This document shows, piece by piece, positions 1-39,622 of a DNA stretch of 39,622 bases; within the stretch, counting starts at the first letter, position 1, and each line of letters begins with the position of its first letter. Origin of the DNA: Oscillospiraceae bacterium. GTDB taxonomy: Bacteria; Bacillota; Clostridia; Oscillospirales; Oscillospiraceae. The translations under genes and the position numbers were made by a program. Below the pieces are notes generated by a model. It was not told the DNA's origin. It searched no databases and worked only from the letters and a program-made list of their open reading frames with translations. Location: assembly GCA_017519005.1 (NCBI GenBank), contig JAFWTG010000051.1, forward strand, positions 1 to 39,622, written 5' to 3'.

Positions 1-854
1 ATGGAGAAGGCCGTGGCGGAGCCGGTGGCGGTGCCCAGCTTCAGGGCATAGTCGTAGTCGCCCTTCCCCAGCCAGCCGGCCAGGAAGCCGGCCACCATGG
101 AGTCGCCCGCGCCCACGGAGTTCAGCACCTTGCCCTTGGGGCAGCCGATCCGGTGGACCAGGCCGGCCTCGTCCAGCAGCAGAGCGCCGTCGCCGGCCAT
201 GGACACCAGAATATTCCGGCCGCCCAGTTCCTGCAGCTTCCGAGCGCAGTCCGCGATCTCCTCGTCGGTCTTGAGGACCTTGCCGAAGATCTCGCCCAGC
301 TCATGGTTGTTGGGCTTGATGAGGAAGGGGTGATATTTCAGCACGTTGACCAGCAGATCCTTGGTGGCGTCCACGGCGATGGGGATGTTTTTGCCGTCCA
401 GCCGGGCCATGATGCGCTCGTAGGTGTCGCCGGGCAGGCACTTGGGAATGGAGCCGGAGAGCACCAGCAGGTCCTCGGGGCCGATCCTTTCCAGCTTCTC
501 GTAGAGCTTTTCCATGTCGGCCTCGGTGATGACGGGGCCGATGCCGTTGATCTCGGTCTCCTCGGCGGCCTTGACCTTGACGTTGATGCGGGTCATGCCC
601 TCCTTCACGCGGATCAGATCGGTCTTCAGACCCATCTGGGCCAGGCCCTTCTCAAAGCCCTCGCCGATGAAGCCGGCCACGAAGCCCAGGGCCACGGTGT
701 CGAAGCCCAGGGTCCGCAGAACGTTGGATACGTTGATGCCCTTGCCGCCGAACTGGAACTCCTCGGACTCGTTGCGGTTGATCTCGCCGGGCCGCAGCTC
801 GGGAAAATGGACCACGTAGTCGATGGCGGGATTGAACGTGACGGTGTAGATCAT
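1..854 (-). CDS. fruK: 1-phosphofructokinase (FruK), C-terminus cut by window edge
   Basis: This PfkB-family sugar kinase phosphorylates fructose-1-phosphate to fructose-1,6-bisphosphate in the cytoplasm. The reverse-strand frame opens with MIYTVTFNPAIDYVV, a typical FruK start, preceded by GGAGG. It carries the PfkB signature GGKGINVSNVL near residue 37 and the C-terminal motif NSVGAGDSMVAGF with the catalytic Asp. About 284 codons are present against roughly 300-310 for the family, so only the last part is missing beyond base 1. It lies 68 bp downstream of ptsI on the same strand, and that gap holds two short imperfect hairpins. The position after HPr and enzyme I suggests fructose entering by the PTS as fructose-1-phosphate, although no fructose-type EII is in the window. 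The PfkB assignment is sure. FruK rather than tagatose-6-phosphate kinase is likely. Confidence 0.92.
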   Translation of the reverse strand, partial: MIYTVTFNPAIDYVVHFPELRPGEINRNESEEFQFGGKGINVSNVLRTLGFDTVALGFVAGFIGEGFEKGLAQMGLKTDLIRVKEGMTRINVKVKAAEETEINGIGPVITEADMEKLYEKLERIGPEDLLVLSGSIPKCLPGDTYERIMARLDGKNIPIAVDATKDLLVNVLKYHPFLIKPNNHELGEIFGKVLKTDEEIADCARKLQELGGRNILVSMAGDGALLLDEAGLVHRIGCPKGKVLNSVGAGDSMVAGFLAGWLGKGDYDYALKLGTATGSATAFS

Positions 855-922
855 AAATAGCCTCCAATCAGAACGGCCCCGTCGGGACCGTCAGACGATC
901 CCGGCGGGAATCGTTGATTCAC

Positions 923-2578
923 TCAGCACTCCAGCTTTTCCAGGGTGCAGGTCTTGGCGATGGACTTGCGGATGGCGGCCCGCAGGGGCAGCACGGAGGA
1001 GGGGGAGACGGAGAGCTCGTCGATGCCGATGGCCAGGAAGGTCTCCAGCAGACTCAGGTCCGCGCCCAGCTCGCCGCAGATGCCAATCCAGATGCCGGCG
1101 GCGTGCGCCGCGTCGGCGGCGATCTTCAGCGCCCGCAGCACAGCGGGGTGATGAGGATCGAAGAACTTGCCCAGGTCGTTGGCCTGACGGTCGCAGGCCA
1201 GGGTGTACTGGGTCAGGTCGTTGGTGCCCACGGAGAAGAAGTCAACCTCCTTGGCCAGGGCGTCCGCCACGAAGATGGAGGCGGGAGTCTCGATCATGAT
1301 GCCGATCTCAGTGTCGGGGTTGTAGGGGATGCCCTCCTTGTCCAGCTCGGCCATGACCTTGGCGCAGGCCCGCTTGCACTCCTTGACCTCCCAGACGGAG
1401 GTAATCATGGGGAACATGATCGCAACCTTGCCGTAGGCGGAGGCGCGGTAGAGCGCCCGGAGCTGGGTGCGGAAGATCTCGGGCCGGTTCAGGCAGATGC
1501 GGATGGCGCGGACGCCCAGGGCGGGGTTCTCTTCCTTCTTCATGTCGAAGTAGCCCACCTGCTTGTCGGCGCCGATGTCCAGGGTACGGATGACCACGCG
1601 CTTGCCGTTGAGCCCGGCGGCCACGGCCTTGTAGGCCTGGAACTGGGTATCCTCGTCGGGGAAGTCGGAGGCCTTCAGGTACAGGAACTCGGAGCGGAAC
1701 AGGCCGATGCCCTGGCCGTCGTTGTTCAGCACGGCGGGCAGGTCCTCGGGAGAGCCGATGTTGCAGTAGACCAGGATCTCGCGGCCGTCCAGGGTCACGT
1801 CCTCCTTGCCCTTCATGGTGTCCATGAGGACCTTCAGCTCCTGCTGCTTCTTCAGCTTGGCGTTGTAGGCCGCCAGGGTGATCTCGTCGGGCTCCAGGGC
1901 CACCTTGCCGGTCTCGCCGTCGATGTAGGCGGTGCGGCCCTCCATCTCCTCCTTGAGCGCTTCGCCCAGGCCGCAGATGGCGGGAATGCCCATGGTCCGG
2001 GCCAGGATGGCGGTGTGGGAGTTGCCGGAGCCGCCCTGGGTCATGAAGCCCAGAATCTTGGACTTGTCCAGCTGCAGGGTCTCGGAGGGAGCCAGATCGT
2101 CGGCGGCCAGAACCACGGGCACGTCAGAGTCGATGCCGCCCTCCACCACGCCCATCAGATTGTTGAGGATGCGGGCGGTCACGTCCTTGATGTCGGCAGC
2201 GCGGGCGCGCATATAGGCGTCGTCCATGGCCGCGAACATGGCGGCAAACTGCTCGCCGGCCTGCTGCACGGCGTACTCCATGTTGCAGCCTTCGGACTCC
2301 AGCGTGTCCATCATGCACTCCACGAAGTCCTCGTCCTCCACGAACATGGCGTGGGTCTCAAAGAGAACGGCGGCCTCGTCGCCCGCCTCCTCGCGGCACT
2401 TGTCGGCCAGCTTGTTGAGCTGCTCGATGGATTTCTCCTGGGCCTCGGCCAGACGGGCCTTCTCGGCGTCCAGATCGGAGACCTCACGCTTGGTAACGGT
2501 GGCGTCGGCGCGGCGGAAGAAGTAGATGGGGCCGCTGGTGACGCCCTTGGAAACGCCTTTGCCTTGTAAAAGAATCAT
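923..2578 (-). CDS. ptsI: PTS enzyme I (phosphoenolpyruvate-protein phosphotransferase)
   Basis: Enzyme I takes phosphate from phosphoenolpyruvate and passes it to HPr. The protein is 551 aa, slightly below the usual 570-575. The N-terminal HPr-binding/swivel part holds the active histidine in GGSGNSHTAILAR (His188). The C-terminal PEP-binding barrel has DFFSVGTNDLTQYTLACDRQ and GICGELGAD, where the conserved Cys acts in PEP chemistry. I place the start at MILLQGKGVSKG because GGAGG lies just upstream; an in-frame ATG 21 codons earlier has no such site. It lies downstream of ptsH on the same strand but is separated by about 430 bp of repeat-rich sequence, unlike the tight ptsHI operon common in Firmicutes. 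The function is certain. Confidence 0.97.
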   Translation of the reverse strand: MILLQGKGVSKGVTSGPIYFFRRADATVTKREVSDLDAEKARLAEAQEKSIEQLNKLADKCREEAGDEAAVLFETHAMFVEDEDFVECMMDTLESEGCNMEYAVQQAGEQFAAMFAAMDDAYMRARAADIKDVTARILNNLMGVVEGGIDSDVPVVLAADDLAPSETLQLDKSKILGFMTQGGSGNSHTAILARTMGIPAICGLGEALKEEMEGRTAYIDGETGKVALEPDEITLAAYNAKLKKQQELKVLMDTMKGKEDVTLDGREILVYCNIGSPEDLPAVLNNDGQGIGLFRSEFLYLKASDFPDEDTQFQAYKAVAAGLNGKRVVIRTLDIGADKQVGYFDMKKEENPALGVRAIRICLNRPEIFRTQLRALYRASAYGKVAIMFPMITSVWEVKECKRACAKVMAELDKEGIPYNPDTEIGIMIETPASIFVADALAKEVDFFSVGTNDLTQYTLACDRQANDLGKFFDPHHPAVLRALKIAADAAHAAGIWIGICGELGADLSLLETFLAIGIDELSVSPSSVLPLRAAIRKSIAKTCTLEKLEC

Positions 2579-2635
2579 AGTATATCCTCCCAGTGTGGTT
2601 TTTCGTTCGGTTTTGTATGCGAGGCATCGGGCAAT

Positions 2636-2959
2636 AGGCATCAGGCATCAGGCACCGCCTGCCGCGCTGTGCGATTCAATTCCCTTACACCCCGTTCGAT
2701 AGGCTGCCCGGTTGAGGCATACTTCGTGTCAGGCACCGACTGCTGCGCTGTGCGCGTCTTTTCCTGCTGCCCCCGGTCGGATTGATTGCAAATCCTGATT
2801 TACCAAGCAAATGCCGATCAGAGGGCAATGCTTTCAATTCAATCATTGGAGGAAACAATGGAACGGGCGCTGCGGTATCAGGCGCGTATATACAAAACGA
2901 GCGGTGCCTGAACTCGAAGAGTCACGAAGTATGCCTGATGCCTGATCTCTGATGCCTGA
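2636..2959. repeat. Nested inverted/direct repeat array between ptsH and ptsI
   Basis: This stretch of about 430 bp without a gene is built of repeats. A 26-bp unit beginning TCAGGCACCG occurs at 2648-2673 and 2729-2754 with two mismatches. AGGCATACTTCGTG (2715-2728) has a perfect 14-bp inverted partner at 2923-2936. CGGTGCCTGA (2902-2911) is the reverse complement of the start of the 26-bp unit. Tandem GGCATCA units at 2636-2650 face tandem GCCTGAT units at 2933-2946. The two halves therefore look like decayed arms of one palindromic mobile element, with a 168-bp centre (2755-2922) in which I recognise no gene. The sequence pattern is direct observation; the mobile origin is inference. Confidence 0.7.
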
Positions 2960-2969
2960 AATGCATTCA

Positions 2970-2993
2970 GGGCGGGGTCTTTACGCCCCGCCC
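2970..2993 (-). terminator. GC-rich hairpin downstream of ptsH
   Basis: A perfect 8-bp stem, GGGCGGGG with CCCCGCCC, with an 8-nt loop, starts 15 bp beyond the ptsH stop. No long U-run follows on the ptsH strand, so it may attenuate, stabilise the ptsH 3' end, or terminate only partly, leaving some read-through into ptsI. Confidence 0.5.
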
Positions 2994-3008
2994 GATTTGG
3001 AATGCTGC

Positions 3009-3269
3009 TTACAGGTTCTCTTCCAGGAACTTCTTGACTTCCTCGATGGCCTTATCTTCGTCGGGGCCTTCGGCGGCGACGGTGATGGTGTGGCCGCTCT
3101 TGATGCCCATGGCCATGACCTTCATCAGCTGGGAGGCCTTGACGGTGTTGCCGTCCTTGGAGATGGTGACGACGGTGTCGCCAAAGCCCTTGCAGAGCTT
3201 GGCAAACATGCCGGCGGGACGGGCATGGATGCCCAGAGGATCCTTAATGGTATACTCAAACTGCTTCAT
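3009..3269 (-). CDS. ptsH: HPr, phosphocarrier protein of the PTS
   Basis: HPr (86 aa) relays phosphate from enzyme I to sugar-specific EIIA domains. His15 sits in the canonical DPLGIHARPAG motif. Ser46 (KASQLMKVMAMG) is present, which is the site phosphorylated by HPr kinase in Gram-positive bacteria; P-Ser-HPr is the CcpA corepressor. The ribosome site is AAGGAGG. The start lies 35 bp from a perfect LacI/CcpA-type operator at 3304-3317, so the gene is probably controlled together with the divergent sucrose operon. The length and fold pattern are normal, and the identification is secure. Confidence 0.97.
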   Translation of the reverse strand: MKQFEYTIKDPLGIHARPAGMFAKLCKGFGDTVVTISKDGNTVKASQLMKVMAMGIKSGHTITVAAEGPDEDKAIEEVKKFLEENL

Positions 3270-3303
3270 GTTTTTTCCTCCTTTTTCGTTGAAAACGTGT
3301 AAA

Positions 3304-3317
3304 TGAAATCGGTTTCA
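3304..3317. promoter_or_regulatory. cre/LacI-family operator, ptsH side
   Basis: TGAAATCGGTTTCA matches every position of the CcpA cre pattern TGWAANCGNTNWCA. It sits in a longer palindrome, AAATGAAATCGGTTTCATTT (3301-3320). It lies upstream of ptsH, where a repressor could block transcription. The protein could be the local LacI-family regulator at 5429 or a CcpA encoded elsewhere; the sequence alone cannot decide. Confidence 0.8.
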
Positions 3318-3480
3318 TTTCCGCATTCATTTTCCATACTATTTTACATGGTTTTCCGGCCACTGTCTACATGGCAATCTCACCAAGAAACAATAGTAAA
3401 ATTTGTGCAATATAGACGAAGCACAGAGCGTTATACAAAAGATAATACAATATTTCGCACAGAAAACCCGAGATTTCCAC

Positions 3481-3509
3481 TTGCATTCCACTCCGGACTG
3501 TGATATGAT
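3481..3509 (+). promoter_or_regulatory. Sigma-A promoter of the sucrose operon
   Basis: A -35 box TTGCAT (3481-3486), a 17-bp spacer and a -10 box TATGAT (3504-3509) give a near-consensus promoter. The predicted start is about 3516, immediately before the operator at 3517. This also excludes the in-frame ATG at 3513 as the start of the downstream gene on this transcript. Confidence 0.8.
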
Positions 3510-3516
3510 TGTATGG

Positions 3517-3530
3517 TGAAAACGATTTCA
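3517..3530. promoter_or_regulatory. cre/LacI-family operator at the sucrose-operon start site
   Basis: TGAAAACGATTTCA is a second full match to TGWAANCGNTNWCA. It begins at the predicted transcription start, a position at which a bound repressor would block initiation or early elongation. It lies 213 bp (start to start) from the operator near ptsH, about 20 helical turns, so looping between the two sites is possible. Confidence 0.8.
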
Positions 3531-3560
3531 GCGCACACCGGGACAAAAAAGGAGGCGTCT

Positions 3561-5378
<1,818 letters not shown>

Positions 5379-5428
5379 GGAACCGCCGTTCCGGTTCGAT
5401 CCCGATTCTCACAGGTGGTGAAGCATCC

Positions 5429-6412
5429 ATGACCATGAAGGAGCTCGCAAAGCTGGCGGGCGTCTCTCCGGCGGCCGTGAGCCGCTATCTCAACGGCGGA
5501 CCGCTCAGCGCGGAGAAGCGGCGGGTCATCCACGCCGCCATCGAACGGACCGGCTACCAACCGGACCCGGCGGCCCAGACGCTGCGCACCCGCAGCACCG
5601 ATATCGTCGGCCTCATCGTTCCGAAGCTGGATTCCGAGTCCGTGTCCCGGCTGGCGGCAGGCGCCTCCGAGGTTTTGGACGAGGCGGGCTTTGCCTGTCA
5701 GCTGGGGGTATCCGGCAACGATCCGAAGAAGGAGCTCGCCTTCCTGCAGCTCTTTCAGAATCGTCCCGCAGCCGGGGTGATCCTGATGGGGACCGTGCTG
5801 ACGCCGGAGCTGGAGCGCTTTTTGCAGAGCACCGGCATGCCCGTGGTGGTGGCGGGGCAGAACTTCAAGGGCGTCCCTTGCGTCTACCACGACGATTACG
5901 GCGCAGCCCTGGAGCTGACGCGGCTGGTCCTCTCCAAGGGGCGCCGCCGACTGGCCTACATCGGGGCCATCGAGCAGGACGCCGCCGCGGGCGAAGCCCG
6001 ACGGCGCGGGGTCCAGGCCGGACTGCGGGAGGCGGGGCTGGACCCGGAGCTTCCCGTTGAGATCAGCAGCTTCGAGGTCGAGGGCGGCAGGGCTGCCATG
6101 GAGCGGCTGCTGGAGCGCTGCCCGGAGCTGGATGCGGTGCTCTGCGCCACGGACCGCATGGCCTTCGGCGCGATGCAGGCCCTGCGGGAGGCGGGCAAGC
6201 GGCTGCCGCAGGACGTGGCTGTCACCGGCATCGGAGACAGCTGGGCCGGGGAGCACGTGGAGCCCCATCTGACCACCGCGCGTTTCTATTACAAGACCTG
6301 CGGCGAGAGCGCCGCCCGACTGCTGATCGACCGCATCAACGACAAGGACCGCTGCGCCCCGATGCAACAGGTGGTTTTGAGCTATACGATTCAACAGAGA
6401 GATTCAGTTTGA
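5429..6412 (+). CDS. LacI-family transcriptional regulator
   Basis: This DNA-binding repressor (327 aa) has the LacI helix-turn-helix at residues 3-25 (MKELAKLAGVSPAAVSRYLN) and the hinge region, then a periplasmic-binding-like effector domain from about residue 58 (DIVGLIVPKLDSESVSRL). It lies between the amylosucrase-like gene and the GH32 gene, which it abuts at 14 bp. It is therefore best read as the local sucrose or fructose regulator, comparable in role to ScrR/SacR. Its likely targets are the two TGAAAnCGnTTTCA sites at 3304 and 3517, making it autoregulatory. Two starts are possible two codons apart (5429 and 5435); the upstream site is a modest GGTGG. The family is certain; the effector is inferred. 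Confidence 0.93.
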   Translation: MTMKELAKLAGVSPAAVSRYLNGGPLSAEKRRVIHAAIERTGYQPDPAAQTLRTRSTDIVGLIVPKLDSESVSRLAAGASEVLDEAGFACQLGVSGNDPKKELAFLQLFQNRPAAGVILMGTVLTPELERFLQSTGMPVVVAGQNFKGVPCVYHDDYGAALELTRLVLSKGRRRLAYIGAIEQDAAAGEARRRGVQAGLREAGLDPELPVEISSFEVEGGRAAMERLLERCPELDAVLCATDRMAFGAMQALREAGKRLPQDVAVTGIGDSWAGEHVEPHLTTARFYYKTCGESAARLLIDRINDKDRCAPMQQVVLSYTIQQRDSV

Positions 6413-6426
6413 AAGGAGCAAGCAAC

Positions 6427-7881
6427 ATGAAGGAATGGACCCGCGAGGAGCGGTATCGCATCCTGCAGAGCCCCGAAGAGATCAGAGAACTGTATGAGCG
6501 CGTGAGGCTGTCGCCCTACCGCCAGGCCTATCACGTTCAGCCCATCACCGGCCTGTCCAGCGACCCCAACGGCTTTGCCCTGCACAAGGGGCTGTGGCAT
6601 CTCTGCTATCAGTGGTGTCCCTGGGGCGCCGTCCACGGCCTCAAGTACTGGTATCACGTGACCAGCCCGGACCTGCTCCACTGGAGCAACGAGGGCATCG
6701 GTCTGGCCCCGGACCGGGACTACGACAACAAGGGCGCCCACTCTGGCTCCGCCATTTCCGTGGGCGACGAGCTCTATTTCTACTACACCGGCAACCACCG
6801 GGACGAGAACTGGGTCCGGACCCCCTGGACCTGCGCGGCGTTCCTGGACGCCGACGGCAAGCTGCAAAAGCTGCCGGAGCCCCTCTTCGGGCCCCGGGAC
6901 GACCACTCCGAGCACCAGCGGGACCCCAAGGTGGTCTGGAACGCGGAAAAGGGAAAGTACTATATCTTCATCGGCGCCCAGACTCTGGACAAGCGGGGCT
7001 GCGTGCTGATCTATGAGTCGGAGAAGCCCCTGGAGGGCTGGCACTTTGCCGGTGAGCTGAAGGTGCCGGGCTATGAGCGCTTCGGCGGCATGTGGGAGTG
7101 CCCCTACATCGTCCACATCGGCGGGAAGGATTTGCTGATCTTCTCTCCCCAGTACACCACCCTGCCCGGCCGCGGCGCCAGCACCAACCACAACGTCTAC
7201 TTCATCGGCACGATGGATTACGATACCCTGACCTTTACCCCCGACGGGCCCTACCGCTTCCTGGACTACGGCTTCGACTTCTACGCTGCCCAGGGCGCGG
7301 CCAACGTGGGCGACCCGGAGAAGGCCATCCTGATCTCCTGGATCGGCCTGCCGGACAACCACTATCCCACCGAGGAGGAGGACTGGGAGGGCAGCATGAC
7401 CCTGCCCCGGGAGCTGCGCATCGTGGACGGCAGGCTGCTGCAGACGCCCATCTCCGGCATCGAGCAGCTGCGCCGGGCCGAAAAGCCCGACGACGGCGTC
7501 CTGCCCGACGCCTGTGAGCTGGAGATTCAGGTCCCCGCGGGGGACTTCGACCTGGCGCTCTTCACCAAGGCCGACGGCAGCGGCGGGCAGACCCTGCACT
7601 ATGACGCCGCCTCCAAGGTCTGCACCGTGGACCGCCGCGGCCTCAACAAGCGCTTCAACCAAAACGTCTTTGAGGTGCTGGATATGCCGCTGGAGAACCC
7701 GCTCCGCAAGCTCCGAATCTTCATCGACCGCAGCTCCACCGAATTCTTTGTCAACGACGGCGAGGCCACCTTTACCACCCACAGCTACCCCGAGGAGAAC
7801 GAGCACTGGTTCACCCACAGCGCCGCCAAGCTCAGGATGTGGGAGCTCAGCACCTCCGTCACCGACGAGTTCGTCGTTTAA
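6427..7881 (+). CDS. GH32 sucrose-6-phosphate hydrolase (invertase family)
   Basis: This glycoside hydrolase family 32 enzyme (484 aa, cytoplasmic) should split PTS-imported sucrose-6-phosphate into glucose-6-phosphate and fructose. The three family blocks are visible: nucleophile Asp46 in SSDPNG, transition-state Asp166 in RDPKV, and acid/base Glu224 in MWECPYI. The usual WMNDPNG block is altered to GLSSDPNG, with the key Asp kept. A C-terminal beta-sandwich ends with FIDRSSTEFFVNDGE, typical of the family. The ATG at 6427 follows AAAGGAG; an in-frame TTG six codons earlier overlaps that ribosome site and is less likely. The neighbouring sucrose EIIBCA favours sucrose-6-phosphate over free sucrose or fructan. 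No fructokinase for the freed fructose is visible in the window. Confidence 0.9.
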   Translation: MKEWTREERYRILQSPEEIRELYERVRLSPYRQAYHVQPITGLSSDPNGFALHKGLWHLCYQWCPWGAVHGLKYWYHVTSPDLLHWSNEGIGLAPDRDYDNKGAHSGSAISVGDELYFYYTGNHRDENWVRTPWTCAAFLDADGKLQKLPEPLFGPRDDHSEHQRDPKVVWNAEKGKYYIFIGAQTLDKRGCVLIYESEKPLEGWHFAGELKVPGYERFGGMWECPYIVHIGGKDLLIFSPQYTTLPGRGASTNHNVYFIGTMDYDTLTFTPDGPYRFLDYGFDFYAAQGAANVGDPEKAILISWIGLPDNHYPTEEEDWEGSMTLPRELRIVDGRLLQTPISGIEQLRRAEKPDDGVLPDACELEIQVPAGDFDLALFTKADGSGGQTLHYDAASKVCTVDRRGLNKRFNQNVFEVLDMPLENPLRKLRIFIDRSSTEFFVNDGEATFTTHSYPEENEHWFTHSAAKLRMWELSTSVTDEFVV

Positions 7882-7887
7882 CCGCTG

Positions 7888-7913
7888 TAGGGGCGCTCAC
7901 CGAGTGCCCGCCC
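7888..7913. repeat. Partial GTAGGGG palindromic repeat
   Basis: GTAGGGGCGCTCAC followed by GTGCCCGCCC forms an imperfect hairpin in the 47-bp gap between the GH32 and HAD genes. It shares the GTAGGGG end with the full elements at 19704, 24452 and 27994 and looks like a decayed half-copy. Confidence 0.5.
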
Positions 7914-7928
7914 GATAAGGAGAAACCC

Positions 7929-8693
7929 ATGAAAAAAGTATTCGCATCCGACTTCGACGGCACCATGTATTTCTACAAGGCTGAGGTGAAGCTGCCACCG
8001 GAGAACGTGGAGTGGATTCGCCGCTACCAGGAGGCCGGACATCTCTTCGGCCTCTGCACGGGCCGGCAGGTGGGCGGGCTCACGCCCTTCATCAACGGCC
8101 TGGTGGAGCCGGACTTCTATATCACCTCCACCGGCGCCAACATCGTGGACCGGGATCTGAAGCCCATCTACAAGCGGGGCGTGGACCGGGCCGCGGCGGA
8201 CGCCATCGTGAAGGCCGTGAAGCCGAAGAACTATCGCGTCACCTTGGACGTGGAGGGCGATATCTGCGTCTTCGCCAAGATGGACTACCCCGGCTTCTAC
8301 TACGTGATCGACTCCGTGGACAGCGCCCCTCCGGGCCTGATCCACCAGTTGGGCATCCACACCGAGAGCCCCGCCGAGGCCGCTGAGCTCAGCGCCTGGG
8401 TCAACGCCAACTTTGGTCAGTACGTCAACGCCTTCCAGAACGTCCAGGAGGTGGACGTGGCCCCCCTGGGCTGCACCAAGGGCAAGGGCGTCCTGCTGCT
8501 GCGGGACTGGATGCGGGAGCACTATGGGGAGATCAAGCTCTTCGGCATCGGCGACTCCATCAACGACCTGCCGCTGATCGAGGCTGCCGACGTCAGCTAC
8601 ACCTTCCCCTACGCCCCGGAGACCGTGCAAAAGAAAGCAACCAAGGTGGTCCCCACCATCGTGGACGCCCTGATCGACAGCATGGCGCTGTAG
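7929..8693 (+). CDS. Cof-type HAD-superfamily phosphatase
   Basis: This haloacid-dehalogenase-fold hydrolase (254 aa) probably dephosphorylates a sugar phosphate or a related small phosphate ester. Motif I is DFDGT with Asp8 and Asp10. Motif IV is GDSINDLPLIEAAD near the C-terminus. The region between carries the alpha/beta cap of the Cof/YbiV type. The start at 7929 follows AAGGAG by a good distance; longer forms reach back into the GH32 gene and repeat and are unlikely. It is embedded in the sucrose operon, so a hexose phosphate substrate or sugar-phosphate detoxification is plausible, but the exact substrate cannot be read from sequence. Its TAG stop lies at the edge of a palindromic repeat. 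Confidence 0.88.
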   Translation: MKKVFASDFDGTMYFYKAEVKLPPENVEWIRRYQEAGHLFGLCTGRQVGGLTPFINGLVEPDFYITSTGANIVDRDLKPIYKRGVDRAAADAIVKAVKPKNYRVTLDVEGDICVFAKMDYPGFYYVIDSVDSAPPGLIHQLGIHTESPAEAAELSAWVNANFGQYVNAFQNVQEVDVAPLGCTKGKGVLLLRDWMREHYGEIKLFGIGDSINDLPLIEAADVSYTFPYAPETVQKKATKVVPTIVDALIDSMAL

Positions 8694-8694
8694 C

Positions 8695-8711
8695 GGCGCA
8701 CAGTGTGCGCC
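8695..8711. repeat. Short palindrome after the HAD gene
   Basis: GGCGCACAGTGTGCGCC is a hairpin with a perfect 7-bp stem and 3-nt loop, preceded by TGTAGC, in which TAG is the stop of the HAD gene. The layout resembles a short relative of the GTAGGGG repeats. Confidence 0.5.
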
Positions 8712-8740
8712 ATTCCCCCGGCAGCAGGATATATCTGTAA

Positions 8741-8760
8741 TTTTCAGCCCCGGCTGAAAA
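8741..8760. promoter_or_regulatory. Perfect 9-bp-arm hairpin in the EIIBCA leader
   Basis: TTTTCAGCCCCGGCTGAAAA is a perfect inverted repeat 24 bp upstream of the EIIBCA start codon. No U-run follows on the plus strand, so it is not a normal intrinsic terminator for the operon. It may be an mRNA processing or stability element that sets EII output relative to the upstream enzymes. A PRD-type antiterminator site is another possibility, but no such protein gene is in view. Confidence 0.5.
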
Positions 8761-8784
8761 AATAATGAAAAGGAGAGTAATCTC

Positions 8785-10911
8785 ATGGCACTCGACTATC
8801 GCAAGTGCGCTGAGGAGATCTTTGCCAACTTGGGCGGCAAGGACAATATCATCAGCGCGGCCCACTGTGCCACCCGCCTCCGCCTGGTCATTGCTGACAA
8901 CAGCAAGGTGAACTCCAAGGCGCTCGAGGACGTGGACGGCGTCAAGGGCATGTTCGAATCCAACGGTCAGCTCCAGCTGATCATCGGCACCGGCACCGTC
9001 AACAAGGTCTATGACGAGTTCCTGGCCGTCACCGGGCTCACCGCCGCCACCAAGGCGGAGGTCAAGGAGGCCGCCGCCTCCAAGATGCCTTGGTGGAAGA
9101 AGGTCCTCAAGACCCCCGGCGACATCTTCGTTCCCATCCTGCCCGCCATCGTGGCCTCCGGCCTGATGATGGGCCTTGTGGAGGCCCTCGGCAAGGCCAT
9201 CCCCAGCTTTGCCGGCACCGGCTGGTACGCCTTCCTGGATATGGCCGCCAACACCGCCTTCGTCTGCCTGCCCGTGCTCGTCGCCATCTCTGCGGCTCGG
9301 GTCTTCGGCGGCAACGTCTTCCTGGGCGCCGTCATCGGCTTCCTGATGATCCATCCCGCACTGCTCAACGCCTGGAACTCCGCTTCCGTGCAGCACGTAG
9401 CCTCCACCTTTGGCAAGGAAATCCCTGCTGACGTCTTCAACAACGCGTTGTCTGGCCTGAAGCCGGAGGTACTCTCACAAATTCCGTCAAATATGTTGGC
9501 GCATCTGAATGAATTGATCGCCAACAAACAAGGCGTCGCCCCCGCTGTCATCAACGCCCTGCCCGGCGACGTACCCGGCGCTCTGTGGGGCACGCTGAAC
9601 ACCGCACTCACCGTGGGCGACCTCGGCGGCATTCCCCAGTGGAGCCTCTTCGGCTCCATCGGCATCACCCAGGTGGGCTATCAGGGCCACGTCATCCCCG
9701 TGATCCTGGCTGTCCTGCTGATGTCCAAGGTGGAATCCTTCCTGCATAAGAAGGTTCCCGAGATGATCGACCTCTTCGTGACCCCGCTGTGCACTGTTCT
9801 CATCACCGCCTTTGCCACCTTCCTGGTCATCGGGCCCATCTTCTCCGTGCTGGAAAACTGGGTGCTGGCCGGCGCCAAGTGGCTGGTCACGGAGACCAAG
9901 GGCTTCGGCGCGCTGGCTATGGGTGCTCTCTATCCCTGGACCGTGGTCATGGGCCTGCACCACATGTACAACGTCATCGAGGCCGGCATGCTTGCGGAGT
10001 ATGAAGGCGCCTACAACATCTGGATGCCCATCGCCTCCTCCGCCAACTTCGCCCAGTTTGGCGCCTGCCTGGCCTGCTTCTTCATTTCCAAGAATAAGAA
10101 GACCAAGTCCGTGGCCCTGCCCGCCTCCCTCTCCGCCTCCCTGGGCATCACCGAGCCCGCCATCTTCGGTATCAACTTCCGCTTCATGAAGCCCTTCATC
10201 GCGGCCATGATTGCCGGCGCCGTGGCTGCGCTCTTCGGCTCCCTGATCAAGGTCAACGTGAACGGCAATATGGTTCCCCTGGGCGCCAGCTCCTACGGCG
10301 TCACCGGCATCCCCGGCCTGCTGATCATCAACAACATCCCCGTCTACGCCATCCAGATGCTGATCGCCGCCGGCGGCGCCTTCCTGCTGACCTTCTTCCT
10401 CTGGAAGGGTGAGGACGCCTCTGCGGGCGGCAAGGAGAAGAAGGGCGCTGCCCCTGCGGCTCCCGCCAAGCCCATTCCCACCGCCTCCGTCATCCGCGTC
10501 CCCGGCGGCCAGGTCATCCAGCCTGTTCCCGGCAAGGTGATCCCCCGCGAGGAAATCCCCGACGAGACCTTCGCCACCGGCGTCCTGGGCGACGGCGTGG
10601 GCATCGTCCCCGAGGAGGGCGTGGTCTACGCGCCCTTTGACGGCGAGATCTCCAACATCTTCGACACCAACCATGCCGTGTCCATCGAGGGCAAGGGCAT
10701 GGAGCTGCTGATCCACGTGGGCGTGGACACCGTCAACATGAAGGGCGAGGGCTTCAAGGGCTTCGTCCATGAGGGCGACCAGGTCAAGGCCGGTCAGAAG
10801 CTCATTGAGTTCGACATCGCCAAGATCAAGGCGGCCGGTTACAGCCCCGTCACCGCCGTCCTGCTGACCAACTCCGACGATATCGACGGCTACGAGGTCG
10901 GCGTCAAGTAA
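8785..10911 (+). CDS. scrA: PTS sucrose-type EIIBCA permease
   Basis: This membrane permease (708 aa) imports and phosphorylates a sugar in the glucose-sucrose EII family. The domain order is EIIB (residues 1-85, with the phosphocysteine Cys28 in AAHCATRLR), EIIC (about 105-545, many membrane segments, GITEPAIFGINFRFMKPFI typical of sucrose types), a Pro/Ala-rich linker and EIIA (about 575-708, phosphohistidine His644 in LLIHVGVDTVNMKG). An apparent insertion of about 70 residues lies near residues 199-283, between the membrane segment ending HPALLNAWN and the conserved QWSLFG...VGYQGHVIP. Gene context with GH32, amylosucrase and LacI genes supports sucrose. The ribosome site is AAAAGGAG. A strong terminator follows within 15 bp. 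Confidence 0.92.
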   Translation: MALDYRKCAEEIFANLGGKDNIISAAHCATRLRLVIADNSKVNSKALEDVDGVKGMFESNGQLQLIIGTGTVNKVYDEFLAVTGLTAATKAEVKEAAASKMPWWKKVLKTPGDIFVPILPAIVASGLMMGLVEALGKAIPSFAGTGWYAFLDMAANTAFVCLPVLVAISAARVFGGNVFLGAVIGFLMIHPALLNAWNSASVQHVASTFGKEIPADVFNNALSGLKPEVLSQIPSNMLAHLNELIANKQGVAPAVINALPGDVPGALWGTLNTALTVGDLGGIPQWSLFGSIGITQVGYQGHVIPVILAVLLMSKVESFLHKKVPEMIDLFVTPLCTVLITAFATFLVIGPIFSVLENWVLAGAKWLVTETKGFGALAMGALYPWTVVMGLHHMYNVIEAGMLAEYEGAYNIWMPIASSANFAQFGACLACFFISKNKKTKSVALPASLSASLGITEPAIFGINFRFMKPFIAAMIAGAVAALFGSLIKVNVNGNMVPLGASSYGVTGIPGLLIINNIPVYAIQMLIAAGGAFLLTFFLWKGEDASAGGKEKKGAAPAAPAKPIPTASVIRVPGGQVIQPVPGKVIPREEIPDETFATGVLGDGVGIVPEEGVVYAPFDGEISNIFDTNHAVSIEGKGMELLIHVGVDTVNMKGEGFKGFVHEGDQVKAGQKLIEFDIAKIKAAGYSPVTAVLLTNSDDIDGYEVGVK

Positions 10912-10923
10912 AGCTCCGTACAT

Positions 10924-10967
10924 CCAAATAAAAACCCAACTGCCCCGGCAGTTGGGTTTTTATTTGG
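10924..10967. terminator. Bidirectional intrinsic terminator between EIIBCA and selD
   Basis: A perfect inverted repeat with 21-bp arms (CCAAATAAAAACCCAACTGC at the left end) and a 2-nt centre has a U-rich run on both strands. It lies 12 bp after the EIIBCA stop and 7 bp after the selD stop on the other strand, so it ends both convergent operons. Confidence 0.95.
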
Positions 10968-10974
10968 GAAAATT

Positions 10975-12012
10975 TTACCGCAGAAAGATTCGCTTTCCGC
11001 CGCGGTATTCCGTGACCTCACCGATCCGCTGGGCGGCGGGGACGGCCTCCGCCAGCTCCGCCAGCAGGGCGTCCGCGTCCTCCGGGTGGACGGCCATGAG
11101 CAGGCCGCCGGAGGTCTGCGGGTCGTAGAGCAGGTCCTGAAGCTCCAGCGGCACGGCGCCGGGTTCCACGTAGGGCTCCGCGAAGCTGCGGTTGCGGTAC
11201 ATGCCCTCCGGCAGGATCCCCATCCGGGCGAATTCCAGCGCCTCGGGGATGAAGCGGATTCCCGCGGTGTCGATGTGGAGCTCCACGCCGCTGCCCTGGG
11301 CCATCTCCGTGCCATGACCCATGAGACCGAAGCCGGTTACGTCGGTGCAGGCGTGGACCCGGTATTTCACCATGCAGTCCCGGGCGGCCTTATTCAGCGT
11401 CGTCATCAGCTTTGTCGCGCAGCGCATCGTCTCCGGCTCCGCCAGCCCCGCCTTGTTGGCGGTGGTCAGCACGCCGATGCCCAGGGGCTTGGTCAGCAGC
11501 AGCACGTCGCCGGGCCGGGCGCCGCTGTTGGTCAGCACCCTGTCCGGATGGACAAAGCCCGTCACAGCCAGGCCGTATTTGGGCTCCGGGTCCAGGATGC
11601 TGTGGCCGCCGGTGATGATGACACCGGCCTCGTAGGCCTTCTCGTAACCGCCCCGCAGGATTTCACGGACGGCCTCCTGCGGCAGATCCTTGGGCACCGC
11701 CATAATATTCAGGGCCAGCTTCGGCTCGCCGCCCATGGCGTAGACGTCCGAAAGGGCGTTGGTCGCCGCGATCGCGCCGAAGCTGTAGGGATCGTCCGCG
11801 ATGGGAGGGAAGAAGTCCACGGTCTGTACCAGGGCCAGGTCCTCGGAGACCTTGTAGACGCTGGCGTCGTCGCTCTTGTCAAAGCCCACCAGCAGATTTT
11901 CGTCCCGGAGCACCTGCAGGTCCCCCAGCAGCCGGGCCAGCACCCCGGCCCCCACCTTGGCGCCGCAGCCGGCGCAGGAGGCCAGCTTCGTCAGCTTGAT
12001 CTCGTTTTCCAT
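10975..12012 (-). CDS. selD: Selenide, water dikinase (selenophosphate synthase)
   Basis: SelD makes selenophosphate, the selenium donor for selenocysteine, selenouridine and selenium cofactors, from selenide and ATP. The protein has 345 aa. The N-terminal CAGCGAK motif supplies the catalytic Cys16 and Lys19, aligned with Cys17/Lys20 of the E. coli enzyme, so this is a cysteine form and not a selenoprotein. Other family blocks are DDASVY, TVDFFPP, TGGHSI, CTDVTGFGLMGH and PQTSGGLL. It follows yqeB and yqeC on the same strand, 39 bp after yqeB, and ends at a strong terminator. That neighbourhood points to supplying selenium for the labile cofactor of molybdenum hydroxylases. No selA, selB or mnmH is visible in the window. 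Confidence 0.97.
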   Translation of the reverse strand: MENEIKLTKLASCAGCGAKVGAGVLARLLGDLQVLRDENLLVGFDKSDDASVYKVSEDLALVQTVDFFPPIADDPYSFGAIAATNALSDVYAMGGEPKLALNIMAVPKDLPQEAVREILRGGYEKAYEAGVIITGGHSILDPEPKYGLAVTGFVHPDRVLTNSGARPGDVLLLTKPLGIGVLTTANKAGLAEPETMRCATKLMTTLNKAARDCMVKYRVHACTDVTGFGLMGHGTEMAQGSGVELHIDTAGIRFIPEALEFARMGILPEGMYRNRSFAEPYVEPGAVPLELQDLLYDPQTSGGLLMAVHPEDADALLAELAEAVPAAQRIGEVTEYRGGKRIFLR

Positions 12013-12037
12013 ATCGTTCTCCTTCCGGTATGTGCCT

Positions 12038-12055
12038 GTAGGGGGAGGCCCCTAC
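12038..12055. repeat. GTAGGGG/CCCCTAC hairpin overlapping the yqeB stop
   Basis: GTAGGGG (12038-12044), a 4-nt loop and CCCCTAC (12049-12055) form a perfect 7-bp stem. Read on the minus strand, TTCGTAGGGG supplies the TAG stop of yqeB, so the repeat defines the end of that protein. Confidence 0.7.
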
Positions 12056-12843
12056 GAAAAATGCAAAATGGCCTCCAGCACGCCGCCGCCGATGGCCAGG
12101 GCCTTGTCGGAGGCGGTACGGCAGTAGCTGGGGTCGTTCCGAGGGTCCACGTCCCCGGCTTTCATCCCCTTACGGACCCGGATGCCGGAGGCCAGCAGGC
12201 CCCGCAGCACGCCGTCCAGGGTGCAGACCATGGGCGCGTCGCCCACCCAGCCGGCCACGTCGCCCGCCCGGACCCGGTCGCCGATGCGCAGGGCTTCCCG
12301 GAAGATCCCGTCCGCCGGAGCCCGGAGCACCCGCTCCCCGGCAAAGCCGCCGATGAGGCCGGGAATATTCGTGTTGGGCAGGGGAGAGCCGGTATAGAGG
12401 ACGCGGCCAAGCGTGTGGCCCCGCATGGTCTCCACGGCGGCGTGGCAGTCCAGCCCGGCGGTGAAGCCGGGGCCGACGCCGATCACCACGGGAGCGTCAT
12501 GGATGCCGGTCCCCAGATTTCGCTTCGCGAGAATGGCGTCCACCAGGGCGTCGGGCTCCAGAGCCTCCCGGCAGCGGGCCTCCGGGTCCACCAGCACGGG
12601 CAGAACGCCGCGATCCAGCAGCTCCCGGGCTTCCCGGGCACCCTCCGCCCGGCGGGCGGGAACGTCCTCCACGGTGCATTGCCCGTCGATCACTGCCTGG
12701 GAGAAGGCCACGGTCCGCCGGATCGTGGTAGGCGCGGCGATCTCGGTCATGACGACTTGAAAGCCCGCCCGCCGGAGCCGCAGGGCAATTCCGGAGGCCA
12801 GATCCCCGGCCCCGCGAATCAGAATCAATTTTGTGTCATTCAT
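12052..12843 (-). CDS. yqeB: YqeB-type selenium-dependent molybdenum hydroxylase system protein
   Basis: This protein (263 aa) belongs to the EF2563/YqeB family, found with SelD in organisms that make selenium-dependent molybdenum hydroxylases. It has an N-terminal Rossmann-like motif, IRGAGDLASGIALRLRRAGF (residues 9-28). It continues with TEIAAPTTIRRTVAFSQAV and later GVGPGFTAGLDCHAAVETMRG, all characteristic of the family. Its exact reaction is not established; a role in making or inserting the labile selenium cofactor is inferred from its co-occurrence with selD. It lies between yqeC and selD in the same direction. Its last codons run into a palindromic repeat that supplies the stop, so the native C-terminus may once have been longer. 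Confidence 0.9.
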   Translation of the reverse strand: MNDTKLILIRGAGDLASGIALRLRRAGFQVVMTEIAAPTTIRRTVAFSQAVIDGQCTVEDVPARRAEGAREARELLDRGVLPVLVDPEARCREALEPDALVDAILAKRNLGTGIHDAPVVIGVGPGFTAGLDCHAAVETMRGHTLGRVLYTGSPLPNTNIPGLIGGFAGERVLRAPADGIFREALRIGDRVRAGDVAGWVGDAPMVCTLDGVLRGLLASGIRVRKGMKAGDVDPRNDPSYCRTASDKALAIGGGVLEAILHFS

Positions 12844-12902
12844 GATTCATTTTCCATTGTGTCGAAGACACACATAAATCCGAATTGCTTGGCACCGCGG
12901 AC

Positions 12903-13571
12903 TTACAACGCCCGAAGCTGCCCTTGGCGGAGGCTGCCGGCGACCAGGGGAAGCTCCACGAGCCGCGCCAGTTCGGCCGCATACCGCCAATCGGATTCCG
13001 TCTCACATTTGTTTACATAAATAATATTACCGTAACCCTCTTCCCGGATTACCCGGGCCCAAAGGGCCGGGGTCAGCGGTGCGTCGGGGCTGCAGCCCGC
13101 CAGCGCCGCAAAGCGCTCCGGCCGATGGCAGACCGCTTCGATGGGCCGGCCGAAGGCGTCGGCGCCCAGCACCAGGACGACAAGCCTTGCCTCCGCCGGG
13201 ATCACCGGCTCATGGGCCGCGTGAGCCTTGGCAGGCAGACCCCTGGAGCCGTCGGCCTCCACCAGGACGTAATCCGCCGCCGCGATCAGGGCTGCAAAGG
13301 GCAGGGCGGGGGCCGCCAGCTTGTCCTCCGGCCAGGGGCTGCCCAGGCAGAGGGGATTTTCCTGCCGCAAAAGCGCTGTCAGCTCCGGCAGATGATCCGG
13401 GTTTGCCGTGGGCAGATGGGTCGGCCTGCGAATTTTGGCGGAGCTGGCGACGATGACCCTGCCCCGGGTCTTCAGCTCGTCTGCCAGTGCGTAGAGCAGG
13501 CTGGTCTTTCCACCGCCGCCGATGAGAGCGGTCAGCCCCGGCCGGATGCCGAGCAGCGCTGCAAGGCTCAT
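12903..13571 (-). CDS. yqeC: YqeC-type selenium-dependent hydroxylase accessory protein
   Basis: This probable nucleotide-binding accessory protein (222 aa) is the second marker of the selenium-dependent molybdenum hydroxylase trait. The Walker-A-like loop is GGGGKTSLLYALADEL (residues 18-33). Further family blocks are RVIVASSAKIRRPTHLP, YVLVEADGSRGLPAKAH (with a DGS motif) and VLVLGADAFGRPI. The first codon overlaps the stop of the upstream hydroxyacid dehydrogenase (ATGA), so the two are probably translationally coupled. A 59-bp gap separates it from yqeB. That gap holds a TGTGTC-TTC-GACACA hairpin and a lone copy of the ATTCGGATTT motif that also flanks the large palindromic repeats. The molecular role is unproven. 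Confidence 0.9.
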   Translation of the reverse strand: MSLAALLGIRPGLTALIGGGGKTSLLYALADELKTRGRVIVASSAKIRRPTHLPTANPDHLPELTALLRQENPLCLGSPWPEDKLAAPALPFAALIAAADYVLVEADGSRGLPAKAHAAHEPVIPAEARLVVLVLGADAFGRPIEAVCHRPERFAALAGCSPDAPLTPALWARVIREEGYGNIIYVNKCETESDWRYAAELARLVELPLVAGSLRQGQLRAL

Positions 13572-14485
13572 GGCTGTGCCTCCAGGGCGGCAGCCTCCAG
13601 ATTTTCCAGAATCAGCTTTGCCAGCCGGGCGCCGTTGCCCCCGCCCACAAAGCTGTTGTGCGGAGTCAGAATCACGTTTTCCATGGCCCAGAGCGGGCTG
13701 TCGGCTGGCAGGGGCTCCGTCTCAAAGACGTCAAGCACAGCGCCGCCGAGTCTGCCGTTTGTCAGCGCGTCAGTCAGCGCGGCCTCGTCCACGACGGCGC
13801 CGCGGGAAATATTCACAAGGATCGCACCGGCCGGCAGCAGAGACAGCCTGTCCGCGTCGATCAGATGCCGGGTCTCCGGCGTCAGGGGCAGCGTCAGGAC
13901 CAGAACCTCCGTCCCGGACAGAAGCTCCTCCAGACGGCCCAGGGGAAGTACAGCTTCATAGGCGTCGTTCGGCGCGGGATAGAGGTCCACGCCTCGCACC
14001 CGGCAGCCGAAGGCGGCGAAGCGTCTGGCGCATTCCGTCCCCACGCTGCCGCAGCCCAGCACGGTTACGGTCTTTCCGTTCAACTCCGCCAGGTCACGGC
14101 GCTTCTCCCAGCGGCGTTCCCGCTGGGCGTCGGTGAAGGCGCGGCTCTGTTTACAGAGTCCCAGCACGCCCGCCAGGGCGAACTCCGCCATGGGGACGCT
14201 GTAGACGCCCCTGGCGCTGCAGAGACGGATGCCCCGGGCACGGATGCGGTCCAGCGGAACCCGGTCCAGCCCCGCGCTGGTGAGTTGGATGAAGCGGAGC
14301 CGGGGGAAGTCGTCCAGACTGTGGTGGAGAAACAGGGCGTTGCAAACGACCCCCTCCACCCAGGCAGGATCACAGGGGAGGGGGTCGCGCTCCTGCTGGA
14401 GAAAGGCCAGCTCGTGGCCCTTGCTCTCCAGCGTTTTGAAATGCGCCCGGGCGTCGGCCCAGGCGCCTGTCAGCAGCAGCTTCAT
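13568..14485 (-). CDS. D-2-hydroxyacid dehydrogenase (NAD-dependent)
   Basis: This cytoplasmic oxidoreductase (305 aa) interconverts a 2-oxoacid and a D-2-hydroxyacid. The Rossmann motif is VLGCGSVGTECARRF (about residues 142-156). The catalytic Arg lies in NISRGAVVDE, the Glu in LDVFETEPLP and the His in LTPHNSF, so the family triad is complete. The substrate cannot be read directly. Both ends overlap neighbours by the ATGA pattern: its start with the stop of the HpcH-type aldolase, its stop with the start of yqeC. Aldolase and dehydrogenase together suggest a short pathway in which a 2-oxoacid aldol product or its cleavage product is reduced. The physical coupling to selenium-cofactor genes is unusual. 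Confidence 0.9.
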   Translation of the reverse strand: MKLLLTGAWADARAHFKTLESKGHELAFLQQERDPLPCDPAWVEGVVCNALFLHHSLDDFPRLRFIQLTSAGLDRVPLDRIRARGIRLCSARGVYSVPMAEFALAGVLGLCKQSRAFTDAQRERRWEKRRDLAELNGKTVTVLGCGSVGTECARRFAAFGCRVRGVDLYPAPNDAYEAVLPLGRLEELLSGTEVLVLTLPLTPETRHLIDADRLSLLPAGAILVNISRGAVVDEAALTDALTNGRLGGAVLDVFETEPLPADSPLWAMENVILTPHNSFVGGGNGARLAKLILENLEAAALEAQP

Positions 14486-15324
14486 GTTCTCGCCCCCATC
14501 TCACCGCAGATGCTTGCCACCCGACGGCGAAGCTCCGCCTCGTTTTCCCGGAAGAACGCGGCGTGCTTCTCGCATTCCGCTTCCAGCTCCCGGATCTCCC
14601 GGACACCCCGGAGAAACAGAGAATTGATGATGCCGATGTGGCGAACTTTGGAGACGTCGCAGAAGCTGCGGGAGAGGATCACGCAGCCGGAGCCCAGGCG
14701 GTAGTGCTCCTTGATGATGAATTCCGAGGGCAGCTTTCCGTTGCCCAGAGAGGCGATGCCGCCGAAGCCGTAGGCGACGCCGCGCTGACGGAGCTTGATG
14801 CAGAGCTGCTCCACGGTCCCGTCGGCCAGAAGCTGAAACATAAAGGGCATTCCGTAGCCCAGGCTCAGATCGTTAAGCCCGATGTGAACCTCGTCGATCC
14901 CGGGCAGCGCCAGGATTTCGTCGATGCGCGCCACGGCTTCCGGGGTCTCCACCAGGAGCATGGTCCTGGCTCGCCCGTCCACCAGATCTAAAAAGGTCCT
15001 GACCTCACCGACGGTTTTGAAGAAGGGAAGCATGACGACGTCCGCTCCGGCGCGGATTACCGCGTCAATCTCCTCCCGGGAGCCGGGATAATCGGACAGC
15101 GGCCCGTGAATGGGATTGACCCGGACCAGCACCTCGGCGCTTTCCACGGCGGCCTTGATGGCGGCCACGTCCTGCACGGTATGGTGGGATTTGACCGTGT
15201 CCAGACCCTTCTGGCGCTCGTCCTTGCCGATGAATTCCATATCCACAAAGATCCGGTCCACGCCGGCCGTCTCCGCGATCTGGGCGATTTCCGGCTGATT
15301 GGTGATATACATGAGCTTTAACAT
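14482..15324 (-). CDS. HpcH/HpaI-family aldolase
   Basis: This metal-dependent class II aldolase (280 aa) belongs to the HpcH/HpaI/citrate-lyase-beta family, which cleaves or forms 4-hydroxy-2-oxoacids, often with pyruvate as one partner. Family blocks include GVDRIFVDMEF (residues 20-30), LVRVNPIHG, ADVVMLPFFKT, LLVETPEAVARIDEI (metal-binding Glu) and VHIGLNDLSLGYG (metal-binding Asp). The C-terminal 45 residues are rich in charged helix (REIRELEAECEKHAAFF). The ribosome site is GGAG. It lies 23 bp after the sugar transferase and overlaps the following dehydrogenase by 4 bp. Substrate is unknown; a role in making an acidic group for a surface polymer would fit the sugar transferase, while the downstream genes point to selenium chemistry. 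Confidence 0.88.
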   Translation of the reverse strand: MLKLMYITNQPEIAQIAETAGVDRIFVDMEFIGKDERQKGLDTVKSHHTVQDVAAIKAAVESAEVLVRVNPIHGPLSDYPGSREEIDAVIRAGADVVMLPFFKTVGEVRTFLDLVDGRARTMLLVETPEAVARIDEILALPGIDEVHIGLNDLSLGYGMPFMFQLLADGTVEQLCIKLRQRGVAYGFGGIASLGNGKLPSEFIIKEHYRLGSGCVILSRSFCDVSKVRHIGIINSLFLRGVREIRELEAECEKHAAFFRENEAELRRRVASICGEMGART

Positions 15325-15347
15325 GAGCGAGTTCCTCCACAGAGTCG

Positions 15348-16013
15348 TCAGCTGCCGCTTTTGTCGTCTTTTTTAAGAGTCTCACCGACGTTTGCGTTGT
15401 CGGCGTTGGTGAAGACCTTGAAGAAAGTCAGGAAAAAGATGCGAAGGTCCAGACGGAAGCTGACGTGCTCCACGTACCAGACGTTCAGCTCAATCCGCCG
15501 GTGCCACTCCACGTCCTTCCGCCCGTGGGTCTGAGCCCAGCCGGTGATGCCGGGCCGCACGTCGAACATGTGGCGCTGGAAGTCGTCGTATTCCGCAATG
15601 GGCCAGGGGTGATAGGTCAGCGGCGGACGGGGACCGATCAGGGACATGTCCCCCTTGAGAATGTTGATCAGCTGGGGCAGCTCGTCGATGGAAGTCGCCC
15701 GGAGGATGCGGCCCACCTTGGTAACCCGGGGGTCGCCCTTGCCGCTGTAGACGCCGGAGCCGGTCTTCTCCGCGTTGACCACCATGGAGCGGAACTTATA
15801 GAAATTGAATTCCTTTCCGCCCCGGCCAAGGCGCTTTTGCTTGAAGACGACAGGCCCCTTGGAGCTCAGCTTGACGGCCAGAGCCGCGCAGAGAAGGACG
15901 GGCGAAAGGAGAATCAGGGCGAGAACCGCCAGGATCAGATCCAGCAGACGCTTGACAAAGCGATTATAGAAGCCGCGGGCAGCCGCGGTGGAAACGCTGC
16001 GTTCCGTTTGCAA
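15348..16013 (-). CDS. Polyprenyl-phosphate sugar-phosphate transferase (initiating glycosyltransferase)
   Basis: This membrane enzyme (221 aa) transfers a sugar-1-phosphate from a nucleotide sugar to undecaprenyl phosphate, the first step of capsule or exopolysaccharide assembly. One hydrophobic segment (about residues 24-45, LLDLILAVLALILLSP) precedes the catalytic domain. Conserved blocks are VFKQKRLGRGGKEFNFYKFR, SIDELPQLINILKGDMSLIG, PRPPLTYH and DVRPGITGWAQ. I choose the TTG at 16013: GGGAGG lies 8 nt upstream, and a strong promoter at 16074-16102 puts transcription start near 16067. The longer ATG form at 16175 would begin upstream of that promoter and overlap mntP. It is the first gene of the six-gene run ending in selD. 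Confidence 0.9.
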   Translation of the reverse strand: MQTERSVSTAAARGFYNRFVKRLLDLILAVLALILLSPVLLCAALAVKLSSKGPVVFKQKRLGRGGKEFNFYKFRSMVVNAEKTGSGVYSGKGDPRVTKVGRILRATSIDELPQLINILKGDMSLIGPRPPLTYHPWPIAEYDDFQRHMFDVRPGITGWAQTHGRKDVEWHRRIELNVWYVEHVSFRLDLRIFFLTFFKVFTNADNANVGETLKKDDKSGS

Positions 16014-16073
16014 AGAGACCGCCTCCCAAATCAGATTGAAAGCCGGAGCGGGAGCCCGTCCCGTTCCGGCTTT

Positions 16074-16102
16074 ATTATATAATACAAGCTGATAAAAGGC
16101 AA
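16074..16102 (-). promoter_or_regulatory. Sigma-A promoter for the sugar-transferase operon
   Basis: On the minus strand TTGCCT (16097-16102), a 17-bp spacer and TATAAT (16074-16079) form a near-consensus promoter. The predicted start, about 16067, supports the TTG start of the sugar transferase. Confidence 0.8.
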
Positions 16103-16140
16103 GATACAATTCCGGCCTGTGTAGAAATTGTGAAGCTTTC

Positions 16141-16725
16141 TCAGCGCAGACCGTCCAGAAAAATCTTGAAGCCAATGGCGATCAAAATGATCCCGCCCAG
16201 GACGGAGGCGTGGCGGGAGAGCTTCGTCCCGGCCTTTTTCCCGATTGCCAGCCCAAGGGTGCAGATCGCGAAGGTTACCCCGCCGATGATCAGAGAGGCC
16301 AGATTCGCGGCGGAAAACTCGTACTGCTCGATGGTGAAGCCCACCGAGAGGGCGTCGATGGAGGTGGCCACGCCCTGAATCAGCAGCTCCCGAATTCCAG
16401 GGCCCTTTTTCTCAACGGGGGCTTCGGACTTGCGCTCCCGCAGGCCCTCAAGCAGCATCTTGCCGCCGATCCAGCCCAGGAGCCCCAGGGCGATCCAGGG
16501 AATGAAGCGCTCCAGCGAGGAGAAGGCTTCCACCACCGTATGGACGCAGACCCAGCCCAGCAGAGGCATCAGATATTGAAAAAAGGCGTAGATTCCGGCG
16601 ATTTTGCTCATGCGGCCAAGGCCCATCCGGGGCTCCCGCAGGCCGTTGGCCAGGGAGACGGAAAAGGCGTCCATGGCCAGACCCACGCCCAGCAGGGCGC
16701 TTTCCAGAATAAAGTCGAAAGACAT
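16141..16725 (-). CDS. mntP: Manganese efflux pump MntP family
   Basis: This small membrane protein (194 aa) of the MntP/YebN family exports manganese. Six hydrophobic segments can be traced in two similar halves. Each half carries the conserved Asp-containing motif: LGVGLAMDAFSVSLANG (residues 12-28) in the first, QGVATSIDALSVGFTIE (residues 116-132) in the second. Length is normal for the family. It has its own consensus promoter (16756-16784). I looked for a manganese yybP-ykoY riboswitch: the predicted leader of about 20-25 nt is too short for one. A further gene follows 127 bp downstream with a separate promoter, so mntP is likely a single-gene unit. Confidence 0.93.
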   Translation of the reverse strand: MSFDFILESALLGVGLAMDAFSVSLANGLREPRMGLGRMSKIAGIYAFFQYLMPLLGWVCVHTVVEAFSSLERFIPWIALGLLGWIGGKMLLEGLRERKSEAPVEKKGPGIRELLIQGVATSIDALSVGFTIEQYEFSAANLASLIIGGVTFAICTLGLAIGKKAGTKLSRHASVLGGIILIAIGFKIFLDGLR

Positions 16726-16755
16726 AGGAATCTCTTTTCTGAGGTGTTTTGAAAA

Positions 16756-16784
16756 ATTATACCACCGGAGAAGTCATGCGTCAA
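16756..16784 (-). promoter_or_regulatory. Sigma-A promoter for mntP
   Basis: TTGACG (16779-16784 on the minus strand), 17 bp and TATAAT (16756-16761) make a strong promoter about 30 bp from the mntP start. It is divergent to the sigma-factor gene. Confidence 0.85.
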
Positions 16785-16908
16785 GCGCGGAATGAAAATC
16801 GCGAGCTGCCTGAAAAAATTTTGCCGAACCATAAGGAAATTCCGTCGTCAAAGTTGTATAATAGACGAAAGGGTCAGACGTGGCCCGATCAGAAACAGGA
16901 GGAACGCG

Positions 16909-17457
16909 ATGGACAACGGTGCAAGTAGCTACCGCCGTTTTCTGGATGGCGACGAGAGCGCCATGGACGAAATCATGCGCGAGCTGTTTTTCCCGCTGGT
17001 CTTTTTTGTGAACCGCTATCTGAACGACCTGCCTGCCGCCGAGGACGTGGCCATGGACGCCATGACGGAGCTCTTTGTCCATAAGCGGCGCTATCACTTC
17101 AAGGTCTCCCTGAAGACCTACGTCTTCATGCTGGGCAAGAGCCGCGCGCTGAATTATCTGAAGCACCGCAAGGCCCTGCGCGAGACGGAGCTGACGGAGG
17201 CGGAGGCGCTGGCCGAGGAGAGTGAGCTGGAGCGGCGGGCGCTGGATTCGGAGCGCAAGCGGGCGGTGAACGCCGCTCTGGCACGGCTTCCGGAGGACCA
17301 GCGCATGGCGGTGCATCTGATCTACTTCGAGGAGCTGTCCTACGAGGAGGCGGCCCGGGTCATGAGGAAGGACCGCAAGCAGGTGGACAATCTGCTCTAT
17401 CGGGCAAAGAAGTCGCTTCGCGCCATGCTCGGAGAGGAGGGCGAGGAATTGCTATGA
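16909..17457 (+). CDS. ECF-type RNA polymerase sigma factor
   Basis: This alternative sigma factor (182 aa) of the sigma-70 ECF group directs RNA polymerase to a specific regulon. Region 2 spans about residues 20-90 (NDLPAAEDVAMDAMTELFVH, followed by FKVSLKTYVFMLGKSRALNYLK). A charged linker follows. Region 4 spans about residues 120-175, with LPEDQRMAVHLIYFEELSYE and the helix-turn-helix ending QVDNLLYRAKKSLRAML. The ATG at 16909 follows CAGGAGG; upstream in-frame codons lack a ribosome site. A TATAAT box at 16857-16862 is present but its -35 is poor, so transcription may be self-directed. The stop overlaps the next gene (ATGA), the usual arrangement for a sigma/anti-sigma pair. Confidence 0.93.
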   Translation: MDNGASSYRRFLDGDESAMDEIMRELFFPLVFFVNRYLNDLPAAEDVAMDAMTELFVHKRRYHFKVSLKTYVFMLGKSRALNYLKHRKALRETELTEAEALAEESELERRALDSERKRAVNAALARLPEDQRMAVHLIYFEELSYEEAARVMRKDRKQVDNLLYRAKKSLRAMLGEEGEELL

Positions 17458-18269
17458 AGGAATTGAACGAATATACCGAGGAGCTCCACCGCAGAGTGGA
17501 TCTGAAGGTCCAAACCCGGCGGCAGCATCGGCGCCGGCTTCTGGCGGCCTGCGTGCCGCTGGCGCTGGTGCTGGTGCTGGGGACCGCCCTGGTCTGGCCG
17601 AGGCTGGCGGCACGCTTCGGGGGCGAGGAGCCCCGGGACGGCTTGACCTGCGAGGGCGTGATCGCCGCGGGGCAGGCGCCCGACGAGATTCCGGAGCTTG
17701 CCACGGAACAGAAGGAGGCTCTGCCGGAACCGGACACAGGTGCGGCGAGCACGCTGCCCCACGACGAGTTGGAGCTGATCGATGACCCGCAGAGCGAGTG
17801 GAACGCCGAGGGGATCATTCCGTCAGACTTCTCCTTCCGCTTTATCTGGGGCTGTTACGGGATCAGCTCCTACGACAGCGAGAGCGGGAAGCTGGTGAAG
17901 ACCACGGACGCCACACGCCCGGAGGACTACGTGACGACTCATACCCTGACCTGGGAGGAGCGGGCGGAGGCCTGGAGCCTGCTCTCCGCCCTGGAGCTGG
18001 AGCACTACCCGGCGGACTACGATCCCTACAACGCTCCGGATGCCGAACAGCGGATGGCCAGCGAGCCCAGCCGGGACCTGGTGCTGACGCTTCGGGCCGA
18101 CGGGAGCGAGATCACCGTGAGCTGCCGGGAGATCTGCCTGGGCGGGGTCGTGAGGGGTTATGACGAGAAGGCCCGGGCCTTTCTGGCGGCCTGCGACCGG
18201 CTGGAACGTCTGCTGACTGGAACGCCGGAGTGGAAGGCCCTGCCGGATTACGAGTTTTACTACGAATAA
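17454..18269 (+). CDS. Probable anti-sigma factor, single-pass membrane protein
   Basis: The protein (271 aa) has a charged N-terminal cytoplasmic part (residues 1-28), one membrane helix (about 29-49, LLAACVPLALVLVLGTALVW) and a long acidic extracytoplasmic region. That topology and the 4-bp overlap with the ECF sigma gene suggest that it holds the sigma factor inactive until an outside signal arrives. I recognise no zinc anti-sigma motif (HxxxCxxC) in the short N-terminus, so binding would have to use a different fold. The outer part includes Pro/Glu-rich sequence (65-115) and a compact domain (125-271) that I cannot assign. The function is inferred from context. Confidence 0.7.
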   Translation: MKELNEYTEELHRRVDLKVQTRRQHRRRLLAACVPLALVLVLGTALVWPRLAARFGGEEPRDGLTCEGVIAAGQAPDEIPELATEQKEALPEPDTGAASTLPHDELELIDDPQSEWNAEGIIPSDFSFRFIWGCYGISSYDSESGKLVKTTDATRPEDYVTTHTLTWEERAEAWSLLSALELEHYPADYDPYNAPDAEQRMASEPSRDLVLTLRADGSEITVSCREICLGGVVRGYDEKARAFLAACDRLERLLTGTPEWKALPDYEFYYE

Positions 18270-18315
18270 GCTCCGCAACCCGATAAATCTCCATCAACGG
18301 AAAGGAAGGAATCTC

Positions 18316-19620
18316 ATGAAGAAACGTGCTTTCATTTGTCTGCTGCTGAGCGCGGCGCTGCTGCTGTGCTGTACGGCCTGCGCCGGGCAGACCGGTCCTA
18401 GCGGAGAACAGCCCGGCGTAAATCCCGGAAAGACCGATCCGAGTCAGGCTCCGGTGCTGACCATGGGCGCCGTGAACCTGATGGCGGAGATTCAGCCCAT
18501 GAAGGCGGAATCCGCCCCGGTGGACCCTGCGGCTGCGGAGGCCGCCGCGGACTTTGCCCTGCGGCTCTTCCGGGCCGGAAACGAGCCGGACAAAAACACC
18601 CTGCTCTCGCCGCTCTCCGTGCTCTGCGCCCTGTCCATGACGGCCAACGGCGCCAAGGGAGAGACTCTGGCCCAGATGGAGCAGACCCTGGGCCTGGACC
18701 GGGACCGGTGGAACGCTTGTTTCCGGGCTTACATGGAGGCCCTGAAGAGCGACGGAAGCCTGAAGCTGGCAAATTCCATCTGGTTCACCGCGGACCCGCG
18801 CTTCACTGTGGAGCAAAGCTTCCTGCAGACCAATGCGGACTCCTACGGCGCAGATGCCTATCAGGCCCCCTTTGACGAGAGCACCCTGGCGGACATCAAC
18901 AACTGGGTCAAGGAGAAGACCGACGGCATGATCCCGAAGATTCTGGACAAGATTCCCCAGGAGGCCCTGATGTACCTGGTCAACGCCCTGGCCTTTGACG
19001 CCAAGTGGACGAAGCCCTACACGGAATACGCAGTACAGGAGGGCGAGTTCCGCTGCGCCGACGGCACGAAGCGGAAGGTAAAGCTGATGTACTCCGAGGA
19101 GGGGCAGTATCTGGAGCATGAAAAAGCCGTGGGCTTCCTCAAGCCCTACGAAGGCGGGAAATATGCGTTCGCCGCGCTGCTGCCAAAAGAGGGCGTCAGC
19201 GTTGAGGAGCTTCTGGCCGCCCTGGACGGCGCGGCGCTGTACAAGCTGCTGACAGAGCCGGAATACGCCACGGTCCAGGCGGCTCTGCCTAAATTTGAGA
19301 CGGAATACGGCGCGGAGCTCTCCGAGACGCTGAAGAATATGGGCATGGAGCTGCCCTTCGATGGGTTTCAGGCCGACTTCTCCGGCCTGGGAAGCTCCAC
19401 CGGCGGCAATATTTTCATTGGCCGGGTCCTCCACAGGACCTTCCTCTCCGTGGACGAAGCGGGCACCCGGGCGGGGGCCTCCACCGTTGTGGAAATGGTG
19501 GATGAATGTGCGCCCATGGATCTCAAGCAAGTGTTCCTGGACCGGCCCTTCGTCTATCTGCTCGTGGACCTGGAGACCGGCCTGCCCTTCTTCATCGGCG
19601 CCATGCGCGACCCGGCGTAA
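18316..19620 (+). CDS. Lipoprotein serpin (serine protease inhibitor)
   Basis: This secreted, membrane-anchored serpin (434 aa) traps proteases by cleavage of its reactive loop. A lipoprotein signal peptide ends at Cys22 (LLLCCTAC|AG). The serpin core starts near residue 70 and shows NTLLSPLSVLCALSMTANGA, LKLANSIWF, INNWVKEKTDGMIPKIL, YLVNALAFDAKW and the C-terminal RPFVYLLVDLETGLPFFIGA. The hinge VDEAGTRAGAST (379-390) has the small residues needed for loop insertion, so inhibition is likely. Counting 17 residues from Glu381 places P1 near Glu397 and P1' at Cys398; the exact bond is uncertain. It sits 46 bp after the probable anti-sigma gene, suggesting sigma-controlled protease defence. Serpins are known in gut Clostridia such as Eubacterium siraeum. 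Confidence 0.93.
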   Translation: MKKRAFICLLLSAALLLCCTACAGQTGPSGEQPGVNPGKTDPSQAPVLTMGAVNLMAEIQPMKAESAPVDPAAAEAAADFALRLFRAGNEPDKNTLLSPLSVLCALSMTANGAKGETLAQMEQTLGLDRDRWNACFRAYMEALKSDGSLKLANSIWFTADPRFTVEQSFLQTNADSYGADAYQAPFDESTLADINNWVKEKTDGMIPKILDKIPQEALMYLVNALAFDAKWTKPYTEYAVQEGEFRCADGTKRKVKLMYSEEGQYLEHEKAVGFLKPYEGGKYAFAALLPKEGVSVEELLAALDGAALYKLLTEPEYATVQAALPKFETEYGAELSETLKNMGMELPFDGFQADFSGLGSSTGGNIFIGRVLHRTFLSVDEAGTRAGASTVVEMVDECAPMDLKQVFLDRPFVYLLVDLETGLPFFIGAMRDPA

Positions 19621-19651
19621 TGCGTCAAATTCGGATTTGTGAAGCCGTAGG

Positions 19652-19670
19652 GGCCGGCAATTTGCCGGCC
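19652..19670. repeat. GTAGGGG-associated palindrome after the serpin gene
   Basis: GGCCGGCAATTTGCCGGCC is a 19-bp palindrome with 9-bp arms, directly preceded by CCGTAGGG. About 25 bp further upstream lies ATTCGGATTTGT (19630-19641), the same motif that precedes the large element at 24452. It could also act as a hairpin at the end of the serpin transcript. Confidence 0.65.
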
Positions 19671-19703
19671 TGATCCGCACAGGCTCGTCGTGACAGCTCT
19701 CGC

Positions 19704-19780
19704 CGTAGGGCGGCCTGACCCCAGGCCGCCGCTGACACGCTGGCGGTTATCGCGGCGGCCAGAGGTCTGGCCGCCCTACG
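19704..19780. repeat. MITE-like palindromic element, 77 bp
   Basis: The ends are a perfect 12-bp inverted repeat, CGTAGGGCGGCC (19704-19715) and GGCCGCCCTACG (19769-19780). Each half contains its own hairpin: GGCGGCCTG with CAGGCCGCC, and GGCGGCCAGA with TCTGGCCGCC. It has the same architecture as the elements at 24452 and 27994. No coding sequence lies in the 203-bp gap 19621-19823. Confidence 0.8.
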
Positions 19781-19823
19781 CAACATCCATACAATTCCCG
19801 ATCGACAGAAAGGAAGTCGTACC

Positions 19824-21071
19824 ATGAAAAGACAGCTCTTGATTTGCCTGCTGGCAATTTGGATCATCGCAGCCTTGACTGCCTGCGGGGGCGGCTCGGA
19901 GGCCGGGACCGGTGCCCCTGACGCGCAGCCGTCGGAGTCCCAAACGGAGGCCAAAGCGGAAGCCCAAACGGAGCCCCGGACGGAGCCGGCGAAGCTGAGC
20001 GCCATTCTGGATCAAAACGGGGAGCGCCTGGGGGAGATCGACGACCGGGCAATTGCCACCGCGGCGGACGCAGGAATCCTCTACAGCGTGTTCCAGCCTG
20101 CGGAATACCAGCTCACCGCCACGGCGGAATACCGCTTTTTCCGGGCTGCAGACCGGCAGGACCTGCTGTTGGGACGCCTGGAGGACCAGGGCTACGAGGC
20201 GGTCTACGCCCGCACGGAGCTGGATGGGATGCTCTATACCCTGGCCGTCACCGGCAGCCCCATGGACGAGACCCCGGATCCCCTCTGGCTGCTGGCCCTG
20301 GACCCAGCGGCGGGAACCATGACGAAATACCGGGTCTCAGAGGACGGCTTCCCCTACGCGGCCATGGCCGCCGTCGGCGGGAAGCTGCTGATCCTGAACC
20401 ACGAAACCCTCTCCGCCCGCTGCGACAAACTCTATGCCTTTGACCCGGGCGACGGCACGGTCCGTGAGTTCTTGTCCTTCCAGGACGAGGGCACGTCCTC
20501 TCTGCGGAGCGTCTGCGCCGCGGAGGACGGCTTCTGCCTGCTGCGGCTGCGGCTGGAGGGCGGCAGTCCGGCGGAGCTGCTGCTGGACCGCTATGACATG
20601 GCGGGCGGGAGGCTGTCCGAGCGTTCTCTGAACGAGCTTCTGATTCCGGCGGCCATGGAGCTTCCCGGTCTCAGCAGCGAGACGGAGGTTCTGAACGAGT
20701 TCGGCATGATGGTCAGCGGCTTCTCCCTTTGGGAGGGACGGTATCTGTACTACGAAAACTTCGGCATGCTGCGGGCGGTCCTGGACCTGGAGGGCGGAGC
20801 GGCCCTGCTGGAGAAGGACGACCTCTGGGCCCTGTCCCGGGGCGGCGGCAGCCCTGCCGTCTATCGTCTGGACTTTGAAGAGGCGGCGGAGGGACCGGAG
20901 ATTCTGATCCTGAAGGACGGCGCCATTGCGAAGCTGCCTCTGACGCCGAAGGACGGGCACAGACTGCTGCGAGCGCTGTCCCACGCCCCCGGGGGAAGCT
21001 GGCTGGCGGAGCTGACGGACAGCCCCAAGAGTTTTGGGGCCGACAGGGTCCTGTATTTCTGGCAGGCGTGA
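19824..21071 (+). CDS. Lipoprotein of unknown function, possible beta-propeller
   Basis: This 415-aa protein has a clear lipoprotein signal peptide with lipobox LTAC (Cys21), then a Gly/Glu/Thr-rich spacer (residues 22-57, with TEAKAEAQTEPRTEP) that would lift the domain off the membrane. The folded part shows recurrent beta-rich segments such as LYTLAVTGSP, LWLLALDPAAGTM, LLILNHETL, LYAFDPGDGTV, GFCLLRLRL and RYLYYENFGML. This pattern suggests WD/YncE-like propeller blades, but no named domain is recognisable. It follows the serpin gene in the same direction after a 203-bp repeat-bearing gap and ends at a terminator, so it may belong to the same envelope-stress unit. The specific role is unknown. 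Confidence 0.75.
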   Translation: MKRQLLICLLAIWIIAALTACGGGSEAGTGAPDAQPSESQTEAKAEAQTEPRTEPAKLSAILDQNGERLGEIDDRAIATAADAGILYSVFQPAEYQLTATAEYRFFRAADRQDLLLGRLEDQGYEAVYARTELDGMLYTLAVTGSPMDETPDPLWLLALDPAAGTMTKYRVSEDGFPYAAMAAVGGKLLILNHETLSARCDKLYAFDPGDGTVREFLSFQDEGTSSLRSVCAAEDGFCLLRLRLEGGSPAELLLDRYDMAGGRLSERSLNELLIPAAMELPGLSSETEVLNEFGMMVSGFSLWEGRYLYYENFGMLRAVLDLEGGAALLEKDDLWALSRGGGSPAVYRLDFEEAAEGPEILILKDGAIAKLPLTPKDGHRLLRALSHAPGGSWLAELTDSPKSFGADRVLYFWQA

Positions 21072-21101
21072 AGAAAAAGCTGCGGCAATTGGCCGCAAAG
21101 G

Positions 21102-21131
21102 AAAAGGCTGTGCGGCGGCGCGGCCTTTTTT
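21102..21131 (+). terminator. Intrinsic terminator after the lipoprotein gene
   Basis: AAAAGGCTGTGC pairs with GCGCGGCCTTTT (12-bp stem, two G-U pairs, GGCG loop) and is followed by further T residues. It lies 30 bp beyond the stop codon. Confidence 0.85.
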
Positions 21132-21133
21132 CG

Positions 21134-21162
21134 TTGACAGATTTTTCTTCATCTGATACAAT
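21134..21162 (+). promoter_or_regulatory. Sigma-A promoter for the aldo/keto reductase gene
   Basis: TTGACA (21134-21139), a 17-bp spacer and TACAAT (21157-21162) form a nearly perfect promoter, 31 bp before the start codon and immediately after the preceding terminator. Confidence 0.9.
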
Positions 21163-21193
21163 GAAGAAAAAATAAATCGGGAGGAAGCTTGCT

Positions 21194-22216
21194 ATGAAAC
21201 AGATTACCCTCGGCAGAACCGGTATTACCGTGCCCCAGAACGCCTTCGGCGCCCTGCCCATCCAGCGGGTCAGCCAGGAGGAGGCGGTGGGCCTGCTACG
21301 CATGGCTTATGAGGGCGGCATGCGCTTCTTTGACACCGCCCGGGCCTACTCGGACAGTGAGACCAAGGTCGGCGCGGCCTTTGACGGGATGCGGGAAAAG
21401 GTCTTTATCGCCTCCAAGACCCAGGCCAAGACCCCGGAGGATTTCTGGAAGGATCTGGAGACCAGCCTGCGGGAGCTGCGCACCGACTATCTGGACCTCT
21501 ACCAGTTCCATTGCGTCAAGCAGTGCTGGCGGCCCGGCGACGGAACCGGTATGTATGAGTGCATGCTGGAGGCCAAGGCGCAGGGCAAGATCCGCCACAT
21601 CGGCGTCACCGCCCATCTGGTGGGCGTGGCCGAGGAGCTGATCGCCTCCGGCCTCTACGAGACCCTGCAGTTCCCCCTGTCCTATCTCTCCAGCGAGCGG
21701 GATCAGGCGCTGGTCCGGGCCTGCGAGGAGGCGGACATGGGCTTCATCGCCATGAAGGGCCTGGCCGGCGGTCTGCTGAACAACGCCGAGGCCTGCATGG
21801 CCTTCATGCTTCAGCGCAAGGCCCTGCCCATCTGGGGCGTCCAACGGGAGAGCGAGCTGCGGCAGTGGCTGTCCTTCTTTGAGCGGGAACCCGAGCTGAC
21901 CCCGGAGCTGGAGGCTGTCATCGAAGCGGATCGCAAGTCCCTGGCCGGGGAATTCTGCCGGGGCTGCGGCTACTGCATGCCCTGCACCGTGGGCATCACC
22001 ATCAACCAGTGCGCCCGCATGTCCCAGATGGTCCGCCGCGCGCCCTCCGCTGCCTGGCTGAACGAGCACTGGCAGGCGGAGATGGCGAAGATCGACGACT
22101 GCGTAGAATGCGGCCTCTGCATGAGCCGCTGCCCCTACGGTCTGGAGATTCCGACGCTGCTGCGGAAGAACCTGGCGGATTACCGCAGCATTTTGGACGG
22201 AAGCACGAAGATTTGA
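21194..22216 (+). CDS. Aldo/keto reductase with C-terminal ferredoxin-type Fe-S domain
   Basis: This cytoplasmic oxidoreductase (340 aa) has an aldo/keto reductase barrel (residues 1-260) with Asp47, Tyr52 (DTARAYSD), Lys75 (ASKTQAK) and His106 (LYQFHCV) as the probable catalytic set. The C-terminal part carries cysteine clusters CRGCGYCMPC and CVECGLCMSRCPYGLEIP, typical of the fused 4Fe-4S domain seen in many Clostridia homologues. The Fe-S domain suggests electron exchange with ferredoxin-like partners. The start follows GGGAGGA. The metal-sensor gene begins 15 bp after the stop, so the two may share a transcript, although a functional link is not evident. Substrate is unknown. Confidence 0.93.
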   Translation: MKQITLGRTGITVPQNAFGALPIQRVSQEEAVGLLRMAYEGGMRFFDTARAYSDSETKVGAAFDGMREKVFIASKTQAKTPEDFWKDLETSLRELRTDYLDLYQFHCVKQCWRPGDGTGMYECMLEAKAQGKIRHIGVTAHLVGVAEELIASGLYETLQFPLSYLSSERDQALVRACEEADMGFIAMKGLAGGLLNNAEACMAFMLQRKALPIWGVQRESELRQWLSFFEREPELTPELEAVIEADRKSLAGEFCRGCGYCMPCTVGITINQCARMSQMVRRAPSAAWLNEHWQAEMAKIDDCVECGLCMSRCPYGLEIPTLLRKNLADYRSILDGSTKI

Positions 22217-22230
22217 ACGGAGGCTGCGCC

Positions 22231-22560
22231 ATGGAAGAGCAGGAACACGATCACGAACATGAGCAGGATCATCAGCATAAACATGTTCACGGCCACTACC
22301 ACGATCCCGCCGAAAAAAAGCGTCAGCTGAACCGTCTGGCCAAGGCCGTCGGCCATCTCAGGCACGTTCAGTCCATGATCGAGAACGACGAGGACTGCGC
22401 TGAGGTGCTGACCCAGCTCTCGGCGGTGAACGCCGCCCTGAAAAACCTGGGCAAGGAAATCATCAACGAGCACATGACCCACTGCATCGCCCACGCCATC
22501 GAAGACGGCAACCTGGAGCTGGTGGAGGAATTTCAGAAGGCTGTCCAAAAATTCATATAG
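22231..22560 (+). CDS. CsoR/RcnR-family metal-sensing repressor with His-rich N-terminus
   Basis: This small all-helical DNA-binding repressor (109 aa) of the CsoR/FrmR family releases DNA on binding a metal. The family core starts near residue 29 (KKRQLNRLAKAVGHLRHVQSM). The ligand set is Cys56, His81 and Cys85; the C-x24-H-x3-C spacing equals that of the cyanobacterial nickel sensor InrS and of copper-sensing CsoR. Nine histidines occur within the first 24 residues (HDHEHEQDHQHKHVHGHYHD), which could add nickel or cobalt ligands as the N-terminal residues do in RcnR and InrS. The start at 22231 follows CGGAGG. The CbiMQO transporter starts 134 bp downstream, with a G/C-tract palindrome at its promoter, so it is the likely target. 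The metal identity is inferred. Confidence 0.9.
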   Translation: MEEQEHDHEHEQDHQHKHVHGHYHDPAEKKRQLNRLAKAVGHLRHVQSMIENDEDCAEVLTQLSAVNAALKNLGKEIINEHMTHCIAHAIEDGNLELVEEFQKAVQKFI

Positions 22561-22620
22561 CTGCCGCGCATTCCGAGCTGCGGCACAGTGTGATTTTTCA
22601 GGTTCATCCCACGTTCCCAT

Positions 22621-22632
22621 CCCCCCGGGGGG
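22621..22632. promoter_or_regulatory. Candidate operator for the CsoR/RcnR-type sensor
   Basis: CCCCCCGGGGGG, one base from the -35 box of the cbiM promoter, resembles the G/C-tract operators bound by RcnR, InrS and CsoR proteins. The flanks do not match the TACT...AGTA ends of the E. coli RcnR site, so this is a candidate only. Confidence 0.5.
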
Positions 22633-22633
22633 C

Positions 22634-22662
22634 TTGCGGACGCCTGCTTTTGTCGGTATAAT
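22634..22662 (+). promoter_or_regulatory. Sigma-A promoter for cbiMQO
   Basis: TTGCGG (22634-22639), a 17-bp spacer and TATAAT (22657-22662) lie 32 bp before the cbiM start. The predicted transcription start is near 22669. Confidence 0.75.
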
Positions 22663-22692
22663 AAGACCCGGAACCGACAAAAGGAGGCGTCC
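22638..22692. repeat. 19-bp inverted repeat spanning the cbiM promoter and ribosome site
   Basis: GGACGCCTGCTTTTGTCGG (22638-22656) and CCGACAAAAGGAGGCGTCC (22674-22692) are inverted copies with one mismatch. The right arm contains the cbiM ribosome site AAAGGAGG; the -10 box lies between the arms. If the transcript starts near 22669 only the right arm is transcribed, which favours a DNA-level operator. A transcript from further upstream would instead hide the ribosome site. Confidence 0.8.
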
Positions 22693-22694
22693 GT

Positions 22695-23720
22695 ATGCAT
22701 ATTCCCGAAAACTATTTGTCACCCGTGAGCTGCGCCGTCATGGGCGCGGCCATGATTCCCGTGTGGATCCACGCGGTCAAGAAAACCAACGAAGAGCTGC
22801 CCAAGGAGAAGATCCCCCTGCTGGGCGCCGGCGCGGCTTTTTCCTTCCTGGCCATGATGTTCAACGTGCCCCTGGTGGGCGGCACCACCGGCCATGCCGT
22901 GGGCGGGACTCTGATCGCTCTGCTCTTCGGCCCCAACGCGGCCTGTATTGCGGTGTCGGTGGCCCTGCTGCTGCAAGCTGTGATCTTCGGCGACGGAGGG
23001 GTTTTGGCTTTTGGGGCCAACTGCTTCAACATGGCCTTCGTTCTGCCCTACGTGGGCTGGTTCGTCTACAAGCTTCTGAGGGGGAGGGAGGATCAATCAA
23101 GCAAGGCGCGGCCCTACGTCGCCGCAGCCATCGGCGCTTACGCGGGCCTCAACGCGGCGGCTCTCTGCTGCGCGGTGGAGTTCGGCCTCCAGCCCATGCT
23201 CTTCCAAGACGCCGCGGGCAACGCCCTCTACTGCCCCTATGATCTGAGCATCGCCATCCCCGCCATGATGATCCCCCACCTGGCTGTGGCGGGCTTGGTG
23301 GAGGCCGCTTTCACCGTGGCGGTCTACGCCTTGGTGCGGAAGACCGCTCCGGATCTGTGCTACGAGCGGATCCTGGCGGATGCACCGGATACGGGGAAGA
23401 AGAGCCGTTTGCCGATCTTCGCCCTGATCGCGGTTCTGATCGCCGCCTGCCCGCTGGGCCTGCTGGCCACCGGCACCGCCTGGGGCGAGTGGGGCGCCGA
23501 GGAGATTGCCGAGATCGTCACCAACGGCAAGGCCCTGGGCTACACCCCGGCCGGGCTGGAGAAGGGCTGGTCCCTGGAGGTCCCCATGCCCGACTACGCG
23601 CTGGAGGGGATGAACGAGGTCCTGGCCTATATCCTCTCCGCCGTCATTGGCGTGGCCCTGCTGGTGATCATCTTCAAGCTCCTCTCCCTGGTGCTCAAGG
23701 GCAGGAGGAATCCCGCTTGA
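22695..23720 (+). CDS. cbiM: Nickel/cobalt ECF transporter substrate-binding membrane protein (CbiM/NikM)
   Basis: This integral membrane protein (341 aa) binds the metal ion for an ECF-type importer. The N-terminus MHIPENYLSP gives Met1-His2, and His67 lies in GTTGHAVGG; these match the metal ligands Met1, His2 and His67 of structurally known NikM. Several hydrophobic segments follow. After a linker near residue 235, a C-terminal part with PLGLLATGTAWGEW and one last membrane helix replaces a separate CbiN/NikN subunit, as in CbiM-PDGLE-type fusions. It is followed by cbiQ, whose start overlaps its stop, and cbiO. Nickel versus cobalt cannot be decided by sequence; the His-rich sensor upstream is compatible with either. 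Confidence 0.93.
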   Translation: MHIPENYLSPVSCAVMGAAMIPVWIHAVKKTNEELPKEKIPLLGAGAAFSFLAMMFNVPLVGGTTGHAVGGTLIALLFGPNAACIAVSVALLLQAVIFGDGGVLAFGANCFNMAFVLPYVGWFVYKLLRGREDQSSKARPYVAAAIGAYAGLNAAALCCAVEFGLQPMLFQDAAGNALYCPYDLSIAIPAMMIPHLAVAGLVEAAFTVAVYALVRKTAPDLCYERILADAPDTGKKSRLPIFALIAVLIAACPLGLLATGTAWGEWGAEEIAEIVTNGKALGYTPAGLEKGWSLEVPMPDYALEGMNEVLAYILSAVIGVALLVIIFKLLSLVLKGRRNPA

Positions 23721-24427
23721 TCCCCGCCTGGATGACAAAAGAAGAACCTATCGCGCCCCCGCGGGACGGGGGCGCGTTTGCACTGCGCACGGTGAATGCC
23801 CTGGGCGGCGCGCTGGCCAGGCTCCGGGTCCAGCGGGGCCGGGACGGGCTGCCCATCCCGGCCGCAGTGAAGCTGCTGCTTCTGCTGGGCCTGCTGATCC
23901 TGCTCTCCCTTGCCCGGAATCCGCTGCTGCTCCTGGCCATTGCCGCCCTGGTGCTGGGCTATACGGCCTGCCTGCCGGCCCGGGAGCTGGGCTCCGTGCT
24001 GCGGCCGGCTCTGGGCGCGGCCCTGCTGGCGCTGCTGCTCTTTTTGCCCGCCATGCTGACGCGCCCCGCCGGCCGCTGGAACAACTGGATCGTGGTGGGC
24101 AAGGTCTTCCTCAGCGTCACCATGCTGAATCTCTTCAACCGTCGGACCCAGTGGAATCAAATCACCAAGGCCCTGCGGCAGCTCCGGGTCCCCGGCGTTT
24201 TCGTCTTCGTGCTGGACCTGACCCTGAAATATATCGTCCTGCTGGGCAGCTTGATCGTGGACCTGCTGACAGCCCGGAGCCTCCGGGCCGTGGGCCGCGA
24301 CCGGCACAAGTATCGCTCCGTGGGCGGCGTGATGGGCGTGACCTTCCTGCGCTCCACGGAGCTCAGCCGGGAAACCTGGGAGGCCATGAGCTGCCGGGGA
24401 TTTACGGATGATTACAGGGGACTATGA
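23717..24427 (+). CDS. cbiQ: ECF transporter T component (CbiQ)
   Basis: This membrane coupling protein (236 aa) links the CbiM binding protein to the ATPase. It has hydrophobic segments at about 52-75 and 75-110, and a conserved cytoplasmic end, LLTARSLRAVGRD followed by SRETWEAMSCRGFTDDYRG. The Ala-Arg-Gly-type coupling motif appears as MSCRGF. I choose the TTG at 23717, which overlaps the cbiM stop (TTGA) and has AGGAGG 8 nt upstream. The first ATG, at 23732, is 23 nt from that site and less likely. It is separated from cbiO by 140 bp containing a 73-bp perfect palindrome. Confidence 0.88.
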   Translation: MIPAWMTKEEPIAPPRDGGAFALRTVNALGGALARLRVQRGRDGLPIPAAVKLLLLLGLLILLSLARNPLLLLAIAALVLGYTACLPARELGSVLRPALGAALLALLLFLPAMLTRPAGRWNNWIVVGKVFLSVTMLNLFNRRTQWNQITKALRQLRVPGVFVFVLDLTLKYIVLLGSLIVDLLTARSLRAVGRDRHKYRSVGGVMGVTFLRSTELSRETWEAMSCRGFTDDYRGL

Positions 24428-24451
24428 ACGACGTATTCGGATTTGTATATC

Positions 24452-24524
24452 CGTAGGGGCCGATGCCCACATCGGCCCTTGCCCCGATCGATCGGGAGGG
24501 CCGATGTGGGCATCGGCCCCTACG
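24452..24524. repeat. Perfect MITE-like palindrome between cbiQ and cbiO
   Basis: The 28-bp arm starting CGTAGGGGCCGATGCCCACA (24452-24479) has a perfect inverted copy at 24497-24524. The 17-bp centre contains the palindrome CCCGATCGATCGGG. Weaker outer matches exist: ATTCGGATTTGT before the left arm and CGCCAAATCCCAATTT after the right one. The absence of mismatches in the arms suggests recent insertion or conversion. It lies inside the transporter operon and would form a very strong RNA hairpin there. Confidence 0.9.
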
Positions 24525-24567
24525 AATGCGTTCGCCAAATCCCAATTTCACGAAAGGAGGCGTCGCC

Positions 24568-25230
24568 ATGCCGCTGATCGAATTGGATCGCGTCAGCTTT
24601 TCCTATCAGTCGGAGGAGACGCCGGTCTTCCGGGACTTCTCCATGTCTGTGGACAAGGGAGAGAGCCTGGTGATCCGGGGCGACAACGGAACCGGAAAGA
24701 CCACGCTCTTCCGCATTCTCAACGGCCTCTCTTTCCCGCAAAGCGGAAGCTATCGCTTCGACGGTACGGAAATCACTGCCGCCTGGCTGAAAAAGCAGAG
24801 CAATGCCAAGCGCTTCCACAAGCGAATGGGCTATCTCTTCCAGAACCCGGACGTGATGCTTTTCAACGCCACGGTCTTTGACGAGATTGCCTTCGGTCCC
24901 CGGCAGCTGGGCCTGCCCGACCCGGAGACCGAGACCCGGGTCCGGGACTGCATGGCGCTCTTTGGTCTGGAGCCTCTGGCGGAGAAGGCGCCCTACCACC
25001 TCAGCGGGGGCCAGAAGAAAAAGGTCGCCCTGGCGGCGGTGCTGGCTCTGAACCCGGAGGTTCTGATCCTGGACGAGCCCCTGGCCGGTCTGGACCGCAA
25101 AACCCGGGATCAGCTTCTGGCGCTGCTGTCGGAACTGCACGGGGCGGGGAAGACCGTCCTGGCCGCCACCCACGACGACGCTCTCCGGGAAACCCTGCAA
25201 GCCAGGACCCTGGAGCTGGCAGAATACTGA
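24568..25230 (+). CDS. cbiO: ECF transporter ATPase (CbiO)
   Basis: This ABC-type ATPase (220 aa) powers the CbiM-CbiQ metal importer from the cytoplasmic face. The Walker A motif is GDNGTGKTTLF (about residues 38-48), the Q-loop LFQNPDVMLF, the signature LSGGQKKKVALA, the Walker B LILDEPLAGLD and the switch His in LAATHDD. The length is slightly below the usual 240-280 because the C-terminal tail is short. The start at 24568 follows AAAGGAGG. A bidirectional hairpin ends the transcript 17 bp after the stop. Confidence 0.95.
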   Translation: MPLIELDRVSFSYQSEETPVFRDFSMSVDKGESLVIRGDNGTGKTTLFRILNGLSFPQSGSYRFDGTEITAAWLKKQSNAKRFHKRMGYLFQNPDVMLFNATVFDEIAFGPRQLGLPDPETETRVRDCMALFGLEPLAEKAPYHLSGGQKKKVALAAVLALNPEVLILDEPLAGLDRKTRDQLLALLSELHGAGKTVLAATHDDALRETLQARTLELAEY

Positions 25231-25246
25231 GATTTCTGAGCAAACA

Positions 25247-25287
25247 AAGCAGGCTTCCTGTTCCACAACGGAAAAGGAAGCCTGCTT
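25247..25287. terminator. Hairpin terminator between convergent cbiO and sfsA
   Basis: AAGCAGGCTTCCT (25247-25259) and AGGAAGCCTGCTT (25275-25287) form a perfect 13-bp stem with a 15-nt loop. Neither strand has a long T-run, but the position between two convergent genes supports a terminator for both. Confidence 0.75.
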
Positions 25288-25338
25288 CGCTGTTCAATTC
25301 GTTCGGCAGAGCGCGCAGCCGCCCGTGACCGATTGTTC

Positions 25339-26004
25339 CTACAAAACGATGTTTCCGATGATTTCAAGCCGATCCGGCTCCACGCGGCAGGGGAGGGACA
25401 GAACGCGGACGCCGCTCCGCTCCGCGTCCCGCAGGGCGTCGGCGAAGGCCGGATCGGTATCCTCGTTGGGCAGCACGGTTTTCATCCCATCCGCCTGCAT
25501 GACAAAGACCACGGCGGCCTTCCAGCCCTGGAAAACGGCTGCGCTCAGCTCCCGCAGGTGCCTGGTCCCGCGCTCCGTGGGGGCGTCGGGAAAATAGCCG
25601 ATCCCCGCCCGCTCCAGGGTGCAGCCCTTGACCTCCAGCAGCCAGCGCTGGCCGCCCCGCTCCATACAGAAGTCGATGCGGGACCGGCCGAAGCGGTACT
25701 CCGGAAGAATGCGGTCAAATCGCTGACGTTCCAGCCACTCCCGCACCGCGGCGTTGGGAGCCTGGCTGTCGAGATTGAACAGGACGCCGCTTTCCTTCCG
25801 CACGGCAATCAGGTCAAAGCGAGTTTTTCGCGCCGGATTGTCGGAGCGGGTCAGCCAGACCTCCGCTCCGGGAATCAGCAGCTCCCGGCAGCGGCCGGTG
25901 TTCTTGACGTGGACGGTCTCGGGCTGCCCGTCCAGCTCCACCCGGGCGACGAAGCGATTGGGCCGTTCCAGAAAGACGGCCCGGCAGACGGTCTGATATT
26001 GCAT
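25339..26004 (-). CDS. sfsA: SfsA family protein (sugar fermentation stimulation protein homologue)
   Basis: This soluble protein (221 aa) of the SfsA family has an N-terminal OB-like part (residues 1-80, with RFVARVELDGQPETVHVKNTG and LLIPGAEVWL) and a C-terminal restriction-endonuclease-like domain. The catalytic-type residues are visible in RSRIDFCMERGG and WLLEVKGCTL, followed by YFPDAPTERGTRHLREL. The family was named for an E. coli effect on maltose use; its DNA or nuclease role is not settled. It follows licB by 57 bp on the same strand with AAAGGAG before its start, so it may be the last gene of that operon. Confidence 0.95.
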   Translation of the reverse strand: MQYQTVCRAVFLERPNRFVARVELDGQPETVHVKNTGRCRELLIPGAEVWLTRSDNPARKTRFDLIAVRKESGVLFNLDSQAPNAAVREWLERQRFDRILPEYRFGRSRIDFCMERGGQRWLLEVKGCTLERAGIGYFPDAPTERGTRHLRELSAAVFQGWKAAVVFVMQADGMKTVLPNEDTDPAFADALRDAERSGVRVLSLPCRVEPDRLEIIGNIVL

Positions 26005-26061
26005 GACGGATGCAGAACTCCTTTCGCCGCAGCTCCGGCAGCACGGGCAGGACCGGGCCCG

Positions 26062-27000
26062 TTATTTCTTTCGGAACAAATCCTTGTAATCGGCGCCCGC
26101 GAGGATGCCGAAAACCAGGACTGCCACGGTGCAGAGAATCGTGACGGGGTTCAGCAGATCGCTCTGGCCCAGGAAGATCACGCTGAAAATGACGGCCCAG
26201 GCCGAGTAGGTGATGTTCAGCGCCATGGACTTGGAAGCGCCGATCTGGGAAATGGCCCGATAGTAGAAGAGATAGGAGGCCGTGGCGAAGAGGGCGGCAA
26301 TGGCGATGGTGGGGATCAGCCAGCCCGTGCCGTTGAAGAGGGAGAGCGTGAAGCCCCAGCCCTTCATGACGGGCAGGATGACTACGCCGTAGACCAGGGC
26401 AGAGGTGGTCTGGCGGATCTGAAGCGCGATCTCGTCGGTCACCGCGGCGTCCTGGACGGATTTTGCGATGATGACGGCCTCAATGCCCCAGCCGAAGGCG
26501 CACATCAGGGTCCCGGCGAAGCCAAGCCAGAAATTGGTGATGTTGATCTCCGGGCTGTAGCTGAGCCCATAGACGCCCAAAAGACTCAAAATCAGAAAGA
26601 TCCAGCGATACCAGGACATCTTTTCCTTCAGAAAGAAATAGGCCAGCACGGCGCCGATGGCGGGGAAGATGGCGCTGGCCACGGCGCCGATGGAGGCGCC
26701 CATATTGGCCACGGAGAGCACGTAGCCCGTCATGCCCACGGGGCCGCCGATGACGGCAGCCAGGGCGACGAATTTGCCGCTCTTCGTTTTCAGGGCGCGG
26801 CCCACGCTGCGGAGATTGCCGCGGACGCCGTTGTAGACACAGGACCAGATGGCGGAAAAGAGGTCGTGCAGGAAGGTGCTTGCGAAGGGGGCCAGAATCA
26901 CGGCCTGCTCCGTGCTGCAAAAGGGGCTCATGGCCAGGGCGATTCCGAGCACGATGGTCTCAACAGCCCAGGTGACGCCAGCGATGATACCAGCAAACAT
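26062..27000 (-). CDS. licB: DMT-family transporter, LicB-like choline uptake
   Basis: This membrane protein (312 aa) has ten hydrophobic segments in two EamA-type halves (first half ends near VLAYFFLKEKMSWYRWIFL, second near LGQSDLLNPVTILC). The family exports or imports small metabolites. The assignment as LicB, the choline permease of phosphocholine-decorating bacteria, rests on context: a LicA-type choline kinase lies 14 bp upstream and a LicC-type cytidylyltransferase before that, the same three genes as in the lic loci of Haemophilus and pneumococcus. The ribosome site is AAGGAGG. Without those neighbours I would only call it an EamA transporter. Confidence 0.85.
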   Translation of the reverse strand: MFAGIIAGVTWAVETIVLGIALAMSPFCSTEQAVILAPFASTFLHDLFSAIWSCVYNGVRGNLRSVGRALKTKSGKFVALAAVIGGPVGMTGYVLSVANMGASIGAVASAIFPAIGAVLAYFFLKEKMSWYRWIFLILSLLGVYGLSYSPEINITNFWLGFAGTLMCAFGWGIEAVIIAKSVQDAAVTDEIALQIRQTTSALVYGVVILPVMKGWGFTLSLFNGTGWLIPTIAIAALFATASYLFYYRAISQIGASKSMALNITYSAWAVIFSVIFLGQSDLLNPVTILCTVAVLVFGILAGADYKDLFRKK

Positions 27001-27014
27001 GACGCCGTTCCTCC

Positions 27015-27929
27015 TTATCTCAGAGCCTTGTAGGCCTCGATATTTTTCTTCAAACGGTCATAACGCCCGTCGGCGTAGTCCTGCATGAACTGACCGTCAA
27101 AGGGGACCCGGGTCAGGCCCCATAGAGTCCAGAGATAGTCCACGTAGAGCTTGGCCGCCACGAAGCGCTTCCGCTCCTCCACGCCGGCCTCCCGGCAGTA
27201 ATAGGCATTCAACAGCTCCAGGTCGTCCTCAGGCGTATAAACCGCCTCGATGGAGAGGCAGGAGAGGTCCCACATGGCCTCATTCATGCCGCTGTATTCC
27301 CAGTCGATCAGATAGAGCTTGCCGTCGCCGTCGAGAACCCAGTTGCCCACCAGGGAATCGTTGTGGCAGGGGACTCTGGGCGCCTCGCCGTCCTTGTCCA
27401 CCTCGGCCTTGATCCGCATGACGGTGTTCTTGACCGCCTCGTAGTCGTCGTAAAAGGCCACGCCGCCGTCCCGGATGATCTTTTCGTAGAGCGCCGCCAT
27501 CTCAAAGACCTCAAAGCGGACGCCGGTGTCCTCGCCGCAGTTGTGGAGCTTGTGAAAAATGGCTGCGGCCTGAAGCAGGTTTTCCTTCCGGCGCATGACC
27601 TCCTCGCTCATGGGCCGGGGGTCGTGGATGAAGCGCATGACCTTGCGGCCGTCGTCGCCGAAATAGAGCAGGGGCGCGTCGATGCCCAGCCTGCAGGCGA
27701 GCTCCGTGCTCTTGCGCTCGTCGGGACGGTTGATCATCTCCTCGGTGCCCTCGCCGGGGATCCGGACGAGATACTCCTGCCCGTCCGCCCGGGTGATTTT
27801 GTAGGAATGGTTTGTCATGCCGCCCAGACGTTCGATGGCCTTCCACGCGCCGTCGCCGAATACCAGCTTCATCAGATCGTGGAGCTGGGGAATGTCCGCA
27901 GCTTCAATTTCCCGAATCAGTTCTGCCAT
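27015..27929 (-). CDS. licA: Choline kinase, LicA type
   Basis: This cytoplasmic kinase (304 aa) of the aminoglycoside-phosphotransferase/choline-kinase fold makes phosphocholine from choline and ATP. The glycine-rich start is GGMTNHSYKI (about residues 34-43). The catalytic Brenner motif is PCHNDSLVGNWV, with the Asp and Asn in place, and the metal-binding Asp lies in LYLIDWEYSG. The start at MAELIREIEAAD follows AAAGGAGA; the longer in-frame form begins in the palindromic repeat and is rejected. It lies between licC and licB in one direction, consistent with a phosphocholine pathway for surface decoration. Ethanolamine kinase is the closest alternative. Confidence 0.9.
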   Translation of the reverse strand: MAELIREIEAADIPQLHDLMKLVFGDGAWKAIERLGGMTNHSYKITRADGQEYLVRIPGEGTEEMINRPDERKSTELACRLGIDAPLLYFGDDGRKVMRFIHDPRPMSEEVMRRKENLLQAAAIFHKLHNCGEDTGVRFEVFEMAALYEKIIRDGGVAFYDDYEAVKNTVMRIKAEVDKDGEAPRVPCHNDSLVGNWVLDGDGKLYLIDWEYSGMNEAMWDLSCLSIEAVYTPEDDLELLNAYYCREAGVEERKRFVAAKLYVDYLWTLWGLTRVPFDGQFMQDYADGRYDRLKKNIEAYKALR

Positions 27930-27993
27930 GTGTTGGTTCTCCTTTTCTGTTGAACGTACCGCGGTGTCCCGCGGTGCTGTGGCTTCCAGGTGC

Positions 27994-28075
27994 CCGTAGG
28001 GGCCGATGCCTACGTCGGCCCTTCCTGCCGGTTTTGCCCGCAAACAAGGGCGGATGTGGGCATCCGCCCCTACGG
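27994..28075. repeat. MITE-like palindrome between licC and licA
   Basis: The left arm from CCGTAGGGGCCGATGCC (27994) and the right arm ending GGGCATCCGCCCCTACGG (28075) are 30-bp inverted copies with four mismatches around a 22-bp centre. They belong to the same family as the element at 24452, with older, diverged arms. It lies inside the licCAB transcript, 10 bp after the licC stop. Confidence 0.85.
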
Positions 28076-28085
28076 AACGGGGCTG

Positions 28086-28973
28086 TTATGTTTTTTCGGG
28101 GGCGAGCTCACGGAGCTCGCTGGTTTCGTAAAGCCAGCTGTAACGTCTGCCGCCGCAGTCGAAGGCAAAGCCAATCGCCTCCGTCGTGCGGCTCTTCAGA
28201 CTTGTAATCTGGGTAATGTCCTCTTCCCGGACCCCAAGCCGGGCCGCCGCGGCCTTCAGCAGCCTTGAGCGGGTGTCGGTCCGGTAGCTCTCGTCGAATT
28301 CCCGCAGCTCGTCCAGCGTGTCGAATTCGTAAATCACCCCGGGCGCGTATTTTTCGATCTTCATCTTGAGAACGTCCAGATGGGCCATGAAGATCTTTTC
28401 CCAGAGCTTGTCCGCCGTTTCGGGCAAATCGTACTCCGCTTCTAAAATGGACAGAAAACGCTGGGAAAACGCCCGGCTCCAGAAGGTATGGCCCAGCATG
28501 TACCAAGCCTTCTCCCCGCCGACAGTGACGGCGCTGATGTTGCCCTCGGCGTCCTCGGTCATGCACCACTCGGCGGTGCGGCCCTCGGCGTACTCGGCGG
28601 CGTAGTAGGCGTGGTCCACCTCCGCCCGGAAGGGGCTTTCAGCGAAATAGTTGTCGGAGGAGCAGAGATAGCTGTTTCCCAGAAGCGCTCTGGCGACCCA
28701 GATGCTGGAATTGTTGTTTCTTGTCAGATAATCCGGGTTGTGCAGGAGCTTTACGCCGTATTTGGAGACCAGGTAGTCGAACTGCTCTGCTTTGTAACCC
28801 GTGACGACGTAGATTTCCGGCACGCCGGCAGCCAGAAGCTGCTCGATCTGCCGCTCGATCAACACCTCGCCCCTGACCACGGTCAGGGCCTTGTGCCGCT
28901 CGTAGGACAGGGGGGCGAAGCGGGAGCTGGTCCCCGCCGCCATAATGATTGCGTTGTCAACTTTCAATTCCAT
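28086..28973 (-). CDS. licC: CTP:phosphocholine cytidylyltransferase, LicC type
   Basis: This nucleotidyltransferase (295 aa) activates phosphocholine with CTP to CDP-choline, the donor for surface decoration. The N-terminal signature is IIMAAGTSSRFAPLSYERHK (residues 9-28), followed by GEVLIERQIEQLLAAG and VVTGYKAEQFDYL. The NNNSSIWVARALL and SSDNYF blocks match LicC sequences. The annotated ATG at 28973 has GGAGG only one base away; a TTG two codons in (28967) has ideal spacing, so the true first residue may be Leu3. The C-terminal 60 residues (RTDTRSRLLKAAAARLGV and on) extend beyond the usual LicC length. No LicD transferase gene is in the window. Confidence 0.9.
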   Translation of the reverse strand: MELKVDNAIIMAAGTSSRFAPLSYERHKALTVVRGEVLIERQIEQLLAAGVPEIYVVTGYKAEQFDYLVSKYGVKLLHNPDYLTRNNNSSIWVARALLGNSYLCSSDNYFAESPFRAEVDHAYYAAEYAEGRTAEWCMTEDAEGNISAVTVGGEKAWYMLGHTFWSRAFSQRFLSILEAEYDLPETADKLWEKIFMAHLDVLKMKIEKYAPGVIYEFDTLDELREFDESYRTDTRSRLLKAAAARLGVREEDITQITSLKSRTTEAIGFAFDCGGRRYSWLYETSELRELAPEKT

Positions 28974-29077
28974 TCCTCCCCAAGCAGTCCATAAAGCCTG
29001 CGCTGTCCAGGCGTGTTCGAGCGATGGGGGCCCTTCCGCAGAAGACGCGGAGCCGGCAGAAGCGGCAGACGCCAGAG

Positions 29078-29262
29078 TACAAAGAAGGCGTCCGGCCGAT
29101 TGGGATCGAAGAGCTCCTTTGCCCTCGTCAGCGTCCCCGGGCCTTCCGTCTCGCTGAGATTGATGGCGTTGTGGGTATAGCCAGGCAGCATGTGGACGGC
29201 TTCAAATTTTCAGCCGGGTTCCGGCCCGCGAAGCCTTTGGCGCAGGAAATCTGAACGTTCAT
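29078..29262 (-). pseudogene. Internally deleted remnant of a second capF copy
   Basis: On the minus strand an ATG at 29262 opens MNVQISCAKGFAGRNPAENLK, matching the CapF start MNILITGANGFVGRNLVENLK. It then jumps, out of frame, to VHMLPGYTHNAINLSETEG...KELFDPNRPDAFF, which matches the CapF C-terminus. About 1.1 kb between the two ends is missing, and the joint lies at a short shared GGC in agcatgtggacggc/ttcaaattttc. The CapF stop codon has also been lost. It is a scar of a former duplicate of the intact gene at 30879-32075, located between licC and ugd. It is not expected to make a functional protein. Confidence 0.85.
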
Positions 29263-29396
29263 AGCGTCTCCTTGTGTGATACAGGCTTCAGCAGACTGCC
29301 GCTCTGGCCAGCAGAGCTGCGGCGGAGAGAGGGGGGACGCCCCGCAGGAGAGAGAAGGGGTCAGTCCGCTGGCCGGAGCGCGATATGAGCGCGGAG

Positions 29397-30638
29397 TTAA
29401 TCTCTGAAAAACAGATCGCGCGTATAGACTTTATCGATCACGTCCGCCAGGCTGGGGTCGTAACGGTTGGCAATGATCGTGTCGCTCTGCGCCTTGAACG
29501 CAGCCAAATCGTTTACGATCAGACTGCCGAAGAAGGTTTCGCCGTCCCGCAGCGTAGGCTCATAGATTATCACCGCTGCGCCCTTGGCCTTGATGCGCTT
29601 CATTATGCCCTGAATGGAGCTATGACGGAAATTATCAGAATTGGCCTTCATCGTCAGCCGAAATACGCCCACGACGACGTGCTTCTCCCGGTCAGCTTGC
29701 CAGGCACTGCTGCCGGTGTAGTAGCCAGCTTTGGCCAGAACCCGGTCAGCAATAAAGTCCTTGCGGGTCCGGTTGGATTCCACGATAGCCTGAATCAGGT
29801 TTTGCGGAACCTCTGCATAGTTGGCCAGCAACTGCTTGGTATCCTTCGGCAGACAGTAGCCGCCATAGCCGAAGGAAGGGTTGTTGTACTGAGTGCCGAT
29901 GCGGGGGTCCAGGCAGACGCCTTCGATGATGCTTTTGGTGTCCAGCCCCTTCATCTCCGCGTAGCTGTCCAGCTCGTTAAAATACGAGACCCGCAGCGCC
30001 AGATAGGTGTTGGCGAAGAGCTTCACGGCTTCCGCTTCGGTAAAGCGCATAAAGAGTGTGGGAATCTCCGACTTGATGGCGCCTTCCTGCAGCAGACCGG
30101 CGAAGGCTCTGGCTGCGTCGGTGAGCGTTAAGTCTTCCGGGTCCGTCCCGACGATGATACGGGATGGATAGAGGTTGTCGTACAGTGCCTTGCTTTCCCG
30201 CAGAAATTCCGGGCTGAACATCATTCTCCGACAGCCAGTCTGTTGCCGGAGCCGCTCAGTAAATCCGACTGGAACCGTGGACTTAATTACGATAAACGCA
30301 TTCGGGTTGGCCTGCATCACGGCAGAGACGACAGACTCCACGGCGGAGGTGTCGAAGAAATTCAGCTTGGGATCGTAGTTCGTGGGCGTTGCGATGATGA
30401 CGAATTCCGCGTCACGGTACGCCGCCGCTGCGTCCAGAGTGGCAGTCAGGTCCAGCGGCTTTTCCCGCAGATAGTTTTCGATATACTCATCCCGGATCGG
30501 CGATTCATGCCGGTTGATCATCTCTACCTTCTCGGGGAGAATGTCCACTGCCGTGACGCGATTGTGCTGGGCGAGAAGAACTGCCAGGGAGAGACCGACG
30601 TATCCGGTACCGGCCACAGAAATGCTGCGATGTGCCAT
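29397..30638 (-). CDS. ugd: UDP-glucose 6-dehydrogenase
   Basis: This cytoplasmic enzyme (413 aa) oxidises UDP-glucose to UDP-glucuronate with NAD. The N-terminal Rossmann motif is [13 protein letters not shown] (residues 7-19), with VDILPEKV marking NAD binding. Conserved blocks are [18 protein letters not shown] and the catalytic Cys262 in [14 protein letters not shown]. The C-terminal UDP-binding domain is complete. The shorter, about 400-residue form is common in capsule loci. Its base composition is visibly less GC-rich than that of capEFG and licABC, which suggests a separate origin. It lies between the capF genes and the lic genes; the product would supply glucuronate for the polymer. 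Confidence 0.93.
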
Positions 30639-30878
30639 AAACGTCCTTTCTTTTCAGTCAACGGAAACGATGAGATGTATGATTCGCGTGTCGTGCGGAT
30701 CACGGTTTTTCTGAGAACCAAAGCAAGCAGCTGTGCACAGATGGCGTGCAAGCTTTGAAAACGGCAGCAGAATCGGAAGAAGCCTGCATGGGCGCTGCGC
30801 GCCGCTTCAGCCTTAATCAGAAGAGCAATTCCATTGAGCGCCTTGCATAAGCGCTCCAAGTATCTCAAGGATGAATGC
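30639..30878. other. 240-bp gene-free gap between ugd and capF
   Basis: I see no gene, no clear promoter and no strong terminator here. The composition is less GC-rich than capF. Minus-strand frames run through without a ribosome site and show no recognisable family. The ugd ribosome site AAAGGAC lies at its left edge. Confidence 0.5.
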
Positions 30879-32075
30879 CTACACAGGCTCAAAGAACGTA
30901 TCCGGCTTGGCGGGATCAAAGAGCTCGTTGGCCCACATCAGCGTCACCAGGTTTTCTGTTTCGCTGAGATTGATGATGTTGTGGGTATAGCCGGGCAGCA
31001 TGTGGACGGCCTGGATGTGTTCGCCGCTGACCTCGAACTCCAGAATTTCATCTGTGCCCAGCTTTCGCTCCTGGATCAGTCCGTGACCGGACACCACAAT
31101 GAAAAACTCCCACTTGGCGTTGTGCCAGTGCTGGCCCTTGGTGATGCCGGGCTTGGAGATGTTCACAGAGAACTGGCCGTGATCCGCAGTCTTCAGCAGC
31201 TCGGTGAAGCTGCCCCGGGCGTCCTCGTTCATCTTCAGGTCGAAGGCGACCTTCTCCCTGGGCAGATAGGACAGATACATGGAGTAGAGCTTTTTCTCGA
31301 AGGAGCCGGCGGGGATGGCGGGCATCAGCAGGGTCTTGGGCTGGTCATGGAAGCTGCGGAGCAGCTCCACGATGCGGCCCAGGGTGGCTCTATGGGTCAC
31401 GGGCGCCCAGCAGAAGCGCCCATCCTCCCGGGGAAGGGGCTCCAGCCCGTCGTATTCGCAGTGCCGCTCCTTTCCCTCCAAGGCGTCGAACAGGGCGTCC
31501 ACCAGGTCGTCGATGAAGAGCAGCTCCAGCTCCACGCTGGGGTCGTTCACCGTGATGGGCAGATCGTGGGCGATGTTGTGGCAGAAGGTACCCACGGCGG
31601 AGTTGTAGTTGGGGCGCACCCACTTGCCTGCCAGGTTGGGGAGGCGGAAGACCAGAACCTTAGCCCCGGTTTCCTCTGCGTAGCGGAAGAAGAGATCCTC
31701 TCCTGCCCGCTTGCTTCTGCCGTAATCGCCGTTGTAGCGCCCGATCAGGGTCGCCTGCAGGGAGCTGGAGAGCATCACGGGGCAGCGGTTTCCAGCCGCC
31801 CTCAGCAACCCCAGCAGCTCTGAGGAAAAGCCGAAGTTGCCCTTCTCAAACTCCGCCGGGTCCCTGGGCCGGTTGACCCCTGCCAGATGGAAGACGAAGT
31901 CCGCCTTGGCGCAGCCCTCCTCCAGAACGGAACGGGGCGTGTCGAGATCGTATTCCCAGATTGTGTCAATGCGGATATTGGGCCTCGTCCGGTTTTTGCC
32001 ATCCCGGATGGCCTTCAGATTTTCAACCAAGTTTCGGCCAACAAAGCCATTGGCCCCAGTGATCAGAATGTTCAT
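30879..32075 (-). CDS. capF: CapF: UDP-2-acetamido-2,6-dideoxy-hexulose reductase (SDR plus cupin)
   Basis: This bifunctional enzyme (398 aa) acts in the route from UDP-GlcNAc to UDP-N-acetyl-L-fucosamine. The N-terminal short-chain-dehydrogenase domain (1-245) has the dinucleotide motif TGANGFVGRNL and YGRSKRAGE as the Tyr-x-x-x-Lys region. The C-terminal cupin domain (about 275-398) has GQHWHNAKWEFFIVVSGHG with metal-binding histidines, the arrangement typical of CapF. Its start overlaps the capG stop by 4 bp (ATGA), and capE precedes capG. A decayed second copy lies at 29078-29262. The capEFG set makes the overall assignment firm. Confidence 0.93.
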   Translation of the reverse strand: MNILITGANGFVGRNLVENLKAIRDGKNRTRPNIRIDTIWEYDLDTPRSVLEEGCAKADFVFHLAGVNRPRDPAEFEKGNFGFSSELLGLLRAAGNRCPVMLSSSLQATLIGRYNGDYGRSKRAGEDLFFRYAEETGAKVLVFRLPNLAGKWVRPNYNSAVGTFCHNIAHDLPITVNDPSVELELLFIDDLVDALFDALEGKERHCEYDGLEPLPREDGRFCWAPVTHRATLGRIVELLRSFHDQPKTLLMPAIPAGSFEKKLYSMYLSYLPREKVAFDLKMNEDARGSFTELLKTADHGQFSVNISKPGITKGQHWHNAKWEFFIVVSGHGLIQERKLGTDEILEFEVSGEHIQAVHMLPGYTHNIINLSETENLVTLMWANELFDPAKPDTFFEPV

Positions 32076-33238
32076 AGGCTCTCCTTCCGCCAGACCATCT
32101 TGTTGACGACGCCGGTGTAGCTTTGGATGAGCTTGACCACCTTGTCGGACACGTTTTCATCCGCGTAGTCGGGTACGGGAATGCCGTTGTCGCCGTTCTG
32201 GACCATCTCCACGGCGGTGCGGACGGCCTGCAAAAGCCCCTGTTCGTCGATGCCTGCCAGGACGAAGCAGCCCTTGTCCAGGGCTTCGGGGCGCTCGGTG
32301 CTGGTGCGGATGCAGACGGCGGGGAAGGGCTTGCCGACGGAGGTGAAGAAGCTGCTCTCCTCCGGCAGGGTGCCGGAGTCGCTGACCACCGCGAAGGCGT
32401 GCATCTGCAGGCAGTTGTAGTCGTGGAAGCCCAGGGGCTCGTGGCGAATCACTCTGCGGTCCAGGGCGAAGCCGCTCCGCTCCAGCCGCTTTGCGGAGCG
32501 GGGATGGCAGGAGTAAAGCACCGGCATGTCGTAAGTCTCCGCCAGCTTGTTGATGGCGGTAAAGAGGGAGCGGAAGTTCTTCTCCGTGTCGATGTTCTCC
32601 TCCCGGTGGGCGGAGAGCAGGATGTATTTTCCCTTCTCCAATCCCAGGCGGGCGTGAACGTCGCTGGCTTCGATCTGGGGCAGATTGGCCCGCAGGACCT
32701 CCGCCATGGGGGAGCCGGTGACGTAGGTCCGCTCCCTGGGCAGGCCGCAGTCCGCCAGATAGCGGCGGGCGTGCTCGGAGTAGGCCAGGTTCACGTCGGA
32801 GATGATGTCCACGATGCGGCGATTGGTCTCCTCCGGCAGGCACTCGTCCTTGCAGCGGTTGCCCGCCTCCATGTGGAAGATAGGGATATGCAGCCGCTTG
32901 GCTCCGATGACGGAGAGGCAGGAGTTGGTATCGCCCAGCACCAGCACGGCGTCCGGCTGAATTTCAACCATCAGCTCATAGGAGCGGGCGATGATGTTGC
33001 CCATGGTCTGGCCCAGATTCTCCCCCACCGCGTCCAGATAGACCTCCGGCGGGTCCAGAGCCAGATCGTTGAAAAAGATACCGTTGAGATTGTAGTCATA
33101 GTTCTGGCCGGTGTGGGCCAGAATGGTGTCGAAATAGCGGCGGCACTTCTTGATGACGGCGGAGAGGCGAATAATCTCCGGTCGGGTGCCAACGATGATC
33201 AGCAGCTTCAGTCTGCCGTCGTTCTGAAAGCATGCCAT
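32072..33238 (-). CDS. capG: CapG-type UDP-sugar 2-epimerase
   Basis: This enzyme (388 aa) belongs to the UDP-GlcNAc 2-epimerase family and is the last step to UDP-N-acetyl-L-fucosamine when paired with CapE and CapF. Visible blocks are LLIIVGTRPEIIRLS (residues 12-26), LAHTGQNYDYNLNGIFF, VLGDTNSCLS, FHMEAGNRCKDE, PEETNRRIVD, SAHREENID and SDSGTLPEESSF. The gene order capE-capG-capF on one strand, with a 4-bp overlap to capF and 21 bp to capE, favours the 2-epimerase of the L-FucNAc route over the ManNAc-forming enzyme. The start follows GGAGGGAT. Confidence 0.92.
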   Translation of the reverse strand: MACFQNDGRLKLLIIVGTRPEIIRLSAVIKKCRRYFDTILAHTGQNYDYNLNGIFFNDLALDPPEVYLDAVGENLGQTMGNIIARSYELMVEIQPDAVLVLGDTNSCLSVIGAKRLHIPIFHMEAGNRCKDECLPEETNRRIVDIISDVNLAYSEHARRYLADCGLPRERTYVTGSPMAEVLRANLPQIEASDVHARLGLEKGKYILLSAHREENIDTEKNFRSLFTAINKLAETYDMPVLYSCHPRSAKRLERSGFALDRRVIRHEPLGFHDYNCLQMHAFAVVSDSGTLPEESSFFTSVGKPFPAVCIRTSTERPEALDKGCFVLAGIDEQGLLQAVRTAVEMVQNGDNGIPVPDYADENVSDKVVKLIQSYTGVVNKMVWRKESL

Positions 33239-33259
33239 TGTTTTATCCCTCCTCCGGGG

Positions 33260-34294
33260 TCAGCGGCCCAGGCAGTCCTTCACGTAATCGGTGGTGAGGA
33301 GCTTCTTCACGACCCCGTCCACGTCCAGCAGGCGAGTGTTGGAGGAGGTGTAGCTCTCATCCGATTCGGTTTCCACCTTGCCCTCCACGAAGAATTTGTC
33401 GTAATTCAGATCCCGGTTGTCGGCGGCGACGCGGTAATAGTCGCCCATGTCCACAGCCCGCAGCCGCTCCTCGCGGGTGACGAGCGTTTCGTAGAGCTTT
33501 TCGCCGTGGCGGGTGCCGATGATCCGGGTGCCGGTGTCCCCGAAGAGCCGCTGCACGCCCTTGGCCAGATCTCCGATGGTGGAGGCGTCGGCCTTCTGGA
33601 CGAAGAGATCGCCGGGCTTGGCGTGCTCAAAGGCGAAGCGAACCAGCTCCACCGCTTCGTCCAGGTTCATCAGGAAGCGGGTCATCTCCGGGTTCGTGAT
33701 GGTGATGGGATTGCCGGCTCGGATCTGGTCGATAAAGAGGGGGATCACGGAGCCACGGCTGCACATAACGTTGCCGTAGCGGGTGCAGCAGATCACGGTG
33801 CCGCCCCGCTCCGCCGCAACCCGGGCGTTGGCGTAGATCACGTGCTCCATCATGGCCTTGGAGATGCCCATGGCGTTGATGGGATAGGCCGCCTTGTCGG
33901 TGGACAGGCAGACCACCTGTTTTACTCCCGCATCAATGGCGGCGTGGAGCACGTTGTCGGTGCCCTCCACGTTGGTTTTGACCGCCTGCATGGGGAAAAA
34001 CTCGCAGGAGGGGACCTGCTTCAGAGCCGCGGCGTGGAAAATGTAATCCACCCCGGGCATGGCGTCGGCCACGGAGCGGGGGTCCCGCACGTCGCCCACA
34101 TAGAACTTGACCTTCCGGGCCTGCTCCGGATAGCGGGCCTGCAGCTCATGCCGCATATCGTCCTGCTTCTTCTCGTCCCGGGAGAAGATGCGGATCTGCC
34201 CGACGTCCGTGGTCAGAAAGTGCTTCAGCACCGTGTGCCCGAAGGACCCGGTGCCGCCGGTGATCATCAAAGTTGCGTCAGAAAAGCTCGACAT
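33260..34294 (-). CDS. capE: CapE: UDP-GlcNAc 4,6-dehydratase/5-epimerase
   Basis: This short-chain-dehydrogenase enzyme (344 aa) starts the conversion of UDP-GlcNAc toward UDP-N-acetyl-L-fucosamine. The NAD motif is ITGGTGSFGHTVL (residues 11-23). The catalytic segment reads STDKAAYPINAMGISKAMME, where the usual Tyr-x-x-x-Lys is Met-x-x-x-Lys, a known feature of the CapE/FlaA1/PglF group. RYGNVMCSRGSVIPLF is also diagnostic. It is the first gene of the capEGF run and lies 38 bp after a recognisable promoter. FlaA1-like enzymes of pseudaminic acid synthesis are excluded by the capF and capG partners. Confidence 0.94.
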   Translation of the reverse strand: MSSFSDATLMITGGTGSFGHTVLKHFLTTDVGQIRIFSRDEKKQDDMRHELQARYPEQARKVKFYVGDVRDPRSVADAMPGVDYIFHAAALKQVPSCEFFPMQAVKTNVEGTDNVLHAAIDAGVKQVVCLSTDKAAYPINAMGISKAMMEHVIYANARVAAERGGTVICCTRYGNVMCSRGSVIPLFIDQIRAGNPITITNPEMTRFLMNLDEAVELVRFAFEHAKPGDLFVQKADASTIGDLAKGVQRLFGDTGTRIIGTRHGEKLYETLVTREERLRAVDMGDYYRVAADNRDLNYDKFFVEGKVETESDESYTSSNTRLLDVDGVVKKLLTTDYVKDCLGR

Positions 34295-34331
34295 TTCTTG
34301 AGTCCTCTTTCTGTTTGAATTATCAATCTAT

Positions 34332-34360
34332 ATAATATCAAAAAGCGTTCAGAATTGCAA
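34332..34360 (-). promoter_or_regulatory. Probable promoter of the capEGF operon
   Basis: On the minus strand TTGCAA (34355-34360), a 17-bp spacer and TATTAT (34332-34337) lie 38 bp upstream of capE. The match is moderate, but the area is AT-rich and there is no other candidate as good. Confidence 0.6.
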
Positions 34361-34458
34361 GCAGGAAACAAAGCATTTGCAGATTCGAAACTACTCACTG
34401 TATTCGGAACGAGAGTTCAAAATAGATAAAAATATTTAAGAAAAATTTCATAATAGTC

Positions 34459-34487
34459 TTGACAAATGAAAATATTATGTATATAAT
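34459..34487 (+). promoter_or_regulatory. Perfect-consensus sigma-A promoter upstream of the recombinase
   Basis: TTGACA (34459-34464), exactly 17 bp and TATAAT (34482-34487) form a full-consensus promoter, the strongest in the window. Transcription would start near 34494, at the left edge of the first terminator hairpin. Confidence 0.92.
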
Positions 34488-34491
34488 CAAG

Positions 34492-34580
34492 ATGTACTTT
34501 ATGAGGGAAAACTTACCTGCGTAGAGTACGTTTTTTTTGGACGATTACTCTGCAGGCGAGCAGAGAGTCGTTCTTTTTTT
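34492..34580 (+). promoter_or_regulatory. Tandem terminator/antiterminator leader
   Basis: Hairpin 1 pairs 34493-34503 with 34520-34530 (core GTACT/AGTAC, nearly continuous with G-U pairs) and is followed by eight T. Hairpin 2 (34539-34573, core CTCTGC/GCAGAG) is followed by seven T. The descending arm of hairpin 1, CCTGCGTAGAGTA (34516-34528), can instead pair with TACTCTGCAGG (34546-34556), an 11-bp helix with a 2-nt bulge that would break both terminators. This is the layout of an attenuator, or of a short terminated RNA. The ligand or factor is unknown, and I do not recognise a known riboswitch class. Confidence 0.75.
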
Positions 34581-34620
34581 ATTGTTTTGATATTTTGTTG
34601 GGAGAATAACCCAATAGGCC

Positions 34621-34775
34621 GCGGTTGCACATGTCCAAGGCTACAGTCAGAAACAAGAGAAATCTGAAGCATGAAATCAGATAGATGGAGAGATTAGGAT
34701 AGATGGAGGGATCAGGAGCTTCCCTCCTATTTGCGCCGCAACGTACAATTTGCGGAATGGACATGTGCAAACCGC
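34621..34775. repeat. Inverted repeat pair in the recombinase leader
   Basis: GCGGTTGCACATGTCC (34621-34636) and GGACATGTGCAAACCGC (34759-34775) are inverted copies differing by one inserted base, 122 bp apart. Their closeness to a tyrosine recombinase gene makes them candidate recombination or binding sites. The enclosed segment contains no promoter that I can see. Confidence 0.7.
34680..34727 (+). repeat. 18-bp tandem repeat and hairpin inside the leader
   Basis: GATAGATGGAGAGATTAG (34680-34697) is repeated as GATAGATGGAGGGATCAG (34698-34715), two mismatches. The second unit overlaps a hairpin, GGAGGGA (34705-34711) with TCCCTCC (34721-34727). The GGAGGG strand resembles a ribosome site held closed, but no good start codon follows it. 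Confidence 0.65.
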
Positions 34776-34916
34776 TTTGCCAGCCTATACACCGGAGGTA
34801 TGGTCAATGCGTTTAGATGCACCAGCTGCATCTGGGTACTTAAGATCGAGGTCCGGTGTTTGCTTTTGTCGGGCCCGTCTCTGGCCGGGGCGGGCTGTGT
34901 GAAAGGAGGGCTGGCC

Positions 34917-35816
34917 ATGAGCAGAAAACAAGTTAGACGTACGATGCGGTATATTATGAAAAAACTATTTCGACCTGGGGCATCAAAGCATTCTGCGAAG
35001 AAAACGGGAGATAGGCACAGGCTTATTTATTCATATCGAACCTATTACGCTTTCTTGGACGTGATTAATGTATTATTTCGATGGATTTTTCAGGAGAACA
35101 TCTCTATCGCTGCTCCGACGGATCTCACAGTGGATATTGTCATACGTTTCTTGCAATATAAAGCGAACAACTGCACGCAGACGACGGTCGACTGGTATCG
35201 CAGCATGCTGGCAGGTTTGGGGAACCACATTCGGGCGTACTATTGCATCGAAAACTATGATTTGCATGTGCCTCGGGTGTATGCAGCCAAAAAGACCAGT
35301 GGACTACGCGGTGCAGCGGCTACAATGCCGCGCGCAGAATATGACCTGATACTTGATTACTGCAGAGCGCATCCAAGCGGGTCTGCTTATACAGTCCTTT
35401 TAGAGGAACACCTGGCAGGTAGGGTGACAGACGTGGTTGAACGGATGCGCATCAACAATGTGACAGTCCAGATGAAGTGCAAAGGAGGTAAATTACTTTA
35501 CCGTCCGGTTACTTTAGACATGGCCGAATTGCTTGCAGACCCGCGTTTTGCAGCCTGGAGGACCGCAGATGGCGGCTTTACTCTGCCGAGAAGTGGATCA
35601 GTGAATCAATTTCTGAGGAGACTCGAAAAGCGGTTTCACTGGGATTATCACAGCTTCCACGACATCAGGCGTTTGCTGGCGCAGGAACATTATGATGGAC
35701 TCCGGCGCATGGGAGTCAAAAGGGATAGAGCCCTTGGCCTGACTGGGCTGTGGCTCAATCATGGCCCCCGGAGACAGGCGCTGGTGCTGAAGTCTTATGT
35801 GAAGAATCCATGGTAG
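34917..35816 (+). CDS. Divergent tyrosine recombinase/integrase
   Basis: This site-specific DNA recombinase (299 aa) shows the catalytic set of the tyrosine family in order: Arg in EEHLAGRVTDVVERMR, Lys in MKCKGGKLLY, His-x-x-Arg in SFHDIRRLLA, a second His in LWLNHGPRR and the nucleophile Tyr in VLKSYVKNPW at the extreme C-terminus. The N-terminal part (about 30-125) looks like a SAM-like core-binding domain. The ATG at 34917 has AAAGGAGGG upstream; the frame stays open back to 34731 but has no ribosome site there. Base composition is clearly more AT-rich than the flanking glycan genes, a sign of transfer. It may invert or integrate a local segment; target sites are unproven. Confidence 0.8.
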   Translation: MSRKQVRRTMRYIMKKLFRPGASKHSAKKTGDRHRLIYSYRTYYAFLDVINVLFRWIFQENISIAAPTDLTVDIVIRFLQYKANNCTQTTVDWYRSMLAGLGNHIRAYYCIENYDLHVPRVYAAKKTSGLRGAAATMPRAEYDLILDYCRAHPSGSAYTVLLEEHLAGRVTDVVERMRINNVTVQMKCKGGKLLYRPVTLDMAELLADPRFAAWRTADGGFTLPRSGSVNQFLRRLEKRFHWDYHSFHDIRRLLAQEHYDGLRRMGVKRDRALGLTGLWLNHGPRRQALVLKSYVKNPW

Positions 35817-36309
35817 TTCGAATACCTGAATCGTGGATGAAGATACATTTATCCTCACATTCAGAATTGATGCGGGGAGCCGGCAAGTTCAAGAAATATC
35901 TCTGACGTAAAGGTTAGGCAAAGTCCAAAGATTTGTCCACACCCTCCCGCGGCAATTTCAGCTGGGCCTGAACACATGGTGCGGAGAAGAGCAAAATAAC
36001 CTGGCATAAACAGGCCGTGGCTGCTTGCACCGGAGTGAGCGTGCGTCATTCCAGTTTACGGAAAGAATGCCCACTTCTTCAGTAGTCTGAAGTGGGCATT
36101 CTGATACTTTTGCGGTGTTTTCGCCTTGCAGAATGACGTGAAAAGAGCGGCAAACGGGAGGACCTGCCGTCGCGGCTTGGTTCAAGTACAGTCAGAGAAC
36201 AGACGGAGATTGTAGTTTTTTCAATTCAGATCATGCCAACCGGAAGGAAGGCCAGATTGATTTGGAAACCGAAAAGAACGGAGTTCCACAAAACTCACTG
36301 ATCGCCTGA
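35817..36309. other. 493-bp gene-free region downstream of the recombinase
   Basis: No coding sequence is recognisable in any frame. The region contains the long hairpin at 36064-36102, flanked by an inverted CGTCATTC (36044-36051) and GAATGACG (36131-36138). The rest looks like degenerate, moderately AT-rich sequence. Confidence 0.6.
36064..36102. terminator. Strong hairpin, probable terminator
   Basis: AGAATGCCCACTTC and GAAGTGGGCATTCT form a perfect 14-bp stem with an 11-nt loop, about 250 bp after the recombinase stop and 210 bp beyond the end of the convergent phosphoesterase gene. No clean U-run follows immediately on either strand, so termination is probable but not certain. Confidence 0.65.
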
Positions 36310-37179
36310 TCAGGAGATGTGCACCACGCAAACCTCCGGCATGTTGAACACCCGGGGCACCTTGCCGTGACCGGCCAGGCCGCTGGAGATGAGCAGCTGG
36401 ACTCTGCCGTAATCAAAGTGCCCCATATCCTCGTCGGGAAACCAGCCCTGCATGGGGGCGTAGAGGCCGCCGAAGAAGGGAATACGGATCACACCGCCGT
36501 GGGTGTGGCCGCTGAGGAACAGATCAATATCCCAGTTCTTGTAGGCCTCCACGAAGATGATGGTATCCGGCAGATGGGCCAGGACGATGGTGGGAAGGCC
36601 GGAGGCCTCCATCTGCTTCATCAGCCGATACTCGGGAGAAGCGTGATAATCCTCCGGCGTGCGGCCAAAGGGGTACAGATGGCCTACGGTGCCGCCCAGG
36701 CAGACCTTGTTTCCGCCGAGCTCAGCGGTGACGCAGCTTTCATCCAGCAATACGGCCCCGGCGGCCTCGATTCCAGGAGCCAGATCCGTACCGCCGGAGC
36801 TCATATACGCTTTTTCGTGATTCCCATAGGAGACGTAGACCGGGGCGATTTTCCGAAGCTCTGCCAGCAGTTCCAGAAAACGCCGGACCTGCGCCTGGTC
36901 CGCGTCACCGTCGATCATATCGCCCACGGAAAAGATCACGTCCGGCTTCTGCCCCCGAATCTTCTCCAGCAGCTCCTCGTTGCCTTCGCCGAATTCCTTG
37001 CCGTGGAGATCCGTCAGGACGACGGCGGTGAAGGGCTGCCCGATGCCCTTGATTTGGATGTCATACGCATGGACAGCAAGACCGGAATTGCACACAAGAA
37101 TGGAAATCCCCACAGCGATCCCGCAGATCAGGATCACAGCAGCCAGAATCCCCAGACCGATATGAAAGCGTTTTCTCAT
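36310..37179 (-). CDS. Membrane-anchored metallophosphoesterase
   Basis: This calcineurin-like phosphoesterase (289 aa) has an N-terminal membrane helix (about residues 7-28, IGLGILAAVILICGIAVGISI), so the catalytic domain faces outward. The metal-binding motifs are AVVLTDLHG, SVGDMIDGD, VSYGNHE and LSGHTHGGVIRIPFFGG, the order seen in the YkuE/YaeI group. The start at 37179 overlaps the rfbB stop (ATGA), so it is translated with the dTDP-sugar genes; a longer in-frame form reaches into rfbB and is rejected. Substrate is unknown. A role in trimming a lipid-linked or cell-surface phosphate during polymer assembly is a reasonable guess. Confidence 0.88.
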   Translation of the reverse strand: MRKRFHIGLGILAAVILICGIAVGISILVCNSGLAVHAYDIQIKGIGQPFTAVVLTDLHGKEFGEGNEELLEKIRGQKPDVIFSVGDMIDGDADQAQVRRFLELLAELRKIAPVYVSYGNHEKAYMSSGGTDLAPGIEAAGAVLLDESCVTAELGGNKVCLGGTVGHLYPFGRTPEDYHASPEYRLMKQMEASGLPTIVLAHLPDTIIFVEAYKNWDIDLFLSGHTHGGVIRIPFFGGLYAPMQGWFPDEDMGHFDYGRVQLLISSGLAGHGKVPRVFNMPEVCVVHIS

Positions 37180-38207
37180 CCCAAAGTTTCCCGATTTCCG
37201 TACATTTTTTCGTAGTAATTCCGATACTCCCCGGAGAGGATGGTCTCCCACCAATCCCGATGGGTCAGATACCAATCGATGGTCCGGTCCAGGCCGTCGG
37301 CGAACTTTGTCTCCGGCAGCCAGCCCAGCTCCCGGTGGATCTTGCTGGGGTCGATGGCGTAGCGCATGTCGTGGCCCTTGCGGTCCGCCACGAAGGTGAT
37401 GAGGCTCTCAGGCTTGCCGAGCTTCCGGCAGATCAGCTTCACGATGTCGATGTTCCGCATCTCGTTGTGGCCGCCCACGTTGTAGACCTCGCCCACGGTA
37501 CCCTTGCGGAGGATCAGGTCGATGGCCCGGCAGTGGTCCTCCACGTAGAGCCAGTCGCGGACGTTTTCGCCCTTGCCGTAGACAGGCAGGGGCTTGTCGT
37601 TCAGGGCGTTGGCGATCATCAGGGGGATCAGCTTCTCGGGGAAGTGGTAGGGCCCGTAGTTGTTGGAGCAGCGGGAGATGGTGGCGGGTAGGCCGAAGGT
37701 CCGGCAGTAGGCCCCCACCAGCAGGTCTGCAGAGGCCTTGGAGGCGGAGTAGGGGCTGGAGGTATGGATCGGCGTCTCCTCGGTGAAGAAGAGCTCGGGC
37801 CGGTCCAGAGGCAGGTCGCCATAGACCTCGTCGGTGGAGACCTGGTGATAGCGCTTCGTGCCGTACCTGCGGCAGGCGTCCATCATCACCTGGGTGCCCA
37901 GAATGTTGGTCTGCAGGAAGATCTCCGGGGTCTCGATGGAGCGATCCACGTGGGATTCGGCGGCAAAGTTTACCACCGCGTCGGGCTGCTCCTTCTCAAA
38001 AATCTCATAGACCGCGGGCCGGTCGCAGATGTTCACCTTGTAGAAGGCAAAGTTGGGGTTCTTCAGCGCCTCCGCCAGGGTGGTGAGGTTGCCCGCGTAG
38101 GTCAAGGCGTCCAGACAGACGATCCGATCCTCGGGATGGTTTTTCAGTTCAAAGTAGATGAAGTTGGCGCCGATGAAGCCCGCGCCGCCGGTGAGTAAAA
38201 TGGTCAT
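37176..38207 (-). CDS. rfbB: dTDP-glucose 4,6-dehydratase
   Basis: RfbB/RmlB (343 aa) converts dTDP-glucose to dTDP-4-keto-6-deoxyglucose in the cytoplasm. Clear motifs are LLTGGAGFIGANFIY (NAD binding, residues 4-18), AAESHVDRSIETPEIFLQTN, STDEVYGDL, YSASKASADLL with the catalytic Tyr and Lys, and SNNYGPYHFPEKLIPLMI. It lies 10 bp after rfbA in the same direction and overlaps the phosphoesterase gene. No rfbC or rfbD follows; with the aminotransferase upstream, the keto sugar may go to an amino-deoxy sugar rather than rhamnose. Confidence 0.97.
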   Translation of the reverse strand: MTILLTGGAGFIGANFIYFELKNHPEDRIVCLDALTYAGNLTTLAEALKNPNFAFYKVNICDRPAVYEIFEKEQPDAVVNFAAESHVDRSIETPEIFLQTNILGTQVMMDACRRYGTKRYHQVSTDEVYGDLPLDRPELFFTEETPIHTSSPYSASKASADLLVGAYCRTFGLPATISRCSNNYGPYHFPEKLIPLMIANALNDKPLPVYGKGENVRDWLYVEDHCRAIDLILRKGTVGEVYNVGGHNEMRNIDIVKLICRKLGKPESLITFVADRKGHDMRYAIDPSKIHRELGWLPETKFADGLDRTIDWYLTHRDWWETILSGEYRNYYEKMYGNRETLG

Positions 38208-38217
38208 AATCTTCTCC

Positions 38218-39105
38218 TTATCCCCGCACCTTGCCCTCGGCGACCTGCTTCAGATGAGCCCCATAGGGGGATTTGCCGTAAACCGAAGCGGCGGTCAGAA
38301 GCGCATCCTTCGACATCCATCCCTTGCGGAAGCCGATCTCCTCCGGGGCGGAAATGACGATGCCCGTCCGTGTTTGCATCACGCGCACAAAATCCGTGGC
38401 CTCTGCCAGAGCTTCCATCGTCCCGGTGTCCAGCCAGGCGAAGCCGCGGCCCAGGAGCTTGACGTCCAGCAGATCGTCTTGTAAGTACATCTCGTTGAGG
38501 GTGGTGATCTCGAGCTCGCCCCGGGCGCTGGGCCGCACCTGGGCCGCCCGCTTGCTGACGCCCCTGGGGTAAAAGTAGAGACCGGTGACGGCGTAATTGC
38601 TCTTGGGCTTGGCGGGCTTTTCCTCGATGGAGAGGGCCTTGCCCTTCTTGTCAAACTCCACCACGCCGAAGCGTTCGGGATCGTTGACGTAATAGCCGAA
38701 GACCGTGGCGCGATCGCGCTTTTCGGCGTTGTCCACAGCGCTCCAAAGCATCCGGCTGAAGCCGTTGCCAAAGAAGATGTTGTCACCCAACACCATGGCG
38801 CAGGCGTCGTCGCCGATGAAGTCCTCGCCGATCAGGAAGGCTTGAGCCAGGCCGTCGGGGGAGGGCTGTTCCGCGTAATGCAGCGTCAGGCCGTACTGGC
38901 TGCCGTCTCGCAGAAGCCGCTTGAAGTTGGGCAGATCCAGCGGGGTGGAGATGATCAGGATGTCGCGGATCCCTGCCAGCATCAGGGTAGACAGGGGGTA
39001 GAAGATCATGGGCTTGTCATAGACCGGAAGCAGCTGCTTCGAGGTGACCATGGTCAGGGGATAAAGTCTGGTGCCGGCGCCGCCGGCGAGGATGATACCT
39101 TTCAT
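38218..39105 (-). CDS. rfbA: Glucose-1-phosphate thymidylyltransferase
   Basis: RfbA/RmlA (295 aa) makes dTDP-glucose from dTTP and glucose-1-phosphate. The start [18 protein letters not shown] is the textbook signature, followed by [58 protein letters not shown] and [10 protein letters not shown]. The length is normal. It is followed after 10 bp by rfbB and preceded by the aminotransferase gene, giving a compact dTDP-sugar unit. The ribosome site is AGGGAGGG. Confidence 0.97.
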
Positions 39106-39132
39106 GCTATTTCCCTCCCTTTTATCCTTTGC

Positions 39133-39622
39133 TCAGTTACAGACGATCTCACAGATCCGGTCCACGTCCTCCAAGGCCAGCTCCGGGTAGAGGGGCAGGC
39201 AGAGCACACGGTCGGAGATAAACTTAGCGATCGGAGTCTCGTCCCCGTGGAAGCCGTAGGCGCTGCAGTGGTTGGTCAGCGGATAGAAGTACTTCCGGGC
39301 GAAGACCCCATGCTCCGCTAGGCGGGCGGCGGCCTCGTCGCGGCTGTGCTTTGCCCCGTCGAAGACCACAGGGAAGTAGGCATAGTTGGATTCCACGCCG
39401 GGCTGCTCCCTCAGCAGCCGCAGGCCGGAGACGCCTGCCAGATTGCGGCGGTAACGCTGCGCTGCCTGCCTCCGGCCGGCGATGTACTCGTCCAGATGCC
39501 GCAGATTGCAGATGCCCATTGCGGCGTGAAATTCGCTCATTTTGGCGTTGGGGGAAGGGGAGAGAATGTCCTCGCCGCAGACGCCGAAGTTCTTCTGAAC
39601 GTCCAGCTTTTCCCGCAGAGCG
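39133..39622 (-). CDS. DegT/DnrJ/EryC1-family sugar aminotransferase, N-terminus beyond window
   Basis: This is the C-terminal part (163 codons) of a PLP-dependent nucleotide-sugar aminotransferase. The frame stays open to the window edge and contains SPNAKMSEFHAAMGICNL, a conserved block of the family, then QPGVESNYAYFPVVF and FARKYFYPLTNHCSAYGF near the end. The PLP lysine region lies outside the window. Next to rfbA and rfbB it most likely acts on a dTDP-4-keto- or 3-keto-6-deoxy sugar, as in VioA-, FdtB- or QdtB-type enzymes. The exact position aminated cannot be decided from this fragment. An internal ATG at 39540 is not the true start. Confidence 0.88.
   Translation of the reverse strand, partial: ALREKLDVQKNFGVCGEDILSPSPNAKMSEFHAAMGICNLRHLDEYIAGRRQAAQRYRRNLAGVSGLRLLREQPGVESNYAYFPVVFDGAKHSRDEAAARLAEHGVFARKYFYPLTNHCSAYGFHGDETPIAKFISDRVLCLPLYPELALEDVDRICEIVCN

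What the first reader, a model, noticed from the sequence alone, without database searches (positions are those of the whole stretch)
34459..34916. Recombinase gene behind a perfect promoter, two tandem terminators and an alternative antiterminator fold
A full-consensus promoter is followed at once by two intrinsic terminators with U8 and U7 tracts. Segment 34516-34528 of the first can pair with 34546-34556 of the second (11 bp, 2-nt bulge), breaking both. This strong-promoter, closed-gate design is what a conditional switch, or a small terminated RNA, would look like. More structure follows before the 34917 start codon: an inverted repeat, an 18-bp tandem repeat and a GGAGGG hairpin. I recognise no known riboswitch class.
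Basis: partly seen in the sequence, partly recalled or inferred. Interest (0 to 1): 0.7.

Follow-up and report, generated by a model that had tools for sequence, protein, structure and literature searches.

The report
Double-locked leader of a DNA recombinase
A gene for a DNA-cutting-and-joining enzyme sits behind a very strong start signal that is followed at once by two stop signals and a tightly folded RNA, so it is probably kept almost always off; blocking or losing the RNA's first few letters could open both stops together.

Summary
In detail: a 12/12 promoter (34459-34487), two tandem intrinsic terminators (T1 34494-34538, T2 34539-34580) and an 11-bp alternative pairing (34516-34528 with 34546-34556) precede a diverged tyrosine recombinase (34917-35816). 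All are kept in the single orthologue found (L004, same genus, 85% protein identity); the pairing is kept letter for letter and is matched by only 4 and 1 of 1000 hairpin-preserving shuffles. 'Breaking both' is wrong in mechanism: T1's decision falls before segment 34546-34556 is transcribed. But folding of partial transcripts shows a coherent coupled gate: if T1's first ten bases are blocked, or four or more are missing, T1 fails and the 2:3 helix dominates while T2 must form, in both species. Downstream, a conserved 300-nt structured leader is predicted to pair with the ribosome-binding site. Best reading: a default-off, layered attenuator that rations the recombinase, functionally like the pneumococcal tvrR attenuator; what opens it is unknown. 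No Rfam class matches. The evidence is computational and rests on two species.

The parts
34459..34487 (+). Full-consensus sigma-70/sigma-A type promoter, TTGACA-17-TATAAT
   Evidence: 12 of 12; same hexamers and a 17-nt spacer in the orthologue
34494..34503 (+). Segment 1: 5' arm of T1, at the predicted transcript start (start inferred from the promoter)
   Evidence: fold; identical in L004
34494..34538 (+). Terminator T1: 10-bp stem extended by 3 bp, then U8 (34531-34538)
   Evidence: dG -15.6 (window), -15.3 (L004)
34516..34528 (+). Segment 2: 3' side of T1, pairs alternatively with segment 3
   Evidence: sequence; identical in L004
34539..34580 (+). Terminator T2: 14 pairs with one bulge, 6-nt loop, then U7 (34574-34580)
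   Evidence: dG -19.8 (window), -19.4 (L004); one search lists its core
34546..34556 (+). Segment 3: 5' arm and loop of T2, partner of segment 2 in the T2 antiterminator
   Evidence: 11 bp with a 2-nt bulge; identical in L004; 4 of 1000 and 1 of 1000 shuffles
34598..34614 (+). Small hairpin TTGGG/CCCAA; GTGGG/CCCAC in L004 (outer pair changed on both sides, my reading)
   Evidence: sequences; one both-sides change is counted in 34590-34916 with the window's structure, none with L004's
34621..34775 (+). Structured domain A: long helix GCGGTTGCACATGTCCA / TGGACATGTGCAAACCGC enclosing hairpins and the tandem repeat
34680..34715 (+). Two tandem 18-bp copies, 89% alike
34705..34727 (+). GGAGGG/CCCTCC hairpin; stem kept, loop changed in L004
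34779..34915 (+). Structured domain B: GCCAGCCT (34779-34786) pairs with GGGCTGGC (34908-34915), and CUUUUG with GAAAGG, covering the Shine-Dalgarno (34902-34910)
   Evidence: same architecture from separate folds of both species and in the consensus fold
34917..35816 (+). Tyrosine recombinase, 299 aa
   Evidence: R169, K189, H248, R251, H282, Y294 invariant in an alignment of 5 sequences; relative L012 hits PF00589 at 5.5e-12; hhalign probability 94%, E 1.7e-7; dN 0.08, dS 0.49 to L004
34332..34360 (-). Possible divergent promoter of the polysaccharide operon (context only)
   Evidence: 9 of 12 match; this stretch aligns forward with L004

Best explanation
The region is the attenuated leader of a tyrosine recombinase gene. 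Transcription starts often from a perfect promoter, but most transcripts should stop at T1 (about 45 nt) or T2 (about 87 nt); those that pass carry a folded 5' leader that covers the ribosome-binding site. The gene is off by default and expressed in rare events, which suits an enzyme that rearranges DNA. The terminators are coupled: T1's 5' arm (segment 1) is the very start of the transcript. While it is free, T1 forms and T2 follows. When it is occupied, or missing because transcription started four or more bases downstream, T1 cannot form and freed segment 2 pairs with segment 3, holding T2 open. Shown on sequence: promoter, terminators, alternative pairing, their conservation in a second species, predicted structures. 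Inferred: that termination happens, that the coupling is used, that the RBS is closed in the cell. Unknown: the signal and the recombinase's DNA target.
For: 12/12 promoter and two terminators, kept in L004 while the intergenic DNA just upstream (34350-34449) is 47-63% identical and 34446-34579 is 85%. Segments 1, 2 and 3 identical in L004. Cross-pairing above hairpin-preserving shuffles: 4/1000 and 1/1000; with segment 1 blocked, 0 of 300 shuffles of the window's sequence reach the observed pairing at +73. With segment 1 blocked, P(2:3) is 0.97-1.00 from +63 to +75 in both species; for starts 4 nt or more downstream it is 0.74-1.00 at the three exposures tried. Leader 34618-34916 folds at z -3.8 (0 of 200 shuffles), that of L004 at z -6.0 (0 of 100), with the SD mostly paired in both (mean unpaired probability 0.25 and 0.32). 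Recombinase under purifying selection. Precedent: in the pneumococcal tvr locus removing a terminator-like hairpin before the tyrosine recombinase gene tvrR raised its transcription more than 40-fold (PMC6265443, abstract and passages seen).
Against: Only one orthologue was found (2 of 199 relatives with own; 1 relative in genome contigs), so covariation is nearly absent: 1 of 97 pairs. In the finished RNA the 2:3 form loses by 14-17 kcal/mol, and with segment 1 blocked it holds only about 0.08 (window) or 0.00 (L004); in partial transcripts it falls to 0.08 at +77. At +63 to +65 the 2:3 form is favoured at equilibrium even with segment 1 free (0.89-0.94 window, 0.67-0.72 L004), so the off state relies on T1 having formed first and on T2 taking over by +71. 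No agent acting on segment 1 is known. The substitution test is mixed: with the window's structure 7 of 186 paired against 20 of 114 unpaired positions changed (p 1e-4), with L004's structure p 0.42; the minus strand gives p 0.0009 and 0.086; 2 of 10 coding controls (one of five pieces, both structures) fell below 0.05; for T1/T2 itself p is 0.60 and 0.16 and only 20 of 27 and 22 of 26 pairs are kept, in part because the alignment is shifted at T2. SD pairing is not unusual: 27 other recombinase genes have median unpaired probability 0.34 (p 0.63 for the nine relatives against them).
Confidence: 0.5

Rival explanations
1. Unconditional double terminator: T1 and T2 are simply leaky stops that throttle the recombinase; the 2:3 complementarity is a by-product (for example of a decayed duplication).
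For: T1+T2 is by far the most stable state of the finished RNA; the tvr attenuator as described works without a reported antiterminator (passages).
Against: T1 and T2 are not detectably similar end to end (119 and 468 of 1000 shuffles as good), though short resemblances in the arms remain possible; cross-pairing exceeds shuffles and is unchanged in L004.
Confidence: 0.25
2. The promoter and terminators make a free-standing small RNA (about 45 and 87 nt), and the recombinase has another promoter or only read-through.
For: Promoter followed at once by two terminators; conserved in two species.
Against: The 44-nt form shows no more complementarity than shuffles to the recombinase leader (20 of 20 shuffles as good) or to the polysaccharide mRNA start (9 of 20) (other targets not completed); loop positions outside segments 2 and 3 differ between the species; no Rfam match.
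Confidence: 0.12
3. The hairpins downstream (34621-34775) are DNA sites of the recombinase itself, an invertible segment or a folded single-strand site, rather than an RNA switch.
For: Perfect 13-bp inverted repeat with palindromic TTGnACATGTnCAA copies; 7 of 7 distant relatives counted (L012, L077, L078, L080, L081, L083, L084) have strong hairpins upstream, 15-33 kcal/mol beyond the mean of six shuffles each; the 11-nt loop of the L084 hairpin matches the reverse complement of L083's at 9 of 11 and its forward at 2 of 11.
Against: Same orientation in both species; no promoter-like site inside the repeat; TTGCACATGTCCA is in 13 of 76 loci then held, all 13 from the two species' own locus; the window pair itself hardly exceeds shuffles in that hairpin measure (-2.6, -6.7; controls median -5.7).
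Confidence: 0.13

Closest known systems
Pneumococcal tvr attenuator before tyrosine recombinase gene tvrR (PMC6265443; abstract and passages seen)
   Same: Terminator-like hairpin between promoter and a tyrosine recombinase gene, limiting its expression
   Different: tvr: one weak terminator (19 pairs, five uridines) after toxin-antitoxin genes; here two terminators (U8, U7) right at the promoter, an alternative pairing linking them, and a structured leader over the RBS; effect not measured here
C. difficile cwpV switch (PMC2784873; abstract and passages seen)
   Same: Promoter upstream, terminator 60-70 nt into the transcript, inverted repeats between promoter and gene
   Different: There inversion is proposed to make or break the terminator and the gene is a cell-wall protein; here the terminators lie outside the inverted repeat and both species show the same orientation
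trp-type three-segment attenuators and protein-mediated antitermination (recalled; PMC3369936 passages seen for ANTAR)
   Same: Mutually exclusive helices 1:2, 2:3, 3:4
   Different: Here 1:2 is itself a terminator and segment 1 is the 5' end of the RNA; no conserved leader peptide, no Rfam match, no ANTAR motif; RAT not tested beyond Rfam

Membership tests
Tyrosine recombinase | Catalytic R-K-HxxR-H-Y set | tested here: met
   Invariant in an alignment of 5 sequences; the role of each residue is recalled, not from a call
Tyrosine recombinase | Match to a family profile or fold | tested here: inconclusive
   No Pfam at 1e-3, Phage_int_SAM_4 at E 0.065, no PHROG at E 1; relative L012 hits PF00589 and aligns at 94% probability; AlphaFold model too poor (pLDDT 39.8) and Foldseek gave 0 matches at 0.001
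tvr-type recombinase attenuator | Intrinsic terminator between promoter and recombinase gene | tested here: met
   T1 and T2
tvr-type recombinase attenuator | Hairpin removal raises recombinase transcription | not testable with these tools
   needs a reporter or mutant
tvr-type recombinase attenuator | Toxin-antitoxin genes between promoter and recombinase | tested here: not met
   no ORF of 80 aa or more lies between 34494 and 34730 (shorter ORFs not listed)
cwpV-type inverton | Inverted repeats whose inversion affects the terminator | tested here: not met
   T1/T2 lie outside the 34625/34758 repeat; the 10-bp pair 34334/34585 is not kept in L004 by my reading
ANTAR target RNA | Two hairpins whose loops carry A1 and G4 | tested here: not met
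   T2 loop AGGCGA lacks G4 in the window (L004: AGGGAA has both); T1's 9-nt loop begins with G; definition from PMC3369936 passages
Rfam riboswitch, T-box or other curated RNA | Match at gathering score | tested here: not met
   0 of 4227 families

The most novel reading that the evidence does not exclude
A 5'-end-sensing double gate: because T1's stem begins at the first transcribed base, the choice of start site, or anything that binds the first ten bases, switches two successive terminators at once through the 2:3 helix, and a third, translational gate follows; a new attenuation logic used to ration a DNA recombinase.
Probability: 0.2. Interest if true: 0.75.

Novelty: new variant of a known kind. 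Interest (0 to 1): 0.5.

Why it matters
Recombinases that flip or move DNA must be kept scarce, and RNA-level control of them is described in few cases that I could find. A leader in which one short 5' segment governs two consecutive terminators would be a compact design, and a short in vitro transcription experiment would decide it.

Tried and rejected
Inverton around the promoter: 10-bp repeats near it (34334/34585; 34446/34952) sit in AT-rich DNA, the first is not kept in L004 by my reading, and the diverged stretch upstream aligns better forward (score 46) than reversed (19; shuffle mean 18.6). Leader peptide: frames upstream of 34917 are shifted by a 2-nt indel in L004. Antisense sRNA: no signal in the two targets tested.

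More leader homologues: 5' leader DNA in 24 genus genomes gave 3 hits, own, orthologue and one promoter-only match in G017. Downstream leader DNA in 400 family genomes gave 4, own plus L009, L010 and L011; I judge these chance (L009 and L010 looked at; L010's match lies inside a coding ORF although an integrase-like ORF is near; L011 has the same query range as L010 and was not opened). The domain-B RNA model in 300 family genomes gave 2, own plus L053, judged chance. Viral contigs: one leader pattern gave 0, another 23 stretches, none with a segment-3 partner on inspection; the protein profile matched 62 stretches, none a relative. The promoter-then-T7 pattern matched in 7 of 24 genus genomes; the 8 sites outside the two species, all looked at, front unrelated genes.

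Protein relatives: none in phages or plasmids with the window protein; none in viral contigs with L080 and L078 proteins; no plasmid match for L012, no phage match for L078. Order: 3 of 394 genomes (own, L012, L013); L013 showed no recombinase in its ORF list and was dropped. Class: 4 of 391 (own, L077, L078, L079); L079, with stops inside, was dropped. Phylum, wider profile: 78 of 239 genomes at E 1e-8, mostly general recombinases; 29 loci opened. The nearest plasmid protein hits came from 18 records, of which 7 were opened.

The wider 'hairpin before the recombinase' comparison set 9 relatives, window pair included, against 27 other recombinases (best 80-nt dG medians -36.8 and -24.7, p 5e-5; excess over six shuffles -21.1 and -5.7, p 0.0009). 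Five plasmid hits (L082, L112-L115; excess -28.8, -10.1, -21.6, -6.1, -16.2) were left out of the count; L077 has 175 nt upstream instead of 300; four short rows stayed in the count but not in the tree, where the nine are not one clade (2 changes). It is a lead, not part of the main claim.

Full report
What is there. The window is contig C55 of an incomplete genome (2.29 Mb in 141 contigs); its one orthologue is in a record named 'uncultured Clostridia bacterium', apparently the same contig as G013:C27 of the same genus (equal length and match). The feature lies between a polysaccharide gene pointing left (33260-34294) and a metallophosphoesterase gene pointing left (36310-37275). From 34459 rightward come a 12/12 promoter, T1, T2, about 300 nt of folded leader, and a 299-aa tyrosine recombinase (34917-35816). 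The 34300-34600 stretch has 31% G+C and the recombinase 49%, against 62% for the window, which may point to foreign origin.

The recombinase. It has no Pfam match at 1e-3. A profile of it and its orthologue found L012, whose protein hits PF00589 at 5.5e-12 and aligns at 94% probability over 196 columns. In an alignment with L004, L012, L077 and L078 the residues R169, K189, H248, R251, H282 and Y294 are invariant. dN is 0.08 and dS 0.49 to L004, so the protein is kept by selection. In a 37-row tree the pair sits on a long branch (2.3) inside a supported 23-row group that includes plasmid-borne recombinases. The AlphaFold model is not usable (pLDDT 39.8).

Distribution. The protein was found in 2 of 199 relatives including own, in 1 stretch of genome contigs and in no plasmid or phage record searched. 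Among 24 genus genomes only own and G013 hold the 5' leader (a third hit is a promoter alone). Only 4 of the 24 are at least 90% complete, so absence is weak evidence. In G010 and G003 other genes lie beyond the matching polysaccharide gene.

Terminators and the alternative helix. T1 is -15.6, T2 -19.8 and together -35.4 kcal/mol; in L004 -15.3, -19.4 and -35.2. Forcing the 2:3 helix gives -21.6 and -18.6, so a finished RNA prefers the terminators. Termination is decided during synthesis. Segment 3 occupies +53 to +63, whereas T1's U-tract begins at +38 (+39 in L004), so the pairing cannot break T1. For T2 the order is favourable: with segment 1 blocked, P(2:3) is 0.98-0.99 in the window and 0.97-1.00 in L004 for RNA exposed to +63 through +75, then 0.08 at +77 in both. 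T2's U-tract is +81 to +87, and about 12-14 nt are normally hidden in the polymerase (general knowledge), so +69 to +75 is the relevant stretch. With segment 1 free, P(2:3) is 0.01 or less from +71 on, though at +63 and +65 it is 0.89-0.94 (window) and 0.67-0.72 (L004) at equilibrium. Moving the start 4 nt downstream drops T1 to about -6 kcal/mol and raises P(2:3) to 0.74-0.99 (window) and 0.88-1.00 (L004) over three exposures; 3 nt gives 0.13-0.97 and 0.26-0.93; 2 nt gives 0.69 and 0.43 at the first exposure but 0.06 or less at the two later ones. These are equilibrium folds of partial transcripts, not kinetics, and the start site itself is inferred.

Is the cross-pairing chance? Keeping both hairpins but shuffling their pairs and loops, 4 of 1000 (window) and 1 of 1000 (L004) reach the observed duplex energy, and 0 of 300 (window only) reach the observed pairing at +73 with segment 1 blocked. 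T1 and T2 are not significantly similar overall. Segments 1, 2 and 3 are identical in L004, where several loop positions differ. With two species this is suggestive only.

The folded leader. From 34618 to 34916 the RNA folds at -121.8 kcal/mol (z -3.8, 0 of 200), L004 at -135.7 (z -6.0, 0 of 100), both with the same outer helix and the same domain over the RBS; the minus strand is also structured (z -3.6, 1 of 200). A consensus fold of 34600-34920 has 97 pairs, none broken, one changed on both sides; it is derived from these two sequences. Substitutions avoid paired positions under the window's structure (7 of 186 against 20 of 114, p 1e-4) but not under L004's (20 of 212 against 12 of 93, p 0.42); the minus strand (p 0.0009 and 0.086) and one of five coding pieces (p 0.005 and 0.025) also gave small values. 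SD pairing in the window (unpaired 0.25) is not unusual beside 27 control genes (median 0.34). I take the structure as likely, its function as inferred.

Wider lead. Distant relatives on plasmids and in other families carry strong hairpins just upstream of the gene, three of them sharing GCATTAAC/GTTAATGC arms. In L083/L084 the Shine-Dalgarno lies inside a long stem (unpaired probability 0.0), and the loop of one resembles the reverse complement of the other's (9 of 11 against 2 of 11). This fits either RNA control or a recombination site and is left open; the window pair is not extreme by that measure.

Literature. Searches of the held library (at most 15 papers listed per search) led to the tvr attenuator as the nearest precedent (PMC6265443; abstract and passages), the cwpV switch (PMC2784873; abstract and passages) and ANTAR (PMC3369936; passages). 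Of PMC13178558, on attenuation and bursting, I saw abstract and outline. None of the titles and abstract openings listed described a coupled double terminator before a recombinase; most subscription papers are not held.

Verdict. A conserved leader, most likely default-off, of a diverged tyrosine recombinase; a new variant of recombinase attenuation. Coupled opening through segment 1 is the most interesting part and is cheap to test.

Noticed in passing
35650-36749: All 22 bins of 50 nt are 90-100% identical to L004, against 60-90% for 35000-35649 and 64-86% for 36750-37049: a mosaic that suggests recent exchange between the two species.
   Followed up: partly
34625-34638 and 34757-34770: Two near-palindromes TTGnACATGTnCAA in opposite orientation (0 and 1 mismatch); 4 matches with up to 2 mismatches in the window against 0.5 expected. 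Could be operator or recombinase sites.
   Followed up: partly
L083 and L084, last 90 nt before the recombinase: A very long hairpin holds the Shine-Dalgarno; the 11-nt loop looks inverted between the two genomes (9 of 11 to the reverse complement), as if the spacer flips.
   Followed up: partly
L078, L080, L081 upstream of the recombinase: Long hairpins with shared arms GCATTAAC/GTTAATGC beginning 35-92 nt before the start, two of them on tiny plasmids pRGI00546 and pRGI00782.
   Followed up: partly
36064-36102: Perfect 14-bp hairpin AGAATGCCCACTTC/GAAGTGGGCATTCT between recombinase and the next gene; a 3-nt indel in L004 keeps it foldable by my reading.
   Followed up: no
24452-24524: Perfect inverted repeat of about 28 bp, part of which recurs near 27993-28010 and, over 18 nt, in L007 of another genus member: perhaps a dispersed intergenic repeat.
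   Followed up: no
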